Assembly (NCBI RefSeq): GCF_023566055.1
Contig: NZ_JALIQP010000007.1
Span: 124,001 to 188,000 of the forward strand
DNA length: 64,000 nucleotides
Direction: 5' to 3'
DNA from: Halosolutus amylolyticus
GTDB taxonomy: Archaea; Halobacteriota; Halobacteria; Halobacteriales; Natrialbaceae
In this document: piece by piece, positions 1 through 64,000 of the stretch
Layout: each line of letters begins with the position of its first letter
How positions within the stretch are numbered: position 1 is the stretch's first letter
Notes under the pieces: generated by a model
Databases searched by the model: none
Told to the model about the DNA's origin: nothing
The model's input: the letters and a program-made list of their open reading frames with translations, nothing else
Made by a program: the position numbers and the translations under genes

Positions 1-542
1 TCGCACTGTTACGCGACGGCGACCGGTTCGTCGCGTGGCTGGAATCGGTCGTCCCCGTCGACGATCGTGTACAGCGAGAACTGTTCGTAGAGCTCGACCA
101 CCTCATGTGGGCCTCCGTCGTGGGTAACGTCGCTGTCGCGGGCATCCAAGCCGTGCTGTTGGGAATCGGACTAGCACTCGTTGGTATGTCCGGGGTCGTC
201 TTCCTGACCGTCGCGACCTTCGTCCTCACGCTGCTCCCGCTCATCGGCGCGTTCGGTGTCTGGGTGCCAGTTTCGGTCTATCTTCTTCTGGTCGGACGGC
301 CCGTGGCAGCGAGCGCGATACTGGTGTATGGTTCGATAATTAGCGTCTCCGACATCTACCTTCGGCCAGTAATCATCGGTCGGAGCGGGGCGATCAATGC
401 GGCGACCATCGTGGTGGGCATTTTTGGGGGACTCGTCGTGTTTGGTGCGATTGGCCTGTTCATCGGCCCCGTAGTCCTTGGGGGAGCGAAAATCATACTC
501 GACCTATTCGCCCGGGAGAACGCGCAACCGGTCGCCGACTAA
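1..542 (+). CDS. AI-2E family transporter, C-terminal part (5' end outside window)
   Basis: The reading frame is open from base 3 and runs into the window edge, so only the last ~180 residues are present. Before the first internal ATG at 105 the frame reads a charged stretch ending in LFVELDHLMW. Three or four long hydrophobic segments follow, with the pattern typical of the last helices of the AI-2E/PerM (UPF0118) permeases, including a conserved YLRPVIIGRSGAINA segment and a GLFIGPVVLG segment near the end. These proteins are integral membrane exporters with few proven substrates, so the actual cargo is unknown. It is followed by ~120 bases of non-coding DNA before the CBS gene on the same strand. 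Confidence 0.85.
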   Translation, partial: ALLRDGDRFVAWLESVVPVDDRVQRELFVELDHLMWASVVGNVAVAGIQAVLLGIGLALVGMSGVVFLTVATFVLTLLPLIGAFGVWVPVSVYLLLVGRPVAASAILVYGSIISVSDIYLRPVIIGRSGAINAATIVVGIFGGLVVFGAIGLFIGPVVLGGAKIILDLFARENAQPVAD

Positions 543-665
543 TTGCAACCGTCTCCGTCATCCATTTCACCCCTGAATAATCAGCTCTCGATATCTCTCC
601 GGCTGCAAGAACAGGGGTGGGACAGGTATAACCGTCCAGCACCCCTCTAGGTAGAGAGCTACCCC

Positions 666-1874
666 ATGGATATCTTTGAGATTCTCTCGACGGAGTTCAC
701 CGAGTTCGACATCGGAACCCCGCTCTCGAAGGTCGCCGGAGCGTTCGAGAACCAGGAACTCGATGCCGTCGTCGTAACAGACGGCGACGAGTATCGCGGT
801 GTCGTTAGCCGTCGACAGCTGGCGTCCTCGTCCAACCAGCCCTCGGCGAAGGTCGGCTCACAGGCACAGCACGTCCCGACTGTCGAGCGCACCGAGGATG
901 TCCGCGAGGTCGCGCGGCTCATGATCGGCAGCGACGCCAAAACGCTCCCCGTACTCGACGACGACCGTGTCGTCGGCGTAGTGACCGGCGATTCGGTCCT
1001 CGAGGCCGTCCGTCCGTTTCTCGACGCAGTGACCGTCGACGATGCCTACACAACGGAGTTGATCAGTGCGACCCCTGAAACCACGATCGGGAAAGCACTC
1101 AATATGCTTCGAGAAGCCGGGATCGCCCATCTCCCAGTCGTTGACGGGGACGACCTCGTGGGGATGGTGAGCCTGTACGACGTCATCGAGTTCACGACGC
1201 GAGGCGGCAGCAAGAGCCAGGGCGGTTCGTCGAGCGGCTTCGGTGGCCGCGGCGGTAGTGGGCAGAACCGTGGTGGGTTCGGCGCGCGCGAGGGCGATGC
1301 CGACCGGATGCTCGATCTCCCGGTACGGAACCTGATGTCCGATACAGTTACGACGGTCGAGCGGAGCGCACCGCTCGACGGGGTCGTCGAGACGATGTTC
1401 GAGCGGGAGATCTCCTCGCTCGTCGTCACGGCCGACGATACCGACGAGCCGATCGGTATCATCACGAAAACGGACGTCATCCAGGCGCTCACCTGGGAGC
1501 GCGACGACCAGAACGCCGTGCAGGTGTTCGGGCTCGACCTGCTGGAGGGGATGGACTACGACGATGTCTCCGCGCTGATCGAGCGCATGACCTCGAAGTA
1601 CGGCGAGATGAGCGTGATCAAGGCCAGCATCGAACTGCAGGAGCACAAGGAACAGAGCCGGGGTGTGCCGCTGGTACTCGCACGGATTCGACTGGTAACC
1701 GACCGTGGCTACTTCACTGCCGATGGGGAGGGATACGGTGCCTCCCACGCCCTCCGTCTCGCAGCGAACGCTGTCGAACGCCAACTCCTCAAGGGGAAGA
1801 CCTACGGCCACTCGAAGAAGCATCCCGACACTGACGAGCAGGAACAGCTCTATGGCTGGTGGCTTGGCGGGTGA
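666..1874 (+). CDS. Four-CBS-domain protein with a C-terminal ribosome-hibernation-like domain
   Basis: A 402-residue soluble protein. CBS motifs occupy roughly residues 7-55, 68-118, 125-180 and 220-277, and a glycine/serine-rich linker (about 181-210) separates the third and fourth. CBS pairs bind adenine nucleotides and usually report energy state. Residues ~290-380 (TSKYGEMSVIKASIELQEHK, then RIRLVTDRGYFTADGEGYG and LAANAVERQL) have the strand-helix pattern and basic/acidic spacing of the HPF/S30AE fold, which binds the small ribosomal subunit. A role as an energy-sensing ribosome-binding factor is an inference from this domain pairing. A TATA-like GGTATAA lies near 626-632, so the leader is short. 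The long open frame on the opposite strand is a shadow. Confidence 0.85.
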   Translation: MDIFEILSTEFTEFDIGTPLSKVAGAFENQELDAVVVTDGDEYRGVVSRRQLASSSNQPSAKVGSQAQHVPTVERTEDVREVARLMIGSDAKTLPVLDDDRVVGVVTGDSVLEAVRPFLDAVTVDDAYTTELISATPETTIGKALNMLREAGIAHLPVVDGDDLVGMVSLYDVIEFTTRGGSKSQGGSSSGFGGRGGSGQNRGGFGAREGDADRMLDLPVRNLMSDTVTTVERSAPLDGVVETMFEREISSLVVTADDTDEPIGIITKTDVIQALTWERDDQNAVQVFGLDLLEGMDYDDVSALIERMTSKYGEMSVIKASIELQEHKEQSRGVPLVLARIRLVTDRGYFTADGEGYGASHALRLAANAVERQLLKGKTYGHSKKHPDTDEQEQLYGWWLGG

Positions 1875-2038
1875 TCAGATCAATGTCTACAAACAGACGA
1901 GTACTCGTTTCTAGCCGGTATGCTCACTAACTGTCAAAGCGAGCCTGGATCTTTTGCTATGCACCGGTGAAGAACTAACGGGTGGAATACGCTGATACGT
2001 GAGCTTCCCGTACGGTTGACCAATGCGGACGCACCGTC

Positions 2039-2257
2039 ATGGGGACGCAGTCATTCATCGACTTCATGCAGACGTATCTTCAGGACCATCCAAAACGTTG
2101 CCCGGCATGTGGGAACGTCGCTCGCGCCCGCCTGGAGTGGCGAATAGAAAAGCGCGATGAAGACGGCCTCCACTTCGTGCATACTTGCCCATGGTGTGGT
2201 GCGGAGGACGACGTGTTTCTCAATCTCGAGCCAGAATACGAGCGAAATAGGCGGTAG
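2039..2257 (+). CDS. Small zinc-ribbon protein
   Basis: A 72-residue protein with two CxxC knuckles, CPACG near residue 21 and CPWCG near residue 50, separated by a short acidic beta-rich stretch. This is the layout of a single zinc ribbon. Such very small zinc-binding proteins are abundant in haloarchaea and few have a known job. It stands alone between the CBS gene and a stretch without recognisable genes. The ATG at 2039 leaves a natural N-terminus. Function unknown. Confidence 0.75.
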   Translation: MGTQSFIDFMQTYLQDHPKRCPACGNVARARLEWRIEKRDEDGLHFVHTCPWCGAEDDVFLNLEPEYERNRR

Positions 2258-2601
2258 GAAGTGCTAAGGCTGACGTGTAACTCTTATAATGAAATGTCCG
2301 TGGGACGTGAAAATGTCGCCTCTTCATGGCTCGAAAGATGCTCCGGCATTCCTTGAGGAGACGGTTGCGGAGATTGTAGCGTTTCGCTCCCGTCTGGTAG
2401 GAGCGTTTATGATCCTCCTGATCGGCTGAGTTCCCAGTGTCGCAGCTGCCAAGGTGGTACAAACAACGAAGCAGATGGAATTCACGTTCGTGAACGAGTC
2501 GGTCGACAGCGTGTGAGATCCTCCGCGCTGTCGACGGCGGGGTTCTCTCGCTGAAGTAAGATAGATGCGTACGATCACCCGAACGTGGATCTGGCCGGGA
2601 C
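2258..2601. other. Gap without a recognisable gene
   Basis: Open frames exist on the minus strand here. One reads SERTPPSTARRISHAVDRLV and then a basic stretch, somewhat like a winged-helix fragment. It has no credible start, overlaps the downstream gene in another frame and matches no family I know. I treat it as non-coding or as a decayed gene. Confidence 0.35.
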
Positions 2602-3030
2602 TTAACTCTGTGTTTGACGAACGAACTCGTCCAGTTCTGCTTCGATGAGTGTCGCGACGCGCTCGCTGTATTGCCAGAGTGCTGCGTTGAGTCGCTCTTC
2701 GGTCTCGTCGTCGAGGTTGTCTCCCCCACGGAGGACGGAATCCTTGGTGATCTGTGGGTGGTACACGCAGACGACGCCAAGCGAGGAATCCGAACTCGAG
2801 GTCCCCGCTGTGTGGATTCCGTACTGATCGGTCCCCCAGACACCATCGCCGCCCTGTCGCTCCAGTTCCGAGTCGAGCGCGTCGAGGAGTTGCACCTCTT
2901 CAGGGGAGAGTACAGGTTCGTCGCCTTCGAACAGTTCAGCGTACGCCTCTTTTCGGGCACTCTTCGTCCACTGGTCCAACTGGGAACGCGCCCGTAGTAC
3001 GAGCTGTCGTTCGTCTGGAAACTCGGCCAT
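2602..3030 (-). CDS. Uncharacterised haloarchaeal acidic protein
   Basis: I chose the internal ATG at 3030 (protein begins MAEFPDERQLVLRARSQLDQ, 142 aa) rather than the upstream ATG at 3129, because the extra N-terminus is basic and low in acidic residues, unlike the rest. The protein is soluble, acidic and mostly helical at both ends, with a beta-rich centre (GVVCVYHPQITKDSVLRGGD). It has no cysteine cluster, membrane segment or nucleotide-binding motif. I do not recognise a function. It is transcribed away from the DUF2270 gene at 3371. Confidence 0.7.
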   Translation of the reverse strand: MAEFPDERQLVLRARSQLDQWTKSARKEAYAELFEGDEPVLSPEEVQLLDALDSELERQGGDGVWGTDQYGIHTAGTSSSDSSLGVVCVYHPQITKDSVLRGGDNLDDETEERLNAALWQYSERVATLIEAELDEFVRQTQS

Positions 3031-3370
3031 ACTTCTAGCACGACGGCCAGGTGAATCAACATTCGCCCAACGTTGGCGATCGGTGGGCGTGGTGACGCCG
3101 ATCATGGCAGTGCTCGAAGCCAGTGACAACCACTCACAGCTGGCCCGATTCTGTACACATAAGTCAAGAATGAGCAGGACCTCTATACTGATGAAAGTAG
3201 GCGTCTAAACAAGGCCCAGAGGATACATCCAGTACATCGTCGCTGTTATTTCGATGAAGATTTGTTCTCAATTCAAGACATAATTTATAGGCTGGGAACT
3301 GAAACCTATGGTAGAGAAGATGATTCTTGTCTGACTGTATTGAGTACGTAGAGAACGTTATCCCGGTCGG
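3031..3370. other. Divergent promoter region
   Basis: This 340-base gap lies between two divergently transcribed genes and must hold both promoters. It is A/T-rich around 3230-3340 (for example a TAATTTATAG stretch near 3281-3290), and a short inverted repeat CGCCCAACGTTGGCG lies near 3063. I see no gene in it. Confidence 0.4.
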
Positions 3371-4102
3371 ATGAGTACAATTGACATGGGCGAGACATCC
3401 GACCGACCCGATACTCAAGATGACGAGGTTACGGCCGATGCCGGCACTGATTCAGAGGAATTCCTTTCGCTCCTCCCGCACTTTTATCGAGGGAGTGTGA
3501 GTCAGACGGTAAGCGCACAGGATCGGCTCGACCGAACAACTGACTGGGCAATCACCCTGATCGCCGCCTTGCTCTCGGTAGTGTTTGCAAGCGAGGATAT
3601 GCCAGCGTACCTCTTACTGATCGGGCTGATACTGCTGGGTATGTTCCTCTTTTTCGAAGTCCGACGCTATCGGTTCTACGACGTATGGCGGTCTCAAGTC
3701 CGGTTCGTTGAGGAGAACGTCTTCGCGAACGCCTTCGATCCCGCAGGCGCCGAACATCATCCGAACTGGAGAGAAGAGATCGGCGACGATCTCCGTCAGC
3801 CGACATTCAAGGTCTCATACTTCGAAGCCTTGTCTCGTCGGACCCGTCGGGTGTACGCGTTGCTGTTTGTTGTCGTTGGGCTCGCCTGGGTCTCTAAGAT
3901 CACCCTCTTTAGCCCCGAATCACAGTGGACTGAGGCCGCGGAGCTCCCGGGGATCCCTGGCCCGGTCGTCGTAACAGCGCTGGCGTTGTTCTATATCGCC
4001 CTCTTTTTGATTGCGTTCTGGCCGGGAAAACGCGAGGCAAAAGGAGAAATCCACGAAGTTGAGCCCGGCCATTGGAAGGAGGCGGACGATGAACGTGATT
4101 AA
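3371..4102 (+). CDS. DUF2270 family membrane protein (copy 1)
   Basis: A 243-residue protein with an acidic N-terminal tail (1-30), then two adjacent membrane helices (about 60-95), a cytosolic stretch carrying the family motif EVRRYRFYDVWRSQVRFVEE, and two further helices (about 155-175 and 195-220) ending with FWPGKREAKGE. DUF2270 proteins are inner-membrane proteins of unknown function common in haloarchaea. A paralogue of the same length and order lies at 6370-7086 on the opposite strand. The start at 3371 could also be the in-frame ATG at 3386. Confidence 0.85.
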   Translation: MSTIDMGETSDRPDTQDDEVTADAGTDSEEFLSLLPHFYRGSVSQTVSAQDRLDRTTDWAITLIAALLSVVFASEDMPAYLLLIGLILLGMFLFFEVRRYRFYDVWRSQVRFVEENVFANAFDPAGAEHHPNWREEIGDDLRQPTFKVSYFEALSRRTRRVYALLFVVVGLAWVSKITLFSPESQWTEAAELPGIPGPVVVTALALFYIALFLIAFWPGKREAKGEIHEVEPGHWKEADDERD

Positions 4103-4425
4103 TCCGTTCCCGATTCATTAGTGATTGGCTGTCAACGACTTGAAGAGGAACAGCAGAATAGCTTCGATCTCTAATAGACAACTCACACGGTAAGTTCGCA
4201 GATGTACTGACCGGATGATGTAGTGAATTGGGAACGAAACAAACGGTGCCGCTGTGCTGCATCCATCCTCTACATATTGCACGTCACTTTTGACATCTCC
4301 TCGGTAGTTCGAACGGAGTCTGCTGAATCCATAGCGCGAATGTCGCACGAAGGCTAACTCGACTTACGAAGGTGGTGATCGCTCAGTGAAGGAGAAATGT
4401 TGAACACTGTCTTCTGTCTCGCCCC
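4103..4425. other. A/T-rich intergenic gap
   Basis: The 3' ends of the DUF2270 gene and of the minus-strand winged-helix gene face each other across this region. I see only weak open frames without family features. It probably holds the two terminators and possibly gene debris. Confidence 0.35.
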
Positions 4426-4803
4426 TCATCTACGAAGGGTTGCAACGGGACCCTTTGTACGGTGTCTCTCCTGCTTTTCAGCCAATAGTTTGAGATGAGG
4501 TCGTATCTCGTCAAAATGGGGGCCTTGCATTACAAGCTCGTCATCTCGATCCCACTCGATGAACCCGTACTCCGCTAATTTAGGCAGGTGGATGTGGTGC
4601 ATACTAACCGAGTGCTCATCGGCTTCTGCAATCGTTCGAGAACTGGATAGATGTCTGTGAAGTAGGTTCTCGTCTGCTTCTGCAACCTCTCGGGAAATGC
4701 CGGACGGTTTTGAGACGCGTTGGGGATTGGAGAGTAATTTGACTAGTAACTGTCGTCGGTGGCTGTCCGCCAATGCGTCAAAGACATTATCATAATTGAC
4801 CAT
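4426..4803 (-). CDS. DUF7344-like winged-helix protein
   Basis: A 125-residue protein starting MVNYDNVFDALADSHRRQLL, the classic opening of haloarchaeal ArsR-like winged helices in which the first helix reads 'DALADxxRRxLL'. A recognition helix and wing follow (HHIHLPKLAEYGFIEWDRDDELV at about 70-92), then a C-terminal helix. These proteins bind DNA as dimers and often sit beside signalling genes. The fold is clear and the DUF number is from memory. It lies ~280 bases downstream of a PAS histidine kinase in the same orientation, so it may act in the same pathway, but no response regulator is present. Confidence 0.8.
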   Translation of the reverse strand: MVNYDNVFDALADSHRRQLLVKLLSNPQRVSKPSGISREVAEADENLLHRHLSSSRTIAEADEHSVSMHHIHLPKLAEYGFIEWDRDDELVMQGPHFDEIRPHLKLLAEKQERHRTKGPVATLRR

Positions 4804-4985
4804 TCTATATCCCTCGGCCTCAACTATGGTCTCTCATGATCTTAAATACGCATCATTTTTACGGTTCACTGTTGTTTTGATTAACTGAGTGATTAAGTGT
4901 GCCCCGTTCAGTTCGCACACTCTACTGAGCGGTTGATTCACCCGTCTCGACGTGACACAAACGATGTCGTGCTGAAATCATGCTC

Positions 4986-5046
4986 TGTATCTTGCACGCG
5001 CATTCCGTCAGCTATTGAATATATTCAGCGAGGCGTGCAAGATACA
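4986..5046. repeat. 14-bp inverted repeat flanking a 12-bp palindrome
   Basis: TGTATCTTGCACGC (4986-4999) is exactly complementary to GCGTGCAAGATACA (5033-5046). Between the arms lies the perfect palindrome TGAATATATTCA (5016-5027). It sits just after the stop of the histidine kinase gene and upstream of the winged-helix gene, so it could be a structured 3' end, an operator, or a small inserted palindromic element. Confidence 0.75.
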
Positions 5047-5084
5047 CAGCGCGAATTCAGTATGCAGAATCCTCGAAAAAGTGT

Positions 5085-6170
5085 TCACGGTTCGGTTGGC
5101 GGAAGCGTAAACGAGAACGTCGATCCGTCATCTCGGTTTGAGTCAATCCAAATCTCGCCGCCGTGTCGTTCGACGATTCGCTCGCAGACTGCGAGGCCGA
5201 TCCCTGTCCCTTCGTACTCCTCGTGGCTGTGGAGTCGCTGGAATACCTCGAAAACTCGGTCAGCCTCATCGGGATCGATGCCGATCCCTTCGTCACTGAC
5301 CGAAATAATCCACTCGTCCCCCTCACGCATCGCGGAGATCGACACTCGAGGTTCCCGGTCCCCGCTGTACTGGAGAGCGTTGTCCAACAGATTCTGAAAG
5401 AGTTGGCGGAGTTGGCTGGCGTCACCCTTCACAGTCGGCAGCGGGCCAGCAGTGATTTCAGCACCGGTTTCGTCGATCCGGATGCCGAGATCCGTCAACG
5501 CATCGTCCACCACTGCGTCAAGATCGACTGGTTCGAAGGACTTCCCCTGTGTTTCGACTCGGGAGTACGTAAGCAGCCCCTCGATCATTGCCTTCATCCG
5601 CTCGGCACCGTCAACAGCGAACTCAATGAACTGTTCGGCGTCGTCGTCGAGGTCGTCGCTATATCGACTCTCGAGCAGGTCCAAGTAGCTCGTGACCATC
5701 CGCAACGGCTCCTGGAGATCGTGGGAGGCGACGTAGGCGAACTGCTGGAGGCGCTCGTTGGATTCCTCCAATTGCCGCCGATACGTGTACCGATCGGTGA
5801 TGTCGAAATGAGCAATGGCGACGTATCTCCGGTCACCGTCGGTGAACGATGCTGCCCGCATGAGAAACCACCGTTGTTTGTCGGGGGAGTGGCACGGATA
5901 TTCGAACTCGAAGAGTTCTCGTTCGCCGGTTAGAATTTCGGATAACCCGGCAGCGGCAGTTTGTGCTGTCTCTGTCTCTGCCTGTCTGGTGATCGAAAGA
6001 TAGTTGGATCCGATTGTATCTGGCCGAAGCTCGATATCGTTGGCCTCACCGAATTCCTGCCATGCGCGATTTGTATACAGGATCGTCCCTTCGTCATCGA
6101 GGATTGCAAAGTTGATCGGAAGTGTGTCCACGGCCACTGGAATAAGAGCCTCTGGCTCCCGGCCATTCAT
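5085..6170 (-). CDS. PAS-domain sensor histidine kinase
   Basis: A 361-residue soluble kinase. A PAS domain fills residues ~10-127 (INFAILDDEGTILYTNRAWQ and the PAC segment YVAIAHFDITDRY). A short coiled linker is followed by the H-box ASHDLQEPLR with phospho-acceptor His150, the N-box LFQNLLDNALQYS (~257-269), the G1 box SDEGIGID (~292-299), the F segment VFQRLHSHEEY and the G2 box GTGIGLAV (~321-328). All catalytic boxes look intact. There is no membrane segment, so the signal is probably cytoplasmic (redox, light or a small ligand), as in many haloarchaeal PAS kinases. No receiver-domain gene is adjacent. The start at 6170 leaves a complete PAS domain. Confidence 0.92.
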   Translation of the reverse strand: MNGREPEALIPVAVDTLPINFAILDDEGTILYTNRAWQEFGEANDIELRPDTIGSNYLSITRQAETETAQTAAAGLSEILTGERELFEFEYPCHSPDKQRWFLMRAASFTDGDRRYVAIAHFDITDRYTYRRQLEESNERLQQFAYVASHDLQEPLRMVTSYLDLLESRYSDDLDDDAEQFIEFAVDGAERMKAMIEGLLTYSRVETQGKSFEPVDLDAVVDDALTDLGIRIDETGAEITAGPLPTVKGDASQLRQLFQNLLDNALQYSGDREPRVSISAMREGDEWIISVSDEGIGIDPDEADRVFEVFQRLHSHEEYEGTGIGLAVCERIVERHGGEIWIDSNRDDGSTFSFTLPPTEP

Positions 6171-6369
6171 ATCCGGTTTCAGTTGACTAACGAAGATAAG
6201 GTTGTTCCCGTTCTGGTTGCAGGCGACGAAACGTTCTCTGCAGTCAACAGGTGTTTTCTAACACGCTCTCGGTAGTCCGTTCAACTGCTACTAAATAGAT
6301 AGCGCGAATGTAGCACTTTCCGAAAGCCGATTGACAAAGGGGAGTGGTCGTTCAATACAGAGAACGTAT

Positions 6370-7086
6370 TTATCGGTTCTCTTTCCAGTCGTCCGGATCC
6401 CCTTCACGGAATTCTCCCTTGGCATGGCGCTCGTGGGGCCAGAAGGTGACGCCCAGCAGTACGACGTAGAACACACCCACAACGGCAACCACAGCAATCC
6501 CGGGGATACGGGCGATTCCAGCGGTTGTCAGCCAGTCTTGGCGCGGCGCGAACGCTGTAATCCTGAAGACCCACGCGACCAATAAAACACTGAGCAGAGC
6601 AAGGTACACACGCCGGAGCCGGTTTGCGAGTGCTTCGTGGAACGAGACTTTCAGCGTCGGCCTGCGATAGTCCCTGCTCAGTTCCGCTCGCCAGTCGTGA
6701 CTTTCAGTGCCTTGGGACGGATCGAGGGCGTTTGCGAACAGGTTCTCTTGGATGACTCGAGCACGAGAGCGAAAGACATCGTAGTCCCGGTACCGCCGTG
6801 CTTCGATGCCCAGAAAGATGGTGACGACAACGATCCCGATCAGCAAGATATAGTGTGGGTTATCGGTACTCGAAAACGCCCACGTCAAGATTGCTGCCAT
6901 CAGCGTCACCCCCCACTTCGTCGTCTCGTCGAGGCGCTGCCGCCACGTCCCCACTCGGTCTATCTCTCCGCGATAGGCGTGAGCCATCACCGAACCGAGT
7001 CCCGTACTGTCGTCAACCATCTGGCGGCCGATCTCCCGGTGGTCTGGTGCTGTTGGGTCGAACTCGTCGCTACTCGAATCGGTCAT
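6370..7086 (-). CDS. DUF2270 family membrane protein (copy 2)
   Basis: A 238-residue paralogue of the protein at 3371-4102, with the same order of an acidic head, two helices (about 60-95), the EARRYRDYDVFRSRARVIQE motif, two more helices and an FWPHERHAKGEF tail. The two copies flank the winged-helix and histidine-kinase genes in convergent orientation, which suggests an old duplication around them. Function unknown; membrane location is clear from the hydrophobic segments. Confidence 0.85.
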   Translation of the reverse strand: MTDSSSDEFDPTAPDHREIGRQMVDDSTGLGSVMAHAYRGEIDRVGTWRQRLDETTKWGVTLMAAILTWAFSSTDNPHYILLIGIVVVTIFLGIEARRYRDYDVFRSRARVIQENLFANALDPSQGTESHDWRAELSRDYRRPTLKVSFHEALANRLRRVYLALLSVLLVAWVFRITAFAPRQDWLTTAGIARIPGIAVVAVVGVFYVVLLGVTFWPHERHAKGEFREGDPDDWKENR

Positions 7087-7857
7087 AGAGAAGAGACATC
7101 TCCTCGCTCCATAAGCAGTTATGGTGACGGCGTAATCTGAGTGTCATGTACTGGAGAACATCGAACAGTACGCACTCTTCAGTGACCGGCTGTTTCACAC
7201 AGTTTATGACTGAAAAATATTATTTCAACAGAACTGTGTACGCAGATTCCTGAAGGGTCCTCGCCCGCGGACTATATAATATCTCACGTCGATAGCTACG
7301 AAAATTCTCATCTGATTTTGACAGTTTCGATAAAACCTGTCCCTCTTCAGATTCTGACCTTAGAAAAGAAATTGCCGGATGACCAATGTTTCTCTGAAAG
7401 AAGGGTACACGACGCGTCCGAAATCCCGTCACGCACTTTTCAGGGCTTGTATCGCATTATTTCGGCAGTACTGGGTAGATCATCGGCAGAAACACCAAAC
7501 GAGCCATTATTTACGTGGTTCGATATTTCTCAAGTCCGATCTCTATGTGACCCCTTATCTTTCGAATTCGGGCCTCTCACCACCTCGTCAAGCACAATTT
7601 TCACCAACAACCGGATTTTGTTGTTTGTCGAGACCATCATTACCGCCTGAGAACTGCCCGACGGCCCTCTTCTCTAATCTAAACCTTCCTTATCACTCTC
7701 TGCACCTCCAGAATCATCCAAAGGAAGGCTAGGGTACACCGGTGCAAACGCCACTGGCTCTCTCCGGCCGAGGGGCCATCAAACGACGAGCGTCTACAGC
7801 AAATGTATCAGAACTCACTCATTGGATGGTGATGCGATTCGCGGTGGAGTTTCTCAT
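7087..7857. other. 770-base gap without a recognisable gene
   Basis: This stretch is more A/T-rich than the flanking genes (for example CTATATAATATCTC near 7271). Short open frames on the plus strand around 7318-7732 have no acidic bias and no family features, so I do not accept them as genes. It may contain eroded insertion-element or gene debris. Confidence 0.4.
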
Positions 7858-7891
7858 CCCCAGGAGGGGTGGGGCGCAGTGAGCGCTCACT
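7858..7891 (+). promoter_or_regulatory. C4/G4 motif plus a perfect 14-bp palindrome before the start codon
   Basis: CCCC-AGGA-GGGGTGGGG (7858-7874) belongs to a motif found four times in the window. It is followed directly by AGTGAGCGCTCACT (7878-7891), a perfect palindrome that ends 8 bases before the ATG at 7900. Its position over the transcript start or leader fits an operator or a small leader hairpin. Confidence 0.55.
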
Positions 7892-7899
7892 GAACTACC

Positions 7900-8340
7900 A
7901 TGTCTTCGGAACACGAGCGACAGCAATCGCGACTACGTGACGAACAAAGAGAGCAATCAAGCGAAGCGCCGTGGTCAGATCTCGAATTGACGATTCCCAA
8001 CGACAGAAGTCAGCTCTCCATCGTCTCATTTGTCGAGTGTGTCCTCGTGGAACTCACCCACGAAGAGGTTGGTGCGGAGTACGTCTCGACCAACGTGTGG
8101 GGAGCAAAGCGAACCCAGTTCATCGCCATCGACGACAACGGCGAGATATTCCGGAAACGGCACTACGACGAGCGACTTGGGTGGCACGAATCGACGGTCA
8201 GTCGGCGGGCTGTTCGCAAGAATCTCATTACCCGACTCACCCGGTCGTCGTCGCGAACAACTGATCGCAGTCACGACGTGCCGGTCGACGACCCAGATAC
8301 GTTCAGCGTCAAACTCACTCGAAAGCTCCGGTTGCACTGA
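7900..8340 (+). CDS. Uncharacterised haloarchaeal accessory protein
   Basis: A 146-residue protein with a charged N-terminal tail, a central beta-rich region (SIVSFVECVLVELTHEEVGA, then QFIAIDDNGEIFRKRHYDE) and a basic C-terminus (KLTRKLRLH). The centre looks like a compact domain but carries no motif that I know. The gene heads a cluster of plasmid-type genes, and a perfect palindrome sits just before its ATG, so it may be tightly regulated. No function is proposed. Confidence 0.65.
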   Translation: MSSEHERQQSRLRDEQREQSSEAPWSDLELTIPNDRSQLSIVSFVECVLVELTHEEVGAEYVSTNVWGAKRTQFIAIDDNGEIFRKRHYDERLGWHESTVSRRAVRKNLITRLTRSSSRTTDRSHDVPVDDPDTFSVKLTRKLRLH

Positions 8341-8350
8341 CCTGCGTGAG

Positions 8351-8391
8351 TTAACCAACAACTCTCTGAGTCCGGGGCTGTTGTTGGTTAA
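8351..8391. promoter_or_regulatory. 12-bp inverted repeat TTAACCAACAAC / GTTGTTGGTTAA
   Basis: The arms at 8351-8362 and 8380-8391 are exactly complementary, with a 17-base spacer. The same core TTAACCAACA with its mirror recurs at 24023-24064. It lies between the stop of the gene at 7900 and the HTH gene at 8497, about 80 bases upstream of that gene's TATA-like TTATATT (8469-8475). Confidence 0.65.
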
Positions 8392-8496
8392 TATCGTGCT
8401 CCTCTCGAAGCCAACAGCCGGTACCTGGTACGCTACACAGCTCAGGAAACTATTCCCCGAAGTAAGAATTATATTCTTCGCCCTACAATCCTGAAT

Positions 8497-9030
8497 ATGT
8501 CCGAAACAGACGCCGCCGATGGGCCACCCCCCTTCGAGGATGCGTTCGCCAGCGACGACGTCGAACAACGCATCTACGGCACCATCCTGCAGACCCGCGA
8601 GCCGACGACGGCGAGCTCGATCGCCGACAGCGCCGACTGTGACCCCAAGACCGCCCGGAAGTACCTTGGCTGGTTCGACGATTTGGGAATCGTCACTCGA
8701 CACGATGGCCATCCGGCCACCTACGAACGGAATGACGCGTATTTTGAGTGGCGACGCATCAATCAGCTCGCAGCCGACCATTCCGTCGAGGACCTACAGG
8801 ATCGCGTTCGTGAGCTGACGACGCGCATCACCGAGTACGAGGCGACGTACGACGCCGCGTCACCGGCCGCAGTCGACGCCGTCGACGCCGCGGAGGCCAG
8901 CGACGAGCGGACCATCGACGACGTGTACAGCGACCTCGGCGACTGGGCGACCGCCCGTGAGGAGCGTGACCGCTACGAACGCGCGCGCCAGCAACGCACG
9001 GGTGGCGAGCGCGAACAGGCGTCCGGGTAG
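8497..9030 (+). CDS. Winged-helix regulator, DUF7342-like (copy 1)
   Basis: A 177-residue protein. Residues ~22-75 form a winged helix (VEQRIYGTILQTREPTTASS, then CDPKTARKYLGWFDDLGIV), followed by a coiled helix (DLQDRVRELTTRITEYEATY) and an acidic C-terminal tail. A paralogue lies at 20889-21401, and both are followed by members of the same partner family (9039 and 21398), so the two genes form a duplicated pair. The TATA-like box at 8469-8475 lies 22-28 bases before the ATG, which indicates a leaderless mRNA. The family name is from memory; DNA binding is inferred from the fold. Confidence 0.8.
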   Translation: MSETDAADGPPPFEDAFASDDVEQRIYGTILQTREPTTASSIADSADCDPKTARKYLGWFDDLGIVTRHDGHPATYERNDAYFEWRRINQLAADHSVEDLQDRVRELTTRITEYEATYDAASPAAVDAVDAAEASDERTIDDVYSDLGDWATAREERDRYERARQQRTGGEREQASG

Positions 9031-9391
9031 CCCGCTCGATGGTGCCACCGACAGGCGATGGCGGGAGCCCTGCCCCCATCGATCGTCCCATCCTCGAGTT
9101 CCTCCAGACGCGGCTCCAAGCGACGAGGCAGGTCTCCCGAGCAACCGTCACGGATACAAGCGGCCATCTCGAGCTTCAGGTCGTCTTTGCCCCGTCGTAC
9201 TACCCGGCAGCCGTCGACGAGGCGCAGTTGACGGTTCGTTGGTACACGAACGACGACTTCAACTGAAACGGGAGCGCGGAGTCCTCTCCCTCAAGGAATG
9301 AGCGAAGCGAGTAAGTAGGGAGGGAGGGAGAAATGCGCTCGATGGGCTACAAACACTGTTATTTAAGTAGCCAAAGATACCCATTGAAACT

Positions 9392-10645
9392 GTGGCAGAC
9401 GACTACGTGCGTCGGACGGCAATCACCCGTATCTCGGTAGACGGTGAGCAGCGCGAGTTGCTTGAGGACACTATCTCCGAGTGGAAGCGTGGTTGCCAAA
9501 TCGCCACGGACATGGCGTGGGGCAAGTGCAACACGAAAAGCGATATACAGCCCCTCGCCTACGACGATGTGCGTGAACACACCGACCTCGGGAGTCAGCA
9601 CGCGATTCTCGCCACCCACCAAGCCGCACAAGCCATCACCGGCTGCATCGAACGTCGCTCGAAAGGCAAGACGGTCAGCAAGCCCACCTTCACCGCGCCC
9701 ACAGTGAAGTACGACACCCGGACCATGACGCTCTTCGATGACGACACGGTGTCCCTCTCCACCACAAAGAGTCGTGTCCGGTGTGACCTTGCTCTGCCCG
9801 ACGCCGATGATGGCTACCAACGACAGTACCTCGACTCCGACGAATGGAGCGTCACGGAAAGCACGCTCACCGCCCGTGATGGCGACTACCTCTTGCACAT
9901 CGGCTTTCGCCGACCCAAGAACGATACCGAGCAGAATACCGCCGAGGACGGGACGGTTCTCGGGGTTGACCTCGGCATCGAAAACCTCGCCGTCACCAGT
10001 ACCGCCCACTTTGTCAGCGGCCGAGAGCTAACCCACGACCTCCAAAAGTTTGAAACGGTACGGGCTGGCCTCCAACAGACCGGGACGCGAAGCGCCCACC
10101 GGACACTCGAACAATCCAGTAGCCGTGAGCTTCGCTACGTCAGAGACGTGCTCCACCAGGCGTCGAACGCGATCGTGAACGAAGCACTCCGCTACGGCTG
10201 TGACGTGATAGCGTTCGAGGACTTAACCCACATCCGAGAGCGCACGGGCGCGTCGTGGGGGCATAAGTGGGCGTTCCGAACGCTGTACGAGCAAGTGGAG
10301 TACAAGGCCGAGGCAGAAGGTATCTCGGTGAAGCAAGTGGGGTCGGCGTACACATCGAAGCGGTGCGCCGAGTGTGGCTTTACTGCGGACGAGAATCGCC
10401 TGACTCGCAACGACTTCCGGTGTGTGAAGTGCAAGTCGGAAGCGAACGCGGACTACAACGCAGCGAAGAACATCGGGATGCGGTACGTCCGTCGGGGCCA
10501 ACAGTCGTCTCGACGGACGGGCAACAGTCAACTTGCCCTGAAGTCCGGGACTGTGACGCCGAGTGGCGGATTCACTGCCCACCCTGACGGGTTCGAGGCC
10601 GAGGACACGGACAATCCCCACCCTCCAAGCGCTGAAAGCGCTTAG
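9392..10645 (+). CDS. tnpB: TnpB, RNA-guided endonuclease of an IS1341-type element
   Basis: A 417-residue protein with a GTG start. The split RuvC site looks complete: D193 in GVDLGIEN, E276 in IAFEDL and D354 in ANADYNAAKN. The zinc finger CAEC...CVKC (C325, C328, C344, C347) lies between the second and third catalytic motifs, as in active TnpB. TnpB proteins use the transcript of the element's right end (reRNA) to cleave DNA matching the sequence next to the insertion, which helps the element persist. The C-terminus extends ~50 residues past the last RuvC motif and overlaps the right-end hairpin, as expected for the reRNA. It is probably functional. Confidence 0.93.
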   Translation: MADDYVRRTAITRISVDGEQRELLEDTISEWKRGCQIATDMAWGKCNTKSDIQPLAYDDVREHTDLGSQHAILATHQAAQAITGCIERRSKGKTVSKPTFTAPTVKYDTRTMTLFDDDTVSLSTTKSRVRCDLALPDADDGYQRQYLDSDEWSVTESTLTARDGDYLLHIGFRRPKNDTEQNTAEDGTVLGVDLGIENLAVTSTAHFVSGRELTHDLQKFETVRAGLQQTGTRSAHRTLEQSSSRELRYVRDVLHQASNAIVNEALRYGCDVIAFEDLTHIRERTGASWGHKWAFRTLYEQVEYKAEAEGISVKQVGSAYTSKRCAECGFTADENRLTRNDFRCVKCKSEANADYNAAKNIGMRYVRRGQQSSRRTGNSQLALKSGTVTPSGGFTAHPDGFEAEDTDNPHPPSAESA

Positions 10646-10660
10646 GGCGGGGTAGTTGAC
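10616..10660 (+). ncRNA. Right-end hairpin / 3' end of the reRNA of the TnpB element
   Basis: CCCC-A-CCCT-cc-AAGCGC, loop TGAAA, GCGCTT-AGGG-C-GGGG (10616-10652) is a long stem overlapping the 3' end of tnpB, followed by TAGTTGAC at the element border (10660). By analogy with known TnpB systems the guide would be the next ~16-20 bases from 10661, here codons of the interrupted host gene. Confidence 0.65.
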
Positions 10661-10871
10661 ACTCCACTATCGAGAAAAGCGCCCGGACCACGCCTGGGAG
10701 TGCCGGTGGGACCGCCACCCGAATCCGCACAATACACGAGACCACTTCCATCCCCCGCCCACTGCCCCGACGCCTGGCGAGGACGCATCGTGGCCGGACG
10801 ACCATCGTGACGTCGTTGCACTCGTCCTCGACGAGATCGAAGACCGAATTACGGCTCTCTGGAGCGAGTAA
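10661..10871 (+). pseudogene. 3' fragment of the transposon-split gene
   Basis: This encodes LHYREKRPDHAWECRWDRHP through the acidic tail ending ALWSE. It lacks a start of its own (a TTG at 10656 lies inside the transposon end). It is the continuation of the fragment at 9039-9262 and matches the C-terminal half of the protein at 21398-21850. Confidence 0.8.
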
Positions 10872-10907
10872 GGGCTACGGTCTCGCGTGGAGTGTTTGTC
10901 GGCGTCC

Positions 10908-10972
10908 CCAGAACGCGACGCGTTCTGGTGTGCGAACGAGACGCGAGGCGTCTCGTTAACGCCAGAAGGCGT
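10908..10972. repeat. Three tandem perfect hairpins
   Basis: Hairpin 1 is CCAGAACGCG-a-CGCGTTCTGG (10908-10928). After the 6-base spacer TGTGCG comes hairpin 2, AACGAGACGC-gag-GCGTCTCGTT (10935-10957), and then ACGCC-agaa-GGCGT (10959-10972). They sit between the broken gene and the ATG at 11007. The doublet with a 6-base spacer beginning TG resembles the one inserted in tnpA at 41781-41824. Confidence 0.7.
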
Positions 10973-11006
10973 GCAGCGCGCGACAGCGTGCGCGGCGTGA
11001 TTCATA

Positions 11007-11297
11007 ATGGCTACTCCCGATCTCCACGACGACACGAGTGCCGACTACGAACAGTTCGAGAAAGAGTTGCTCGCCCAGGACCGCGACGCCGCCAGGGTCG
11101 ACACGGCGGACATCGACGACACGATGGCCCGCAGCGTGGTCGACGATCTCGTCGACGCGGACGTCGTCACCCCGGTTCCCGAGGACCGCGTTCTCGTTCA
11201 CGAGCCGAGTAGTACTGTGTTCGATTCAGCCACGCAGTTGGCTGTCTTCCACCAGGGCTGGACGGCCGCTTGCAACGCCGACGTGGAGGCCGAGTGA
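11007..11297 (+). CDS. Small acidic haloarchaeal protein of unknown function
   Basis: A 96-residue, strongly acidic protein (begins MATPDLHDDTSADYEQFEKE). The middle part (TADIDDTMARSVVDDLVDAD, then VVTPVPEDRVLVHEPSS) looks like a small helix-strand domain. No motif allows a function. Its TGA shares one base with the ATG of the following zinc-finger gene at 11297, so the two were probably translated from one mRNA. Confidence 0.7.
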   Translation: MATPDLHDDTSADYEQFEKELLAQDRDAARVDTADIDDTMARSVVDDLVDADVVTPVPEDRVLVHEPSSTVFDSATQLAVFHQGWTAACNADVEAE

Positions 11298-11632
11298 TGC
11301 AGCAGACGCTCGTTGGCTGTGCCTTCTGTGACGCCCCACCCGGTACCGAGACTAGCGAGGCCCACACTTGGGGGCAGGACGAGCGAGTCACCCACCCGAT
11401 CTGCGTCGACTGTGCGATCTAGTCGCGACTCGATCTCGATGAGCGCGATCACCACGCCTGCGACGGGTGTGGGCTCGTCGTTGACACGCTCGCAGCGCTC
11501 ACTCGATTTCGCGTAGAACTTGGACATCTCGAGGGGCCGCTGCAGCTTTGTGCTCGCTGTAGCCCCGGTGGGCCCGCCACGCACTGGACGCGTGACCTCG
11601 AGGAACATCTCGTCGCGACGCCAGCGGAGTGA
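11297..11632 (+). pseudogene. Double-zinc-finger gene interrupted by an in-frame TAG
   Basis: The frame starts with ATG overlapping the previous stop and encodes MQQTLVGCAFCDAPPGTE... to HPICVDCAI, meets TAG at 11420-11422, and continues in the same frame with SRLDLDERDHHACDGCGLVV, LQLCARCSPGGPATHW and a stop at 11630-11632. Both sides carry CxxC knuckles, and together they make a normal ~111-residue zinc-finger protein of a haloarchaeal family (DUF7558, from memory). A single C-to-T change (CAG to TAG) explains the break. The 41-residue upstream product alone would keep one zinc-binding unit. Confidence 0.75.
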
Positions 11633-11721
11633 CTCCCTCCCGCATTTCTGGGCACGGAAACGCCCGTCCACGATAGCAAACATACCAAACAACTTAATTC
11701 CAACAGTCCCAACACTAGCCT

Positions 11722-12081
11722 ATGTCGAGCGGCACCATCGATATCGACGAGTTCGAGAACGCTGACGCCGACGAATTCGAGGACCGGAATGATACCGAGC
11801 GGATCGTGCTGTTCCTCGACAAGAATGACGACCGAGCGTGGAAGGCGACAACGATCGCCGAGCACCTCGGGCTGGATACAGACGCCGTCAGTGCGATTCT
11901 CTCGCGATTGAAGGAACGAGGTCTCGTGCGGCACAAGCGCCCGTACTGGGCGATCACGGACGACGAGGAACGACTCCAGTCAGCCTATCGGCTCCACCGA
12001 CACCACGAGACTGCAGACGAACAGTACGGTGAGGAGTGTCTTGAGGACCTCGAAACCGACGAGATGGAAGAAGTACAGTGA
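11722..12081 (+). CDS. MarR/TrmB-like winged-helix protein, partner of a broken PemK-type toxin
   Basis: A 119-residue acidic protein with a winged-helix core at ~35-80 (ERIVLFLDKNDDRAWKATTI, then SRLKERGLVRHKRPYWAITD). It overlaps the next frame, which starts with GTG at 12078, by four bases. That frame opens like a PemK/MazF-type toxin, so this protein is probably its antitoxin or regulator. The toxin is now cut off after ~20 residues, leaving this gene as an orphan. The start at 11722 follows an A/T-rich ACTTAATTCC stretch that could be the promoter. Confidence 0.75.
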   Translation: MSSGTIDIDEFENADADEFEDRNDTERIVLFLDKNDDRAWKATTIAEHLGLDTDAVSAILSRLKERGLVRHKRPYWAITDDEERLQSAYRLHRHHETADEQYGEECLEDLETDEMEEVQ

Positions 12082-12140
12082 CTGCGTTCGAAGAACTGGA
12101 ACGCGGTGACATCGTGTGGGCGACCGACCCGCTCTCGGAG
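12078..12140 (+). pseudogene. 5' remnant of a PemK/MazF-like toxin gene
   Basis: GTG start and ~21 codons, MTAFEELERGDIVWATDPLS, the opening strand of PemK/MazF-type toxins ('GDIVWATDPLS'). At about 12140 the frame passes into the 3' part of a tnpB gene, so the rest of the toxin has been deleted. The overlap with the upstream HTH gene is the usual toxin-antitoxin arrangement. Confidence 0.6.
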
Positions 12141-12533
12141 AGTTCTATACGTCATACAAGGCCGCGTTCGAGGGGGTTCCGACCGCGTGGATTGACCCAG
12201 CATACACGAGTCAGAGGTGTCCGATGTGCGGTCATACGGAGCGTGCGAACCGTCACAAGAAGCGGTTCAAGTGTCGGTCGTGTGGGCACCAAGACCACAG
12301 CGACCGTGGTGCAAGCGTCAATATCGCCGTGAAAGGCGTGAAGAAACTCGATTGGAATGTGCCTGCTCTCAACAGCCTTCCCGTTGTTCGGACGGTGCGA
12401 CGGCAGGCATCGGGGGCCGTGGACGCCCCGACCGTGACCCATCCGACCGCCCGAGGCTATCAGGCCGATGGTCAAGTGGGAGTGTCCGACTAAACCACGG
12501 GAAGCCTCGGGGATTGACCCCGAGGCGGTTCAC
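12141..12533 (+). pseudogene. tnpB: 3' remnant of an IS605-type tnpB with an intact right end
   Basis: From AGTTCTATAC onward the DNA encodes FYTSYKAAFEGVPTAWIDPA..., nearly the same as the C-terminal third of the intact TnpB at 42191-43429. It includes the zinc finger CPMCG...CRSCG and the last RuvC aspartate (SDRGASVN). The first two catalytic motifs are missing, so it cannot cut DNA. The right-end hairpin CCTCGGGG-attga-CCCCGAGG (12505-12525) and the border GGCGGTTCAC (to 12533) are intact, so an reRNA-like transcript could still be made. Confidence 0.85.
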
Positions 12534-12593
12534 TTCCGAGCCCGTACTTGTCGCAACTGATAAAGGGACACACAGAGTCTGCTCAACAGAACA

Positions 12594-12764
12594 ATGGCGT
12601 CCAGCACCGATCCCTCGACGGCGGTCGACGACGAGGTCCGCCAGCTCTACGAGCGGTATCAGGCGGCCGAGAGCGATGCCGAACGTCGCGAGATCGCCCT
12701 CGAGATGGGTGAGCTTGACGGACACCGCCACGCGGTGATCTATGCAGCACTCGAAGACGAGTAA
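12594..12764 (+). CDS. Small acidic helical protein (56 aa)
   Basis: ATG at 12594 and TAA at 12762-12764. The protein reads MASSTDPSTAVDDEVRQLYE, then RYQAAESDAERREIALEMGE and ends AVIYAALEDE. It is predicted to be almost all helix with strong acidic bias, which supports it being a real gene despite its size. It begins 60 bases after the TnpB remnant's right end. Function unknown; a small DNA-associated or antitoxin-like protein is possible. Confidence 0.55.
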   Translation: MASSTDPSTAVDDEVRQLYERYQAAESDAERREIALEMGELDGHRHAVIYAALEDE

Positions 12765-12821
12765 TTCGTTACACTTACTCAGTGCTTCCGTGGCTATCGA
12801 CGGACCAACCAGTATACGTCA

Positions 12822-13076
12822 ATGAGCTTGGAGAGGAGAACTATTATGCTGAACTCACATGGATTTGAAGACGATCAGCACCAGAATACCGAGCAACGGC
12901 GTACAATGATCAAACAGTGGGCCGAATGCGTTCGGACGCACGACGATAGTGAGTGGCCACGCCACCAAAATCGACTCATCGAATCCCAGTTCCAGCCGGC
13001 AAACGAGATGGCCGCTGCTGGCGAAACCGATCCGGTTCGGTTCGCGGCCGCTCGCAATCGGGTGCGTGGCCGATGA
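12822..13076 (+). CDS. Small haloarchaeal protein of unknown function
   Basis: An 84-residue frame; the in-frame ATG at 12846 (MLNSHGFEDDQHQ) is an alternative start. The core reads IKQWAECVRTHDDSEWPRHQ and then NRLIESQFQPANEMAAAGET, helical and mixed in charge. I have the impression that similar short proteins are common on haloarchaeal plasmids, but I know no function. Its TGA overlaps the ATG of the next gene (ATGA at 13073), indicating translational coupling with the truncated antitoxin-like protein. Confidence 0.6.
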   Translation: MSLERRTIMLNSHGFEDDQHQNTEQRRTMIKQWAECVRTHDDSEWPRHQNRLIESQFQPANEMAAAGETDPVRFAAARNRVRGR

Positions 13077-13240
13077 CCGTCGAGGACGCGGTTACCCAAG
13101 AGATCGCGGCCGCTCACTACGATGACGAAATAACCATCGACCAGCTCACAGAGCTCGTCGGCGCCGAAACGGCGGCGAACCTGTGGGTGTTGAAACAGCA
13201 GTTGGACGAGGACTTCGTTAACGAAGTGGCTGACGCGTGA
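13073..13240 (+). CDS. Truncated antitoxin-like protein lacking its DNA-binding half
   Basis: A 55-residue product, MTVEDAVTQEIAAAHYDDEI...LKQQLDEDFVNEVADA. It is highly similar to residues ~50-100 of the antitoxin at 31033-31335 (DALTQEIAAAYYDDEISFEQ...LKQQLDEDFIDEAADA). The ribbon-helix-helix-like N-terminal half of that protein is absent, and no PIN toxin gene follows. It is either a decayed antitoxin or a stand-alone toxin-neutralising segment that could cross-react with the intact PIN protein at 31336. Confidence 0.6.
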   Translation: MTVEDAVTQEIAAAHYDDEITIDQLTELVGAETAANLWVLKQQLDEDFVNEVADA

Positions 13241-13453
13241 CCTCCTACAGCGTCGCACCCGTTGATCCCCCTTGTTGACCCTGATCAGAATTTCTCTGGT
13301 GGCACCGTACGAAGAGTATAGCGGCTGAGTCGCTGCGTGTCAAGTCCGGTTGAACCGTGTTTCTCTGCGGCCCGTCCCGCTCACCGCTGCCGCCCGCCGC
13401 GTCGCTCGCACCTAGTCCGGATAGATTGACCGCAACACTCTTTACTGATTCGC

Positions 13454-13467
13454 TGTAAACTGTAAAC
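13454..13467. promoter_or_regulatory. Tandem TGTAAAC-TGTAAAC repeat
   Basis: Two adjacent copies of TGTAAAC end 13 bases before the ATG at 13480 of the HTH/PIN operon. Direct repeats overlapping a promoter are typical operators of autoregulated toxin-antitoxin pairs. The preceding CTTTACTGATTC may be part of the promoter. Confidence 0.45.
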
Positions 13468-13479
13468 AACCAATTGCCC

Positions 13480-14082
13480 ATGTCACGCACGTCAAACCGA
13501 GCCAACGGCGACGTCATTCGCGACTTCCTCTCGGTCGCGGACCTCCTTGAGGAGCCACAGCTGGCCCAACTGTACGCGTATCTCGCCCGAGAGGAGGAAG
13601 CAACCGTTCAGGAACTCATGAACGAACTTGACCTCGCGCAGGGCACGGCCTACACCTATGTGAACCGGCTGGTCGACGCCAGCGTCATCGAGGCGACCAC
13701 CGACGAGCAACCCCGGGTGTACGTCGCTCGCGACATCAATCTGACCGTCACAGCAGCTGATGACGCTCGCGAGTACACGATCACGCCCGCGCTCATCGAC
13801 GCCATCGCCCGTCGCACGACCGACGATGACATCGATACCTACATCGACCGCCACGGCATCGCCGGACTCGCAACGGCACTCACCTACACCGTCGACCGGG
13901 AACGTGGCGAGGTCACCCACCGGCTGATGGCCCGTGATCTCGACATCTCGCCGCTCGCCGCCGAGATCATCCTGCAGGCGCTGCGCTCCGTCGTCCACGA
14001 GCACTTCGATATCGAGGAGGCGGGCGCGTCGGTCGTGGATATCGAGGGTGTCGACCGGGACATCGCTGGCGACAACGCGTGA
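13480..14082 (+). CDS. Winged-helix protein (DUF7437-like), likely antitoxin/regulator of the PIN protein
   Basis: I use the ATG at 13480; the TTG at 13474 is less likely. The 200-residue protein has a winged helix at ~15-80 (LYAYLAREEEATVQELMNEL, then QGTAYTYVNRLVDASVIEAT) and a second domain, TPALIDAIARRTTDDDIDTY, IDRHGIAGLATALTY and LAAEIILQALRSVVHEHFDI. The downstream PIN-like gene overlaps by four bases (GTGA). Haloarchaea often carry this pair; a regulator-plus-RNase toxin module is the likely reading. A decayed copy of both genes lies at 49389-49738. Confidence 0.8.
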   Translation: MSRTSNRANGDVIRDFLSVADLLEEPQLAQLYAYLAREEEATVQELMNELDLAQGTAYTYVNRLVDASVIEATTDEQPRVYVARDINLTVTAADDAREYTITPALIDAIARRTTDDDIDTYIDRHGIAGLATALTYTVDRERGEVTHRLMARDLDISPLAAEIILQALRSVVHEHFDIEEAGASVVDIEGVDRDIAGDNA

Positions 14083-14579
14083 GCGCCATCCATATCGCTG
14101 ATACCGGTCTGTTCGTCGCGATGGGGAAACCGTCGAACCGTCGGTATCAGGTCGTCCGAACGTTTGCACGCCGGAACGACATGACGTTCGTCCTCCCGGA
14201 ACGTGTCTACGACGAACTGACCGTCAACGCGCCCGACGTCGAGACACCGCCGGTCGACACGGCAATCGACGAAGGGTGGGCCCGAGTCGCAGCCCCGTTG
14301 GGATACACGAACGCACTAGTCTCCCGGACGATGGACGGCGTGCAGCGATACATCGCGAACGCTGATGACCGCCCTGCCGACGAGATCGAACGTGCGGATC
14401 CAGCGCTGGCAGGGGTCGCCGCTCAAGCGTTCGTCGACGAGACCACTGACCACGCTTACATCTACACGACGGATACCCTCGCTGGAGAAGGGGCTGAAAA
14501 TGTCTTCGCCAGTGAGGGCTACGGCGATTCAGTCACATACGTGAACGGCTTCCGCTTCGTCGAAGATCTTCTCGAGTAG
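14079..14579 (+). CDS. PIN-like ribonuclease (toxin-type) paired with the HTH gene
   Basis: A 166-residue protein with a GTG start overlapping the upstream stop. It begins SAIHIADTGLFVAMGKPSN, the first PIN strand with its acidic residue, and has a mid-protein YDELT helix and a late YIYTTDTLA segment that supplies another acidic residue before the last strands. PIN proteins are metal-dependent RNases that commonly act as toxins. The catalytic aspartates appear present. Co-translation with the winged-helix gene supports a two-component toxin-antitoxin-like module. Confidence 0.75.
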   Translation: MSAIHIADTGLFVAMGKPSNRRYQVVRTFARRNDMTFVLPERVYDELTVNAPDVETPPVDTAIDEGWARVAAPLGYTNALVSRTMDGVQRYIANADDRPADEIERADPALAGVAAQAFVDETTDHAYIYTTDTLAGEGAENVFASEGYGDSVTYVNGFRFVEDLLE

Positions 14580-14831
14580 GCCGCTCCTCGTTGGGTCCGC
14601 ACACCGATCACTACGGAGCAAAATTCGATATCAGCCCGCCAGCGATGGCCGTTGCTGTCTCGAAAGCCCTCGGCCGCTCGGCATCCCGCGACCCACGCTG
14701 CGCTCCTCGTACCTGCGGTGCTTGCGGAGTCGGGGGACGACCGAGACAGCCTCGCCCTTTCTGAGTCCACCAGGATGTCGGCTGTCTCACTGAGCGTCGA
14801 ACCCGGTTGAACAGGTTCTTTGTTACGGCAC

Positions 14832-14880
14832 GCCCCGCTCGCCGCTTCCGCCCTCCGCATCGCTCGCGACCGACCATTCC
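14832..14880. repeat. Dispersed ~45-base repeat GGC(A/C)CG(T/C)CCCGCTC...
   Basis: Similar blocks occur at about 13372-13420, 14832-14880 and 32838-32890. All read CGGC-CG-CCCGCTC-CCGCT-C-G-CC... with scattered differences. Two precede OB-fold genes and one precedes the HTH/PIN operon. They may mark a shared ancestral leader or a small dispersed element. Confidence 0.5.
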
Positions 14881-15153
14881 GGGCATGCGGCGAGCAAGCT
14901 CGCCGTTCCGGGCTGAAATGAATCTGGTCTCGACGCCAGCATTAAGCGCGTTTTCGGTTGCGCCCCTCGCGGGCTTTCGCGTTCCAGCACTTTGGGCCGC
15001 TCCACGCGGCGAGTCATACCACGACTCGCCGTGCTCACGACCGTCGCGCTGGACACGGACCCGCAGTCCGGGCCGGACGCGAGAAACGGCTTAAAGCTGG
15101 CCGCTCGCTCCGGGCGGGTCGGCGCGCGGTTCTGGTTGGATGACCTCCCCGAG

Positions 15154-15205
15154 GCGCTCTCGCTCGCGCCCCAAGGGGCGCTCACGAAGGCGCGAGCGAG
15201 AGCGC
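15154..15205 (+). ncRNA. Covarying 17-bp stem-loop in the OB-fold gene leader (copy 1)
   Basis: Arms GCGCTCTCGCTCGCGCC (15154-15170) and GGCGCGAGCGAGAGCGC (15189-15205) are perfectly complementary, with an 18-base loop. The matching stem at 33006-33057 has the same arm and loop lengths but differs in its first four base pairs with compensating changes on the other arm. It ends 97 bases before the ATG (94 in the other copy). Conservation of pairing over sequence argues for a functional structure. Confidence 0.7.
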
Positions 15206-15301
15206 ACAGATGGTTCTGTCGGTCGTTGTCGTCGGAAAACCGCGATGTAGGAGCATCGCGGTGTCGGGCGCTGAGCGCCTTCGGAATTTTGGAGAATTCC
15301 A

Positions 15302-16198
15302 ATGTCAAGTAAGAACGTTACCAGTGAAGTAGTTTCGGTCGATGAACAGGCATTCGAAAAAGCGGACGAAGAGGTGGTCGACGAGGACGGCTTCGAGGTC
15401 GTCGATGAGACACCGGAGTTCCAGGCAACGGTGCAGATGGAGGTGCAGGCGAAGGTAGATGCCAACCACCCGGACGGGATGGTCGACACCAGTGACGAGC
15501 GAATCTACGGTGCGACTCTTGAACAGGAAGAGCGCATTCGGGCGCGAGAGGCGGAGCTGGAGCGCATCAGTGCCAGGGCGGAGATGGGGATGCAAGAAGG
15601 TCGGGAGAAGCGGACGCGAGATATCGCGGCGAAGCGGAGCGCTGAGCGACGTGTTGAGTTCCAGAAACGGGCGGCAAGCGTGAACCCGTGGGCGGATCCA
15701 GAGCGAGACGATCCTCGTGCAGAACTGACGCAGGAGCAGTTGGCTGTGGTGAACAAGCAGTCAATGCGGCTGGCCGAGAAGCTGGATGGCTGGTCGCGAG
15801 CAGCGATTGGTCGGCGAATGGGTGAAGCCGTCGTCGATGGGAAAGACCTGATGAGTGCAGTCGTCGGGGTGTTCGAGGAGTTGCAGACGGCGCCGGGACA
15901 GGTGGTTCCCATCGGGATGCTCGAAGGCGTCAATCGGAAAGAGGTGAGCATCGAAGGTACTGTGACACAGCTGTGGGAGTCGTCGAGTTCAGCTATTTCC
16001 CAAGTGGGGCTCATCGAAGACGAAAGTGGGCGAACGAAGCTGACGTCGTGGGTCGCAAGTGACCAACCCTGGATCGAAGAAGGCGAACGAGTTCGCATTC
16101 ACGGGGCTGCGAAGAACTGGTACAACGGGCGCGTCTCAGTAGCCCTCACTGGGTGGAGCACCGTGATGTTCCCTGAGCGCGGTCGGTGGTGGGAATAG
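15302..16198 (+). CDS. OB-fold (RPA-like) DNA-binding protein, copy 1
   Basis: A 298-residue protein. The N-terminal ~60 residues are acidic, followed by a long charged helical region (~75-150). A helical part (NKQSMRLAEKLDGWSRAAIG) leads into a C-terminal OB-fold (~215-290): VSIEGTVTQLWESSSSAISQ, GLIEDESGRTKLTSWVA, EEGERVRIHGAAKNWYNGRV and a tail ending PERGRWWE. This strand pattern with GRTKLT and WYNGR is that of RPA-type single-strand-binding domains. A paralogue with 282 residues lies at 33151. A T-rich terminator (CTCTTTTTTG) follows the stop. A role in plasmid replication, repair or leader binding is inferred. Confidence 0.8.
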   Translation: MSSKNVTSEVVSVDEQAFEKADEEVVDEDGFEVVDETPEFQATVQMEVQAKVDANHPDGMVDTSDERIYGATLEQEERIRAREAELERISARAEMGMQEGREKRTRDIAAKRSAERRVEFQKRAASVNPWADPERDDPRAELTQEQLAVVNKQSMRLAEKLDGWSRAAIGRRMGEAVVDGKDLMSAVVGVFEELQTAPGQVVPIGMLEGVNRKEVSIEGTVTQLWESSSSAISQVGLIEDESGRTKLTSWVASDQPWIEEGERVRIHGAAKNWYNGRVSVALTGWSTVMFPERGRWWE

Positions 16199-16444
16199 CC
16201 GGTCGAGGTGACTCTTTTTTGCTACGTACCGGACCGACCCAGACCCCTCCTCCCCACCCTCCGCTCCGTGCTCGCTTCGCTGCGCGCGCAGCCACGACCT
16301 CGAGAACAAGTCCAACATTTGAGCAAGAAACTGGGGAAGGAGTACGCGATGCGAGCGAATCTGTCAGACCCACGACTGGTGCGGGCGTACCTGCAATCAT
16401 GTTGAAACGTTCGTGGATGTTCGCGATTTCTTGGAGGCGAATTC

Positions 16445-16639
16445 TTAGTCAGTGTACTCCGCTATGGAGAACTGCTTCCCGCCCTGTTTCTCCAAATACT
16501 CCTGGACCGTGGTCTCACGGAGATGTTCTTCCACGTCATAGAGCTCTGAGATGTCTCCCCGGCTGAACGAGTACTCATATTTCCCGATATCGTCGCACGC
16601 ATTTCTATGCCGAAGGTATTCTAGAGTCTTCCTCACCAT
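16445..16639 (-). CDS. Small protein of an A/T-rich unknown operon (64 aa)
   Basis: Begins MVRKTLEYLRHRNACDDIGK and ends QFSIAEYTD; mostly helical and mixed in charge. It overlaps the 3' end of the upstream gene at 16633 by seven bases, which points to coupled translation and supports its reality. It is the last gene of a minus-strand operon with 16633-17349 and 17352-18626. I recognise no family. Confidence 0.55.
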   Translation of the reverse strand: MVRKTLEYLRHRNACDDIGKYEYSFSRGDISELYDVEEHLRETTVQEYLEKQGGKQFSIAEYTD

Positions 16640-17349
16640 ATCAAGATCATATCACGATCATAGTAGTGGGGAACCCTACGGGGTGTCATCTTCACAGTCT
16701 CGTTGTGTTTGAACTGTTCCGGCAGGATAACTTGGGCAAGCGATACTGCCAAGCTCTCAGGTTTGATTTCTCCAGTCAGAAGGAACTCTTTGCTCGGGGT
16801 TGGAGGCAAGTTGATTCCGGTGGAAACAATGCTGTGGAAGGAGTCGTCTTGTGCTAATCCGTCTTCGAAAAGGAGTTTACCGCCTCTGCTCTGTGAGAGG
16901 ATGCCGCATTTGTCCTTGATGTCGTCGTAGATATCTGCACCGGGTCCTCCTGCCTTAGCTGACTCTACGGCGTCTTTGTCAAAAACGAGATGATGTTCGA
17001 AGTGGTTGAGATTACGGGTGGAAAGATGGACTTCTCCTGCTCTGCCTTTTTTCCGGATGAAGTCTTCGACGGCCTCTAGGTTCAACCGTTGGTAGTCTTC
17101 TGCTCGGCGACGGTGTTCTTCGGTGACTCGGTCATCTGGTTCCACGTTGACGAAGACGACGGTGTCGCCGCTGTAGAACGTGAATTCTGGCCGTGTGAAC
17201 ACGTCGTTCCGGTTATCGGGGACTGGGAGAAATGGACCGACGAGTTTGAAGCCCTGAGACGCGATCCCACGATTACTGGTGTCGCTTTTTATAACTGAGT
17301 GGAAGAGATTCAGAGCGTTTATTTTCTCTTTTTGTTCCAGCCATCCCAT
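16633..17349 (-). CDS. Unknown protein of the A/T-rich operon (238 aa)
   Basis: A soluble protein with a central alpha/beta look: FTFYSGDTVVFVNVEPDDRV, then EDYQRLNLEAVEDFIRKKGR, HHLVFDKDAVESAKAGGPGA, GKLLFEDGLAQDDSFHSIVS and a C-terminus RVPHYYDRDMILIW. There is no nucleotide-binding loop and no PD-(D/E)xK motif I can point to with confidence. Base composition is clearly A/T-richer than in the neighbouring OB-fold and TFB genes, a sign of transfer. It is separated from the 424-aa gene upstream by two bases and overlaps the small gene downstream. Candidate component of an undescribed defence-type or conflict system; no function assigned. Confidence 0.65.
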   Translation of the reverse strand: MGWLEQKEKINALNLFHSVIKSDTSNRGIASQGFKLVGPFLPVPDNRNDVFTRPEFTFYSGDTVVFVNVEPDDRVTEEHRRRAEDYQRLNLEAVEDFIRKKGRAGEVHLSTRNLNHFEHHLVFDKDAVESAKAGGPGADIYDDIKDKCGILSQSRGGKLLFEDGLAQDDSFHSIVSTGINLPPTPSKEFLLTGEIKPESLAVSLAQVILPEQFKHNETVKMTPRRVPHYYDRDMILIW

Positions 17350-17351
17350 GG

Positions 17352-18626
17352 TTAGACAGTAATCTTCTCCGAGTGCTTCTTCACCCGATAATTAGTGCTG
17401 AGTTCTCTGTGGATAATGGAGTAAAAGTCGCTGAGGCTGGCAGCTGTCGTGGTTGCCTTGGCGTGGAGCAGAATGTTCGTCTCGTTGATCGTGATTTCGA
17501 AGGGTTCGTTCCGTTCTCCGTCGAAGACAAAGAAGTTGCCTTCTTCCCACTCTGAAAAGTCGTATCGGTGTTTTCTATCGAGGATGTTTTCCCGAAGCCC
17601 TTTAACCAATTGCTCGAACGACGGAGATTCCTGATCCGGGTCCGTTTTCTTGTTAGGTATGTGCTCAACCAGTTCGACTGTGGTGTAGCCTTCAATGGCG
17701 AATCCACCGTCGACCGCTACAGAATCTGGTGTATCATTGTCGGAGGGGGCGGGTACGTCTTTCGAGTCCTCTACATCGAAGTCGGAGAGCTCTTGTATGG
17801 CCTGTTCGTCCCTATAGGACAGCTTTCTTGGCGCGTATTCGACTTCGAAGTTCTCCTGATCCTTTTCGACGTATTGGTTGGTGAGTTCTATTGTGGTATC
17901 GTTCCCAAAGCCGGGTTCCGATTGCTGGACACGTGGAATCGAGCCGTATCCGTCCCGGTTTGCTGTTCCCTCAATTCTCGGGCTGTTCGTCTTGCTGAAT
18001 TCCAGTCGGGTAGGTTGGACTCCGTAATCGTCTTCCAGATCTGTTAGATACCGTTGTTCCCCACCGTGGAGCTGGATGCTCATATCTCGGTCGTCAAAGA
18101 CAGTATCGTATTTCGCGGTGAAGCCGTCTATGTTGCCTTCGACTTTGTTAACGATGTCGACGAGGTCTTCTGAGGAGAGGAATACTCTATCTAATGAGGG
18201 GAGGTAGCGAATCAGTTTCTCTACGGTTCGTTTGGTCCAGTGACGTCGTTCGACTGTGAAGACCCGGAGATAGTTATCTTTGAGGTAGAAGATGAAGTGG
18301 TCGTGACGGTCGTATTCCGGCGTGCTGATTCGAACGTAGGAAGTGTCCTCATTCAGTTTTTGTTCTTCGAACAGATGTTCCTCGAAGAAGGTATATTCGT
18401 AGTCTTTCAGGGATTTATCTCGGAGTTGGGTTTCCACGATCGCTGCCAAGTTTCCAAGTTCGTATTCGTTGCCGCGTGCGATGAAGAACTTCAGCTCCGG
18501 AGTTTTCGTCGTTTTCTTCTTTTTTTCTTCAGATATCTCTTCGTCGGTTCGAGTTACAAAATCAACAAGTTCGCCGACGATCGTGTCGATATCTTCCCCG
18601 GTCAGGTTTTCCAAGTTTGGTTTCAT
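17352..18626 (-). CDS. Unknown protein of the A/T-rich operon (424 aa)
   Basis: First gene of the operon. It has a lysine-rich segment near residues 33-43 (EEKKKKTTKTPELKFFIAR) and an alpha/beta region with YVRISTPEYDRHDHFIFYLK and LRVFTVERRHWTKRTVEKLI. An acidic middle (~250-310) is followed by a separate C-terminal domain, FFVFDGERNEPFEITINETN and then ILLHAKATTTAASLSDFYSI. The layout suggests two globular domains joined by a flexible acidic linker. No family is recognised. It shares A/T-rich composition with its operon partners, and an upstream two-helix membrane protein gene is on the same strand 128 bases away. Confidence 0.7.
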   Translation of the reverse strand: MKPNLENLTGEDIDTIVGELVDFVTRTDEEISEEKKKKTTKTPELKFFIARGNEYELGNLAAIVETQLRDKSLKDYEYTFFEEHLFEEQKLNEDTSYVRISTPEYDRHDHFIFYLKDNYLRVFTVERRHWTKRTVEKLIRYLPSLDRVFLSSEDLVDIVNKVEGNIDGFTAKYDTVFDDRDMSIQLHGGEQRYLTDLEDDYGVQPTRLEFSKTNSPRIEGTANRDGYGSIPRVQQSEPGFGNDTTIELTNQYVEKDQENFEVEYAPRKLSYRDEQAIQELSDFDVEDSKDVPAPSDNDTPDSVAVDGGFAIEGYTTVELVEHIPNKKTDPDQESPSFEQLVKGLRENILDRKHRYDFSEWEEGNFFVFDGERNEPFEITINETNILLHAKATTTAASLSDFYSIIHRELSTNYRVKKHSEKITV

Positions 18627-18754
18627 AGTGATGGGGGTTTAACCTGTGGTTCTTGTTGTGTTTGGGTAGGGTGTGCGGACTGCCATTAGCGAGACTCTTT
18701 CCGCTGGGAACAAAAAGATGCATGATGACTTTATCGGAGAGGGTATGGAGGCGT

Positions 18755-19600
18755 TCAGGCTTTGATAGCGCCGACTTTGTCTGATTCTTTGGATTTTCTT
18801 ACGGCTCTTTCGTTGGCGGCTGAGGACAGTTTCAGGTTGGCATCTCCGTTGGATGATTTAATGGTGTAGATTGAGAGGTCGATTTCTTTCTGGTTTCCTT
18901 TGGCGTCTTTGTAGCGGAGTTGTGTTGCGATTTCTATTTCGTCAATGTCGCCCTCTGATACAAAGATGTCATTGATGGCGTCAGCGATGTCGATGGGTTC
19001 GTCTTGGCTGTGTTCTATGTCAGTGACTTCCGCTGGGACGGAAAACTCTACTTCGTCTTCTTCGGGGGATATACTGCCGCCGGACCCGGAGCTCCACCAT
19101 ACGCCGTCTTCTGTTCTTCTGAGTGGGCGGCTGTGATTCGTGTAGCGTTGGTTATCGGTGTCGTAAGAGATCAGGAAGTGGAGTTGGAGATCAGTTGCTA
19201 ATGAGTTGCCGCGGTTGACTATGGTGAGTTGAAGGGATTCGGTTTCGGAAATTTCGGGATTAGAGCTGTGGTCTTCGAGGGTTTGCTGTGTGACGCCGAC
19301 AAGTGGTGTATATCTGGCATCCATAATCTGTTTTTGTTGGTTCATCAGGACTCGTTGCCGGTCTTGGGTGCGGAATTGTAGGAGGTAGGCGAAGAGTAGG
19401 CCTGCAGAGAGGATGATTGAGGCGAGGCCGTCGTTGGTGCTGGCCCATGATGTGACGCTGTTCACGAATTGCTCTCCGGCATAGATACTGAGGTCGATCG
19501 TTACTGCGGCGAGGAAGATGATGCCAAGGAGTTCGACCCAGCGGGTTTTGATGAAGCTCCAGACTTTTGATCGCAAGCTGTCGGAGCTGTCACCATCCAT
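18755..19600 (-). CDS. Two-helix membrane protein of the A/T-rich block
   Basis: A 281-residue protein. Two membrane segments lie near residues 20-42 (ELLGIIFLAAVTIDLSIYAG) and 58-76 (GLASIILSAGLLFAYLLQF), then a cytosolic C-terminal domain: SLQLTIVNRGNSLATDLQLH, an acidic SSGSGGSISPEEDEVEFSVP strand region and DEIEIATQLRYKDAKGNQKE. The soluble part looks like a beta-sandwich. Its composition and strand match the downstream three-gene operon, so it may be a membrane partner of that system. No family is recognised. Confidence 0.65.
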   Translation of the reverse strand: MDGDSSDSLRSKVWSFIKTRWVELLGIIFLAAVTIDLSIYAGEQFVNSVTSWASTNDGLASIILSAGLLFAYLLQFRTQDRQRVLMNQQKQIMDARYTPLVGVTQQTLEDHSSNPEISETESLQLTIVNRGNSLATDLQLHFLISYDTDNQRYTNHSRPLRRTEDGVWWSSGSGGSISPEEDEVEFSVPAEVTDIEHSQDEPIDIADAINDIFVSEGDIDEIEIATQLRYKDAKGNQKEIDLSIYTIKSSNGDANLKLSSAANERAVRKSKESDKVGAIKA

Positions 19601-19882
19601 TCTTATCTACATCAGTTCCTTCTGTCGACAATATAATTTTCGAAGTGATAACTCGATCACACTGAATAGATTTCGTTTGGGCGCTGGATAGTTGAGTTTG
19701 TGCTCAGGAATTGTGTCCTTTTTATGTCACCATATCCATAATATTGTGAGTTATTATAACATCGTAATTCAAGAACGCAAAATCCCTTAGTAGGTACGTC
19801 AGTCCCTCGACAGAGTCTATTGTCCCCTCAAGGGGTGAGGGGTTCGCCGTACCGGCGAATCTCCAAAAATTGGTGAGAAAAC
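19601..19882 (+). promoter_or_regulatory. tfb upstream region with two hairpins
   Basis: CCCCT-ca-AGGGG (19824-19835), part of the recurrent C4/G4TGnG4 motif, is followed by TTCGCCG-tac-CGGCGAA (about 19843-19859), both within 60 bases of the tfb ATG. The A/T-rich stretch near 19740-19775 may hold the promoter. Confidence 0.5.
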
Positions 19883-20809
19883 ATGGCGACGAGAGATATC
19901 TACGAAACAAGCTTCGACGAGGACGTCCAGACGAACTCCAGCACGAACCCATGTCCGGAGTGCGATGGCCGGGTCACTACCAACTCGGTCGAAACCATCT
20001 GTGAGGACTGTGGACTCGTTATTGAGGAACAACGAATCGACCACGGTCCTGAATGGAGAACTCACGATCAAGACCAGCGAAAGCGGACGGGCGCTCCACT
20101 GACTGCGGCACGTCACGACCGAGGGCTGTCGACGGAAATCGGTCGCTGGAAAGATGCGAACGGGAACGAACTCTCCGGGCGAAAGCGCCAGCAGCTATCC
20201 CGAATGCGGCGTGAACAGACTCGTGGTCGGTTCCAGTCGAAAGCCGAGCGAAACCTCGCACACGGCTTGGGTGAAGTTCGAAGAATCGCGAGCGTCCTCG
20301 AGCTCTCAAGTTCGGTTCGGGATCAGGCGTGTCAACTGTTCCGGAGCGCTCAAACCGAAGATCTGCTTCGAGGCCGATCAATCGAGGCGATAGCTGCAGC
20401 AAGCGTCTATGGAGTCTGTCGCTGTAACGGCCACTCGCGGTTACTCGACGACGTCGTCGACGCGGCACGCGTTGAACAATCGAGAGTTACGAACGCGTAC
20501 AAGACGCTGAATACAGAACTTGGACTGCCAGCCCAGCCTGTTCGCCCGAGCGAATTCATCCCCCGTCTCGCGTCAGAACTCGATGTTCCAGCGTACATCC
20601 GACAGCGAGCTCGAAGGTTGGCTGAACAGTCTGAATCGACAGGAGTAGCGTCCGGTGTCAAACCATCAGGATTCGCAGCCGCCTGTCTGTATAAGGCGGG
20701 TCGCGAAGAAGGACAATGGCTGACGCAGGCGGAAGTCGCTGCGGCGGCGAGCGTCACTGCAACGACCATCCGGTCACATCGAGACACGTTAGAGGATCAG
20801 GTAGCCTGA
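19883..20809 (+). CDS. tfb: Transcription initiation factor TFB
   Basis: A 308-residue archaeal TFIIB. The N-terminal zinc ribbon has C24/C27 and C40/C43 (CPECDG...CEDCG). The B-reader/linker region DHGPEWRTHDQDQRKRTGAP is followed by the first cyclin repeat (~115-205, AERNLAHGLGEVRRIASVLE) and the second (~210-305, ending with a recognition helix in ASVTATTIRSHRDTL). TFB recruits RNA polymerase to TBP-bound promoters. Haloarchaea carry several TFBs, and plasmid-borne ones direct special gene sets. It lies among accessory genes, so it is more likely an auxiliary than the housekeeping TFB. Confidence 0.95.
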   Translation: MATRDIYETSFDEDVQTNSSTNPCPECDGRVTTNSVETICEDCGLVIEEQRIDHGPEWRTHDQDQRKRTGAPLTAARHDRGLSTEIGRWKDANGNELSGRKRQQLSRMRREQTRGRFQSKAERNLAHGLGEVRRIASVLELSSSVRDQACQLFRSAQTEDLLRGRSIEAIAAASVYGVCRCNGHSRLLDDVVDAARVEQSRVTNAYKTLNTELGLPAQPVRPSEFIPRLASELDVPAYIRQRARRLAEQSESTGVASGVKPSGFAAACLYKAGREEGQWLTQAEVAAAASVTATTIRSHRDTLEDQVA

Positions 20810-20888
20810 CAATGCTCCTGTACAAGCACCGTTGAAAGGAATAGTTTTCTCAGGAAATTATTTGTTCATAGAGTGCGTAGCACCCAGT

Positions 20889-21401
20889 ATGACCGAGACG
20901 TGGGATGACATCAACGAGCAGGTCAAAGCGGATTGGAAAGAGGATACCACGCCATTCGAGCGGGTGTACGAAATCGTTGAGCAAACCCACGGCGGGCAGT
21001 CGGCAGCCGAGATCGCCGACCGCGCCCTCGTGAGCGAACCGACGGCACGTCGACACTGCAAGGCGCTCGTGAACACGGGCTTCGCCGAGACGGAGCAGGA
21101 CGGCCAAACAACGCTGTACAAGCGAAACAGCGACCGGGTGTTGATGTCCCGGATCCGCGAACTTCGAGAGGAAGTCAATCGGCCGGAGTTGCTCGACAGC
21201 ATCAAGAAAATGAAGGCCGAGATCCGGCGCTATGAGGACCGCTACGACGTGGTGTCACCCGAAGAGCTCAGCCAGCAACTCGACGCCGACGAGACGGAGG
21301 GCTGGGACGACCTCACCGCGTGGCGAACGGCGCGGCAGAATCTCGCCGTCGCCCAAGCAGCACTTGCCTACGACGAGGCCAGCCACCAGCTCGCTGTATG
21401 A
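20889..21401 (+). CDS. Winged-helix regulator, DUF7342-like (copy 2)
   Basis: I place the start at the ATG at 20889 (MTETWDDINEQ), giving 170 residues. The winged helix (~20-70) contains FERVYEIVEQTHGGQSAAEI and SEPTARRHCKALVNTGFAET. A long coiled helix with ELREEVNRPELLDSIKKMKA follows, then an acidic tail. It is a paralogue of the protein at 8497 and, like it, precedes a gene of the FHPPP family with overlapping stop and start (ATGA at 21398). Probably a transcription regulator of this small operon. Confidence 0.8.
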   Translation: MTETWDDINEQVKADWKEDTTPFERVYEIVEQTHGGQSAAEIADRALVSEPTARRHCKALVNTGFAETEQDGQTTLYKRNSDRVLMSRIRELREEVNRPELLDSIKKMKAEIRRYEDRYDVVSPEELSQQLDADETEGWDDLTAWRTARQNLAVAQAALAYDEASHQLAV

Positions 21402-21850
21402 GCGAGGACGACCGAGCCGGCGAGTTCGGACCGATTTATCTCCCAGCGCTCCAGCGGATTCGTGACCTATGGCTCGAGCTTGAGCCGTTAGTCGACGCAA
21501 CCTCGTACGATGACGTCGTCGCACCCACGGAACTGCAGATCAGTCTCAGCGACGGTCTTGGAGACGCCGACGCTGCGAGACTCGATATCCAGTGGAGCGA
21601 ACTGGGGATGTATTCGTTTCATTACGTCGATAGCGAAGACGTCAACTGGCGATTCGATCGGCACCCGAATACACACTCACCCGAAATCCATTTCCATCCT
21701 CCTCCCGAGGCCACCACGACGGCAGCTGAACCGTCCTGTATCGACGTGACCGAGGTGTCACTCGTCACTCGTGCAGTCCATACGATGTGGCGAGCAGCGT
21801 ACGAGGACGAGGACCTAGATCGGCTGAATAGTGCGTCAAATCCACCGTAA
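21398..21850 (+). CDS. Partner of the DUF7342-like regulator, intact copy
   Basis: A 150-residue protein, MSEDDRAGEFGPIYLPALQR..., with conserved WRFDRHPNTHSPEIHFHPPP and a C-terminal helix VTRAVHTMWRAAYEDED. The histidine- and proline-rich 'DRHPN...FHPPP' stretch suggests a metal or nucleic-acid contact, but no function is known. It is the intact counterpart of the transposon-split gene at 9039-10871, which confirms both the split and the family. Translationally coupled to 20889-21401. Confidence 0.75.
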   Translation: MSEDDRAGEFGPIYLPALQRIRDLWLELEPLVDATSYDDVVAPTELQISLSDGLGDADAARLDIQWSELGMYSFHYVDSEDVNWRFDRHPNTHSPEIHFHPPPEATTTAAEPSCIDVTEVSLVTRAVHTMWRAAYEDEDLDRLNSASNPP

Positions 21851-22050
21851 GGATGACTACCGCGAAAGTCTAGAAGGGATCTCACCATTGAGACACGGCC
21901 GTATCGGTATCCCGTCGCGCCCGGAGTGGTGTTGATGCGGCACTGCAACAGTATCGCGGCTTCTCTCAGAGCGAGAACGTTCCGATCTGGAGCGAAAGCG
22001 AGATCGACGGATCAGTTTTTCCCGCTCGCGCTGGAACACCGTCTACGCAC

Positions 22051-22872
22051 ATGGACGTAACCGAGGACATGGTTCGGGATGTCTGCACGGACGCGGTCTT
22101 CGAGCGCGGCGATCGATACCTTGCTGAGGGCCGTGTCCATGAGATTCACCGCGTCGACACCACCGTAACCGCCGTCGTGAGCGGCAGCCGTCAGTACGAT
22201 GTCCGTGTTGACCTCGCCGCCGACGGGTTTGCCCCGTGGTGCGACTGTCCGTACGACGGGCCGGGAACGTGCAAGCACGTCGTCGCCGTATTGCTTCGGT
22301 GTGTTGACGACCGTCCACCAGACGAAGGCGATCGACTCGACGCTGCACTCAACGGTGCCGACGCCGACGAGCTCCGCGCGTTCCTGCGTGAAGAACTCGT
22401 GACCGATGCGGACCTCCGCGATCGGTTTCTCGCCCATGCCGGTGGGTCGACGAGGCGGTCGGTCAACGAACTTCGCACCTCGATCGATCGGCGGTTTGAG
22501 GAGACGAACCCTGAATACGACGTCGTTTTCGAGCCGATCGACTTCACGCAGTGGTTCGATCTCGCGAACGAGTACCGCAAGCAGGGGCAGTACAGATCAG
22601 CGATGATCGTCTACCGGGGACTTATCGAGTCGCTTGACGACAACATGGAGCGCGTCGACGGCGCATACGACCACTTCTCGAGTGCGTTCAGACGGGCACT
22701 CGACGGGTACGTCGACTGTGTCGTGGCCACGGAACGCGACGCCGACACGGTCACAGACGCCGTCGCATTCCTCGATGAGCGAGCGACGTCGGGAACGCCA
22801 TTCCTCGCGGAACACTTCGAGCGGGCAGCGGCCGAGCTCCGAGAAGAGGTAGGCGAACAGTCCTGCGAGTAG
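22051..22872 (+). CDS. SWIM zinc-finger protein
   Basis: A 273-residue protein. The SWIM motif CxCx7CxH is C64-D-C66...C74-K-H76 (WCDCPYDGPGTCKHVV), after the typical opening VFERGDRYLAEGRVHEIHRV. The rest is helical, with TPR-like stretches (FDLANEYRKQGQYRSAMIVY). SWIM proteins bind DNA or protein partners; in archaea they occur with recombination or helicase factors, often on mobile DNA. It stands alone between small regulatory genes. The ATG at 22051 is the natural start. Confidence 0.85.
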   Translation: MDVTEDMVRDVCTDAVFERGDRYLAEGRVHEIHRVDTTVTAVVSGSRQYDVRVDLAADGFAPWCDCPYDGPGTCKHVVAVLLRCVDDRPPDEGDRLDAALNGADADELRAFLREELVTDADLRDRFLAHAGGSTRRSVNELRTSIDRRFEETNPEYDVVFEPIDFTQWFDLANEYRKQGQYRSAMIVYRGLIESLDDNMERVDGAYDHFSSAFRRALDGYVDCVVATERDADTVTDAVAFLDERATSGTPFLAEHFERAAAELREEVGEQSCE

Positions 22873-23117
22873 CTCACGCGGCGTCGACGACGTTCGGAGC
22901 GCGTCATGACTGGTCCGCGACGAGCGATACTTGTACTCGCCGATATTGAGAGACACCACGTCAGTGAGGGCGGCGACATCAATGATCGTAGCGCATCATA
23001 CACCTAGTGATGTATTGGAGAGCGTTACGAGGTGTCTTCGCGTAATTCAAGAAGAAGTCGCGAGCACGGTCACCCCGACGTTGAAATACCATCCCGGCAG
23101 AACCTACGAGCTAATCG

Positions 23118-24002
23118 ATGTACAACCGAGATTCTGACTTTGAGGAGCTGCGGCCGACCGGCGAGGCGACCCACATGCCAGACGATAAGCTGAGCGGATG
23201 TGGGGATTGGGAGGCCCGCCGGCAGCGTGTTGCATCAACCAGTACAGGATATCCGGACCAGCAGACCGAGTCTGAGAACAAGTGTAGATCCTGTGGGGCA
23301 TCGATTCCGACCTCTCAGACGAAGTGCCGGTTCTGCCTCACGAACCATCTCGATGGAACCAGCGACGAGAGTCCCACCTCAGATACTGAGTGGATACTAC
23401 TCCATGTCGTCCATCTACTCGTCGAGGCGTCGACGTTCTACAACGCCGTCGCGAAGGGTACTGTTGCGGCCACGCTACTCACGAAGGCTGACAGGGACCC
23501 AGCGGTCGACAACTGCCAACTGATCTACGACCTCGATGCAGAGCCCGCCGCACAGCTGGTCGACAAGTGGCCCTCGCTCCCCGAAGCAGTTCGAGCTACC
23601 TCCGAAAGCGGTGAACAGCTACTCACCGCCGCTCGTGAGCGGACGGGACAGACAGATTCGACGCATTTGCGGAATGAAGGGGCGCACACGACGTTCCTCT
23701 ACGACGAGGGTGGGTACGACATTTGCGTCGAAGGTCGGCTTACAGCCCTACTGGAGAGCGCGGAGAACGACGTCTGGTTGGTGCCAGCAATTGCACTTCA
23801 GCGATCCGTCGACGACGAGCACTTAGAGGATCGTCAACCCAGTGCTCCTTCGAAAACACGTCTTGAATGTCGCAAGTGTGGTCGAAAGACTGATCATCAG
23901 TTCCAAGAGCTCGAGGCTGTCCCAAATGACGAGTGGTCGGGCCAGCCGATGTGGGAGTGCCAGGTGTGTCAGTCGCCTCGTTACGGACCGAATCCCCAAT
24001 AG
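23118..24002 (+). CDS. Zinc-ribbon protein with a domain shared with 24692-25183
   Basis: A 294-residue protein with a zinc ribbon at ~55-75 (CRSCGASIPTSQTKCRFC) and another at the C-terminus (CRKCGRKTD...CQVCQ). The middle (~95-230) reads LLVEASTFYNAVAKGTVAAT ... TTFLYDEGGYDICVEGRLTA ... NDVWLVPA. That matches the whole 163-residue protein at 24692 (TLVEASTRDDAVATGKAVFD ... SIFLYDEHGCGIRHQGQLDR ... DLWVVPA). So one domain exists alone and also framed by zinc ribbons. Function unknown; the start could be the internal ATG after residue 19. Confidence 0.7.
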   Translation: MYNRDSDFEELRPTGEATHMPDDKLSGCGDWEARRQRVASTSTGYPDQQTESENKCRSCGASIPTSQTKCRFCLTNHLDGTSDESPTSDTEWILLHVVHLLVEASTFYNAVAKGTVAATLLTKADRDPAVDNCQLIYDLDAEPAAQLVDKWPSLPEAVRATSESGEQLLTAARERTGQTDSTHLRNEGAHTTFLYDEGGYDICVEGRLTALLESAENDVWLVPAIALQRSVDDEHLEDRQPSAPSKTRLECRKCGRKTDHQFQELEAVPNDEWSGQPMWECQVCQSPRYGPNPQ

Positions 24003-24022
24003 GATAATCAGTTGAACAAAAC

Positions 24023-24064
24023 CTTAACCAACAGAGAACGGCGACACGAAGTATGTTGGTTAAG
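24023..24064. promoter_or_regulatory. 11-bp inverted repeat CTTAACCAACA / TGTTGGTTAAG
   Basis: Arms at 24023-24033 and 24054-24064 are perfectly complementary with a 20-base spacer, 52 bases before the ATG at 24116. The core is the same as at 8351-8391. Two unlinked copies suggest a shared regulator. Confidence 0.65.
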
Positions 24065-24115
24065 ACTAGTGCAGCCTCCCCACGAGATGTGGAGGTCCTG
24101 TTTGTCGAGGGGTAA

Positions 24116-24586
24116 ATGACTGAGCCCTCAGGGCTTCGTGATTCAATGTCTGAACAACCATCGAAAGATCCGTTTGAGGATTGTGAGCTGAGCCCCGACG
24201 CGATTCTTGGCACTCGTACCTTCGAAGACGTACTATTCACAGATGAGACGAAAACACCCGTGGATGTGTTGACCGGTGAGACACCAGCACACTCGCAAGC
24301 AAACGTCGACGAAGCTCGATCCTTCGCCGCAGGAATCGACAGTGACACGCCGCACATCGCACTCCCGGCATCAGTCGAAGCACAGGTCGAAACAGCAAGC
24401 AAGCCGTACACAGCTGCTGCCTTCTTCCACTTCAAGGCGACCGGGTCGCTCAAGCGACATCGTGCGTACCACGCCGCCTACAACTCGGATACGTTCTCAG
24501 TTGAGTTCGAGGCCGATTACGAAACCGGGGACCTGACGATCAGCGTCGACGAGGAGGACCGCCAGTCGGAGTTCGAGAACGTCTAG
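24116..24586 (+). CDS. Uncharacterised acidic haloarchaeal protein
   Basis: A 156-residue protein; the ATG at 24146 (MSEQPSKDPFEDCELSPDA) is an alternative start. It is acidic throughout. Helical parts (ASKPYTAAAFFHFKATGSLK, RHRAYHAAYNSDTFSVEFEA) are followed by a short beta tail. No motif is recognised. The inverted repeat before it suggests specific regulation. Confidence 0.65.
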   Translation: MTEPSGLRDSMSEQPSKDPFEDCELSPDAILGTRTFEDVLFTDETKTPVDVLTGETPAHSQANVDEARSFAAGIDSDTPHIALPASVEAQVETASKPYTAAAFFHFKATGSLKRHRAYHAAYNSDTFSVEFEADYETGDLTISVDEEDRQSEFENV

Positions 24587-24612
24587 CCAGCATCGCCAGT
24601 ACTATTTTTTGA

Positions 24613-24635
24613 GCGCCGGCGATGGGTGCCGGCGC
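24613..24635 (+). promoter_or_regulatory. Hairpin GCGCCGGC / GCCGGCGC after a T-run (copy 1)
   Basis: ATTTTTTGA followed by GCGCCGGC-gatgggt-GCCGGCGC. The T-run fits an archaeal terminator for the gene ending at 24586, and the hairpin then lies in front of the gene at 24692. An almost identical unit (TTTTTGGTGCGCCGGtgatgggcg...) is at 26394-26420. Confidence 0.6.
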
Positions 24636-24691
24636 ATCATGTAGCGAGGCAGTGTGCAGTCGCGTGCGTCGGTAGACGACGGTGAAAACCG

Positions 24692-25183
24692 ATGCATATG
24701 ATCATTTACACCCTGGTAGAGGCATCGACGCGAGACGACGCAGTGGCCACCGGTAAAGCAGTGTTCGATCGGCTAGTTGGAGCCGACCCGCACGGTGGCG
24801 CCGTATTCGACTACTTCGTCACGTTCGATCAAGAAGGCACGACGGTGGCAGGGAAAGCTCGTTGGGGCGACCTCCCAGTTGCAGCGCGCGTAAACTCTGA
24901 TGAAGGCCAGGAACTCCTGGAGCGCGGTTGGGAGGCGACGAAGAGCGAGTTCCAGCGGAACCTCAATCGAGTACAGGAGGCGCTCGACGAGCTTAGCGAT
25001 GATGAGATAATGCGTGATGAGAACCTCGCCCGGCATGCCTTCCATCAAGTCGGTGCCTACGACGGTCCCTCGATTTTCCTGTACGACGAACACGGTTGCG
25101 GGATTCGCCACCAAGGCCAGCTGGATCGCATCGTCGACGAGAGTGACGACCTCTGGGTCGTTCCGGCGGACGTCCATTTCTAA
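24692..25183 (+). CDS. Uncharacterised protein, stand-alone copy of the domain in 23118-24002
   Basis: A 163-residue protein. It has an N-terminal strand-helix (MIIYTLVEASTRDDAVATGK), an FDYFVTFDQEGTTVAGKARW strand pair and a charged central helix. It ends IFLYDEHGCGIRHQGQLDRI...DLWVVPADVHF. The VEASTxxDAVAxG and FLYDExG...DxWxVPA signatures are shared with the middle of the protein at 23118. It begins a run of three closely spaced genes (24692, 25187, 25622). Function unknown. Confidence 0.7.
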   Translation: MHMIIYTLVEASTRDDAVATGKAVFDRLVGADPHGGAVFDYFVTFDQEGTTVAGKARWGDLPVAARVNSDEGQELLERGWEATKSEFQRNLNRVQEALDELSDDEIMRDENLARHAFHQVGAYDGPSIFLYDEHGCGIRHQGQLDRIVDESDDLWVVPADVHF

Positions 25184-25186
25184 ACA

Positions 25187-25552
25187 ATGCCCCGCATCAC
25201 CAACTGGCGACGCGAGAGCCGCTCGCCAACGTTGGCGTATCGGAACACCGAGACTGGCGCTCGAGCTGTCCTGCATCGAGCGCCAGACTCCTACCGGTAC
25301 AAATGGCGTGGGGCAATCCTCGCCGACGGCTACCCGGTCTGGTCGCGGGGATACGAGACGAAGGATGCGAAGTCATTCCGTGACGAGCTCCGGGAGCGGT
25401 CCGCTCCGGACCTCAGCTGTTCGGAGTGTCCGAACGACGACGTCCTCATCAGCGAGAAGGCAGCAGACGGGGCGAAAGTCCAGCGGTGGTACGACTGCCC
25501 CGACTGTGGGTACGAAGCCCCCTCCCGCATCGTCTACGGCGCCGAACGGTGA
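25187..25552 (+). CDS. Haloarchaeal zinc-ribbon protein (DUF7568-like)
   Basis: A 121-residue protein starting three bases after the previous stop. The N-terminus is MPRITNWRRESRSPTLAYRN, then RAVLHRAPDSYRYKWRGAIL. A C-terminal zinc ribbon has CSECPND...DCPDCGYEAP. The N-terminal half looks like a small beta domain. The DUF number is from memory and no function is known. Close spacing suggests one operon with 24692 and 25622. Confidence 0.7.
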   Translation: MPRITNWRRESRSPTLAYRNTETGARAVLHRAPDSYRYKWRGAILADGYPVWSRGYETKDAKSFRDELRERSAPDLSCSECPNDDVLISEKAADGAKVQRWYDCPDCGYEAPSRIVYGAER

Positions 25553-25621
25553 GTGAGCGCTGGACGCTGTTTTTCGGCCGGGCACGAGGTGGTGACCCGG
25601 TACGGCTGGGTTAGGCAAACA

Positions 25622-26017
25622 ATGAGTCTCGAAGTACTTGACCGACACAGTAAGGCGCTGTTCGAGTTCCTCTGGTGCCCCGTCTGCGGGCAGGAGGTCT
25701 TCACTCACATCCCCTTCGAGGGGGTGTTCTGCAAGAACTGCAACACCCAGGTCGAACTCCAAGAATCCCGAGAGACACGCGGCTACGAGGAGGCCGTGCT
25801 CGCTTGCTTCGATACTGCCACGACCTGGAACCTCCACATCGACGAGAAACTGCGCCGCGACCTGCCTGATGGGTCGGCGCGCGTGAAGATCCTCGGCGCA
25901 CCGGGCGCCTACGAGGTCAATTGGTGGAGTCCGGAGCCGGGTGAGGACTGGGAGCCTGTCAAGCGCGGCGAGTTCGATGACGTCGAGGAGCCAGAGGAGG
26001 TCCCCCACTTAGCGTAA
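25622..26017 (+). CDS. Haloarchaeal zinc-ribbon protein (DUF7567-like)
   Basis: I choose the ATG at 25622 (MSLEVLDRHSKALFEFLWCP), which gives 131 residues; the frame upstream is not protein-like. A zinc ribbon CPVCGQ...CKNCN lies at ~19-45, then LACFDTATTWNLHIDEKLRR and an acidic tail VKRGEFDDVEEPEEVPHLA. The family number is from memory. Likely in the same transcript as 24692 and 25187. Confidence 0.7.
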   Translation: MSLEVLDRHSKALFEFLWCPVCGQEVFTHIPFEGVFCKNCNTQVELQESRETRGYEEAVLACFDTATTWNLHIDEKLRRDLPDGSARVKILGAPGAYEVNWWSPEPGEDWEPVKRGEFDDVEEPEEVPHLA

Positions 26018-26083
26018 CGAGAAAATTTCCGTTGTGAGATTGAGAGGACCACTTATCCGAGTAGGGGGTGTAAGTGAGAGTAT

Positions 26084-26371
26084 ATGCCTGAAGAAGTCCT
26101 GTTCAAATCCGAGAGTGCCCAGAGCCGAGACGAAATCGCGTCGTACCTCCGGAACGTCGCCGAAAAGCTCGAACAGGGAGGTTCGATCACCCTGAAGACG
26201 GGGGCAGAGTCCGTCACAATGGATCCCCCGGAACGTCCGACATTCGAAGTCAAAGCCGAACGGGAAGGGCCGGCCGATGGCCCTGGAGAGCTGAGCATCG
26301 AGTTCGAACTCGAATGGGATGAGAACAGTGAGGGTGCTGAAGGAGGAACGGGGAATCTGGAAATCGAATAA
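26084..26371 (+). CDS. amphi-Trp domain protein
   Basis: A 95-residue acidic protein. MPEEVLFKSESAQSRDEIAS, then YLRNVAEKLEQGGSITLKTG and a strand-rich end (FEVKAERE, LSIEFELEW) match the amphi-Trp family, short archaeal and bacterial proteins named after an amphipathic strand ending in tryptophan. Here the tryptophan is in FELEWDENSE. The biochemical role is not known. A TATA-like GAGTATATG lies directly before the ATG. Confidence 0.8.
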   Translation: MPEEVLFKSESAQSRDEIASYLRNVAEKLEQGGSITLKTGAESVTMDPPERPTFEVKAEREGPADGPGELSIEFELEWDENSEGAEGGTGNLEIE

Positions 26372-26393
26372 GTAGCTGGCATCAGTGTTTTTG

Positions 26394-26420
26394 GTGCGCC
26401 GGTGATGGGCGCCGGCGCAC
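26394..26420 (+). promoter_or_regulatory. Hairpin GTGCGCCGG / CCGGCGCAC after a T-run (copy 2)
   Basis: TTTTTG followed by GTGCGCCGG-tgatgggcg-CCGGCGCAC, ending 18 bases before the ATG at 26439. It is the second copy of the unit at 24613-24635, with compensating differences at the stem base. Confidence 0.6.
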
Positions 26421-26438
26421 TCGTGCCGGAGAGTACCG

Positions 26439-27023
26439 ATGTCGACACAGAGTCAACTCCGGTTCATACAACGAGTCGACCAGACCGGTGAGACAGATGG
26501 CAGCGCCGACCGCGTCGCGCAGGTGTACCGGCATTCGGATGGCTACCCGGGTAGCGTCCTCCGGGATCTCACACAGCTGAAAGAGCTTCTCGATGCGACC
26601 CTCGCCGATCGCGGGCCGGGCTACACGGCGGCTGCGTTCGTGTTCCTCGACAAGCTTTCGACGGTCAGGCTGTATCTGGATGGCGACCCAGAGTGAACGA
26701 TCGACGCGGCTCAGCCAGCGTATCTCCTTGAGCCGTCCAATATGGAGCACCTCGACCAGCCGCTGTTCCTGCTTGGACACGGCGTCGAGGATCCAGCTGA
26801 CGGCATCCACGGCGACGAGGAATACCTCTACGTCGTGGAACTCCCGACGGAGAAACCGTTCGACGAGCTGACCGAGTGGACAGTCAGAGTGAGCGGTCAC
26901 TCCACATTCCCCCGCTGGGACGGTCCGACCGACGAGGCCTTCGAGCGGGCCAGCTGGCAATTCCACGGGTCGCTCGAGGACGCACTCACAGAACCGGTTC
27001 GGGACGAAGCTGTCGTCAAGTAA
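26439..27023 (+). pseudogene. Haloarchaeal gene split by an in-frame TGA
   Basis: The first part (MSTQSQLRFIQRVDQTGETD ... VRLYLDGDPE) ends at TGA 26694-26696. The same frame continues TIDAAQPAYLLEPSN, then MEHLDQPLFLLGHGVEDPAD ... to the stop at 27021-27023. Both parts are acidic and coding-like with no frame change, so this is one ~193-residue gene with a single nonsense change (CGA to TGA would restore arginine). The second half also has an ATG at 26742, so two short proteins are possible. Function unknown. Confidence 0.7.
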
Positions 27024-27037
27024 AATCCCAAATCGTA

Positions 27038-27046
27038 TTTATATAG
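27038..27046 (+). promoter_or_regulatory. TATA box of a leaderless promoter
   Basis: TTTATATAG at 27038-27046 lies 22-30 bases before the ATG at 27068, the spacing expected for transcription starting at or next to the start codon. Confidence 0.6.
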
Positions 27047-27067
27047 TTAGGATTTAGAAAGACCCAG

Positions 27068-28018
27068 ATGATTACGAAGGCCGGACTCGCCGTGCTTGAC
27101 GCGCTGAGTACCGGCCGTGAAGCAACACCGAAGGAACTCGCGGCTGATACCGGGTATTCACGAGAGCATCTCTACGACGTACTCGATGAGTTGCTCGCAG
27201 CGGGATTGCTCTCAGAAACCCGTGGCCCCAGCAATCAGCGTCGAGTCCGCATCGCGGAACATCCCGTCGCCGAAGCGTATCGAACGCTCCAGTCGGAGTT
27301 CAGCCACGTAGACTGGACGGAACTGCTCTCGCCAGCCACCCTCCGCGTGTGTTGGTACCTCGATAGGCCACGACACATCGCTGATATCGCAGACCGGCTC
27401 GGAATCACCCGACAAGGTGCCCATAGCGCGTTATCACCGCTCAAGCACCGAGCATTACTCTCCAGATCCGATCCGAAGTATGCCCTCCGGGACGAAGTCT
27501 CGCCGCTGCTGGCGTTCGCTCGGGCCACCGTAGAGCATGAACATCGAGCACGGGTCCGGGAAATCGCCCCCAGCGCCACGATCGCGTGGTGCGATCCGAA
27601 GCGATCCCTCGTCCGCGTACAGACCGCTGAGGATACGGACGCGCTCCAAGCAGCTCCAGACTGGGAGATGACCGGACTGGGCCGGTTTGCAGCGTATGGT
27701 CTACAGTTTTTCCTCGCCGGCGAGCCTCCGTTCTGGTATGCTCCATACGAGGAGCTAACGCCTGCTGAAGCCGTGTGCCATACGCTCCTTCTCGATAGCG
27801 GATCCCGGCGCGTCAGTTATTCGATGCTGTTGATCGAGACGCAAGATATCGATCAAGAAGCACTCATCGAGACCGCACGGTGGTACGACCGGGAACCTAC
27901 TGTGGACGCGTTGTATCGGCCACTTCAGGGTGACTACGACAGGACAGATGATCTGCCAGTCATCCTTCCAAAGAAGGACGAATATATGGCACTCAAAGAG
28001 CAGTACGGAGTCTCGTAA
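27068..28018 (+). CDS. Two-winged-helix transcription regulator
   Basis: A 316-residue protein. The first winged helix (~1-70) has LAVLDALSTGREATPKELAA and YSREHLYDVLDELLAAGLLS. The second (~88-145) has PATLRVCWYLDRPRHIADIA and TRQGAHSALSPLKHRALLSR. A C-terminal domain (LGRFAAYGLQFFLAGEPPFW, AVCHTLLLDSGSRRVSYSML) may bind a ligand or nucleotide. MarR/TrmB-like regulators with this layout are common beside toxin or antiviral genes in haloarchaea. It is convergent with the nuclease gene at 28056. Confidence 0.8.
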   Translation: MITKAGLAVLDALSTGREATPKELAADTGYSREHLYDVLDELLAAGLLSETRGPSNQRRVRIAEHPVAEAYRTLQSEFSHVDWTELLSPATLRVCWYLDRPRHIADIADRLGITRQGAHSALSPLKHRALLSRSDPKYALRDEVSPLLAFARATVEHEHRARVREIAPSATIAWCDPKRSLVRVQTAEDTDALQAAPDWEMTGLGRFAAYGLQFFLAGEPPFWYAPYEELTPAEAVCHTLLLDSGSRRVSYSMLLIETQDIDQEALIETARWYDREPTVDALYRPLQGDYDRTDDLPVILPKKDEYMALKEQYGVS

Positions 28019-28055
28019 CAACAACGCCCGCAGCCCCGCGGAAAATTGCGACGGA

Positions 28056-29420
28056 TTAGATGATGCCGCCGATCACGAGAACGCCGAGGACGATTAACAG
28101 GGTCGCAACCACACTCCCGCCAGCCAGCAGCTTGTTCTCCATTGCCTTCTCGTGGAGTGGCATCTCGGCGTACTCCTCTCGGAACGCCTCGAGGTTCTCC
28201 TCGTCGTAGAAGTACTTCGTCTTCAGCGCGAACCGTTCAGTCACTGCACAGCCGGTACAGACCGGCTCCCCTTCGAGCCGTTCGGTCTTGATGTGGGTGT
28301 TGCAGGCGATCGCCCCGCAGTTCGGACAGTAGGTGTACGTCTCGTCGACGCCGCTCGTTTCGCAGTGGACGCACCGATGAATCCCGTCCTCCAGAGTAAC
28401 CCGTGAGGGGCCAGCAGCATAGTATTCGTACGGATACGAGTATTCCAGTATCTCTGTCGTCTGCCGAACCTCAGGTAGATACACCGGCTCAATCGATTGC
28501 ACTGAGATGTCCGAGAGATTCGGCTCACACGTCTTGTTGTAGGTGACGTTGTTGTCGCCGGTGTAGGTCACCGTCGTCGTGTAGTAGTCCTGAAGGCGGT
28601 CAACAGCCCACTCCTTGTACTCCGTTTGGGTCTGGCCAAACCGGCGCTCCTCGACGTCATCGAATACCTCGGTAAACTGCCCGGTATCGAGGGGGACCGT
28701 CGCGTGGAAATTCTCGGTGACCAGCGTCGCGACATCGTCGTCGGCCACCTTCGGATGGCCGCGTTCAGCGTGGACAACGAACTGTGTACGGTCGTTGATC
28801 CGGTGGATGACACCGACGGAGGTCTCGAAGACAGCGTTCGTGTCGGCGGTGATCGCGACCACCGGCCGAAACGTTACCTGCGAGCGCGGCACCGGCAGAT
28901 CCGCGGCCTCGATGTGCTCGATGTCGCGGAACGCCTCCTGGACAGGTGCGTCGACATCCGCCGTCGGGTCGTACGGCCGTAGTGTCTCGTCACAGAGGAT
29001 CTCGATGCGGCCGTTGTAGAGATCGAGACCGATCTCGTCGGCGATCTCCCGGAGGTCCTCGCCGTCGAGCAGCTCGATGGGATGGGGATCATCGTTCTGC
29101 TGGAGACGCTGGGCGTACTCCTGGGCGGGATTCGTAAACCGACCGGTCGTCACGACCATCCCGCGTTTCGGACCGTCGAAGTCGAACGTCGCGATCGCCG
29201 AGTGGAGCTTCTGGACGACCGGGCGCCCGACCGTCCCCATGTGCTTACACTCGACAATGATCGCGCGGCGGGTACCGTCGACAACCTCCTCCATGATGAT
29301 GTCGCGGCCCTCGTCGGCGGTTCGGTCGGCCTGGCGGACGTTCTCGTAGCCGAGGTTGCGGAACACGTCCTCCATCACGTCCTCAAACTCGAATCCGGAG
29401 AGATCGTCCAGGACAGCCAT
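28056..29420 (-). CDS. Mrr-like restriction endonuclease with zinc ribbons and a C-terminal membrane helix
   Basis: I use the ATG at 29420 (MAVLDDLSGFEFEDVMEDVF, 454 aa); the upstream frame looks non-coding. The N-terminal Mrr domain has the PD-(D/E)xK site: D in ADEGRDIIMEEV and ECK in AIIVECKHMG, then a conserved Q helix (VVQKLHSAI). The middle is a beta-rich domain. Zinc ribbons follow (CVHCET...CPNCG, CNTH...CTGC), and the last ~25 residues (LLAGGSVVATLLIVLGVLVIGGII) form a membrane anchor. Mrr proteins cut foreign or modified DNA; the membrane anchor suggests action at the cell boundary or sensing there. It is divergent from the vapBC-like pair. Confidence 0.85.
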   Translation of the reverse strand: MAVLDDLSGFEFEDVMEDVFRNLGYENVRQADRTADEGRDIIMEEVVDGTRRAIIVECKHMGTVGRPVVQKLHSAIATFDFDGPKRGMVVTTGRFTNPAQEYAQRLQQNDDPHPIELLDGEDLREIADEIGLDLYNGRIEILCDETLRPYDPTADVDAPVQEAFRDIEHIEAADLPVPRSQVTFRPVVAITADTNAVFETSVGVIHRINDRTQFVVHAERGHPKVADDDVATLVTENFHATVPLDTGQFTEVFDDVEERRFGQTQTEYKEWAVDRLQDYYTTTVTYTGDNNVTYNKTCEPNLSDISVQSIEPVYLPEVRQTTEILEYSYPYEYYAAGPSRVTLEDGIHRCVHCETSGVDETYTYCPNCGAIACNTHIKTERLEGEPVCTGCAVTERFALKTKYFYDEENLEAFREEYAEMPLHEKAMENKLLAGGSVVATLLIVLGVLVIGGII

Positions 29421-29490
29421 TCTAATATACCTGGACAGTACGTTGCAACTGTCAAATACGTTGCCGAACGGAGTCCCGTCCGTTTTTGAA

Positions 29491-29510
29491 CCCCCGAGAG
29501 GGGTGCGGGG
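29491..29510. repeat. Recurrent C5/G4TGCG4 motif
   Basis: CCCCCGAGAGGGGTGCGGGG, preceded by GTTTTTGAA. Related copies are at 7858-7874, 19824-19842 and 41373-41392. It lies ~70 bases upstream of the minus-strand nuclease start. It can form a CCCC/GGGG hairpin or a G-rich structure. Confidence 0.55.
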
Positions 29511-29699
29511 ATGATCGAACGAGCCTCCCGCGAACCAACCTATGAGTGGAATCAGCGACGCACGCTCACACGTACAGTCACGGACCTCGGCTGATCCCGG
29601 CATCATCTACGTCGGTTACCGTCGTCCATCTTCACCCCGTGGCAAAGGTAACGACTTTTTGGGATAATATATTTGTTTGTGCCACACCAAGTGATGACT

Positions 29700-29975
29700 A
29701 TGTCAGTCGAAACGGATTCGCACGGACGTATCTACCTGTCCTCAGAAGTGAGGCAGAAGTACGGTGAAAAGTTTCACGTCGTCGAATACGAAGACCGACT
29801 CGAACTCATTCCGATTGATGAGAATCCTCTTCAGGCCGTTCGGGAAGCAGCTGGTGATGCGTTCGACGGGAAGTCGATTGAAGAACTCAAGGAGGAAGCA
29901 CTCGAACAGGCTCAGCAAGAAGCGGAAGAGGACCTCGAACAGGCAAAGCGTGAGGCGGAGGACGTCAGTGAATGA
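29700..29975 (+). CDS. vapB: VapB-type antitoxin (AbrB/SpoVT-like)
   Basis: I choose the ATG at 29700 (MSVETDSHGRIYLSSEVRQK, 91 aa); ATGs at 29694 and earlier are possible. The N-terminal ~45 residues form the swapped-hairpin AbrB DNA-binding fold. The C-terminal half is a long acidic helix (SIEELKEEALEQAQQEAEED) that would wrap the toxin. The stop overlaps the toxin start by four bases (ATGA at 29972). An A/T-rich ATAATATAT (about 29665-29673) fits a promoter ~30 bases upstream. Confidence 0.85.
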   Translation: MSVETDSHGRIYLSSEVRQKYGEKFHVVEYEDRLELIPIDENPLQAVREAAGDAFDGKSIEELKEEALEQAQQEAEEDLEQAKREAEDVSE

Positions 29976-30358
29976 CGGTCTTCGTGGAGACTGACTTCCT
30001 CATTGCACTGGTAAAGGATTCTGACTGGCTCAAACAACGGGCTGAAGAAGTCCTCGAGGAGCATGAGGTCGTTACTTCTCCGTTCTCGTATCTAGAGTTG
30101 CTCATCATTCGAGAACGGCACGAGTACGACTACGTTCGATTGTTCGCTAATATGCTCGATCTCGTCCCCGTAAGGACTGATGAAGAACGCCAGATCGTTC
30201 TGAAGGCAGTTCACTACTACGAGGAAGGGATGACTCCGTTCGATTCCTTCCACGCAGCGACTGCCGAGACCCATGGGCTTGCAATTTTCTCATCGGACAA
30301 AGCGTACGAAGAGGTGGATCCTGAACGTCTCCCGCTAGAGCCTGATACGAGCGGGTGA
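29972..30358 (+). CDS. vapC: VapC-type PIN ribonuclease toxin
   Basis: A 128-residue PIN protein. Acidic residues are in the expected places: FVETDFLIALVKDSD (first strand), SYLELLI (conserved E), TPFDSFHAATAE (the D of the fourth motif) and IFSSDKAYEE near the end. VapC toxins cleave specific RNAs, often tRNA or rRNA, and are neutralised by the co-encoded antitoxin. The gene overlaps vapB, giving one operon. It appears intact. Confidence 0.88.
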   Translation: MTVFVETDFLIALVKDSDWLKQRAEEVLEEHEVVTSPFSYLELLIIRERHEYDYVRLFANMLDLVPVRTDEERQIVLKAVHYYEEGMTPFDSFHAATAETHGLAIFSSDKAYEEVDPERLPLEPDTSG

Positions 30359-30397
30359 TAGTGACGGTTGAGATTTTTTTGACTCATCGAAGAGTAG

Positions 30398-30724
30398 GGG
30401 TTAACTGGTATACAGTCCAACTTATTCATCGCTGTCTGTGAGCGGGACCTCGGTGCTTGGACACGGTTTTTCGAGCGGTTTGGGATTCCGGCTACAGAGG
30501 AACGCCAGCCGGTAGATGATATTGATGGTCGACTGCAGGTCGTCCTCGAGTCACGCGAGCAGATCACAGCAGACGTTGTTGATGGCCGGCCGGTTATTCC
30601 ACTCGAGGAGACCGTCGAGTTCGCCACTCAACACTATGCAACCTTTGAATCTGCCCTCGAGATGCTTGACCAGATGTACGAGGAGGTAGATACGCAAGCA
30701 GAATATCGCATGGGTGTTGCCTAA
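30398..30724 (+). pseudogene. C-terminal fragment of an unknown haloarchaeal gene
   Basis: The frame opens after a TAG at 30395-30397 and has no start codon before LFIAVCERDLGAWTRFFERF. It then reads IDGRLQVVLESREQITADVV and ends EEVDTQAEYRMGVA at TAA 30722-30724. The acidic, haloarchaeal-style sequence shows it was coding. The N-terminal part has been lost, probably by recombination next to the vapBC pair. Confidence 0.6.
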
Positions 30725-30883
30725 CAGCGATCTCGAAAACGGCCCCTTCGTGTTGGCCTTCTGGTGGCAGCGTCGTTACGCCGACGTCGAGTTGGTCGAC
30801 AGTCTCGCCGTCTCCTCGAGTAAGAGCACCACTATCTGTCCGTCGTCGATTCGGTCGAGAGCTGTGATGTAGGTCTCAGTCAT
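30724..30883 (-). pseudogene. Frameshifted DUF3006 gene
   Basis: Reading from the ATG at 30883: MTETYITALDRIDDGQIVVL, then LLEET, where one base is out of frame. In the next frame it continues GETVDQLDVGVTTLPPEGQH and EGAVFEIAV. This is the DUF3006 pattern (DRIxDGxAVLLxE...ETVDxLDVPxxxLPxxxxEGxVF). The unshifted frame stops soon after at a TAA near 30776. It is a decayed short gene abutting the fragment on the other strand. Confidence 0.6.
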
Positions 30884-31032
30884 GCTGGGGAGAGTATCAC
30901 TGGATTCGTGACCTCGAAGCGCATCGTATGTCTGACCGGCCGTCTGGTTGGGAGTCCGTCGACACGATCCTATCGAGGCTCACATCGTACACACGAAAAC
31001 CGCTAAGTATGTTGGCTCACAACGTACACATA

Positions 31033-31335
31033 ATGAGCACCGACAAAAAGCGCGTGCAGTTTCGGGCCCCCAACCGACTCATTGACCGGGCTGATGCCCT
31101 CGCTGACGTTCTCGGGGAGGATCGGACGGATATCCTCGTGACTGCGCTCCGAGAGTATCTCCAGGAGGCCACACACGACGACGCGCTCACACAAGAAATC
31201 GCGGCCGCCTACTACGACGACGAGATTTCCTTTGAGCAGCTCAAAGCGCTTGTCGGCGCCGAAGAGGCGGCGAATCTCCGCGTGTTGAAACAGCAGCTAG
31301 ACGAGGACTTCATCGACGAGGCCGCCGACGCATAG
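31033..31335 (+). CDS. Antitoxin with ribbon-helix-helix-like N-terminus
   Basis: I use the ATG at 31033 (MSTDKKRVQFRAPNRLIDRA, 100 aa). The N-terminal half (VQFRAPNRLIDRADALADVL, then DRTDILVTALREYLQEA) is a ribbon-helix-helix DNA-binding domain. The C-terminal half (ALTQEIAAAYYDDEISFEQL, KALVGAEEAANLRVLKQQLD) probably binds the toxin and is repeated in the orphan protein at 13073. Its stop is directly followed by the ATG of the PIN gene at 31336, so the two are co-translated. Confidence 0.82.
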   Translation: MSTDKKRVQFRAPNRLIDRADALADVLGEDRTDILVTALREYLQEATHDDALTQEIAAAYYDDEISFEQLKALVGAEEAANLRVLKQQLDEDFIDEAADA

Positions 31336-31848
31336 ATGTCGCAACTTATCGCAGACACCTCTGCTCTCGTCAGTCTCGGGATCGTTGCTGACGACAATCC
31401 CGATCCATTCTCGATCTGTCTGTCCCAATACGAGGTGGTCGTCCCAGCAGCGGTCATCGAAGAACTCCGGGAGATCGCCTCGTATGATGACGCACACGGT
31501 CGTGCCGCAACCGTCGTGCTCGATCAAACTGATACACTCGAGACACGGTCGGTCGACCTCGACGCTGAGTTTCCACTCGATGACGGCGAGAACGCTGCTG
31601 TCTCCCTCGCGAACGAACTCGATGCCGCACTATTTCTCTGTGATGAGTTCAACCAACTCGGCTTGATTCACGCGTCGCTCGCTGATACCCGGCTCGTGAC
31701 GACCCCGACCTTGCTCTCAGTCCTCGTTCGAACCGAGCAGCTGTCAGCTGCCGACGCCTGGGTGCTCCTCGATGAAATCAGCGACGCTCGGAGCTGGGAC
31801 GCGAACAGCTACGTTCAGCGCGCTCGCTCGTTACTTGAGGAACCCTGA
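31336..31848 (+). CDS. PIN-like toxin paired with the antitoxin at 31033
   Basis: A 170-residue protein. It opens QLIADTSALVSLGIVADDN (first catalytic Asp), has YEVVVPAAVIEELREIA (conserved E) and GENAAVSLANELDAALFLCD (the acidic middle motif), and ends with helices. The length and motif spacing match the DUF3368-like PIN group. Antitoxin and toxin genes abut with no gap. It is probably an RNase toxin, and the paired antitoxin is intact. Confidence 0.82.
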   Translation: MSQLIADTSALVSLGIVADDNPDPFSICLSQYEVVVPAAVIEELREIASYDDAHGRAATVVLDQTDTLETRSVDLDAEFPLDDGENAAVSLANELDAALFLCDEFNQLGLIHASLADTRLVTTPTLLSVLVRTEQLSAADAWVLLDEISDARSWDANSYVQRARSLLEEP

Positions 31849-31926
31849 CTCAACCCTGTGGAACCGTCTGTGAGACTCTCCCGTCGTTCATCTACTTTCA
31901 ATATCAGCGCGACTCTTGAGACAGGT

Positions 31927-32280
31927 ATGGACTGTCCTGCGTGTAGTGGTCCGGTTACGCTCGAAGTCGGGCCAGACCAACCACTTTCAGCGTCACTCAC
32001 CGACGTGCTCCTTGCGGCTGACGAAGACGAGTGCATCGACGTCTCACGGAACTGTTGGAATTGTGGCTGGCAGGAGATACGACAGATTCGCGTCGAATCA
32101 ATCGATACAACCGACGGGGACGAGGTCGCTGTGAAGCGGGCATCTCTTATCGAGGAGATTACCGACGAGCTCGCGGCGATTGAGCGTCTCGCTACACTCG
32201 AGGACACGCTCGCTGAGGTCCGCCGTCAGCAACGGTTGGAACCATCCACAGATAGCACGGAAGACGGTACAACGGAGTGA
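31927..32280 (+). CDS. Zinc-ribbon protein of unknown function
   Basis: I use the ATG at 31927 (MDCPACSGPVTLEVGPDQPL, 117 aa). A split zinc ribbon has CPAC at residues 3-6 and CWNCGW near residue 40. A helical C-terminus follows (SLIEEITDELAAIERLATLE). The extra upstream frame is serine/arginine-rich and not convincing. The next gene starts six bases after the stop, so the two are likely co-transcribed. Such ribbons in haloarchaeal plasmid genes are often nucleic-acid binders. Confidence 0.72.
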   Translation: MDCPACSGPVTLEVGPDQPLSASLTDVLLAADEDECIDVSRNCWNCGWQEIRQIRVESIDTTDGDEVAVKRASLIEEITDELAAIERLATLEDTLAEVRRQQRLEPSTDSTEDGTTE

Positions 32281-32286
32281 TTAACG

Positions 32287-32616
32287 ATGTGCGATACCGA
32301 CGCCCTCTACACTGTTCGCGAACGCACAGGAAACCCCGGGCACCCATCGGTGGATGATGTGATCGAACTCGTACTCAACCGAGCACAGAATCCACGGGAA
32401 GATCACCAAGACGCTCACATGGACCAAGCGATGGCGGCAGTCATCGACAGATATGGGGAGGTGCCAGTCCGAACTGTGATCTACCGCGTTCTCGTCGAAC
32501 GCTACCCGTTCCGTACTGCCACGGTTGACCTCGAAATGAGCAACATCGATGGCATTCGAATCGGAACGACAGCTGGCTGGTTTCTCGAGGAGCTAACCGC
32601 AGATCAAGACCGCTGA
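32287..32616 (+). CDS. Uncharacterised haloarchaeal protein
   Basis: A 109-residue protein, MCDTDALYTVRERTGNPGHP, then a helical core (VDDVIELVLNRAQNPREDHQ, DQAMAAVIDRYGEVPVRTVI) and a C-terminus GTTAGWFLEELTADQDR. It starts six bases after the zinc-ribbon gene. No motif is recognised. It is followed by the second hairpin-rich leader. Confidence 0.65.
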   Translation: MCDTDALYTVRERTGNPGHPSVDDVIELVLNRAQNPREDHQDAHMDQAMAAVIDRYGEVPVRTVIYRVLVERYPFRTATVDLEMSNIDGIRIGTTAGWFLEELTADQDR

Positions 32617-33150
32617 ACCTGCGATTAAAAGCCCCTGACACGCTCGAGTCCCGCGACTCGCTGCGCGCCTCACTCCGTTGCGGTGCTAGCGTCGTCGGGG
32701 TTCCCCGAGCAACGGAAGACGCTTCGCGCCTTCCGAGCATCGCGAACGCAAACGTTCGCTCAACGTGTCAGCCCCTTTCAACCCCACCCACGTGGACTAT
32801 TCCGCTGGCTATCGAGGGAGGTTGTTCCCCCCTCAAAGACGGCACGTCCCGCTCACCGCTTCTGTCCTCCACTCACTCTCGCTCTTCGGATGCCAGTATT
32901 AAGCGCGCTTTCGGTCTTCGCTCGCGCTCAGACGCGAAAACGGCTTAAAACTGGACGCTCGCTCCGGTTGAAGCGCCGCGCGTTACTGGTTGGATCTGTC
33001 ATCGGCGCGTCTCGCTCGCGCCCTGACGGGCACTTGCGAAGGCGCGAGCGAGACGCGTGTGATAGATGAGTTGGACAGCGAGAGAGCCAGGGCTGGAGAG
33101 TTGTGGTGTCGGAAAGACGCCGAGTGAGCGCCTTTGGAACTGAGATTCTA
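32617..33150 (+). promoter_or_regulatory. Hairpin-rich leader region of the OB-fold gene (copy 2)
   Basis: A 530-base non-coding stretch. Near 32695-32760 are tandem hairpins (CGGGG-tt-CCCCG, CGGAAG...CTTCCG, CGAACG-caaa-CGTTCG). The GGCACGTCCCGCTCACCGCT block (~32838-32890) and ATTAAGCGCG...CGGCTTAAA match copy 1, as does a CTGGTTGGAT stretch before the large stem at 33006-33057. Order and spacing of these elements are the same as upstream of the OB-fold gene at 15302. Confidence 0.6.
33006..33057 (+). ncRNA. Covarying 17-bp stem-loop in the OB-fold gene leader (copy 2)
   Basis: Arms CGCGTCTCGCTCGCGCC (33006-33022) and GGCGCGAGCGAGACGCG (33041-33057), 18-base loop. Compared with the copy at 15154, bases 1-4 of the left arm are GCGC there and CGCG here, and the right arm changes to match, so pairing is kept at all 17 positions. 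Confidence 0.7.
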
Positions 33151-33999
33151 ATGTCTAGTAAGCAGTCGGTTAGTAAGGTCGTTTCGGTCGATGAACAAGC
33201 ATACGAACAGGAGACGGTTCAGAAAGAGCACGAGGACGTCGTCGATGAGACTCCAGAGTTCCGGGCGACGGTTGAGATGGAGATCCAGGCAAAGGTCGAT
33301 GCAAACCATCCAGACGGAATCGTCGACACGAGCGAGGACCGGATCTATGGCGCGACCCTGGCTCAAGAAGAGCGCATTCGAGCCAGAGAGGAAGAACTCG
33401 AGCGAATCAGTGCACAGGCAGCGTTCGGTCGACAGGAGGGACGAGCGGAGCGAACGAGGGCAGTGGTTGAACAGGCACGCCGGGAGCAGCGACCGGTCAA
33501 GGAAGTCGATCCTCGAGAGAAACTCGGACGAGCGAAGTTGGCCCAGGTCAATCGGCAGGCACAGCGGTTGGCTGGTGATATCAACGGTGGATACACACGA
33601 GCAGTCATTGCGAAGCGGATTGCCAGTCGGGTTCTCGAAGGCGCGGATATGTTCGAGGCGGTGATGGATACGAAAGAAGAGATGCAACACGAGGCAGGGA
33701 CGATCGTGCCGATCGGGGCCCTTGAGGAGATCAGACGAGGCGAGGTCACTGTGGAAGGGCGTGTGCTCGAACTGTGGGACCCCTCGAGTACGAGTATCCA
33801 GCAGGTTGGGTTGCTCGAAGACGAAACTGGCCGAACGAAGTTCACGATCTGGGCGAAGAGCGATCAGACGATGGTACAGGAGGGTGAGCGAGTGCGGTTC
33901 AGGGCGGCGGCGAAGAACTGGTACAATAGGAGGTGCTCGATCGCGCTGACTCACTGGTCGGAAATCATCTTCCCAGAGCGCGGTCGGTGGTGGGAGTAG
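33151..33999 (+). CDS. OB-fold (RPA-like) DNA-binding protein, copy 2
   Basis: I use the ATG at 33151 (MSSKQSVSKVVSVDEQAYEQ), which aligns exactly with the start of copy 1; the ATG at 33103 would lie in the leader. The 282-residue protein keeps the acidic head (VDETPEFRATVEMEIQAKVD), the charged helix, and the C-terminal OB-fold (VTVEGRVLELWDPSSTSIQQ, GLLEDETGRTKFTIWAK, AAKNWYNRRCSIALTHWS) with the identical tail PERGRWWE. The strongest conservation is in the head and the OB-fold; the central helix has diverged. A T-rich terminator follows. Confidence 0.8.
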   Translation: MSSKQSVSKVVSVDEQAYEQETVQKEHEDVVDETPEFRATVEMEIQAKVDANHPDGIVDTSEDRIYGATLAQEERIRAREEELERISAQAAFGRQEGRAERTRAVVEQARREQRPVKEVDPREKLGRAKLAQVNRQAQRLAGDINGGYTRAVIAKRIASRVLEGADMFEAVMDTKEEMQHEAGTIVPIGALEEIRRGEVTVEGRVLELWDPSSTSIQQVGLLEDETGRTKFTIWAKSDQTMVQEGERVRFRAAAKNWYNRRCSIALTHWSEIIFPERGRWWE

Positions 34000-34020
34000 C
34001 CGAACGAGTGTTCTCTTTTT

Positions 34021-34956
34021 GGCTCTGGTGAATCACCAGACGGCGTTTGATTTCACTGGTTCACGGCTTGCTTGATGTTGTAGACCGCACACATCAGAGC
34101 GATCTCTCGAAATTCGCGGTACCTCGCTCGGGCACGAACCGCGTGGCCGAGCGTGCGCTTAATCGTCGAGAAGACGGTCTCAGACAGTGCTCTTTGGCCG
34201 TTCAGAGGCCCATCAATGCGCGCGTTATGCGCGCAATCGATGGGTCGGAACTCCCGGTGCTTGATCAGCGGTCTGACGCCTTCTTCGCGCAATTTCTCGC
34301 GTAACCGCATCCAATCGTAGCCTTTGTCAGCGGCGAGGCTGGCAATCTCGCCCGCGTTGCGGAGGGCGAGTTGCCAGCCGATCTGCGTGTCGTGGCGCTT
34401 CTCGGTCGCACAGTGAACGTCGAGGATAGCTTGTGTTTTTGTATCGACGAGCGCGGTCGTTTTCAGCGTTTGAACGCGGTAGTTCGTCCGGCGGCAGTAG
34501 TGCTTGCTGGCGGTTTCGCGGTCGAAAAACGTCGTGTCCATGGCGGCGTGATCGGCGGTGTCGTGCAGCTGCGCCGACAGCCGCAGCAGCACTCGCCAGA
34601 TCTTCATCTCGAACCTGTCAAACGCCTTTACGAGCGTCGAGTGATGCGGGAGATCATCCGCTTCAAACCCGATCTTGGCCAATATATGCGGCATCTCGCT
34701 CAACAGATAGAGTGACTCGCGGTAGGATTTCTCAAGGTAAATCCGAAGACAGTGGAGCGAAACGACAGCATAGTCGGCGAAGTTCCCACCCCCTTCGGGG
34801 CGGCGGCTTCGCCTCTGCCACCAACAGCATTTTTAGCTAACCGTACCGCTTTACTCGTGAAGCAGGAGATTTTCGACATAGGCATCGGCAGTCTCCCGCT
34901 TCAACACCTATGAACTGACGACCTATCCCGACGCAGTATAGCGATTCACCAGAGCC
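34021..34956 (-). mobile_element. ISH9-like IS5-family element (defective)
   Basis: Terminal inverted repeats GGCTCTGGTGAATC (34021-34034) and GATTCACCAGAGCC (34943-34956) bound a 936-base element. No clear target duplication is visible, so one flank may have been lost. It carries one transposase gene with a frameshift. The element sits ~20 bases after the OB-fold gene stop. Confidence 0.85.
34053..34885 (-). pseudogene. Frameshifted IS5-family transposase
   Basis: The N-terminal part (MSKISCFTSKAVRLAKNAVG) starts at 34879 or 34885 and reads to a GGRGEAAAPKG stretch. A one-base shift near 34795 moves the reading into the frame of NFADYAVVSLHCLRIYLEKS and the rest (SEMPHILAKIGF ... NIKQAVNQ). 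The DDE residues appear in the second part (MDTTFFDRE, ADKGYDW, ...SETVFSTIKR). The protein is otherwise full length, so the break is recent. Confidence 0.85.
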
Positions 34957-35207
34957 GAACTACTGTTCCCAACAGGCGAAGACGGACTGCTTGAACTCGC
35001 ATTCGAAGTTGCAGCAGAATAAGCGCGTCTAACCACCACTTTTTCTCTTTTCTTTCTTTTCCAACTCTCAATCCCATAGCTGACTCCACTAAGGAGAAGC
35101 TATTATTGTAGATGATTGCCAATATTCATGATTTTTGCCTTTAACTATGGACCTGACCACATATGGTCATTGGGTCAACAAGAACTCAGTCAGCTAAATC
35201 TATATTC
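34957..35207. other. Intergenic debris beside the IS
   Basis: Directly next to the IS end, a frame reads AELLFPTGEDGLLELAFEVA to a TAA near 35020, the end of some lost gene. After it come pyrimidine-rich TTTTTCTCTTTTC and A/T-rich DNA, which may terminate the minus-strand operon ending at 35208. Confidence 0.4.
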
Positions 35208-36575
35208 TTACTCAGGAGAGAACTCTCGAATCTCCTCCTCTACATACTCTAACGTTCTCTCACGGCTTTTCTGATCTGGAATATTATTAGCAAAGTGCTG
35301 CTGCACCGCCGACTCAGTAAGACAGAGACCGTTGTTCCGTCCCAGTTCATAATCTTGCTCACTCCGGTCAAAATCAGGATCTAAAAACAAATCGTACAAT
35401 ATCGATGTCCAACCACCACGGGTCAACCGCACCGAACGCTCCGAAGTATGACTGGTACGATGCAGAATCAACGTAGCCAAAGCCTTCAAATCCATGAACA
35501 CGGCCTGAAAATCATCGAACTTGGTACGGTTTAACTCGTCCAAGAAGTCCTCTATCTTACTGATGTTAAACTCAGGAGAAATGAAGACGATTACTTTCTC
35601 TTCCCATTGTCGTCTATAGCAGACATCGTCTACAATTTCCAGGTATTTTCGATACTGTGGTCCGTGCTTCTCAGTGATCTTTGGATAATCACGGTATTCA
35701 CTGCTCACGCTCTTAGAGTCCAGTAGCAGCGTTGGATGGTTTCCGTTCTCTTCATCGAAAATGAACCCGAATCCGTCGGGAACCCGATTACCTGTATCTT
35801 CCATCCCCATCGGATGCAAGGGGCAGTCCAACACTTGAGAGAAGGATAGGGTACACAGTTTCTCCATCTTGTCTCGCTTCTCACTGCTGGCCTCAATCTT
35901 CTCAAAATCGGTTAATTCGCCTACTAGGAACTGCGGGTTATCATTGATCTTTTCCACCAGGTCTTCTGGAACAGCTTCTCTCTGAGGTTCATACTCTGCT
36001 TCAAACTCGTTCCGAACCTCAATCATTGACTCAAAACTCTCGATCTTGCGTTCAAGACCGGGCGGAGTCGCAACCATGGAAACACCGCCAGCCCGGTCAA
36101 TCAGCGGTTTGATCCCCCGCTTCGTGTCGTCTTGGAAAGCTAGGACGCAGAAATTACGGTGGTCCTTCAACTGAGAGGCGATCGGCTGTAACAAGTCGTC
36201 GCTGTACCCGCCAGGAACTACGAGAAACGACTTCTCCCCTGATTCAAACGAGAGCATTGATCCGTTTTGCTCCACCGACGCCTCAAAACCCAGATCGGTT
36301 AACAGTTCCTCAACAGCATCTACTGTCTCAACCTTCCAGTAGACGTGATGCGACTCATCGTACGGTTTCTGATGCTTATCCCGGCACAGAAACTTTTTCT
36401 CACCACCAATCTCCACTACGTTACAAGGCTTGTTACATCCCGGTTCTGGACAGTTTATCTTCCGGCGTTCAGACCGGACACAGAACGGGTTCTCACGAAG
36501 TTCGTCTGGTACTTCATCAGGTCGTAGTCTATCCTCAAAATCGTACCTGAGCGCTTTGAAAGACTCAGAACTCAT
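35208..36575 (-). CDS. PD-(D/E)xK-type nuclease-like protein of an A/T-rich operon
   Basis: A 455-residue protein. The N-terminal zinc-finger-like region has C42, C47, C51 and C64 (NCPEPGCNKPC...FLCRDKH). The middle (~110-175) has an FLVVPGGYSDDLL / FCVLAFQDDTKRG fold. The C-terminal half has PDGFGFIFDE (D267) followed by a strand LLLDSKS (D286, K288), the spacing of a PD-(D/E)xK endonuclease core like that of FokI-type enzymes, then KVIVFISPEF and a helical tail. Its start overlaps the stop of the upstream gene (ATGA at 36572), so the two are coupled. A/T-rich composition suggests import. A restriction or defence role is inferred from the nuclease motif. Confidence 0.7.
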   Translation of the reverse strand: MSSESFKALRYDFEDRLRPDEVPDELRENPFCVRSERRKINCPEPGCNKPCNVVEIGGEKKFLCRDKHQKPYDESHHVYWKVETVDAVEELLTDLGFEASVEQNGSMLSFESGEKSFLVVPGGYSDDLLQPIASQLKDHRNFCVLAFQDDTKRGIKPLIDRAGGVSMVATPPGLERKIESFESMIEVRNEFEAEYEPQREAVPEDLVEKINDNPQFLVGELTDFEKIEASSEKRDKMEKLCTLSFSQVLDCPLHPMGMEDTGNRVPDGFGFIFDEENGNHPTLLLDSKSVSSEYRDYPKITEKHGPQYRKYLEIVDDVCYRRQWEEKVIVFISPEFNISKIEDFLDELNRTKFDDFQAVFMDLKALATLILHRTSHTSERSVRLTRGGWTSILYDLFLDPDFDRSEQDYELGRNNGLCLTESAVQQHFANNIPDQKSRERTLEYVEEEIREFSPE

Positions 36576-37549
36576 GCAGACTCCTCCAGTTCTTCCTCTT
36601 CCTCGGTTTCTTCGCGGAGAACCTCGGTGATCATCTCTTCCTCTTCCTTAGTGACGTCACCCAAAATTTCGATCTTCACACCCTTCACCTGAATCTCCTG
36701 ATCACCAATCGTCAGCGTATACTCACGGCGTTGGCTCTCCTCGTTGAACTTGGATAACTGGCTTTCCAAGTTGTTACCCTCAGCAAAGGACTCGATCGGC
36801 TCTCCAGTCTCAATCTCTATTCGGATCGGATCACCTGCAACGTTCACGTTCTCCAAGGTCAGTGCAGTCTGTTCAGCAGCAGTGAGATCATCTAAAACGT
36901 CAATATAATCTTCTTTTTCGTTGTCATCTAACGAATCGTCATCCTTGATCTTCTCCTTCTGTTCTTCAACCCTGTCCTCGACGAACTCAGCAGGAGACTT
37001 TTCAGGGTAGTCGACTGGGTCAACAAATCTCACGTCATCCCCGTACTCAACATCATCGTAGAGCGTGGTCATCACCGGGTTCAGGAAGTCCTCTTCTGAC
37101 CGTTGGATATCGTGGTCGTACTCGTCATTGTCATAGTCGACGTGGATGTATCGGGTGGTGATCGGCCAATACTTTCGAGGTTCGACTTCGCACCCATCTT
37201 CAGAGTCGTAGTCCTTGTCGTCTTCTTCCCGGAATTTGAATTGGCGGAAGTGCCCGGATTTGTACTCAACGTAATTCTCCGCCATCACTTCGTTCTCACC
37301 GATCAGGTGAACGCTTTTCAATTCAGCTTTGTACTTTCGCCGGTTATTCGCCTCTTCGATATTCTCTTGTAGGGTTCGCCGCAACTGCTCTACCTCATCC
37401 TCACCTAATTCATCGAATTTCTTTTCGCCCGAGATTTCTTCTCGCCGGTATGTACGTTTGTTCTTGAAGGTTTTCAGCGCCTGAATTAGGTCCAGGTGGC
37501 TCTGTTGAAATCCTTAGTGAGTTACAGGTTCAGTCGGTAGTTTGAGTAG

Positions 37550-38371
37550 ATGCAGACCCTCCCAAAATCTCGGTTGCTTCGATTTGTCGAGGAAGCATTT
37601 CAGTTAGCGCAACGTGCTGTAGCTCGATACTCCTCGAAGTTCTCGAAACAACGCTATACGCTCCATCAGCACATCGTTCTCCTCTGTCTCAAGGTTCGGA
37701 AGAACACGACCTATCGAACACTCCTCGACGAACTCATCGAAATGCCCTGTATTCGGAACGCGATCAATCTCACTGAACTGCCTTCCCCATCAACACTGTG
37801 CAAAGCGTTCGATAGACTCGATATGGCTGTCTGGCGAGTGCTGCTCAATCTCTCTGTTTCACTGCTCCCGACCAACGGCGTTGCGGGAATCGATGCTTCG
37901 GGATTCGACCGCAGTCACGCCTCAAAACACTACACGAAACGAGCCAAACTCACGATTCAGCAACTCAAAGTAACACTGCTGGTCGATTCCAAAGTGAACG
38001 CAGTCCTTGATTTACACGTGACGACGACACGCAAACACGATAGCCAGATCGCTCCGTCGCTGATCAAACGCAACCCCGAGACTATCGACATCTTGCTCGG
38101 GGACAAAGGCTACGACGACCAGAAAATCAGACGGCTTGCCCGTCAACACGAGATTCGTCCACTAATCAAACACCGTGAGTTCACACCGCTTCACAAGGCA
38201 TGGAACGCACGTTTAGACGCCGACCTCTACGGCCAACGGAGTCAATCAGAGACAGTCAACTCAACGCTCAAGCGGAAGTACGGCGCGTTCGTCCGTTCAC
38301 GACGCTGGTGGAAGCAGTTCCGTGAACTCGCTCTTGCGTGTCTCGTCCACAATCTTGACCAAGCAATCTAA
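37550..38371 (+). CDS. IS5-family transposase
   Basis: A 273-residue DDE transposase. DDE residues are in GVAGIDASGFDRSHASKHYT, LLGDKGYDDQK and RSQSETVNSTLKRKYGAFVR. The N-terminal helical domain begins MQTLPKSRLLRFVEEAFQLA. It is of the same broad group as the defective transposase at 34053 (both have HREF and KHY motifs) but only distantly similar. It looks intact. Confidence 0.92.
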   Translation: MQTLPKSRLLRFVEEAFQLAQRAVARYSSKFSKQRYTLHQHIVLLCLKVRKNTTYRTLLDELIEMPCIRNAINLTELPSPSTLCKAFDRLDMAVWRVLLNLSVSLLPTNGVAGIDASGFDRSHASKHYTKRAKLTIQQLKVTLLVDSKVNAVLDLHVTTTRKHDSQIAPSLIKRNPETIDILLGDKGYDDQKIRRLARQHEIRPLIKHREFTPLHKAWNARLDADLYGQRSQSETVNSTLKRKYGAFVRSRRWWKQFRELALACLVHNLDQAI

Positions 38372-38492
38372 CGACCAGTTCAGGGAAAGCAGTTACCGAG
38401 GCAGCTATTGATTTGTCCGAAACATGTCAAAAGTCGGCTGCTGAATATAGAGCATCGATTCAGCAATCGCTCAGCGTTCGTTTCCATACTGC

Positions 38493-38813
38493 TCAGTCGT
38501 GCTGAGTCCGAATCCTGGCAACGCTAAGAGCGATAGTGGTAAGCACTCCAACACCGGCCGCCATCAGTAGTATTGTGGCTATTGGTGAAGTCGTCATATC
38601 AAGTGCATCGAGAAACCACAGCAACGCCAGCGCGGTTAGAGCAAATACGCCCGTTACGTCAGTAGCGTCAGAGGGTACGTCCTGATCGTCGTACTCCCGG
38701 GAATGGCGACGGTATCGGTAGGTCACGACCACAAGTGCCGCCAATCCAAACACGAATAACGCACCCGTTGCGGTCGGTGATTCGGTAATCATGGCAGTAT
38801 CTTCAACATACAA
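38493..38813 (-). CDS. Small membrane protein carried inside the IS
   Basis: A 106-residue frame with three hydrophobic segments: ATGALFVFGLAALVVVTYRY, TGVFALTALALLWFLDALDM and TSPIATILLMAAGVGVLTTI. A charged loop (RRHSREYDDQDVPSDATD) lies between the first two. It is opposite in strand to the transposase and lies wholly inside the inverted repeats, so it would move with the element. Either a passenger gene or the remnant of a gene captured in an earlier event. Function unknown. The start could be the ATG at 38792. Confidence 0.55.
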   Translation of the reverse strand: MYVEDTAMITESPTATGALFVFGLAALVVVTYRYRRHSREYDDQDVPSDATDVTGVFALTALALLWFLDALDMTTSPIATILLMAAGVGVLTTIALSVARIRTQHD

Positions 38814-39772
38814 GTTTTTGAAATAACCGAATCGAATGTATTACTTCTGGCTCTGCCTAACTAGGTGAATCACTATTAAGCCTCTGACGACATCACATGC
38901 GCTCTCGCACAACACATTCCAGAACTCGTCCATGTGAGATACGCGCTCTCTATTCAGCACGGTCGCTAAATCCTATCACTGATTAAGGATTTCAACAGAG
39001 CCGTCCAGGTGGTCTTCCCATTCCCATTCATAGAGGTAGAGGAGTAGAGCGGATTTGCTCTCCATTTCGTCTGTGGAGAGAACCCCTATTTTGTCTCGAT
39101 TGACGGTTTTGATGCCTTCTATGATCGTGTTAGGTCCGATGCCATCGAGTGCGGCTACGTAGCGGTGGAAGTCTTCTAAAACGTCTTCTTCGTACAGGGT
39201 TTCTACGTCGTCTCGAATCGTGTTTTCATCTAAGTCGACAGAGTTGAGGTTGGCTAGCTTTTCAACGCCGGGTCGGGAGAACCAGTTTTCGTAATAGTCG
39301 AGAATATCTTCTTGATTTCCTTCAAACTCGTTCTGCAGGTCGTCCTGCATTGGGCGAGCGGCCATTTCCTCGTTGTTTGCTGCTTATCTATAATATAACT
39401 TGTCACCACTACTACTAGCCAAATCCCTATGCGACATTCTTTCAATCTCTTTTAAAGATCGCCTTTGTTGTGGATATCGATCCGGACGTGATCTCTTGGA
39501 GTGAATCGCTGTATTGAGTTACCTCTCAAGGCTCGCTACTTGTATTCTCTCACACTGCATCAATGTAAACGCTATTATAGGAACCGACCGTTCACCTGAC
39601 TGGTTCCGATTACTATCTCATTGCTTGGGGCGGGTAGACCGCCATCGTAGGACTGGTGGGAATCGCTCCGTTCTCAGCCTGATTCCCATCCTTTCGGTAT
39701 GCTGTCTACCTAGTTAAAAGTCCATGTTGTAATCTCAGTCGGCTGCATCACGTGGACTAACTCCCAAGTGAC

Positions 39773-39810
39773 GGCGCGTATCCACGTCGTAAACGACGTG
39801 GTATTGCGCC
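39773..39810. repeat. Isolated long hairpin
   Basis: GGCGCgTAtCCACGTCGT, loop AA, ACGACGTGGtATtGCGCC. The inner nine base pairs are perfect and the outer arm is nearly so. It is not next to a stop codon or a T-run, so an ordinary terminator is unlikely; it may be an end of a lost IS200/IS605-type element. Confidence 0.6.
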
Positions 39811-39849
39811 TGTTCCGCGTATAATTGGCCCACCGAATTAGAGCCCAGG

Positions 39850-39876
39850 CTATTATAGTTCAGACTATTATAGTTC
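39850..39876 (+). promoter_or_regulatory. Tandem CTATTATAGTTC repeat before the ATPase gene
   Basis: Two exact 12-base copies with a 3-base spacer, 48-75 bases upstream of the ATG at 39925. They may be an operator, or TATA-like elements of the promoter. Confidence 0.5.
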
Positions 39877-39924
39877 TTCCCCTAACTTCGGAACACGTAT
39901 GTATCTCCCACCACGACTAGGAGT

Positions 39925-41340
39925 ATGGACCAGTTCGTCAATCGTATCGATGAACTCGATCGGTTGCAGGCCCTCTATGAGAGTGACGCTGCAGAACTCG
40001 CAATTATCTATGGGCGCCGCCAGATCGGCAAGAGCGAACTCGTCCGCCAATCGATTGCCGACCGCGACGATGCCGTGTACTATCAGGCAGTCCAAGGAAC
40101 AGCGACGACACAGCTCAGGCGATTCGTCGAGGCAGCAGCGACGACCTATCCAGACATCACGACGGTCAAAGAAGAATGGGAACCGCTCTTAACGTACCTC
40201 ACCGACAGAGACGCCATCATCGTCATCGACGAATTCCCGTACCTCATTGAATCGAACGAGGGGCTTCCGTCGGTCATTCAGCACCTGTGGGATACAGCTG
40301 TCGACGAGAGTCAGGCGACGCTCGTACTCACAGGCTCTGCAATCGGCATGATTCATACCCACGTCCTCGATGGCGGTGCGCCACTCTACGGCCGGGTCTC
40401 CCAGACACCGAATGGCCGCCTCGAACTCACCCAGCTGTCGTTTCCTTCCATCCAAGAGTTCGTGCCGACGTACGATCCCGAAGAACGGGTGTTCGTCTAT
40501 GGCGTCTTCGGCGGCACACCCCGATATCTCAGCCCTCTCGATCCATCACAGAGCCTCGGAGAGAACATCACGCGGCTGTTGTGCGACCCGGATGGCCCAC
40601 TCCACGACGAGCCCGAAACCGTCCTCCAGATGGAGCTCAATGAGGTGAATACGTATTTCTCCGTACTGGAATCGATGGCTAGCGGGAACCGCAGTCGAAA
40701 CGAGATCGCCCAGGGAGCCGGCATCGAGAGCACCAACACGTCGTACTACTTCGACCGGCTGGAAACGCTCCAGATCATCGAGAAACACCATCCAGCACTC
40801 GCCGACCCGGCACGCAGCAAGCGGACGCGATACCAGATCCAGGATTCCGTGTTCCGGTTTTACTTCCGCTATCTCTACGGCCGCGGGGGACAGTACGAAC
40901 TCTACGGCGAGAACGCCTACGCGGATCTCATCGAACCGGAATTGCCCGACTTCGTCAGCGAAACGTTCGAATCGCTCTGTCACCAGGCGGTGCCGGCGCT
41001 TTATGCAGACTACCAGCTTACACAGGTACCAAGCCAGTGGTGGTACAAGGGCCGGGAAGTAGATGTCGTCGCACCAACTGACGAGTCAACGCTGATCGCT
41101 GGCGAAGCGAAATTTACCAGTGCCCCCCTCGGCTATGATGTGCTTTCAGATCTCGAAGACGACGTGGAGCACATCGACTGGACACCCACCGGAGGTGGTG
41201 AGCCGACGTATGAATTCGCCTTGTTCAGCCGTTCTGGGTTCAAACGCTCGGTCGAGGAAGCTGCAGACGAGCGTGATGATCTTCGTCTCTTCGATCTATC
41301 CGATATTGTCGCCGTTCTCGAGAATGGAACCGACCAGTAA
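39925..41340 (+). CDS. AAA ATPase with DUF234 C-terminal domain
   Basis: A 471-residue protein. Walker A is IIYGRRQIGKSEL (~29-41), Walker B is DAIIVIDEFPYL (~95-106), and sensor 1 is LVLTGSAIGM. A winged helix at ~240-290 (SGNRSRNEIAQGAGIESTNT) is followed by RYQIQDSVFRFYFRYLYG, typical of the DUF234 nuclease-like region in this archaeal ATPase family (SSO1545-type). The C-terminus has GREVDVVAP and AGEAKFTS, a PD-(D/E)xK-like pair (D...ExK). These ATPases are widespread in archaea, often on mobile DNA; their task is unknown, but DNA handling or defence is suspected. Confidence 0.9.
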   Translation: MDQFVNRIDELDRLQALYESDAAELAIIYGRRQIGKSELVRQSIADRDDAVYYQAVQGTATTQLRRFVEAAATTYPDITTVKEEWEPLLTYLTDRDAIIVIDEFPYLIESNEGLPSVIQHLWDTAVDESQATLVLTGSAIGMIHTHVLDGGAPLYGRVSQTPNGRLELTQLSFPSIQEFVPTYDPEERVFVYGVFGGTPRYLSPLDPSQSLGENITRLLCDPDGPLHDEPETVLQMELNEVNTYFSVLESMASGNRSRNEIAQGAGIESTNTSYYFDRLETLQIIEKHHPALADPARSKRTRYQIQDSVFRFYFRYLYGRGGQYELYGENAYADLIEPELPDFVSETFESLCHQAVPALYADYQLTQVPSQWWYKGREVDVVAPTDESTLIAGEAKFTSAPLGYDVLSDLEDDVEHIDWTPTGGGEPTYEFALFSRSGFKRSVEEAADERDDLRLFDLSDIVAVLENGTDQ

Positions 41341-41372
41341 CGCCGGAGGTAACAGCTGGGAATGGTTTTCGA

Positions 41373-41392
41373 CCCCCGAGATGGGTGCGGGG
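41373..41392. repeat. Recurrent C5/G3TGCG4 motif
   Basis: CCCCCGAGATGGGTGCGGGG, preceded by GTTTTCGA, 30 bases after the ATPase stop. Almost the same as the copy at 29491-29510 with its GTTTTTGAA lead. Confidence 0.55.
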
Positions 41393-41532
41393 CATCCGAT
41401 AACCTAGATATCACGATTGAGCACTTAAAGACTGAAGTTGTGGTGGGAAGTCTAACGCTTTAGCGAAATCTACAGGCAGAGCAGGCCGAGTGCCTCGGTG
41501 CTTGACCCCGAGGGTGAAGGCCGTAAGCCCCG

Positions 41533-41985
41533 CTAAACGTGTTTCGTTCGCTCGATATATTGCTCAATCGTGTCGGTCGAAACGTCGCCTGCCGTCCCCC
41601 CATAGTACGATTCCTCCCAAAACCCACCACCCCACAGATACTCCGCCAAGAACGGTTCGTGTTGTTCCCACATCTCCCGTGCCGTGATACTCTTGACCGT
41701 TCGTACAATCTCGCTCGGCGCGTTCTTCGGATGGGCTGACAGGAACAGGTGTACGTGGTCGGGCGAAATGTGGAGTCGTTCGAGAGACGAAGTCTCTCGT
41801 GATCACGAAAATCTCTGATTTTCGGACGACAACAGTATCTCGTAGCCGTACTCGTCGCACACGTCGCGGAAACTCACTTCCAGCGAGGCCTCGATTGGTT
41901 CGAGAATCGCGTGGCGGTATTTCGGACACCACACGAAGTGGTAGTTGACGTTGTACACCGTGTGGTTCGACCGCTTCTCACCCAT
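41533..41985 (-). pseudogene. tnpA: IS200-type tnpA interrupted by an inserted hairpin doublet
   Basis: The HUH transposase reads MGEKRSNHTVYNVNYHFVWC to EYGYEIL, then passes through ~54 foreign bases encoding SSENQRFS, a TGA and SRETSSLER, and resumes in the same frame with LHISPDHVHLFLSAHPKNAP (the HUH motif region) to IEQYIERTKHV. Without the insert it would be a normal ~132-residue TnpA. The insert is the pair of hairpins at 41781-41824. The element can therefore no longer move by itself. Confidence 0.88.
41781..41824. repeat. Hairpin doublet inserted in tnpA
   Basis: CGAGAGAC-gaa-GTCTCTCG (41781-41799), spacer TGATCA, CGAAAATC-tct-GATTTTCG (41806-41824). Both are perfect 8-bp stems with 3-base loops, and GTCGT/ACGAC flanks the whole unit as an outer inverted repeat. 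It is absent from the expected TnpA sequence, so it was inserted or created there. Confidence 0.8.
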
Positions 41986-42038
41986 ATTGGAGGCACGTGA
42001 CCGACACAGCTAAGTATATCCAAAGGATATACACCAGT

Positions 42039-42194
42039 ATGGCGAACCGCTTTGAAATCGAGGGCGAAGAAGTTCTCGACGGCGAGGTCAAACCGTTCGG
42101 GAACAGCGCCCACGTCACCGTCCCCAAACGCTGGCGTGGCGCAGACGTGAAAGTCGTCCGCATCTCAGAACCCACCGAACAAGACGAAGAATGA
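42039..42194 (+). CDS. DUF2080 transposase-associated protein
   Basis: A 51-residue protein from the ATG at 42039, MANRFEIEGEEVLDGEVKPF, then GNSAHVTVPKRWRGADVKVV. This is the DUF2080 family of small AbrB-like DNA-binding proteins found almost only upstream of tnpB in archaeal IS605 elements. Its stop overlaps the tnpB start (ATGA at 42191). It may regulate transposase expression or bind the element ends. Confidence 0.9.
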   Translation: MANRFEIEGEEVLDGEVKPFGNSAHVTVPKRWRGADVKVVRISEPTEQDEE

Positions 42195-43429
42195 CCGACG
42201 CACAGGCTCTCGTCAAGACGCTGGACTTCCAACTCAACATCCAGAGCGACAACGAGAGCCTGCTGTACGACGCCACCCTCGAAGCTCGCTCGGTGTACAA
42301 CGAAACCATCCGCCTCGCCAAGCAAGGCGTGGACTGGGACACGATTCCCGACCGCGTGGCTGACGACGCCAACCTCGTGAAGAATACAACTCAGCGCGTC
42401 GTCGCCAAGGCTCTCGGCGCGATGGAGAACTACTACGAGTACGACGACTTCGGCCAACCCAGTCACACCAAGGACGGCGCGTACCCGCTTCGTGCGAACT
42501 ACGAGGAAGGGTACAACCTGTCACTCACCGACGACGGCGACGTTGCGTTCCGCATCAGCGCGAAGCCGTACAAACACGTCAAGGGTGTTCTCAAAGGGAG
42601 TGACGCTCACCTCGACATTCTTAAGACTGCGCTCACGAGCGACGAGTGGAAGATTGGGACGGCAGAGGTCCTGTTCCAAGACGACACCGCCGAGTTACAC
42701 GTCAACGTCACTAACACCGAGCAGACTGTTCGAGACAAGCAGGATTCACGGACGGTCGTTGGTGTGGACGTGAACGAGGATAACGTGGCTCTCACCGCAC
42801 TCTCCAAGGATGGCGTCGAGGACACGCTCGTTATCGACTTTCCCGAAATCAAGTTCGAGCGTCACCGCTACTTCACGATGCGAAAGCGCGTGCAGAACGC
42901 GGGGAAAGACAGCATCCACGACACGCTGGAAGGACGTGAGGAACGGTTTGTCCGCGACCGACTCCACAAGGTGTCTCGGCACATCGTGGAGTGGAGTCAG
43001 CGGTTCGAGAAGCCGTGCATTGTCTTTGAAGACCTCAAAGAGATGCGCGACAGTATCGACTACGGCACGCGGATGAACCGACGCTTGCACCACCTCCCGT
43101 TCCGCGCTCTTCAGTTCTATACGTCGTACAAGGCGTCGTTCGAGGGGATTCCGACTGGATGGATTGACCCCGAGTACACCAGCCAGCGGTGTCCGATGTG
43201 CGGACACACAGAGCGTGCGAACCGAAACAAGAAGCGGTTCAAGTGCAAGGACTGTTCGCATCAAGACCACAGCGACCGTGGTGCAAGCGTCAACATTGCC
43301 GTGAAAGGCATCAAGAAGCATCAAGATTGGAATGTGTCTGCTCTCAACAGCCTTCCCGTTGTTCGGAAGGTGCGACGGCAGGCATCGGGGGCCGTGGACG
43401 CCCCGACCGTGACCCACAACGCCATTTGA
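42191..43429 (+). CDS. tnpB: TnpB, RNA-guided endonuclease of the IS605-type element
   Basis: A 412-residue protein. RuvC residues: D193 in GVDVNEDN, E280 in IVFEDLKEM and D362 in HSDRGASVNIA. The zinc finger is C334/C337 and C352/C355 (CPMCGH...CKDCS). It belongs to a different TnpB branch from the one at 9392. The C-terminal third is nearly the same as the remnant at 12141-12493. The coding region and the downstream right end appear intact, so it may still act on the locus matching its guide (from 43509) even though tnpA is dead. Confidence 0.93.
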   Translation: MTDAQALVKTLDFQLNIQSDNESLLYDATLEARSVYNETIRLAKQGVDWDTIPDRVADDANLVKNTTQRVVAKALGAMENYYEYDDFGQPSHTKDGAYPLRANYEEGYNLSLTDDGDVAFRISAKPYKHVKGVLKGSDAHLDILKTALTSDEWKIGTAEVLFQDDTAELHVNVTNTEQTVRDKQDSRTVVGVDVNEDNVALTALSKDGVEDTLVIDFPEIKFERHRYFTMRKRVQNAGKDSIHDTLEGREERFVRDRLHKVSRHIVEWSQRFEKPCIVFEDLKEMRDSIDYGTRMNRRLHHLPFRALQFYTSYKASFEGIPTGWIDPEYTSQRCPMCGHTERANRNKKRFKCKDCSHQDHSDRGASVNIAVKGIKKHQDWNVSALNSLPVVRKVRRQASGAVDAPTVTHNAI

Positions 43430-43479
43430 GGCTATCAGGCCGATGGTCGAATGGGAGTGTCCGACTAATCCACGGGAAG

Positions 43480-43508
43480 CCTCGGGGCTTGACCCCGAGG
43501 CGGTTCAC
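43480..43508 (+). ncRNA. Right-end hairpin / 3' end of the reRNA of the IS605 element
   Basis: CCTCGGGG-cttga-CCCCGAGG followed by CGGTTCAC at the border. By analogy with known reRNAs the guide would start at 43509 (TTGCCGGCATCA...). Confidence 0.6.
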
Positions 43509-43614
43509 TTGCCGGCATCATATTACCCCTTAGAAGAGACAAAACCCGGAGATATAGGTGGTGAAAACCAGTTACTATGATGCTTAGATAGATGTTCTAC
43601 TCTCACAGCACATA

Positions 43615-44538
43615 ATGGATGTTCGAACGATTCTTCGACAGGAGATACAAGGCCTCTGGGGTGATGGAAAAGGTACATCACTTGCTGCGGTCGCTATTGC
43701 TTGGGGGTTGCTCAATGGAGCACGGATGGTCTATCCAGTTATTATTCCCTATCTGCAGACCGATTTTGACCTGAGTCTAACGGTTGCTGGCTCATTAGTG
43801 TCTGTTCTGTGGTTCTTTGCAGCGATTGGTCAGTTCCCAGGCGGTATGCTCGCTGACCGATACAATGAACGCTCACTTATGATCGTGAGTACGGCTATTG
43901 TAGCAGTAGCACTCGGCCTTGTTATTTCCTCTTCATCCCCAATTATCTTGTTTGCTGCAACGGCGGTTTGGGGATTAGGTCATTCGCTGTATCCAATCGC
44001 GAGAATCACGTTCCTCTCAAATATATACTCTGATCGGCTTGGAAGCGCTCTTGGTGTGACAATGGCAACAGGCGATATCGGCCAGACAGTACTTCCGCCG
44101 GTTGCAACTGTCCTCGCAGCAGTGATCGCGTGGCAGATCGGTCTTGGGTTCATAGTACCGATTCTTGTATTAGCTGGAGTTGCTATCTTTGCTACGTCCC
44201 GTACTCAGCGTTCGAGGGAGCGATCAACCAGTGCCCAATCAATACGGGATACATTAGATGTAGTTACGGAACTTCGGAACCCGACAATTGGCTTTATGAC
44301 TGGCATTTTGTTTCTCTATATGTTCATCTGGCAATCGTTTACGACGTTCTATCCGACCTACCTCACGAGTATAAAAGGAGTGTCTGCGTCAGTAGCAGGA
44401 ATCTTGTTTGGCTTCTTTTTTGCTGTTGGTGTCGTTGTGAAGCCAGTTGCAGGAGCAGCGTATGATCGGATTGGCATGCGTCAATCACTTATCGGTATTC
44501 TTACGCCGGCAGTCGCAGGATTTTTCTTCCTTCCTCTA
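43615..44538 (+). pseudogene. MFS transporter truncated at the C-terminus
   Basis: The frame encodes 308 residues of a major facilitator: about nine or ten membrane helices, with the GGMLADRYNERS loop (motif A) after helix 2 and a repeat of it, KPVAGAAYDRIGMRQS, after helix 8. It ends abruptly at AGFFFLPL where IS and transposase debris begin, so the last two or three helices are missing (typical MFS ~400 residues). The original substrate cannot be told. Confidence 0.8.
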
Positions 44539-45590
44539 TAGTAGTCGTTAGAATTATTTGCTCGTAGAGTGTCGCAACAGACAGTGAATCACCTCGACGA
44601 TATCTCAGTCGAAGAGTTGCAAGATGCTCTCGACAACGTGGACGGAAAGAAGCCGACACAACGCCTCTTAGCCGCAATAGCGTACAAAAATGGCGTCAAT
44701 CAGACTGAACTAGCCGAGTGGTACGGCGTGGAGCGACGGACGATCTATAGTTGGCTCAACCGACTCGATACTGATGAGTCGCTTGAGCAGGCTGTGTCTG
44801 ATGCTCACCGATCTGGGAGAAATCGGAAGCTATCGGAAAAAGAGCAAGAGCAGTTTGAAGCAACTGTCCATGAATCTCCTGAGGAAGTTGGGCTCGACGC
44901 ACCGGCGTGGACGCCGGCGCTCGTCCAGCAGTATCTTGACGAAACGTACGATGTCGAGTACTCAATCCCGAGTTGCCGGCGGTTGCTCAACGAAGCGGGA
45001 TTGAGCTATCAAAAGCCACGCCCTACAGCCGCCGAATCAGATGCTGAGGACCAAGAAACGTTCCGCAAAGAACTCAAAAAAAGCGGCGGGAGATGGACGC
45101 CACACTAGTCTGTATCGATCAAACCAAGAAATCCGTCCAAGTTGAGCCGCGTGCCGCGTGGTTTCCGCGCTGCACGCGGCCGTCCGTCGAATTGTCTGGG
45201 CAACGCGACTGGACGTGTCTCTTGAGCGCAATCACGAGGACGATGATCGCTTTTTCTCTCGATTCGAAGAGTACGTGACTGCCGAACACGCGAAACATTT
45301 CATTCTCAATTTATATCAGATTTCGAATGTAATCTGATCACTGTACTGGATGGTGTGCCGTATTTTCAGGCGTCGGCCGTCACGGACTTGGCGGCCCGTA
45401 CGACCTCGCCTTTGTGAAGTTACCGGCGTATTCACCTGGACTAAATCCGGTCGAAGACTGCTGGAGACAACACCATCCAGCACTTAGCAACTGGTTCTTC
45501 GACTCACTTCCTGAACTTACAACAGCGATCGATACCGCTCTTGATCAGCTCTCGGTTCCAAAAGTGAGTAATTACTTCTAACGACTACTA
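44539..45590 (+). mobile_element. IS630-family element, copy 1 (decayed)
   Basis: Ends TAGTAGTCGTTAGAA and TTCTAACGACTACTA are inverted repeats, flanked by the TA target (44537-44538, 45591-45592). Length 1052 bases. It is the same element as copy 2 at 45767-46821, which lies in the opposite direction, but its second reading frame is broken. Confidence 0.88.
44569..45581 (+). pseudogene. IS630 transposase, decayed copy
   Basis: The first frame (NHLDDISVEELQDALDNVDG ... GGRWTPH, 179 aa) carries the HTH domains. The second, DDE part starts MDATLVCIDQTKKSVQVEPR but shifts frame after AIT near 45232, and again stops early (FILNLYQISNVI). Later pieces (LDGVPYFQASAVTDLAA, LPAYSPGLNPVEDCW) are scattered in other frames. 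No functional transposase can be made. Confidence 0.85.
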
Positions 45591-45766
45591 TAGCATTGTT
45601 TGAGCACCTCTCCTTCGAATTTCTCGAAGAATTCGACGTGTTCGCCCCGGCAGAGACAGGGCGAACACGAGACCATAAGTCACCACAGCTGGTGCGTGGC
45701 TTCCTCCATTGTTACTACAAAGACATCTATGAGATCCGCCCCGTTGAACGAGAGCTTCAGAACATA

Positions 45767-46821
45767 TAGTAGTCGTTAGAAATAATTGCTCACCTTTGGA
45801 AGCGAGAGTTGATTAAGAGCGGTATCGATCGCTGTTGTAAGTTCAGATAGTGAGTCGAAGAACCGGTTGCTAAGTGCTGATTGAAGTTGTCTCCAGCACT
45901 CTTCGACCGGGTTTAGTTCAGGTGAATACGCCGGCAATGTCACGAAGGCGAGGTCGTCACGGGCCGCCAGGTCCGTGACGGCCGACGCCTGAAAATACGG
46001 CGCTCCATCGAGGACGACGATCAAGTCTTCCTCAAATTCTTTGCATAATGCTAAAATGAAATGTTTTGCGTGCTCGGCCGTGACGTACTCGGTGAATCGG
46101 GAGAAAAAGCGATCACCATCTTCGGTGATCGCGCCGAGCAAACACGTCCAATCGCGTTGCCCGGAGAGTTCGACGGAGGGCCGCGTGCCGCGCGGGAACC
46201 ACGCGGCACGCGGCTCGACCTGCACGGATTTCTTGGTTTGGTCGATGCAGACTATTGTGGCGTCCATCTCCGCTCGCTTTTTTTGATCTCGTCGTGGAAC
46301 GCTTCTTGATCGTCTTCGTCAGCTTCGGCGGCTGTACGGCGTGGTTTTTGATAGCTGAGTCCAGCTTCTTTCAACAACCGCCGACAACTCGGATAAGAGT
46401 ACTCGACGCCGTAGGTTTCTTCGAGAAACTCCTGGACGAGCGCCGGCGTCCACGCCGGCGCGTCGATCCCGGCTTCCTCGGGCGGTTCGTGAACGGTTTG
46501 CTCGAATTCTTCTTGCTGTGATTCTGAGAGCTTTCGTTTTCTCCCCGATCGATGAGCATCAGAGACGGCTTGCTCAAGTGGTTCGTCCGTATCAAGTCGC
46601 ATCAGCCAACTATAGATTGTTCTTCGCCCGGTATCGTGCCACTCGGCAAGTTCGGTCTGCGTTACGCCGTTCTTGTACGCAATCGCGGCTAACAACCGTT
46701 GTGTCGGCTTGTTTCCCTCAACATTGTCGAGGGCGTCTTGAAGTTCTTCGATGGAGAACTCGTCGAGATGGTCCATTACATATGGCAACACCTTCCGAGC
46801 GGAAAGTTCTAACGACTACTA
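45767..46821 (-). mobile_element. IS630-family element, copy 2 (apparently intact)
   Basis: Ends TAGTAGTCGTTAGAA / TTCTAACGACTACTA with the TA duplication at 45765-45766 and 46822-46823. Length 1055 bases. It is inserted within the ISH transposase fragment and faces copy 1 across ~175 bases. Confidence 0.9.
45776..46791 (-). CDS. IS630-family transposase made from two overlapping frames
   Basis: Frame A (46791-46252, 179 aa) has the HTH part: ELQDALDNVEGNKPTQRLLA, TELAEWHDTGRRTIYSWLMR. Frame B (46267-45776, 163 aa) has the DDE part: IVCIDQTKKSVQVEPRAAW, VVLDGAPYFQASAV and LPAYSPELNPVEECWRQLQS. The frames overlap at a run of seven A bases (AAAAAAAG) just before the end of A, a typical -1 slippage site in this family, so a fusion protein is expected. 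Alternatively B could start at its own ATG inside the overlap. All catalytic parts are present. Confidence 0.85.
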
Positions 46822-46950
46822 TAGTTGTCTGGCTCAACTGTGGCTTCGATCGACCGCGGTCGAGAGACGCGGTCGATCGCTTTCTCGCCGACCGAGTCAA
46901 TCATTGATTGTCTCGTTATCGGGGCTTTCCGCAGTTCTACATAAGTGCGA

Positions 46951-48384
46951 CTATACTCCAGGTTCTTCTATTGTTTCGAACTGCATCGTCTGCAAGTCTC
47001 GCTCTTTCTTCCACTCTCCTCGTGTGAAGTTGGGGAACTTGACAGGGGCACTACCGTGTTCTACAGAGATTTCCGAGAGGGGGATGACTGAACTCCAAGT
47101 GGCCGCTTCGTAGACGTTCATGTCCTGCGGTCGACCGTCGTTGAAGGCGTCGAACAGTCGATAGACCATAAGCCAGTCGCCACCCCCATGGCCACCGTGT
47201 TCTTCGGCGAGGTCGCCTGCGACTTCCCAGAGAGGATGTTCGTATTCATCGGCGTATTGGTCGTAGCCGTCATCTCCACTCTTCTGCCCAGTGAATTCAC
47301 CATCGATGGTAAGTTCGCTCGGATATCCCGTATGGAACGCTTTATTTCCTGCGAGTTCGTTATGACGGTTATACGGGCGAGTTGTTTTCACGTCATGCTG
47401 AAGGGTGATTTGTTTCCCTTCGTTCGTAGCGATGATTGACGTAGCCATGTCACCGTTTGCCCAGTCTGTTGCGCCAGCGAACTCGTGATCATCTGATAAC
47501 TCTGCTGCGGCTTGAGTCATACGAGTTTCGGGGCTGTCGTGAGCCACGATGTACTCCATCCGATCTCCCCTCAGAATATCCATGTAGTGGGCAATGGGCC
47601 CGAGACCGTGCGTTGGGTAGAGGTCACCCTTCCGGTTGTAGTGATATCGGGCACGCCAGTTGTTCCAGTAGGCATGGAAGAAGTAATGACCGATGAGATG
47701 GTGGATATATCCACCCTTTGCATAGGTCAGTTCATCGCCGAACACCCCTTGCTGTGCCATATTAAGGAGCCACATCTCCTCATGGAAGTAGTTGACATTC
47801 TCAAGCATGATGCACTGCTGTTGGGTTTTTTCAGCAGTGTCAACGAGGTCCCAGCACTCCTCGATAGTTATCGCTGCAGGAACCTCAACCCCTGCATGTG
47901 ATCCCTGTTCCATGGCGTAAACAGCAATCTCAGCATGTTTTTGGGGATGAGTATGGATGAAGACTACATCGATATCATCACGCTCGCACAAGTCCTGATA
48001 GGCGTTCTCCGAACCATAGTAGGTATCAGGATCCTGTTCCGAGTTTTCATCGAACCAGTCCATCGTGTCATCGACAGCTTCTTTCCGGAGGTCACAGATG
48101 GCCTTGATCTCACCCTTCTCCGGATACATTGAATCATAGTGCGACACCATACCCGAACCGCGATTACCGAGCCCAACGACGCCACAACGAACGTTATCGA
48201 TCTGATCCGCGAGTTCGAATACGGAGTCACCTTGCCTCGGTGGTGTGTTTTCCGGTGGACCTTGTCCAGGCGTGTTTTCCGGTGGTCCTTGTCCAGTGTT
48301 GTCCTGTATTGCTTTTCCTGTTGGAGTGACTGTTACCATTCCTGTAACGCCCGCTAGCCCTGTCATGTACTCTCTTCGTCGCAT
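46951..48384 (-). CDS. Secreted Gfo/Idh/MocA oxidoreductase, GH109-like
   Basis: A 477-residue protein. A Tat-type signal (MRRREYMTGLAGVTGMVTVT) is followed by a proline-rich spacer (GQGPPENTPGQGPPENTPP) and a Rossmann domain (NVRCGVVGLGNRGSGMVSHY, GxGxxG type). VVFIHTHPQKHAEIAVYAME and VEVPAAITIEECWDLV follow, then the substrate domain with YNRKGDLYPTHGLGPIAHYM. The last motif and the NAD site match glycoside hydrolase family 109, which cleaves alpha-N-acetylgalactosamine by an NAD-dependent route; other Gfo/Idh/MocA activities are possible. Its signal peptide is very similar to that of the GH123-like protein at 49736, so the two probably belong to one extracellular system. Confidence 0.82.
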   Translation of the reverse strand: MRRREYMTGLAGVTGMVTVTPTGKAIQDNTGQGPPENTPGQGPPENTPPRQGDSVFELADQIDNVRCGVVGLGNRGSGMVSHYDSMYPEKGEIKAICDLRKEAVDDTMDWFDENSEQDPDTYYGSENAYQDLCERDDIDVVFIHTHPQKHAEIAVYAMEQGSHAGVEVPAAITIEECWDLVDTAEKTQQQCIMLENVNYFHEEMWLLNMAQQGVFGDELTYAKGGYIHHLIGHYFFHAYWNNWRARYHYNRKGDLYPTHGLGPIAHYMDILRGDRMEYIVAHDSPETRMTQAAAELSDDHEFAGATDWANGDMATSIIATNEGKQITLQHDVKTTRPYNRHNELAGNKAFHTGYPSELTIDGEFTGQKSGDDGYDQYADEYEHPLWEVAGDLAEEHGGHGGGDWLMVYRLFDAFNDGRPQDMNVYEAATWSSVIPLSEISVEHGSAPVKFPNFTRGEWKKERDLQTMQFETIEEPGV

Positions 48385-48524
48385 AGTGCATGTTAACGCC
48401 CAACACCATCACGTATATGAGTATCTAATAAATTCCTATACTATTGAATTGTAATATTATTCCTTGTGCCAAGTGCGGCCTATTTCCTTTCCACAAGACT
48501 ACGCAAACTGGTCTGGATAGTTTG

Positions 48525-49255
48525 CTAAAACTGTATCCAGAACCAGTGGCCATCGACCCAGCAGACGCGGTTGGCCTTGACCTCGGTGTTCGCAACTTCA
48601 TCCACGACTCGGATGGACGGTCCATCGGCCGCCTCGAGTTGTCCGACGAGCGAGACCGCTCGAACGTGAGCAACGTTCACTCTCTCGCAAACAACACGAG
48701 TCGAACAACTGGGAGTCCCAACGCTGTCGAGTCGCTGCGGTTCACGCTCGTATGTTGAACAAGAAGCGTGACTACAAGCACAGGCTTGCCCATTTCCACA
48801 CGACAGCGTATGACGCCGTGTTTGTCGAGGATTTAAACGTGACGTCGATGCTCGAAGCCGCTGGCACGCTCGAACCAAGGCCGAAATCGGCTGGCGTGAC
48901 TTCATCACCATCCTCAACCACCACAGTCGGAAAAACAGCCGCCAGATCATCGAGGTTTAACCGCGTGGGACAACGTAGAAGTGCGCGTCGTGTGGCGTGG
49001 AGACTGAGAAGCCGTTGTTGGTTCGTGACCACTCGTGTCAGTCGTGTGGTTTCGAGTTGGACAGGGATTGGAATGCGGCGTTGAGCGTTCTTTCTCGCGG
49101 CCTGGAGCAGCTATGAGTGGATCACTCTGAATCTACGCCTGTGGGACTGTGACCGCTGTGGATTCCGTTGTGATATCTGCAAGTCGCGTCGTTGAAGCAG
49201 GAAGCCCCGCCCTCGAGGAGTCGCCGAAGGCGACGAGTAGGGCGAGGTAGTTCAC
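48525..49255 (+). pseudogene. tnpB: Decayed IS1341-type tnpB with right end
   Basis: Pieces in different frames: EPVAIDPADAVGLDLGVRNF (RuvC I), then MLNKKRDYKHRLAHFHTTAY...VFVEDLNVTSMLEA (RuvC II), a shifted HSCQSCGFELDRDWNAALSV-like stretch (zinc finger and RuvC III) and a C-terminal tail. At least two frameshifts and a missing N-terminus make it non-functional. The right end GCCCTCG...TCGCC-gaa-GGCGA...AGGGCG and the border GGTAGTTCAC (to 49255) remain. Confidence 0.8.
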
Positions 49256-49388
49256 CTAAATACGAGGTCATCAAGACAGAGATCAGAACTACTCAGCTAA
49301 GAATAAGATTTTTCCGCAGGCCCAATATCGAACACTCTCTACAAGCGTCGGGAAACATTAGAGATTGATCAAGAGAGCTATTCCCGTC

Positions 49389-49738
49389 GGCGATGATCGA
49401 CACGGTCGGCCACCGCGAGACGAACGACGACATCGGCACCCATATCGATCGCCACAGTGTCGCCGGCCTCCCGACGGCACTCAGCCACACGGTCGCCCGT
49501 GAACGGGGGCAAGATGACCTACTGGCTTGATGGTCGAGGTCTCGTCGCTGACCGCGGAGATCGTCATTCAGGCGCTTCGCCCTGTCGTCAACGAGTACTA
49601 CGAGATTGAGGAGTCAGGAGCGTCGCTCAACACGTTCGACGTCGACGATAGCAAGTGGGAGACGACGCGTGAGCCCGCTCCCCATCACCGACGTCCGGTT
49701 GTTCGTCGCGATGGGCCAGCCGTCGTGCTGTACGGTCA
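49389..49738 (+). pseudogene. Decayed copy of the HTH/PIN pair (compare 13480-14579)
   Basis: MIDTVGHRETNDDIGTHIDR, HSVAGLPTALSHTVARERG matches the second domain of the HTH protein at 13480. After a frameshift, EVSSLTAEIVIQALRPVVNE, YYEIEESGASL continues it. Then GTGAGCCCG... reads SPLPITDVRLFVAMGQPS, the start of the PIN protein at 14079. Both genes are broken and the PIN gene stops within ~20 codons, where the catabolic island begins on the other strand. Confidence 0.75.
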
Positions 49739-51661
49739 GTTACCTGCGAGTTCCTTGAGGACGATCTCTTTGGCCTCCACGACATCCCGCAGGTCCTTCT
49801 CCCGGGCGTCCCTGTCTCGGGTGGCGAGTTCGAGGGCGTTCTTGAGGACCGCAGTGTCCCCGCCCTCCCGCTCCCGCAGCATCCGGACGAGTTCGTACTC
49901 CTCAATCCCTTCGGTTAACTGCTCCCAAGACAAGCTGGAGATCGGTCCGTCCTCGCCCGGGTAGACGAAGTACTCGTCACCCTGTACGTACCGGAATACC
50001 GGGTTCTCGTAGACGTCAGTGGGCCAGCTGTTGTACGCCCACCGAAGGTAGCCGTCCAAGTCGTTCAGTGCCGATATCCAGGGGAGCATCCTCGCTTCCA
50101 CGGGTGGGGAGAACGAAAAGGTGTTCGGGTGCGATTGCCCGCCGGCGGTGTAGAACGTCGTGATCTTCTCGTCCTCACGGCGCCGGTCCACGATATCCTG
50201 ATCGATCGGGAGGTGGCCGTAATGTGCGGCTACGTTGTGGGCGATATCTTCGACGTCCATCGATCCGGCGATGTGGAGCCTGTCAACGAACACCGGTGCA
50301 ACGGCCTCGAGCAATTCGATCACTTCCTGCATCAGTTCCTCGGGCCGCTCATCGAAGGCGATGTACGTCCGCTCGAGCCATCCTTTCTCTTCGAGGTGTG
50401 GCTGGAACGCCTCAAGGAAGGCCGTCCAGGCTTCCTGCCAGAACGGGTCGCCGGCTTCGCCGTTCCAGATGGCGCGCTCGCCCTCGCGCTCGTCTACGTA
50501 CGTGATCCGTTGGGAACCCCGGAACACCAGCATCGAGTACGCGGCGATGTCCGGCCCCATTCCCTGTTCGAGGCCGGTCTCGACAAACTGGTCGAAAATC
50601 GAAAAGTCGAACGACCAGTTCTGGCCGTCATACCGCCACTCGACCATGCTCTCGTACCCGATCTCCGTCTGCGACCGCCACGCCCCCTCTAGCCATTCGC
50701 GTTGCCAAGGCTCGTGGATGATAGTCGCCGTGATCGACTTCTGTCCCCGCTTCGCCATGTCGCGCATATACGCCTCGATCAGCTCCCAGTGACGGGTGGA
50801 CCACGGCTGGACGTCGGCGGATCGTCGATTGACCGAGTGCTCGGCTGCGATAGCATTCGCGTTCATCCAAATGTCCAGATAAAACTCGTAGTCTGCCGGG
50901 TCGGGGAGTGCGACGTCGTAGACGTCGAGATCGAGCGCGTAGTGGACTGTGCCCTGATCGCCCGCGTCGACCGTGATCGCCCCTTTGTACGTGCCAGGTG
51001 GTGCCGTTTTCGGGACGTTGATTGTGAACCAGATTGGTTGGGCCGCGTACGCCGGTACGGGGATGCTGTTGACTTCGAGCAGGGGATCGCCGACGAAGTC
51101 TGGGCTCCGTGTTCCTACCGGGTCGTCAGCTACCTCCTCGAATGTCGCCGACCAGACGTGCTCACTGTGTGCGTTTTCGATCGGGACGTACCCGACGTAC
51201 CGGACCTGGATATCGTCCGCCGGGATCCGGCCGCTCGTTCCGGACTCAAGGTCGCTGACCGAACACGAGAGTTCGTCGATCGGGTCGTTACTCAGGACTG
51301 CTACTTGTCCCGACACTTGTTCGTTTCGCGCCGCAATCAGCGAAAGGTTACGCTGGTCGGTGACACCGAAGTCTTGCGGGAACCGGTCAACCCGCGCAGA
51401 CGAGGACGTGCCGAAGGAGCCAGTTGGTACCCACGTATTGAGACCCTCTTGGGGCATCGCCTTCTCGACGAGGAACTGCACCCACTCGGGCGTGGTGTCT
51501 CCTTTCCTCTCCAGCCCAGGCGGGCCGTCTGAACCCTGAGTAGCACTCTTCGCTGAACTCCCCTCTTCTCGATCATCGGGCCCCTGGGTTTTGCCTGTCG
51601 GTGTCACGGTGACTATTCCAGTCGCACCAGCGAGTCCTTCTAGGTACTTTCGTCGTTGCAT
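49736..51661 (-). CDS. Secreted DUF4091 / GH123-like glycoside hydrolase
   Basis: I use the ATG at 51661 (MQRRKYLEGLAGATGIVTVT), giving 641 residues with a Tat-type signal. After an acidic spacer come a beta-sandwich domain (~80-230, with FTINVPKTAPPGTYKGAITV) and a TIM-barrel-type catalytic region containing FYLDIWMNANAIAAEH, SITATIIHEPWQREWLEGAW, TYIAFDERPEELMQEV (an acidic D-E pair typical of the GH123 active site) and DGYLRWAYNSWPTDVYENPV. GH123 enzymes release N-acetylgalactosamine; DUF4091 relatives act on other glycans. It is the last gene of the minus-strand catabolic run. Confidence 0.85.
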   Translation of the reverse strand: MQRRKYLEGLAGATGIVTVTPTGKTQGPDDREEGSSAKSATQGSDGPPGLERKGDTTPEWVQFLVEKAMPQEGLNTWVPTGSFGTSSSARVDRFPQDFGVTDQRNLSLIAARNEQVSGQVAVLSNDPIDELSCSVSDLESGTSGRIPADDIQVRYVGYVPIENAHSEHVWSATFEEVADDPVGTRSPDFVGDPLLEVNSIPVPAYAAQPIWFTINVPKTAPPGTYKGAITVDAGDQGTVHYALDLDVYDVALPDPADYEFYLDIWMNANAIAAEHSVNRRSADVQPWSTRHWELIEAYMRDMAKRGQKSITATIIHEPWQREWLEGAWRSQTEIGYESMVEWRYDGQNWSFDFSIFDQFVETGLEQGMGPDIAAYSMLVFRGSQRITYVDEREGERAIWNGEAGDPFWQEAWTAFLEAFQPHLEEKGWLERTYIAFDERPEELMQEVIELLEAVAPVFVDRLHIAGSMDVEDIAHNVAAHYGHLPIDQDIVDRRREDEKITTFYTAGGQSHPNTFSFSPPVEARMLPWISALNDLDGYLRWAYNSWPTDVYENPVFRYVQGDEYFVYPGEDGPISSLSWEQLTEGIEEYELVRMLREREGGDTAVLKNALELATRDRDAREKDLRDVVEAKEIVLKELAGN

Positions 51662-51949
51662 AGTGCGTGCCAACTTATACCACATGCATATTTAAAATTT
51701 TCTTAGGGTCATGGATCCAGAACGTTCTGGTTGATCCGGTACGAGATCGGATGCCCGGGGTAATGGCAGAACAGTGGGTTCAGCTGCCGGTAGTCGAAAA
51801 GTACGCGCAGTACACTGGATAGTGAGAACGAGCGAGCGTGTTGGCTCGGCATCGACTCTCGGACACACCGCGTCCGTTACCGGGCAACGGTAGCCGTGGA
51901 GCTATCCAACACAGCCCGTTCAGTTCGCAAAAGTGCTACTGCGGGGGCT
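51662..51949. other. Gap between the hydrolase and RidA genes
   Basis: The first bases hold the promoter of the secreted hydrolase (A/T-rich TATTTAAAATTTTC near 51690-51704). Its leader ends GCACGCACT before the ATG, resembling the leader of the GH109-like gene (CATGCACT). I see no gene in the rest. Confidence 0.45.
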
Positions 51950-52324
51950 TCAGACGGTAGCAACGACCTCGATTTCGACACCGATGTCTATTGGTAACCG
52001 GACAACCTCGACGGCGCTTCGAGCGGGATACGGCGGGCTGAAGTGTTCCTCGTAGACCTCATTGATCTCGTCATAGTTGTCCATATCTCGAACGAAAACC
52101 GTCGATTTCACCACGTCATCAAGCGCCGTCCCTTCCGCTTCGAGAATCGCTTCGATATTCGCTATCGTCTGTGCGGTCTGTTCCGCAATATCCTCAGAAA
52201 CGACGTCACCCGATTCCGGATCAACTGGACCCTGTCCGGAAACGTAAATGCGGTCTCCGTCGAGGATTGCTTGCGAGTAGGGGCCAATACTGGCGGGTGC
52301 ATCGTCAGTTTCGATCTCTTTCAT
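51950..52324 (-). CDS. ridA: RidA family enamine/imine deaminase
   Basis: A 124-residue YjgF/UK114 protein. It has ASIGPYSQAILDGDRIYVSG, the central helix QTAQTIANIEAILEAEGTAL, VVKSTVFVRDMDNYDEINEV, and PARSAVEVVRLP with the substrate-binding arginine near residue 105. RidA trimers hydrolyse reactive enamines and imines made by amino-acid or amino-sugar enzymes. Within this island it probably protects against, or completes, a deamination step in sugar breakdown. Confidence 0.92.
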   Translation of the reverse strand: MKEIETDDAPASIGPYSQAILDGDRIYVSGQGPVDPESGDVVSEDIAEQTAQTIANIEAILEAEGTALDDVVKSTVFVRDMDNYDEINEVYEEHFSPPYPARSAVEVVRLPIDIGVEIEVVATV

Positions 52325-52442
52325 GGGTCGTAATGGCCGGTGATGGCTTCCGTTCCCATCTATTCCGGCATGTGATTATACCGCGTTCGTCGGTAAAATC
52401 ATTCCGACTGACGTTCAGTAGTGGCGAACCGTTGTCGCGGCC

Positions 52443-53285
52443 TTATTCGTCGGCCGGAGATTCATCTGCATGATAGATTTCGTTCAGGAACGATGTCGGA
52501 AGACCACTGGTAAGCCCTCCATCAGCAACAATATTGGATCCCGTGATGAAACTCGCACGATCCGAGGCGAGGAACAGTGCGATATCAGCGATCTCTTCCG
52601 GCGTTCCGAACCGGCCGATCGGGTATTGATCCAGCCAGCGCTCCCTGGCGCTGGCTTCCTCGGCGCGTTCTTCAGTGTTCTCCATTTCGGCTTTTCGAGC
52701 CTCCGTTTCGATCGTTCCTGCTGAAATGACGTTCGACCGGATTCCATGTTTGCCGTAGTGAGTCGCGATATTCCGCGAGAGTGCAAGCAACCCACTTTTC
52801 GCCTCGGAGTATCCCGTGAGTCCGATGCCGGACAGTCCATTCACCGAGCCGAGGTGGACCATCGAGCCACCACCCGCTGCGACCATCGCCGGGAGCGTCT
52901 CTTTTGAGAGCAAGAACTGACTTTTCAGATTCAAGTTGAGCATGTGCTCGAACGTCTCCTCGTCACACCGGTGAAGTAGATTCGCCGACTCGTCAGCTCC
53001 ACCCGCGTTATTCACGAGAACACGGATCGCACCGAACTCATCTATTGCCGTGTCGACGAGCTTTCGCACCGCATCGCTATCAGTTACGTCACACTCGACG
53101 GGAACGACCCGTCCCTCGTGAGCGGCAGTTAGCTCTTCGGCAACCGGGTCGACTCGGTCGTACGATCGCGAACAGATAACTACTTTTCCGCCTGCCTCCG
53201 CAAACGTCGCGGCGATTTCTCGTCCGATCCCTTTCGATGCGCCGGTGACGATTGCTGGTCTGGCTGCTAACGAGAGTTCGACCAT
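52443..53285 (-). CDS. SDR-family oxidoreductase
   Basis: A 280-residue classical short-chain dehydrogenase. The cofactor loop is TGASKGIG (~14-21), the acidic CDVTDSD segment follows, then LVNNAGGAD. The catalytic Ser is in HLGSVNGLSG and Tyr/Lys in YSEAKSG. The C-terminus (ASFITGSNIVADGGLTSGLP) is typical of sugar or sugar-acid dehydrogenases. An arginine after the second strand (CSRSYDR) suggests NADP use. Encoded between the RidA and dehydratase genes, it probably oxidises or reduces a sugar intermediate. Confidence 0.9.
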   Translation of the reverse strand: MVELSLAARPAIVTGASKGIGREIAATFAEAGGKVVICSRSYDRVDPVAEELTAAHEGRVVPVECDVTDSDAVRKLVDTAIDEFGAIRVLVNNAGGADESANLLHRCDEETFEHMLNLNLKSQFLLSKETLPAMVAAGGGSMVHLGSVNGLSGIGLTGYSEAKSGLLALSRNIATHYGKHGIRSNVISAGTIETEARKAEMENTEERAEEASARERWLDQYPIGRFGTPEEIADIALFLASDRASFITGSNIVADGGLTSGLPTSFLNEIYHADESPADE

Positions 53286-53346
53286 GATGTTATCCGTTAC
53301 TCCTTACTATTATCAAGGTTTCGCATACGACAAAGATCGACTCGCC

Positions 53347-54513
53347 CTATATTCGGTACTCTTCGACAGTTGCCATGTCGATATTGACGCCGAGGCCAGG
53401 TCCAGTCGGTACGCTCAGTGTTCCCTCATCAACTTCGAACGGTGACTCGATGACGTCGTCTTCCCATGCGTAGTAGGTCGAATCCGGTGGGAGGGTGAAC
53501 CCGGGGATTCCAGTGACTGCATGCAAAATTGCTGCGGTCCGAATACCCAGGTCGAACGCACAGTGGTGTGTGAACGGAACGCCAGCGTCCTCGGCGATTG
53601 CCGCCTGCTGCCGAAGCCCGGCAATCCCGCCGGCGGGGGTGAGATCCAGCACGCCGACGTCCATTGCACCCGCTTCGATCAGGGAACGGAGGTTGTTTGG
53701 AATGTATGTGTCCTCGTTCGGGGCGATCGGTTGGCGCAGTCGTCGTCGAAGCGTCGCCAGCGATCGGTGAGCGTTCGTCCGAATGGGTTGTTCCATGTAT
53801 TGGAGATAGATCCCCGTATCTTCGAGGGTCGCCCCAACCCGTACCGCCTGATCGAGCGTCCACCCCTGATTCGGATCGAGCCGGAATTCGAGTTGGCCAT
53901 CTACTTCGTCATGCATGGCCTCGATGCGAGCGATATCCTCCTTCCAGTTTCGCCCGGCTTTGGTTTTGAGCACGGAGAACCCCGCTTCGAGCGCTTCACG
54001 AGCCTTGACGCGAGACTCTTCCGGCGGGAGAATCCCGAGACAGAACGCGACTTCGACGGTCCGATCCCCGACAAGGGCGGTGTCGTCGGCGTCGCGGTAC
54101 CTCGCATTCGTCGGTTCGGGGGCAGTCCAGCCACCCAAAAGCTCGTAGATGGGTTTTCCAGTGGACTTGCCGACGATATCCCAACACGCCGTTTCGACCG
54201 CAGAAAAGAACAGTTCGACGTTTGTGTACTCGATGAAAAGCTGGCGGCGCAGTCGTTCGATCTCGAACGGTGACTGTCCCTCGACGAGCGGCGCGATCCC
54301 GTCCTCGATGACGGATTCGGTCGCTGCAGGCGAGAGGAAGACGCGCATCTCTCCCCAACCGGAGAGCCCTTCATCGGTGTCAACCCGGACGAGTACGCGC
54401 TCCATGGAATCGACCTGACCGTGATTGGTCACGTACGGACCGATTCCCAACTCCTCTTCGAGTGGCGTTAACGGGACATCTACAGTGAACGCCGACACAC
54501 CAGTGATTTTCAT
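53347..54513 (-). CDS. Mandelate racemase / muconate lactonizing enzyme family dehydratase
   Basis: A 388-residue enolase-superfamily enzyme. The N-terminal capping domain (~1-125) holds LGIGPYVTNHGQ. The barrel has the KxK base pair (FSVLKTKAGRN) and the metal ligands D in FRLDPNQGW, E in YMEQPI and E/D in APNEDTYI. A late GVPFTHHCAFDLGIRTAAIL supplies the histidine region. These enzymes remove a proton next to a carboxylate, commonly dehydrating sugar acids. Together with the SDR it suggests a non-phosphorylating route for a sugar acid; the exact substrate is unknown. Confidence 0.9.
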   Translation of the reverse strand: MKITGVSAFTVDVPLTPLEEELGIGPYVTNHGQVDSMERVLVRVDTDEGLSGWGEMRVFLSPAATESVIEDGIAPLVEGQSPFEIERLRRQLFIEYTNVELFFSAVETACWDIVGKSTGKPIYELLGGWTAPEPTNARYRDADDTALVGDRTVEVAFCLGILPPEESRVKAREALEAGFSVLKTKAGRNWKEDIARIEAMHDEVDGQLEFRLDPNQGWTLDQAVRVGATLEDTGIYLQYMEQPIRTNAHRSLATLRRRLRQPIAPNEDTYIPNNLRSLIEAGAMDVGVLDLTPAGGIAGLRQQAAIAEDAGVPFTHHCAFDLGIRTAAILHAVTGIPGFTLPPDSTYYAWEDDVIESPFEVDEGTLSVPTGPGLGVNIDMATVEEYRI

Positions 54514-54565
54514 GGTTTGAAGTCAGGGGGAGGTATAAAAAATCCATCGGCTGGGGCGCGCTGTG

Positions 54566-55714
54566 TTACGAGCGTATCGTCGAACCGATCCACTCGAGTG
54601 ACCGCTCCGGAAGCAACCCGTAGTTATAGATCGAGACTCGAGGAACGCCGCTCGTACGGAGCCCGTCAATGATCTCGCCGACGGTTTCTCGATCATGAAG
54701 GGCCGGATGGCCTGGCAGAATACCGACGTGAACTGGGATGTCGACTCCCGCTTCAACCGTGTGATACGCGTCCAAGACGGCCTCCCGTGACGATTCGTAC
54801 GCCGGCACGCAGTAGTAGTCGACGTGAGTCGCGAGCTTCGAGAGGTCGGCCCCGACCATCCACTCCCGCCCGGGTGACGGCATTCCGGCATAGTATCCGA
54901 GCTTGGCGTCGCCAGCAACATCTGCCAGAGCCGAAAAGAGTCCTTCGAGCGTTCGCGTGCGGACGTCAGCGTACGCGGCCACATCACGATGCTCGTCCAG
55001 CCACGCTCCAGGATCCGTCTCGTGGGAGAGTCGGTTAGCGACAATGTCGTCGAGTGTCTCCGCTACTGTCTGACGGGCGCGCTCGACATCGAGATCAGCA
55101 TCAGCCATTCGAGCGTTTGCGCAACACTCCTCACAGAAGCACAGGCCGAATAGGAACTCTCCGAGTGCCCCTAATCGAACGTGGATCTTCTGATGATGCC
55201 ACCCGAACCCCGTCCCATAGAAATAATCGAACGTCTCGAGTTCGATTCGGTCGAAGTGATCCCGGTCGGCGAGGTCCCGAACGATATTTGTGAGGTACGA
55301 CTGGACTGGCGGCTTCGACGGACAAAGACCGAAGACCAGGTCATCACCGTGAGCGTTTTCGATCGTTAACTCTCGGTGATCCATCCCGAGACGGGAGTTA
55401 TGGCACCCAACGGTCCACGAGGTGAGTGAGATCGGGTCGGGCACTGCGTCGGCGATTGTGTCGATCCAGTCGCGATCCATGCCATCGTATGGTACTGGTT
55501 CGAGTTGCCCGTACTGGTCGTCCGGATAGAAGTATGAACTGGCTCGCGCGAAGAACGTCCGCCGGTCCGGGTTATGCGGTGTAAACGCCTGTACGGTGTG
55601 GTAGTTCGTCGCGAGATTTATTTCGTCGATTCCGGCGGAAGCGAGATTCTCGGTGATACGGTCGGATCCTTCCTCGAGGAAATCCCACGGGTACATCCAC
55701 GTCGCGAAGTCCAT
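54566..55714 (-). CDS. Putative TIM-barrel hydrolase of the catabolic cluster
   Basis: A 382-residue soluble protein. MDFATWMYPWDFLEEGSDRI opens like the first strand of a barrel. ATNYHTVQAFTPHNPDRRTF, FDRIELETFDYFYGTGFGWH, FCEECCANARMADADLDVER and VDYYCVPAYESSREAVLDAY follow in order, with strand-end acidic residues that could be catalytic. No signal peptide is present, so it would act inside the cell. The CxxCC near the middle may bind a metal. I cannot name the family; a role in cutting an imported oligosaccharide is inferred from position beside the transporter. Confidence 0.65.
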   Translation of the reverse strand: MDFATWMYPWDFLEEGSDRITENLASAGIDEINLATNYHTVQAFTPHNPDRRTFFARASSYFYPDDQYGQLEPVPYDGMDRDWIDTIADAVPDPISLTSWTVGCHNSRLGMDHRELTIENAHGDDLVFGLCPSKPPVQSYLTNIVRDLADRDHFDRIELETFDYFYGTGFGWHHQKIHVRLGALGEFLFGLCFCEECCANARMADADLDVERARQTVAETLDDIVANRLSHETDPGAWLDEHRDVAAYADVRTRTLEGLFSALADVAGDAKLGYYAGMPSPGREWMVGADLSKLATHVDYYCVPAYESSREAVLDAYHTVEAGVDIPVHVGILPGHPALHDRETVGEIIDGLRTSGVPRVSIYNYGLLPERSLEWIGSTIRS

Positions 55715-55766
55715 GGTGGTACAGGTTCACTGGATAGTAAAAGAGTACGGAAAGCGGAAGGGGAGC

Positions 55767-56612
55767 CTACTCTTTCACCGCACCGCTCGTCATTCCCGCA
55801 ACGATGTACTCCTCGAGGAACGCGAACAGGATCAGGATCGGGATGATCCCGATCACCGAGACCGTGAGCATCATTCGCCAGTCGGCCTGCAGCGCACCGA
55901 CCATTGAGAAGACACCCCGGGGAATGTTGAACTTGCTGTCGTCCGTGAGGAAGGTAAGGACGAAGAGGAGTCTGTTCCACGCATAGAGAAACGTGTACGT
56001 GATGCTGGCCACGAGCGCGGGCTTCGCCAGCGGGAGGATGATCTTCCAGAGAATCTCGAACTGGCTCGCACCGTCGATCCGTGCCGACTCTTCCAACTCA
56101 ATCGGGATGGTTTTGAAGTAGCCGTACAACATCCAGATATTGAACGGCAGTGTAAACGCGGCTGCGGGAATAATGACGGCCAAGTAGGTGTTGTACAGGC
56201 CGAAACTCACCATCACATCGAAGAGGCCGACGATGAGGACGACCGGGGCGAACATCTGGACGACAAGGACGGACAGCAAGAACGTCTTCTTGCCAACGAA
56301 ATCGTTTCGAGCGCACGAGTACGCAGCCGGAATCGCCAGTACGAGCGCCAGTGCGACCGTTGCGATGGAGATCAGGAAGCTGTTCCCGATCCACAGCAGG
56401 ACGTCGGTCTGTCCCCACACAGCGAGATACGCCTCGACGGTAAACTCCTCCGGCACCAGCGTCGCCGGCGTGGAGAAGATTTCCGGTTCCGGCTTGAACG
56501 TGCTCGCGATCATCGTGTAGAACGGAAACATCATTAGCCCGAGCAGCGCCAGTAGTCCCCCGTAGATCCGGACTTTTCGAAGCCCCGTTCGGTCGTGACC
56601 GGCCATCGTCAT
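55767..56612 (-). CDS. Sugar ABC transporter permease, MalG/UgpE type
   Basis: A 281-residue permease with six membrane helices. It has the EAA loop IELEESARIDGASQFEILWK followed by IILPLAKPALVASITY, which docks on the ATPase. It starts within the 3' end of the upstream permease gene (ATGA-type overlap at 56609-56612). It forms the membrane channel with the MalF-type subunit. CUT1 importers take up oligosaccharides, polyols or glycerol phosphates. Confidence 0.93.
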   Translation of the reverse strand: MTMAGHDRTGLRKVRIYGGLLALLGLMMFPFYTMIASTFKPEPEIFSTPATLVPEEFTVEAYLAVWGQTDVLLWIGNSFLISIATVALALVLAIPAAYSCARNDFVGKKTFLLSVLVVQMFAPVVLIVGLFDVMVSFGLYNTYLAVIIPAAAFTLPFNIWMLYGYFKTIPIELEESARIDGASQFEILWKIILPLAKPALVASITYTFLYAWNRLLFVLTFLTDDSKFNIPRGVFSMVGALQADWRMMLTVSVIGIIPILILFAFLEEYIVAGMTSGAVKE

Positions 56613-57550
56613 AGGCTCTCACCTCCGCGCGTGTACAGGCGCAAGTAGAGAACTGCGAACACGAGCAAGAAGGCGAATCCGATCACGCTGTACGCAGCAG
56701 CTTCGCCGAGGCTCCCTTGGTCGAACGCGACCCGGTAGATCCAGATGACGAGCGTCGCACTCGAGTTCATCGGGCCACCCCGGGTCATCGTCCAGATCAC
56801 GTCGAAGCTAACGAACGTCCAGATCGTGGCTAGCAGCGTTGCGATCAAGATGACGCTCTTCAACTGTGGGAGGGTGATGTAGCGGAACTGGTGCCACCAC
56901 TCTGCGCCGTCGATCGCGGCTGCTTCATAGAGATCGTCGGGGATGGATTGCAATCCGGCGAGGAAAATGATCGCCATAAAGGGCGTCCCGATCCAGACGT
57001 CCGCCAAGACGGCACCGAACCACGCGGTCGACGGATTACCCAGAACACCGATCGGACTCGAGATGAGTCCGAGTTCTAGAAGAATCGCGTTGAGAGAGCC
57101 GTACTGGGGATGGTGGATCCACCGGAAGACGACGGCTGAAATCGCATAGGGGATCCCCCACGGGATGAGAAACGCCGTCCGGAAGAATTTTCGCCCAGCT
57201 ATCTCCTGATTCAGGTGCACCGCGATGAGCAAGCCGAGGACGGTCTTCAACATCACTGAGACAGCCACCCACCGGCCCGTCTGCCAGAGCAGCTGATAGA
57301 ATATTTCGCTCTGGAGGATCGTCACGTAGTGTTCTACCCCGACGTACGTTTCGACGGGCGAGTTGGTCGGAGACTGGTACAACGACAGCCTGAACGTCTC
57401 CAAGATGGGGTAGGCGACCACCGAGAGCAGGAACACTATCGCTGGGGCGATCAGCAGGTACGGCGCGTAGCTTTCCCACACTTCCGTCCGAAGCCACTCG
57501 ATTCGTGAGTCGGTCGGCCGGTCGTTATATTCCTGTTTGACAGAACTCAT
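56609..57550 (-). CDS. Sugar ABC transporter permease, MalF/UgpA type
   Basis: A 313-residue permease with about six helices. The EAA motif is DDLYEAAAIDGAEWWHQFRY followed by ITLPQLKSVIL. The N-terminal helix comes after a charged tail (WLRTEVWESYAPYLLIAPAI). The gene begins 12 bases after the binding-protein gene and overlaps the partner permease, so the three are one operon. Confidence 0.93.
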   Translation of the reverse strand: MSSVKQEYNDRPTDSRIEWLRTEVWESYAPYLLIAPAIVFLLSVVAYPILETFRLSLYQSPTNSPVETYVGVEHYVTILQSEIFYQLLWQTGRWVAVSVMLKTVLGLLIAVHLNQEIAGRKFFRTAFLIPWGIPYAISAVVFRWIHHPQYGSLNAILLELGLISSPIGVLGNPSTAWFGAVLADVWIGTPFMAIIFLAGLQSIPDDLYEAAAIDGAEWWHQFRYITLPQLKSVILIATLLATIWTFVSFDVIWTMTRGGPMNSSATLVIWIYRVAFDQGSLGEAAAYSVIGFAFLLVFAVLYLRLYTRGGESL

Positions 57551-57562
57551 AGAATGCGATCG

Positions 57563-58855
57563 TCACTCGAGGATCTCTTCGAGATCAGCCTGGGCGTCAT
57601 CGAGGGCGTCTTGAGCGGATTTCTCCCCGCCCACAGCCTCTTGAATCGCCGTAACGACTCTGTTATTAAACTCGTTGAAACTCGGGATCTTCGGGCGGCT
57701 TCGCGCGTACTCCGAGGCCTCCACGAACGGCGCCCAGTTCTCGTCTTCAGTGAAGAAGTCGCGATCGGCGACCGATTCGAGGACCGGCAGGAACCCCTTG
57801 CTTTGCGAGTACTCGAAGCGCCGTTCTTCGTCGTAGTAGAACCTGAACAGGTCTCTCGCGAGATCCTCGTTCTCCGTCTGGGTGTAGATAACCAGACTGT
57901 CGACCGTGCTGAGATTGTACCGCCCTGCGGGCCCCTCTGGTACTTGGACGATCCCGTAATCGAAGTCCTGGTCGCTGTCTTCGATGTTGAGGCCGGCATA
58001 GACGTGAGCAATGACCATTCCAAGGTCGCCGTTCTCGAACAGGCGTCGAACGTCTTGCCGGGACGAGGAGAGCGGTGATGGCTGCGTGATCTCGTGGTCC
58101 TGGACGAGATCGCTGTAGAACGAAAGCGCCTCGACGCCTTCGTCGGAGTTCACCACGGGGCTGCCGTCGTCGACCAGATCGGCCCCGAACGACCAGTGAT
58201 AGTGGTAGTACTGCGAGCCCGTTTCCAGCGCCGCATTTGCCGGAAGGCCGTAGGCGGATGTACTCGCGTTGTCCCGGATCTCGATCGCCGCTTCGAGCAT
58301 GTCGTCCCACGTATCGAGGCCGGGATCTTCGGGGTCAAGACCCGCTTCTTCGAAGACGTCTTTATTGTAGTAGAGACATTTGTTCGATTGCGCCCACGGG
58401 GCTCCGTAGTAGTGGCCATCGTAGTAATTCGATTCGACGAGGCCCTCGTAGAATCGGTCCCCGAACTCGCCTTCCATCATCTCGTCGAGCGGAACGAGAG
58501 CCTCTTTCCCAGCAAACTCCGGAATCCAGCGAGCGGGGAGTCGACTCACGTCAGGCGCTTCACCGCCGTCGACTCGGGTATTGAGCGTCGACTGAGCGTT
58601 GTCCCACGTGACACTGGTAAAGTCCAGTTCGACGTCGTATTCCTCCTCAAAGGCGGCGTTGTTCTCTTCGAAGAACTCTTCGATATTATCGCCGACACCC
58701 ATCGTGAGAAATTGAATATCCCCGTCACTACTCCGCGGATCGTCGCCGCCGATACAACCAGCAATAGCGACAGCCCCACCAGCACCAAATAGCGACATCA
58801 TCTGCCGACGATTGATTCTACCGTCCCCATCGCCTGGGTTGTTATGCGTCATCAC
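57563..58855 (-). CDS. Sugar-binding lipoprotein of the ABC transporter
   Basis: A 430-residue extracellular binding protein. The Tat signal INRRQMMSLFGAGGAVAIAGC ends in a lipobox cysteine near residue 34, giving a lipid-anchored protein as is usual in haloarchaea. The mature part has the two-lobe type 1 fold: VELDFTSVTWDNAQSTLNTR, LYYNKDVFEEAGLDPEDPGL, then WAPFVEASEYARSRPKIPSF and a C-terminal ALDDAQADLEEI helix. The NKCLYYNKDVFEEAG signature is that of CUT1 oligosaccharide-binding proteins. An A/T-rich TATAATTTTAAC upstream fits the operon promoter. Confidence 0.93.
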   Translation of the reverse strand: MMTHNNPGDGDGRINRRQMMSLFGAGGAVAIAGCIGGDDPRSSDGDIQFLTMGVGDNIEEFFEENNAAFEEEYDVELDFTSVTWDNAQSTLNTRVDGGEAPDVSRLPARWIPEFAGKEALVPLDEMMEGEFGDRFYEGLVESNYYDGHYYGAPWAQSNKCLYYNKDVFEEAGLDPEDPGLDTWDDMLEAAIEIRDNASTSAYGLPANAALETGSQYYHYHWSFGADLVDDGSPVVNSDEGVEALSFYSDLVQDHEITQPSPLSSSRQDVRRLFENGDLGMVIAHVYAGLNIEDSDQDFDYGIVQVPEGPAGRYNLSTVDSLVIYTQTENEDLARDLFRFYYDEERRFEYSQSKGFLPVLESVADRDFFTEDENWAPFVEASEYARSRPKIPSFNEFNNRVVTAIQEAVGGEKSAQDALDDAQADLEEILE

Positions 58856-59137
58856 ACCTAACGAACCAGTCCACCCATATAATTTTAACTATTAATTTGA
58901 TTTCCCCTTCCAGCGGATAATATCACCGATAGATACGGTACTGCGATAGGACGGAACGACAGGAGGTCAGCGAGCCACGAAACGGCGACCGCTCTTGGAA
59001 GATCACCGTGAGTGTGTCCATACCCGGGATTTCGCCCGGGTCATACTCGTCTGTTGACGGGAGATCGGCACCTCAAGCTGCGCCGGTGATCGCCCCTACC
59101 TCTCGTGTCGGGACTGGTGTCCCCCGGCGCAGACGGA
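58856..59137 (-). promoter_or_regulatory. Binding-protein promoter and creatininase-gene 3' end
   Basis: The right part holds a perfect hairpin ACCCGGG-atttcg-CCCGGGT (59022-59041) ~100 bases after the creatininase stop, a likely terminator or RNA end. The left part has the A/T-rich CCCATATAATTTTAACTATT just before the binding-protein start, its probable promoter. Confidence 0.55.
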
Positions 59138-59941
59138 CTACGCATTCTCTTCGTGGATTGCCGTGAACAGCGCCGCGAGCTCGTTGGTGATGATGTGATA
59201 GATCTGCTCGCCTTTCTCCGTGCTCGCGTATTTTGGCGCACCGATCGCCCCGGAGTCGGAGTACGCTTCGAAGGGACGGTAGACGGACAACGGGCCGCCT
59301 TCGAGGAGGTCGCTCCCGCCCCATTCGTACGGTTCGTCCCAGAGTTCAGCGTCGTACTCGCTGGGCGCGGCGACGAGGTCCGACCGCAGGTACAGCATGA
59401 GTGACGTTTCGAACTCTCCACCGTGGGCCATCCCACCGGTTTCGCTCTCGCGTAGGCTCTCGATTTCGTCGGTCGATAACTGAAAGTATGTCCCGCCGAG
59501 CACTTCGATATCGGTTCTACACCCGACAGTACTTACGACCGCGTCGATCAACGGCATATTCCCGCCGTGACCGTTCACGAACATGACGGCGTCGAACCCG
59601 TTTTCGATCCCCGTGTGCGCGATATCCTCCAGGACAGTCCGTAACTGGTCGAAATCGAGCGAGAGCGTCCCGCCGAGCGAGAGATGGTGTGGCGAGTAGC
59701 CGCTCCAGACGGGCGGCGTCACCAGAATCGGAATCTCGTCGACGACCTGTTCGGCGCCGCCGTGTGTGATCGCGTCGACGAGGAGGGTATCGGTCGAGAC
59801 GGGCAAGTGGTGGCCGTGCTGTTCGATACTCCCGACAGGAACGACGAGTATCGATCCGTCGCTGTCTCCGATGGCTTGAATTTCCGCGTATGGTTTTCCA
59901 GCCCATTCACAGGTCGTGGCCCCGAGTGTTTCGTATAGCAT
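59138..59941 (-). CDS. Creatininase-family amidohydrolase
   Basis: A 267-residue protein. VPVGSIEQHGHHLPVSTDTL carries the metal ligands (E, H and D), and FVNGHGGNMPLIDAV and MAHGGEFETSLMLYLRSDLV are the other signature segments of the family. Members hydrolyse cyclic amides or formamides and include creatininase, mycofactocin proteins and sugar-lactam-type enzymes. Here it lies directly between the ATPase and the binding-protein genes of a sugar importer, so it probably acts on the imported compound or its derivative. The stop is followed by a hairpin. Confidence 0.9.
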   Translation of the reverse strand: MLYETLGATTCEWAGKPYAEIQAIGDSDGSILVVPVGSIEQHGHHLPVSTDTLLVDAITHGGAEQVVDEIPILVTPPVWSGYSPHHLSLGGTLSLDFDQLRTVLEDIAHTGIENGFDAVMFVNGHGGNMPLIDAVVSTVGCRTDIEVLGGTYFQLSTDEIESLRESETGGMAHGGEFETSLMLYLRSDLVAAPSEYDAELWDEPYEWGGSDLLEGGPLSVYRPFEAYSDSGAIGAPKYASTEKGEQIYHIITNELAALFTAIHEENA

Positions 59942-59950
59942 TGGTGATCC

Positions 59951-61054
59951 TCACGCAGCGTCCGGTAGAGTGGTCGATTCGCTTTCAATAGGTACGCGCT
60001 GTCCAGTCGTATCGAAGAAATGGACATCGGCCGCATCGAAATCGAGCGTGACACGATCACCTCGATCTGGTCGTATCTCGTCGTCGACGCGGGCGATAAT
60101 CTCGGTATCCCGTTCCTCGAGTTGCAGATAGAGGTAATTGTCGGACCCCATTGGCTCGACGACGTCGACGACGGCCTCGATATGGCCCTCGTCTTGCGTG
60201 AGCGTGAGGTCTTCCGGTCGCACGCCGAGCGTGTACTCTCCGTCGGCAACGTCGAGGGAAAGTGTCGTAGAAAACCCCTCCGCGTCGATCGTACAGCCGC
60301 CGTCGGTGGTTCCGACGGTGACGTCGAAAAAGTTCATGCTCGGCGAACCGATGAACCCGGCGACGAACTTGTTGTTCGGGCGGTGGTAACACTCCTCGGG
60401 TGGTGACACCTGCTGGAGTTCACCATCGTTGAGGATGACGATCCGATCGCCCATGGTCATCGCTTCCGTCTGGTCGTGCGTGACGTAGATCGTCGTGACG
60501 TCCAACTCCTCCTGGATGCGTTGGAGTTCTGTCCGCATCTGGGTCCGAAGCTTCGCGTCCAGGTTCGAGAGCGGTTCGTCCATCAGAAAGACGTCCGGAT
60601 CGCGCACGATCGAACGTCCGAGCGCAACGCGCTGCTGCTGCCCTCCCGACAGCTGTTTGGGATACTGGTCGAGGAGTTCGGCGATTTCGAGGAGTTCGGC
60701 GACCTCTTCGACTCGGTCGTCGATGTCATCCTGACTCCATTCGTCGGCGAGATCAAGACTGAACGACATGTTCTCGCGGACGGTCATGTGCGGATACAGC
60801 GCATAATTCTGGAACACCATCGCGATATTACGGTCTTGCGGCCGAACGCCGTTGACAACCGTGTCCTCGATCTCGATCACCCCCTCTGAAATCTGTTCGA
60901 GACCGGCGATCATCCGGAGCGTCGTGGACTTTCCACAGCCGGATGGCCCGACCATGACGAGAAACTCACCGTCGTCGACCTCTAAATCGACGCCTTCGAC
61001 GGCTACCACGTCGTCATATTTTTTTGTCACATCTGACAGTCGCACCTTGCTCAT
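59951..61054 (-). CDS. Sugar ABC transporter ATP-binding protein, MalK/UgpC type
   Basis: I use the ATG at 61054 (MSKVRLSDVTKKYDDVVAVE), giving 367 residues. Walker A is GPSGCGKST, the Q-loop MVFQNYALYPHMTV, the signature LSGGQQQRVALGRSI, Walker B VFLMDEP and the H-loop TIYVTHDQTEAMTMGDR. The C-terminal ~130 residues are an OB-like regulatory domain (TLGVRPEDLTL). These energise CUT1 importers, and one ATPase can serve several. A TATA-like element (TTTATAATG on the minus strand, 61085-61093) lies 31-39 bases upstream. Confidence 0.94.
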   Translation of the reverse strand: MSKVRLSDVTKKYDDVVAVEGVDLEVDDGEFLVMVGPSGCGKSTTLRMIAGLEQISEGVIEIEDTVVNGVRPQDRNIAMVFQNYALYPHMTVRENMSFSLDLADEWSQDDIDDRVEEVAELLEIAELLDQYPKQLSGGQQQRVALGRSIVRDPDVFLMDEPLSNLDAKLRTQMRTELQRIQEELDVTTIYVTHDQTEAMTMGDRIVILNDGELQQVSPPEECYHRPNNKFVAGFIGSPSMNFFDVTVGTTDGGCTIDAEGFSTTLSLDVADGEYTLGVRPEDLTLTQDEGHIEAVVDVVEPMGSDNYLYLQLEERDTEIIARVDDEIRPDRGDRVTLDFDAADVHFFDTTGQRVPIESESTTLPDAA

Positions 61055-61127
61055 TGTTGCGTACACACACAGTACTATCGATACATTATAAAGGTTCGTG
61101 ACGACGTGGCCGTCACCAGCCATGCCA

Positions 61128-61165
61128 CGTCGGTGGTTACCACTGGTTTGACGATGCCAAACCTT
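61128..61165. promoter_or_regulatory. Inverted repeats in the IclR/ABC divergent promoter
   Basis: GGTTTG-acgatgc-CAAACC (61145-61163) and, just left of it, the near-palindrome GTGGTTACCAC lie between the divergent iclR and ATPase genes, about 30 bases before the IclR ATG. They are good candidates for an IclR operator controlling both directions. Confidence 0.5.
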
Positions 61166-61191
61166 TTGGTATCGGACCCGGACCTTCCGCT

Positions 61192-61968
61192 ATGGGAAAG
61201 AACCGGAATCCGCGCCGGATTCAAGCCGTCGATCACGCCTTCGAGATTTTGGGGTTACTGCGCGATCACGACGGTATGACGGTCTCGGAGATAGCGAACG
61301 CGGTCGGCCTCACACCCGGCACGGTCCACACGCATCTCACGACGATGCAGGCTCACGGCGTCGTTCAGAAGACTGACGGGAAGTACCAGCTCGGGACGTA
61401 CATGATTCCGTTTGGGGAAAACGTTCGGAGTAATTCTCGACTGTTCAGGGCTGGAAAAACCGAAGTCGACGACCTCGCGGCGGAAACTGGCGAATCAGTA
61501 CACCTCGTCGTCGAAACCCTCGGCCGTGAAGTCCTCCTCTACGAGGAATTCGGCCAGAACGCCGTGGGAGAGGGCTTATACCTCCGAAACAAGGGATCTC
61601 CGGGACGGAATCTTCACTGCTCGGCAGCTGGGAAGGCGATACTGGCCCATATGGACGAAAAAAAGCGGGAGACGATTCTCGACGGGTACGACTTCACGCC
61701 ACAAACGCCGAATACGATCACTGACGAAGACGCCCTCCGTGACGAATTGCAACAGATCCGTGAAGAGAACATCGCTCGAAACGACGAAGAACAAATCGAA
61801 GGAGTTCGGGCAGTGGGATGTCCGATTCGTCACAGCGACGAGGTTCTCGGAGCGATCAGCCTCTCCGCACCAACGAGACGGTTCGAGGGAGAGCGCTTCG
61901 CCCAGACGATCCCGGAGGTCGTGGCGAAGACTGCTAATATTATCGAGGTTGAATTTCAGACCCAATAA
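61192..61968 (+). CDS. IclR-family transcription regulator
   Basis: A 258-residue protein. The N-terminal winged helix is IQAVDHAFEILGLLRDHDGM, TVSEIANAVGLTPGTVHTHL, TTMQAHGVV (~9-65). The C-terminal GAF-like effector domain (~80-250) has SVHLVVETLGREVLLYEEF, GSPGRNLHCSAAGKAILAHM and a VRAVGCPIRHSDEVLGAISL segment typical of IclR. IclR proteins usually bind a metabolite of the adjacent pathway. Divergent orientation to the ABC/catabolic genes makes it their probable regulator. Confidence 0.94.
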   Translation: MGKNRNPRRIQAVDHAFEILGLLRDHDGMTVSEIANAVGLTPGTVHTHLTTMQAHGVVQKTDGKYQLGTYMIPFGENVRSNSRLFRAGKTEVDDLAAETGESVHLVVETLGREVLLYEEFGQNAVGEGLYLRNKGSPGRNLHCSAAGKAILAHMDEKKRETILDGYDFTPQTPNTITDEDALRDELQQIREENIARNDEEQIEGVRAVGCPIRHSDEVLGAISLSAPTRRFEGERFAQTIPEVVAKTANIIEVEFQTQ

Positions 61969-62718
61969 AATATCACGGCCTCAGGAAACCGTTTGCAGTG
62001 CACAGAACGTTTATTTGATGGTGTCAAAGATTTCGAGGTCAGGACTAGCTTTCGGTGCACGGGTATTTAATATATTATCATCTGATATTGGATGTGTCGT
62101 GAGAGCACGATCATCGGTTCCCTCCTCTTTGACGCTGTCAAATCATACGGAGGGGAAATACCCATTCAAAAAGGCTGGACTGGAGAACCTGCGATGTTTT
62201 CCCGAAAGGTTGGGTAGTTCAGAGAGAGGGCCCCATCTTTTACAACTGTACACATGTAACTCCCTCCTCTACTATTCTACCAAATATATTTCATCTATGA
62301 AATATAGTATCTTGTCCCATATATGCTCAAATTGATATTAGTCGGGCCGTATTCGAAGGTCGCTCCGGCACACTTGCTGAAAGCGATGGCAGCAGAGACC
62401 TGCCGAAGTTGAAACCCGTGCCACTGGAGCGACAGTGGTGATCGGGCGCATCGGAAACGAGAAAGAGGGCGATTCTGGTGCCGTGATTTGGAGTGCGACC
62501 CAAACAAAAATCAGCGTATTTCGGCAGTATCACCCCGAAGAGACGCGTTGTGATGAGAATCTGTAGTTCAAAGTGTAATAGCAACGTTCCGTTCAGTACT
62601 GGTTCTCGAACGGAAATCGCTTCGACTTCGATGTCGTCTGTACCGAACCGTTTGTCCGGACGCATCCGTGGGCTTGAGTCGCTTGATAGCAAACCTTTCT
62701 GATATAGAATCAATTTAT
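61969..62718. other. A/T-rich gap between iclR and the cdc6 side
   Basis: No convincing gene. 62060-62110 and 62255-62340 are strongly A/T-rich (TATTTAATATATTATCATC; TAAATATATTTCATC type). A short inverted repeat CCACTG-gagcga-CAGTGG lies near 62421-62438. The region is close enough to the cdc6 gene to hold a replication origin, but I did not find a convincing ORB repeat. Confidence 0.35.
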
Positions 62719-63230
62719 GTGGCTGACACTATTGTGTGTTGGGGTCGGTACGTCGCAGTCGTCGTGGTACTGGCGGGCGTCGTGATCGATCGATAGTTCG
62801 TCCAGCGCGTAGGGTGAGTCGGCGTCTTCGGGTTGCTTTCGGCGGTCGGCACCTGCCCGGGCTGACCATAGATCACCGCATTTGAGGCGAGCACGACGAG
62901 CGGCAGTTCGGCGGGACCGACGCGAGGCACAGGCTTCCGTTCTGGGCCTTCTCCTGGTTCTGGGTGCTCTCTTGAGAGCGACCGGTGACACAAACGATCG
63001 CGATGCGGATGAGGAGGGAGGAACCGCCGCCCGACGCCGGGAAAGTGCCGCCACCGGCCATACCCGACGGAGCCGAGCGAGACGACGGGGACGCAACGAG
63101 GGTGCCGTGCGACCCTGGCCAGTACCCTAACTGTGGGACCGCCAACGATTCCAGTTACACGCACTGTGGGGAGTGCGTCATCCGGCTACAGGGATCGGCG
63201 GCTCCCAGTGTGGTCGGGAGACGAGCGGTG
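62719..63230 (+). pseudogene. Remnant of a membrane-anchored zinc-ribbon gene
   Basis: A frame near 62721 reads VADTIVCWGRYVAVVVVLAG, then VVIDR and stops, like a short membrane anchor. Further on, a frame from about 63003 reads MRMRREEPPPDAGKVPPPAI and then DPGQYPNCGTANDSSYTHCG, EC, a zinc ribbon whose first cysteine is replaced by tyrosine. No single frame joins them and the downstream end has no stop. It looks like a decayed haloarchaeal anchor-linker-ribbon protein next to cdc6. Confidence 0.4.
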
Positions 63231-63396
63231 TCGCGGTCCCGGTACCGCGGCTGTGGTCTGGATTGTGGCCGCTCCCGCTGTCGAGTGAGCGCGGGGGTGG
63301 GTCCTGGTGTGTCCCGCATCGCGTCACAGGCTCCTGGGAGCAGCGATCCGATACGTTCTTTGCTGACACGCCACTACCGCTGGCAACCGCGATCGC

Positions 63397-64000
63397 ATGA
63401 GCAAGTACGACGATCTGTTCGCCGCGACGGCACCGGACGAGAGCGTCTTCGCCGACAAAGCCGTCCTCGACCCACTGGCCGAGCCCGCCGAAATCTACGC
63501 CCGCGAGAGCCAGGAACGCGAATTGGCGACCATCCTGAACGGCGTCCACGAGGGGTATCTGCCGCCGACGGTGTCGATCTACGGCCCGCCCGGTACCGGG
63601 AAGACGCTCACGACGCGGCGGGTCTGCCGGGAGTTCGCGGCGCGCCACGACGCCGTGGCCGTCGAGTACGTCAACATGAAGGAGTGCCGGACGCTCTTTT
63701 CGGCGGCCAACGAGATCCTCTTCGAACTCACGGGCGAGCGCAAGAAAGCCTACGCCGGGCTCGACGGCGTCTTCGCCGCGATCTGGGCCGCCCTGGCCGA
63801 CTACCCCGCCTGGACCGTCCTGCTCTTGGACGAGATCGATCACCTCCGCCAGGACGTGAACTACGATCCGAACGACTTCTTCTACCGGCTGCTCCGCGGC
63901 GAAGGCAAACGCAAACGCGGCATCGACCTCTCGTTATGGCTCCTGAGCAACGAGTTGCTCGAGGTCGATCTGCGGCTGGAGAGCCGCGTCGATCGCGCTC
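63397..64000 (+). CDS. cdc6: Orc1/Cdc6 replication initiator (3' end outside window)
   Basis: ATG at 63397; the frame is open to the window end (201 codons seen). MSKYDDLFAATAPDESVFAD, the box IYARESQERELATI, then Walker A VSIYGPPGTGKTLT and Walker B WTVLLLDEIDHLRQ are those of archaeal Orc1/Cdc6 proteins, which bind origin repeats and load the MCM helicase. An arginine-rich GEGKRKRGIDLSLWLLSNEL with sensor 1 follows. Haloarchaeal replicons usually have the origin beside such a gene, so the replicon may start near here. The ~165 bases before the ATG have no clear gene. Confidence 0.93.
   Translation, partial: MSKYDDLFAATAPDESVFADKAVLDPLAEPAEIYARESQERELATILNGVHEGYLPPTVSIYGPPGTGKTLTTRRVCREFAARHDAVAVEYVNMKECRTLFSAANEILFELTGERKKAYAGLDGVFAAIWAALADYPAWTVLLLDEIDHLRQDVNYDPNDFFYRLLRGEGKRKRGIDLSLWLLSNELLEVDLRLESRVDRA

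Follow-up and report, generated by a model that had tools for sequence, protein, structure and literature searches.

The module described here lies in a window of 64,000 nucleotides of Halosolutus amylolyticus DNA (the whole stretch that was analysed) and is made up of gene D (281 aa), gene C (424 aa) and a gene B (~301 aa) that is interrupted in the window. The features are as follows:

18755 to 19600, minus strand: gene D, 281 aa; a pair of transmembrane helices at the N terminus and a beta-rich-looking soluble domain with a NRGNSLATDLQL motif
17352 to 18626, minus strand: gene C, 424 aa, soluble; examined by AlphaFold2 model, Foldseek and invariant residues
16633 to 17349, minus strand: first part of gene B, 238-aa open reading frame; PD-(D/E)xK-like domain and start of the C-terminal part
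16445 to 16639, minus strand: second part of gene B, 64-aa open reading frame in another frame; remainder of the winged helix, then the PCNA-box-like tail KQFSIAEYTD
about 16647 to 16651, minus strand: 1-bp deletion (GG to G) splitting gene B, from DNA alignment with loci L031 and L032
16440 to 19559, no strand assigned: cassette D-C-B; by blastn the sole stretch of the window common to locus L153

The open reading frames of 64, 238, 424 and 281 aa, the 7-base overlap and the 2-base gap listed in an earlier note on this DNA are all present. The two hydrophobic helices that it had assigned to the upstream 281-aa product were likewise seen, as was the difference in composition (G+C ~0.50 in the module, ~0.60 in the flanks). 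Its count of four genes has to be revised: the 64- and 238-aa frames align end to end with a single protein of ~301 aa in essentially every relative and are the halves of one frameshifted gene, so that the module has three genes. DNA alignment with two homologues carrying an intact B (one 99% identical, the other about 95% identical in B and 92% in C) placed the loss of one G (GG to G) near position 16649, and the 238-/64-aa split was recovered again in the genome search. On this alignment it is the frameshift that gave rise to the 7-base overlap. The interruption is either a mutation or an assembly error, which sequencing reads are needed to tell apart. As a caution, a single-base frameshift had made three genes look like four.

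Chances are about even that the window holds a decaying, inactive copy, a reading that is compatible with any function of the family proposed below. The 1-bp deletion points that way, and copies elsewhere do decay: fragments of C are found in genome G112, and at locus L032 (Natrinema gari) D contains a transposase-bearing insertion (about 11170 to 12740) flanked by the 10-bp direct repeat GCTAGGGAGT. Against decay, C and D of the window are intact, an ATG within the overlap (ATGGTGA) could permit reinitiation, and the deletion may be an assembly error.

Occurrence and mobility of the cassette

With the 424-aa protein as query, C matches were obtained in 27 of 391 haloarchaeal genomes. A B profile detected 24 genomes of the same set, all of which (24/24) also carry C; the surplus C matches are a few fragments or weak matches. 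The C-B pair is found in about 6–7% of the haloarchaeal genomes sampled, and in every locus read C is followed directly by B (gaps of -4 to +5 where tabulated). Orthologues of D (E below 1e-45) were found in eight genomes of the sample and in G431, exclusively at C-B loci. The earlier note had proposed co-occurrence of its genes as a check; this was borne out for C with B, and D accompanies them at a subset of loci only.

Apart from one contaminated record, no relative outside the haloarchaea turned up in 84,980 scanned prokaryotic genomes or in a phylum search. This candidate, labelled Rhizobium sp. S152 (NZ_JAUDRZ010000015.1), was discarded as probable contamination, its neighbours being haloarchaeal. 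Searches of phages and viral contigs (IMG/VR) likewise gave no relative. In five plasmid records the gene after C has the size of B, and comparison identified it as B each time; one of the records is pHME505 of Haloferax mediterranei, on which both genes are annotated as hypothetical only. In H. mediterranei ATCC 33500 the pair is E6P09_RS16455-RS16460. Copies of the cassette are often located on plasmids or non-main contigs, and others lie on main chromosomes (contigs of 3–4 Mb in G281, G106, G064 and G400). As a side observation, the otherwise C-less genome G216 holds 22 residues with 91% identity to C (positions 9283 to 9348 of locus L055), perhaps a relic.

C-B is lower in G+C than its surroundings at 25 of 26 loci. 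Mapping of the host-family label onto the C tree required 14 changes, compared with 15.6 for shuffles, and this near-random placement indicates horizontal transfer. Comparison of the window with G431 (locus L153, from another family and in a different genomic setting) gave homology over 16440 to 19559 only, which is essentially D-C-B; by these sequence comparisons, the cassette moves as a unit. The four open reading frames gave nothing usable in Pfam, NCBIfam, PHROGs, PADLOC or PDB sequence searches, in agreement with the earlier note, which had recognised no family, and profile searches of the PDB returned no credible match. A published description of this gene combination was not found in the open-access text to which the literature search was limited. 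The absence of family matches, the strict C-B linkage and the horizontal mobility as a discrete cassette uphold the proposal of an undescribed module.

Predicted properties of proteins B, C and D

From model and sequence, B is predicted to comprise a PD-(D/E)xK-like domain, then a winged helix and then a PCNA-box-like C-terminal tail. In the AlphaFold2 model of the intact B of L031 (pLDDT 88.1), a strand begins with PD and the strand after it ends with ExK. Foldseek matched the model to XisH, Bax1 and SduA/Shedu, and to wHTH proteins over the C-terminal part, with E-values that are individually weak. The fold class is consistent across these matches and agrees with the sequence, so that assignment to the PD-(D/E)xK type is supported by prediction. 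Pfam gave no match for B. The SduA (Shedu) model of PADLOC matched neither the window proteins nor 22 B members at E<=10; B members gave weak, single-member PADLOC matches to NERD and CARF-PDDEXK.

The pattern E..PD..ExK..Q is present in all 25 B proteins examined from loci without D (25/25), and the P-D/E-x-K residues are replaced in all eight intact B proteins from loci with D (8/8). The window B has the same replacements as its D-associated relatives (RPEF..VNVE at the motif sites); it has lost the motif's Asp, Glu and Lys and is predicted to lack catalytic activity. Within the clade of the window, dN/dS is about 0.03–0.07 for B (intact genes) and C, which indicates that the altered B is still under purifying selection.

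At the C terminus of many B proteins an acidic linker is followed by a Qxx[ILM]xx(x)[aromatic] motif, like that of PCNA-interacting peptides. The motif Qxx[LIM]xx[F/xF] was found in the last 35 aa of 21 of 32 B proteins and 10 of 346 control proteins, a contrast whose p-value is not independent evidence, the B rows being related. It recurs in distant B clades (QFSIAEY in the window clade) and is degenerate in the L045-type clade. The tail of B is PIP-box-like and probably docks onto PCNA.

One alternative is a maintenance or addiction module of plasmids or mobile elements, with B or D as the toxin and C as antitoxin or regulator. The frequent location on plasmids or non-main contigs, the discrete mobile cassette and the tight C-B operon would suit it, and the wHTH of B could autoregulate; yet neither B nor C is small, both also reside on main chromosomes, antitoxin families gave no match, and a dead nuclease is kept under purifying selection in members with D. 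This alternative is regarded as unlikely.

In the B tree, the proteins from loci with D form one group (92/84). In the C tree they form two neighbouring groups, for which a single clade was not rejected (p-AU 0.21). Loss of the active site and presence of D probably go back to one old switch followed by long divergence, as judged from these trees. Several independent switches from nuclease to membrane protein were considered and found unsupported, given the single clade of the B tree and a C tree compatible with one origin. With the association probably amounting to one event, D as a 'replacement' is something that we infer.

The AlphaFold2 model of C (pLDDT 81.5) is composed of repeated beta-alpha units in an order resembling that of TBP repeats (beta-alpha-beta(4)-alpha). 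Foldseek returned Iml3/CENP-L, TBPs, RnlA, and RdgC-like and RnlA-like viral proteins, all with low TM-scores (below 0.35 for the leading PDB matches). A true TBP was ruled out at the profile level: Pfam PF00352 did not match, and hhalign against 25 haloarchaeal TBPs gave nothing. No internal repeats were detectable in C at the profile level, and the RnlA/RNase LS model of PADLOC gave no match at E<=1. C is considered likely to bind nucleic acid; its kinship to TBP is unproven. Around residues 265–305, C proteins from loci with D contain an additional segment, part of which has low confidence. Small haloarchaeal proteins resembling the C-terminal domain of C alone were also observed (L159, 5580 to 6200; L161, 5780 to 6166; L165, 835 to 1161).

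D has hydropathy peaks at residues 24–42 and 58–76, and its soluble C-terminal part contains a conserved GN..A.DL motif in an alignment of seven orthologues. A wide, unnamed haloarchaeal family of distant D relatives, with one or two transmembrane helices and an N-x-GNxxAxDL-type domain, was seen at loci L135 to L148; no Pfam family matched it. D was not classed as a mere member of this wide membrane family: distant relatives exist, but the orthologues are specific to C-B.

It may still be asked whether D is an unrelated neighbour drawn from a common haloarchaeal two-helix family, the nuclease having been lost independently of it. Distant two-helix relatives do match away from C-B in 39 of the 391 genomes, the association may be a single event, and the D-C gap of 79–128 bp allows a separate promoter. 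Nevertheless, D orthologues in the sample occur exclusively upstream of C-B, and they do so in two C-B clades that separated anciently and in hosts of different families; at L153, D has reached a new site together with C-B, and the extra segment is common to the C proteins that accompany it. We consider such an independent origin improbable.

Neighbouring genes and comparison with known systems

Within 5 kb of the cassette, neighbours matched 166 PADLOC models at 25 loci, compared with 15 at 25 control regions on the same contigs; these raw model counts were dropped as an enrichment statistic, single proteins matching many models. Roughly ten distinct proteins of the controls also matched some PADLOC model. 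Twenty large neighbours were then checked individually, and defence-type neighbours were confirmed at six loci:

L038: SNF2 helicase
L042: OLD/AriA-like and SMC-like ATPases, on both sides of the locus
L044: type IV restriction protein
L052: IIG/PglX-like methylase
L150: MkoA-like protein
L152: MkoA-like protein and DpdJ/BrxHI-like helicase

At the window's own locus no defence-type neighbour was identified. Taken together, the defence-gene neighbours are suggestive of a defence role.

Further genes were observed in the window, all on the plus strand. A complete transcription factor B (TFIIB) gene (19883 to 20809) adjoins the cassette and is found at the same place in L031 and L032. An OB-fold protein with a weak tRNA_anti-codon Pfam match is encoded at 15302 to 16198; its relatives adjoin the cassette in L031 and L032 and lie near C-B in L051, which may reflect a shared plasmid backbone. 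Two more were assigned by their letters alone: an IS200/IS605-type TnpB C-terminal zinc ribbon (CPMCG..CRSCG) at 12116 to 12493, an apparent transposon remnant, and a SWIM-type zinc finger protein (CDCPYDGPGTCKH) at 22051 to 22872.

NucS/EndoMS is an archaeal clamp-associated nuclease of the PD-(D/E)xK type whose C terminus carries a PCNA motif. B resembles it in nuclease type and in this motif, and differs in the absence of a Pfam match, in the order of its domains (nuclease first, then wHTH), in its sporadic and mobile occurrence and in its pairing with C. The likeness raises the possibility of an accessory for DNA repair or replication-fork processing carried on mobile DNA, in which a PD-(D/E)xK nuclease would be guided by the clamp as in NucS/EndoMS. 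The PIP-like tail of B and the weak similarity of C to DNA-binding folds such as RdgC fit this proposal. The distribution is, however, patchy (27/391 genomes) and shaped by horizontal transfer, not that of a core function, and a clade that lost the nuclease and gained a membrane protein is hard to reconcile with it; a repair function accordingly seems rather doubtful to us.

Shedu SduA and the NERD nuclease of TALON share with B the predicted PD-(D/E)xK fold, SduA being among its Foldseek matches. B lies outside those sequence families, has a winged helix and a PIP-like tail, has C as an obligate partner and is predicted to be dead in the window clade. TOTE/TALON is a defence operon with TBP proteins and a PD-(D/E)xK NERD nuclease (PMC12458937). 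It serves as a precedent for such parts, but C has no profile similarity to TBP and the cassette has neither the YprA helicase nor TPR-CSD; joint conservation is limited to D, C and B and the neighbours vary by locus, so that the operon of YprA-type helicase, TPR-CSD, TBP and NERD was not found. The RnlA/LsoA (RNase LS) antiviral toxins are a family described with TBP-like domains (PMC3710099). RnlA is a weak structural match of C; PADLOC gave no match, however, and the partner of C is a PD-(D/E)xK protein instead of RnlB.

Proposed function

The explanation that we prefer, with about half of our confidence, is that the cassette is a mobile agent of genetic conflict in haloarchaea, directed most likely against viruses or plasmids, and that a membrane effector took over from its nuclease effector or was added to it. 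An anti-phage role is plausible in view of the nuclease-type effector, the patchy distribution and some defence neighbours. In the two-gene form, C would recognise invading or abnormally replicating DNA, and B, tethered to the sliding clamp PCNA, would cut that DNA or cut DNA suicidally. In the lineage with D, selection would retain the catalytically dead B for a structural or clamp-binding part in the complex of proteins, and D would have been added, probably as a replacement effector at the membrane. Gene structure, linkage, the loss of the motif where D is present, selection and mobility are demonstrated; the ligand of C, the binding of PCNA, the effector function of D and the antiviral role are what we infer.

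A more specific version is put forward only tentatively, with a low probability: archaeal immunity would act through the clamp, C spotting replicating foreign DNA and clamp-tethered B cutting it, and one lineage would have disarmed B into a clamp/DNA adaptor and passed the killing to the recruited D.

Archaeal immunity is poorly charted, and the cassette offers a strictly linked, mobile pair outside known families with a clear enzymatic prediction, together with a natural variant that has lost the active site beside the form without D. One member belongs to Haloferax mediterranei ATCC 33500, an organism of laboratory use, so that both the idea of a defence function and that of an 'effector swap' are directly testable.

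Follow-up and report, generated by a model that had tools for sequence, protein, structure and literature searches.

In the window (the whole stretch of 64,000 nucleotides that was analysed), an insertion sequence (IS) of the IS200/IS605 type has its DUF2080 gene and tnpB divergent from tnpA, and its tnpA is interrupted by a small double hairpin (Table 1). The gene encodes the Y1 HUH transposase domain that is required of IS200/IS605 elements (PF01797). The insert splits the gene between GYEIL(S) and LHISPDHVHLF, directly upstream of the HUH motif (HISPDHVHLF), and in an alignment to solved Y1 transposases (2xm3, ISDra2 TnpA) it corresponds to an 18-residue gap within EVIT/MEVMPDHVHLL. The TGA that it brings is the sole premature stop in tnpA; the frame is then open to the normal end, with no other lesion. 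An AlphaFold model of the read-through TnpA was set aside (mean pLDDT of 51). The genome has three Y1 genes, one of which holds the element, and the two others are intact and without stops. The 3' end of tnpB (43332-43526) has a sub-threshold Rfam match to the sotRNA sot2652 (37.4 bits versus a gathering score of 61), and the host IS probably has its guide RNA region here.

Table 1. Features of the double-hairpin insert and of its host insertion sequence, in positions of the window.
Feature	Position	Strand	Basis or remark
tnpA of IS200/IS605 host element, Y1_Tnp PF01797	41533-41985	-	Pfam E-value 2.9e-32, 111.8 bits, read through the TGA
Inserted element	41776-41829	+	alignment with empty tnpA and matched family copies
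Left outer repeat GTCGTT, first G is target DNA	41775-41780	+	GTCGTY conserved in family
Hairpin 1, CGAGAGAC-GAA-GTCTCTCG, perfect 8-bp stem, loop GAA	41781-41799	+	
Palindromic spacer TGATCA	41800-41805	+	near-invariant in family; stop codon on tnpA strand
In-frame TGA of tnpA, from spacer	41803-41805	-	open reading frame ends here; GGA or CGA in 8/23 relatives
Hairpin 2, CGAAAATC-TCT-GATTTTCG, perfect 8-bp stem, loop TCT	41806-41824	+	
Right outer repeat GACGAC, last C is target DNA	41825-41830	+	RACGAC conserved in family
DUF2080 transposon-associated protein of host IS	41997-42194	+	PF09853; GTG start as listed, true start may be internal
tnpB of host IS	42191-43429	+	PF07282
Host-IS end palindrome CCTCGGGGTCAAG/CACCGAGG, junction 41500/41501	41493-41513	-	comparison with occupied copies of that context
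Palindrome at opposite host-IS end, CCTCGGGGTCAAG/CCCCGAGG	43480-43500	-	comparison with occupied copies

The earlier note had described two perfect 8-bp stems with 3-base loops, joined by TGATCA and surrounded by GTCGT/ACGAC, exactly as they lie at 41781-41824, and had placed them in frame between GYEIL and LHISPDHVHLF with a TGA, which the alignment with empty relatives bears out. Its 44-base unit covers the hairpins and is too short: alignment against empty tnpA relatives and family members defines an insert of 54 nt (TCGTT...GGACGA), situated between G41775 and C41830. Each hairpin 19-mer occurs at a single place in the window (chance expectation of 0.03-0.05 matches at up to three mismatches), and a scan for doublets (two stems of at least 7 bp, 3-10 nt apart) found two in the window and none in any of ten shuffles. 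The 56-mer composed of the element and its flanking G and C, taken as single-stranded DNA, has a folding energy of -15.2 kcal/mol (z = -3.0; 0 of 200 shuffles as good), and the folded strand is a three-way structure closed by GTCGT/ACGAC. A second doublet in the window, at 10908-10957, is of another family (CCAGAACGC-GAC-GCGTTCTGG, TGTGCG, AACGAGACGC-GAG-GCGTCTCGTT, with outer GGCGT/AACGCC), and its spacer TGTGCG recurs at three other loci (L264, L091, and L101).

Two further copies of the element lie elsewhere in the source genome (C5:29780-29839 and C1:279189-279251), with different stems and the same frame. A family pattern that fixes only GTCGTNCG, CGTGATCACG, and CGNACGAC was searched in 84,980 species genomes (GTDB) and matches at least 120 stretches; among those listed, all but a handful are from Halobacteria, and in the few non-halobacterial matches the stems do not pair. 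As far as found, the mobile family is restricted to Halobacteria. Its constant frame is GTCGTY..CG-TGATCA-CG..RACGAC, in copies of 54-66 bp with stems of 7-11 bp that start with CG, a 3-nt loop, and a TGA tail; the pattern searches favour intact copies, the end G and C were built into the first pattern and GTCGTY/RACGAC was required, and a few copies without one terminal G or C are present (L014, L036, and L037). The strict form occurs in 55 of the 391 genomes of the class and the left hairpin in 164, many of which carry a large sister subfamily whose spacer is TGATGA and whose right end is CGAACCAC. A search with the left half and free 3' sequence yielded this TGATGA subfamily and no longer, autonomous version. 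In the open-access literature, we found no description of this family.

Several side observations concern the same 391 genomes and individual copies. Additional variants differ in their second hairpin, and at some loci three or more hairpins are strung together (e.g. L091, L096, and L309). On a plasmid of Halovenus salina (L048, 1501-1562), an annotated tnpB runs with its 3' end into a copy, so that the gene as annotated stops inside the element. Many copies are found in genome G007, where two lie within 300 bp (C23:262312-262644), and in Haloarcula rara (NZ_CP119785.1; L055, L065, L067, L091, and L108), which suggests local bursts of the element.

The stems themselves vary freely. The two arms have 24 and 32 distinct sequences, and 97 per cent of stem pairs are standard, compared to 85 per cent when 3' arms are shuffled among copies. 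Identical stems bear either orientation of the loop (TTC/GAA, TCC/GGA, and AAA/TTT); for the CGAAAATC stem, the loops are TTC in 18 cases and GAA in 15, and TCC in 18 and GGA in 6. Because stem sequence is free while pairing is kept, and because loops occur in both orientations, we infer that the hairpins are probably maintained by template switching, in which one arm would be repeatedly recopied from the other. Template switching between inverted repeats has two products, arms that become homogenized and spacers that become inverted (PMC8604942).

The clearest test of mobility comes from a host repeat whose empty form, of 61 nt, was predicted by joining flanks and then sought in genomes. This repeat, probably an IS605/PATE-like end, is intact in many genomes (100 per cent in G153, G363, and G080), is occupied after base 13 in L310, L313, and L320-L322, and is occupied after base 38 in L304; the latter site is also taken by the TGATGA/TCATCA subfamily (L303 and L308). 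The two insertion sites lie 25 bp apart, and in the occupied repeats the left G and the right C are kept, with no target base duplicated, lost, or changed. Exact pairs of empty and occupied alleles at several sites show that the element inserts between G and C without target duplication. It has been mobile over evolutionary time. Both end palindromes of the host IS in the window lack the element at a site where other genomes carry it.

The earlier note had proposed a tiny mobile palindromic unit, to be checked by searching the genome and its relatives for the 44-base unit, for the empty tnpA, and for a common spacer and outer repeat. Copies and empty tnpA genes were both found, many copies share the spacer and the outer repeat, and several points have exact empty sites, in agreement with the proposal. 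The lack of any other copy, named there as refuting, is contradicted by the copies that exist, and local templated mutation at GTCGT cannot account for one frame that recurs at dozens of unrelated loci.

The copies are located in coding, intergenic, and IS sites of many contexts, several of which are IS605 ends or tnpA. For 13 of 111 copies, a gene for a query-like TnpA or TnpB is found no more than 600 bp away, compared to 1.2 per cent of control positions; because this is true of only 13, many targets are not proven IS elements. Insertion into hairpin loops was rejected as a general rule (19 per cent of sites are in predicted loops versus a background of 22 per cent) and holds mainly for the palindrome at the end of tnpB. 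Some copies lie in that palindrome, where the sotRNA or guide RNA is located, and pairing is kept under sequence change; both would be expected of a structured RNA or regulatory hairpin that is retained for a function at the RNA level (for instance in transcription termination, in RNA processing, or as a piece of the TnpB guide RNA) and whose spread is incidental. We regard this explanation as very unlikely, given the clean and recurrent insertion, the many site contexts, the two loop orientations, and the Rfam results, in which 17 loci had no family at gathering score except a tRNA and the sub-threshold sotRNA match was found at the tnpB end only.

The insert is present in 23 of 75 tnpA homologues, always at the same nucleotide. 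In a tree built from the flanking codons, 16 changes between presence and absence are required, of which at least 10 are forced by well-supported branches, and near-identical tnpA genes are distinguished by hardly anything other than the insert (L177 versus L199 and L202; L189 versus L206 and L207). This tree rejects one ancestral insertion into tnpA that was never lost or exchanged. Haloarchaea recombine often, and the tnpA flanks are highly conserved, hence short conversion tracts would be traceless; this conservation would also let IS copies that recombine pass on the presence or absence of the insert in tnpA, and such recombination can explain part of the pattern. Gene conversion from one old insertion, with no active movement, is nevertheless an unlikely account of the whole, since the family has filled at least two other sites for which exact empty counterparts exist, two subfamilies share one site (L304 versus L303 and L308), and the loops differ among the tnpA copies.

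Three other in-frame hairpin inserts occur in tnpA genes of the class, of 45 nt at VWC/PKYRH, 51 nt at CPK/YRH, and 54 nt at AHPK/HAPSE, so that all four kinds (45, 51, 54, and 54 nt) are multiples of three (chance of 1/81). The doublet families of 45 nt (L216, L220, L225, and L232) and 51 nt (L219, L223, L224, L227, L020, L186, L187, and L193) are situated in the N-terminal part of tnpA. The TGA of the insert studied here is lost in 8 of the 23 tnpA copies (GGA in seven, CGA in one), whereas outside tnpA 2 of 77 copies show a change at that base (Fisher P-value = 9e-5, or 0.001 with sister pairs merged and 0.02 in the strict-pattern set; relatedness is not fully corrected). The 51-nt insert has a similar trend, with TAG changed to CAG in three of eight, and the second insert of L189 is of the TGATGA subfamily in its stop-free orientation. 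In Haloferax larsenii, a copy with the stop-free insert is annotated as an ordinary transposase of 150 residues. The claim of the earlier note that the insert has no coding meaning holds for the copy in the window only and fails in several relatives, where the insert is an open reading frame. The dN/dS ratio was discarded as proof of function after insertion, as it is 0.09 with and without the insert, and the insertions are too recent and scattered to inform.

Inactivation of IS605-type transposons by such elements, as a host defence tool, has been proposed for the SMR-A repeats discussed below (PMC3119063), and in the window a TnpA is truncated. The in-frame lengths and the repeated stop loss point instead to tolerance by the IS rather than to maintained inactivation, and we consider a defensive role highly improbable. 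Nor do we think it likely that haloarchaea have a scarless, site-specific system of single-strand recombination by which double hairpins enter and leave G/C junctions, with the stop-bearing insert acting as a reversible off-switch of the IS200/IS605 transposase that is answered by stop loss, the insert then being kept as protein sequence.

Among known systems, miniature inverted-repeat transposable elements (MITEs) have inverted repeats that match a genomic transposon and usually a target duplication, and the latter is absent here. Rickettsia palindromic elements (RPEs) are bacterial palindromic DNA found in frame in coding genes, of which RPE-1 is longer. In-frame coding insertion is common to RPEs and the tnpA inserts, a likeness by description and not by sequence; the present element differs as a double hairpin whose coding host is a transposase. 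The double-hairpin elements of fungal and other mitochondria are also very short and mobile, again likened by description only, and belong to another domain of life with another replication system. In the REPIN/RAYT system, a cognate RAYT transposase is flanked by the repeats; the source genome has its three Y1 genes, one of them holding the element.

Bacterial REP dimers (REPINs) and CGTC-tagged REPs (PMC3116915, PMC3733652) resemble the element as inverted dimers of short tagged hairpins that also lie within genes, with the tags outside (here GTCGTY), and no dedicated transposase is known for the CGTC class either (PMC3733652). The tag stands outside each hairpin, as in head-to-head CGTC-REP dimers, and reads CGTC or CGTT in the element, whose hairpins are arranged tail to tail around TGATCA. 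CGTC REPs have stems of 8-9 bp that start with AT, loops of 4-5 nt, and a CCA tail; the element, which is archaeal, has instead stems of 7-11 bp with a CG start, 3-nt loops, and a TGA tail. The description 'REP-like' in the earlier note is apt for the inverted dimer of tagged hairpins and the lack of target duplication, and inapt for the loop, stem start, and tail of described REPs.

The small mobile repeats SMR-A and SMR-B of Haloquadratum walsbyi, whose mobilization was called enigmatic by Dyall-Smith et al. (2011, PMC3119063), are characterized there as haloarchaeal, with terminal inverted repeats, which in SMR-A are unrelated to known transposons, no target duplication, and no transposase, and are often situated within the near-terminal palindromes of IS605-type elements. 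Exact empty and occupied pairs demonstrate the lack of target duplication for our element as well. Terminal inverted repeats (GTCGTY/RACGAC) are present in the copies found, although the search pattern asks for them, and the preference of SMR-A for IS605-type or PATE palindromes may have a counterpart in the several IS605 ends and tnpA genes that are occupied and in the 13 of 111 copies near tnpA or tnpB. SMR-A is approximately 110 bp and SMR-B down to 80 bp long, with more than 95 per cent identity within a type (PMC3119063); the element has neither this length (54-66 bp) nor this identity; its stems vary freely, and it is spread over the class. In-frame tnpA insertion with stop loss is not described for SMRs in the main-text sections covered (PMC3119063). 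The same source describes the 52-bp, terminal-only HqIRS46 of Haloquadratum, a core-deleted PATE with a size and two-hairpin layout like those of the element (PMC3119063). By analogy, the element could be a deletion derivative of an IS605-type element in which left-end and right-end hairpins are fused, which seems improbable given that the search with the left half revealed no full-length element with these ends and that the frame is an almost perfect inverted repeat, unlike IS605 ends. We judge that the element shares the main behaviour of SMRs and of REP dimers/REPINs, lacks defining features of each, and is a non-autonomous hairpin dimer.

Overall, we consider it fairly probable that the insert represents a haloarchaeal mobile element, a non-autonomous hairpin dimer that inserts cleanly between G and C, has template-switched arms, is likely moved by a Y1 transposase, and truncates TnpA, in some relatives later becoming stop-free. 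The element would comprise two stem-loops, each capped by CG, that stand tail to tail on either side of TGATCA, with the tags GTCGTY/RACGAC outside, and one DNA strand would therefore fold into the three-way structure. Its insertion leaves neither duplication nor loss of target bases at the G/C site and is often in IS200/IS605-type elements and their terminal palindromes, as the empty and occupied pairs show; an IS200/IS605-like Y1 (HUH) transposase acting in trans would most likely move this folded strand. The earlier note had pointed to relatives of IS200-like TnpA as movers of such hairpins. Movement by Y1 in trans is plausible in that the element is built of hairpins, leaves no target duplication, and is associated with IS605-type elements, although no transposase was linked to the element in this analysis. 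Y1 transposases normally recognize specific hairpin features, which counts against this step, since the stems of the element vary freely; the free stems argue for recognition by tags, spacer, and shape instead of stem sequence. Within tnpA, the 54-nt length would keep the frame and the TGA of the spacer would truncate TnpA upstream of its catalytic residues, until one base change, as in several host copies, turned the insert into an addition of 18 residues.

A mobile element of 54 bases is very small, and for this one exact empty and occupied sites can be demonstrated. The tnpA copies also show that a hairpin insert within a transposase has repeatedly been turned into protein-coding sequence. 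In 2011, the movement of transposase-free archaeal repeats was called enigmatic (PMC3119063); the fixed sites, exact empty alleles, and readable frame of this family make the question of movement open to direct test.
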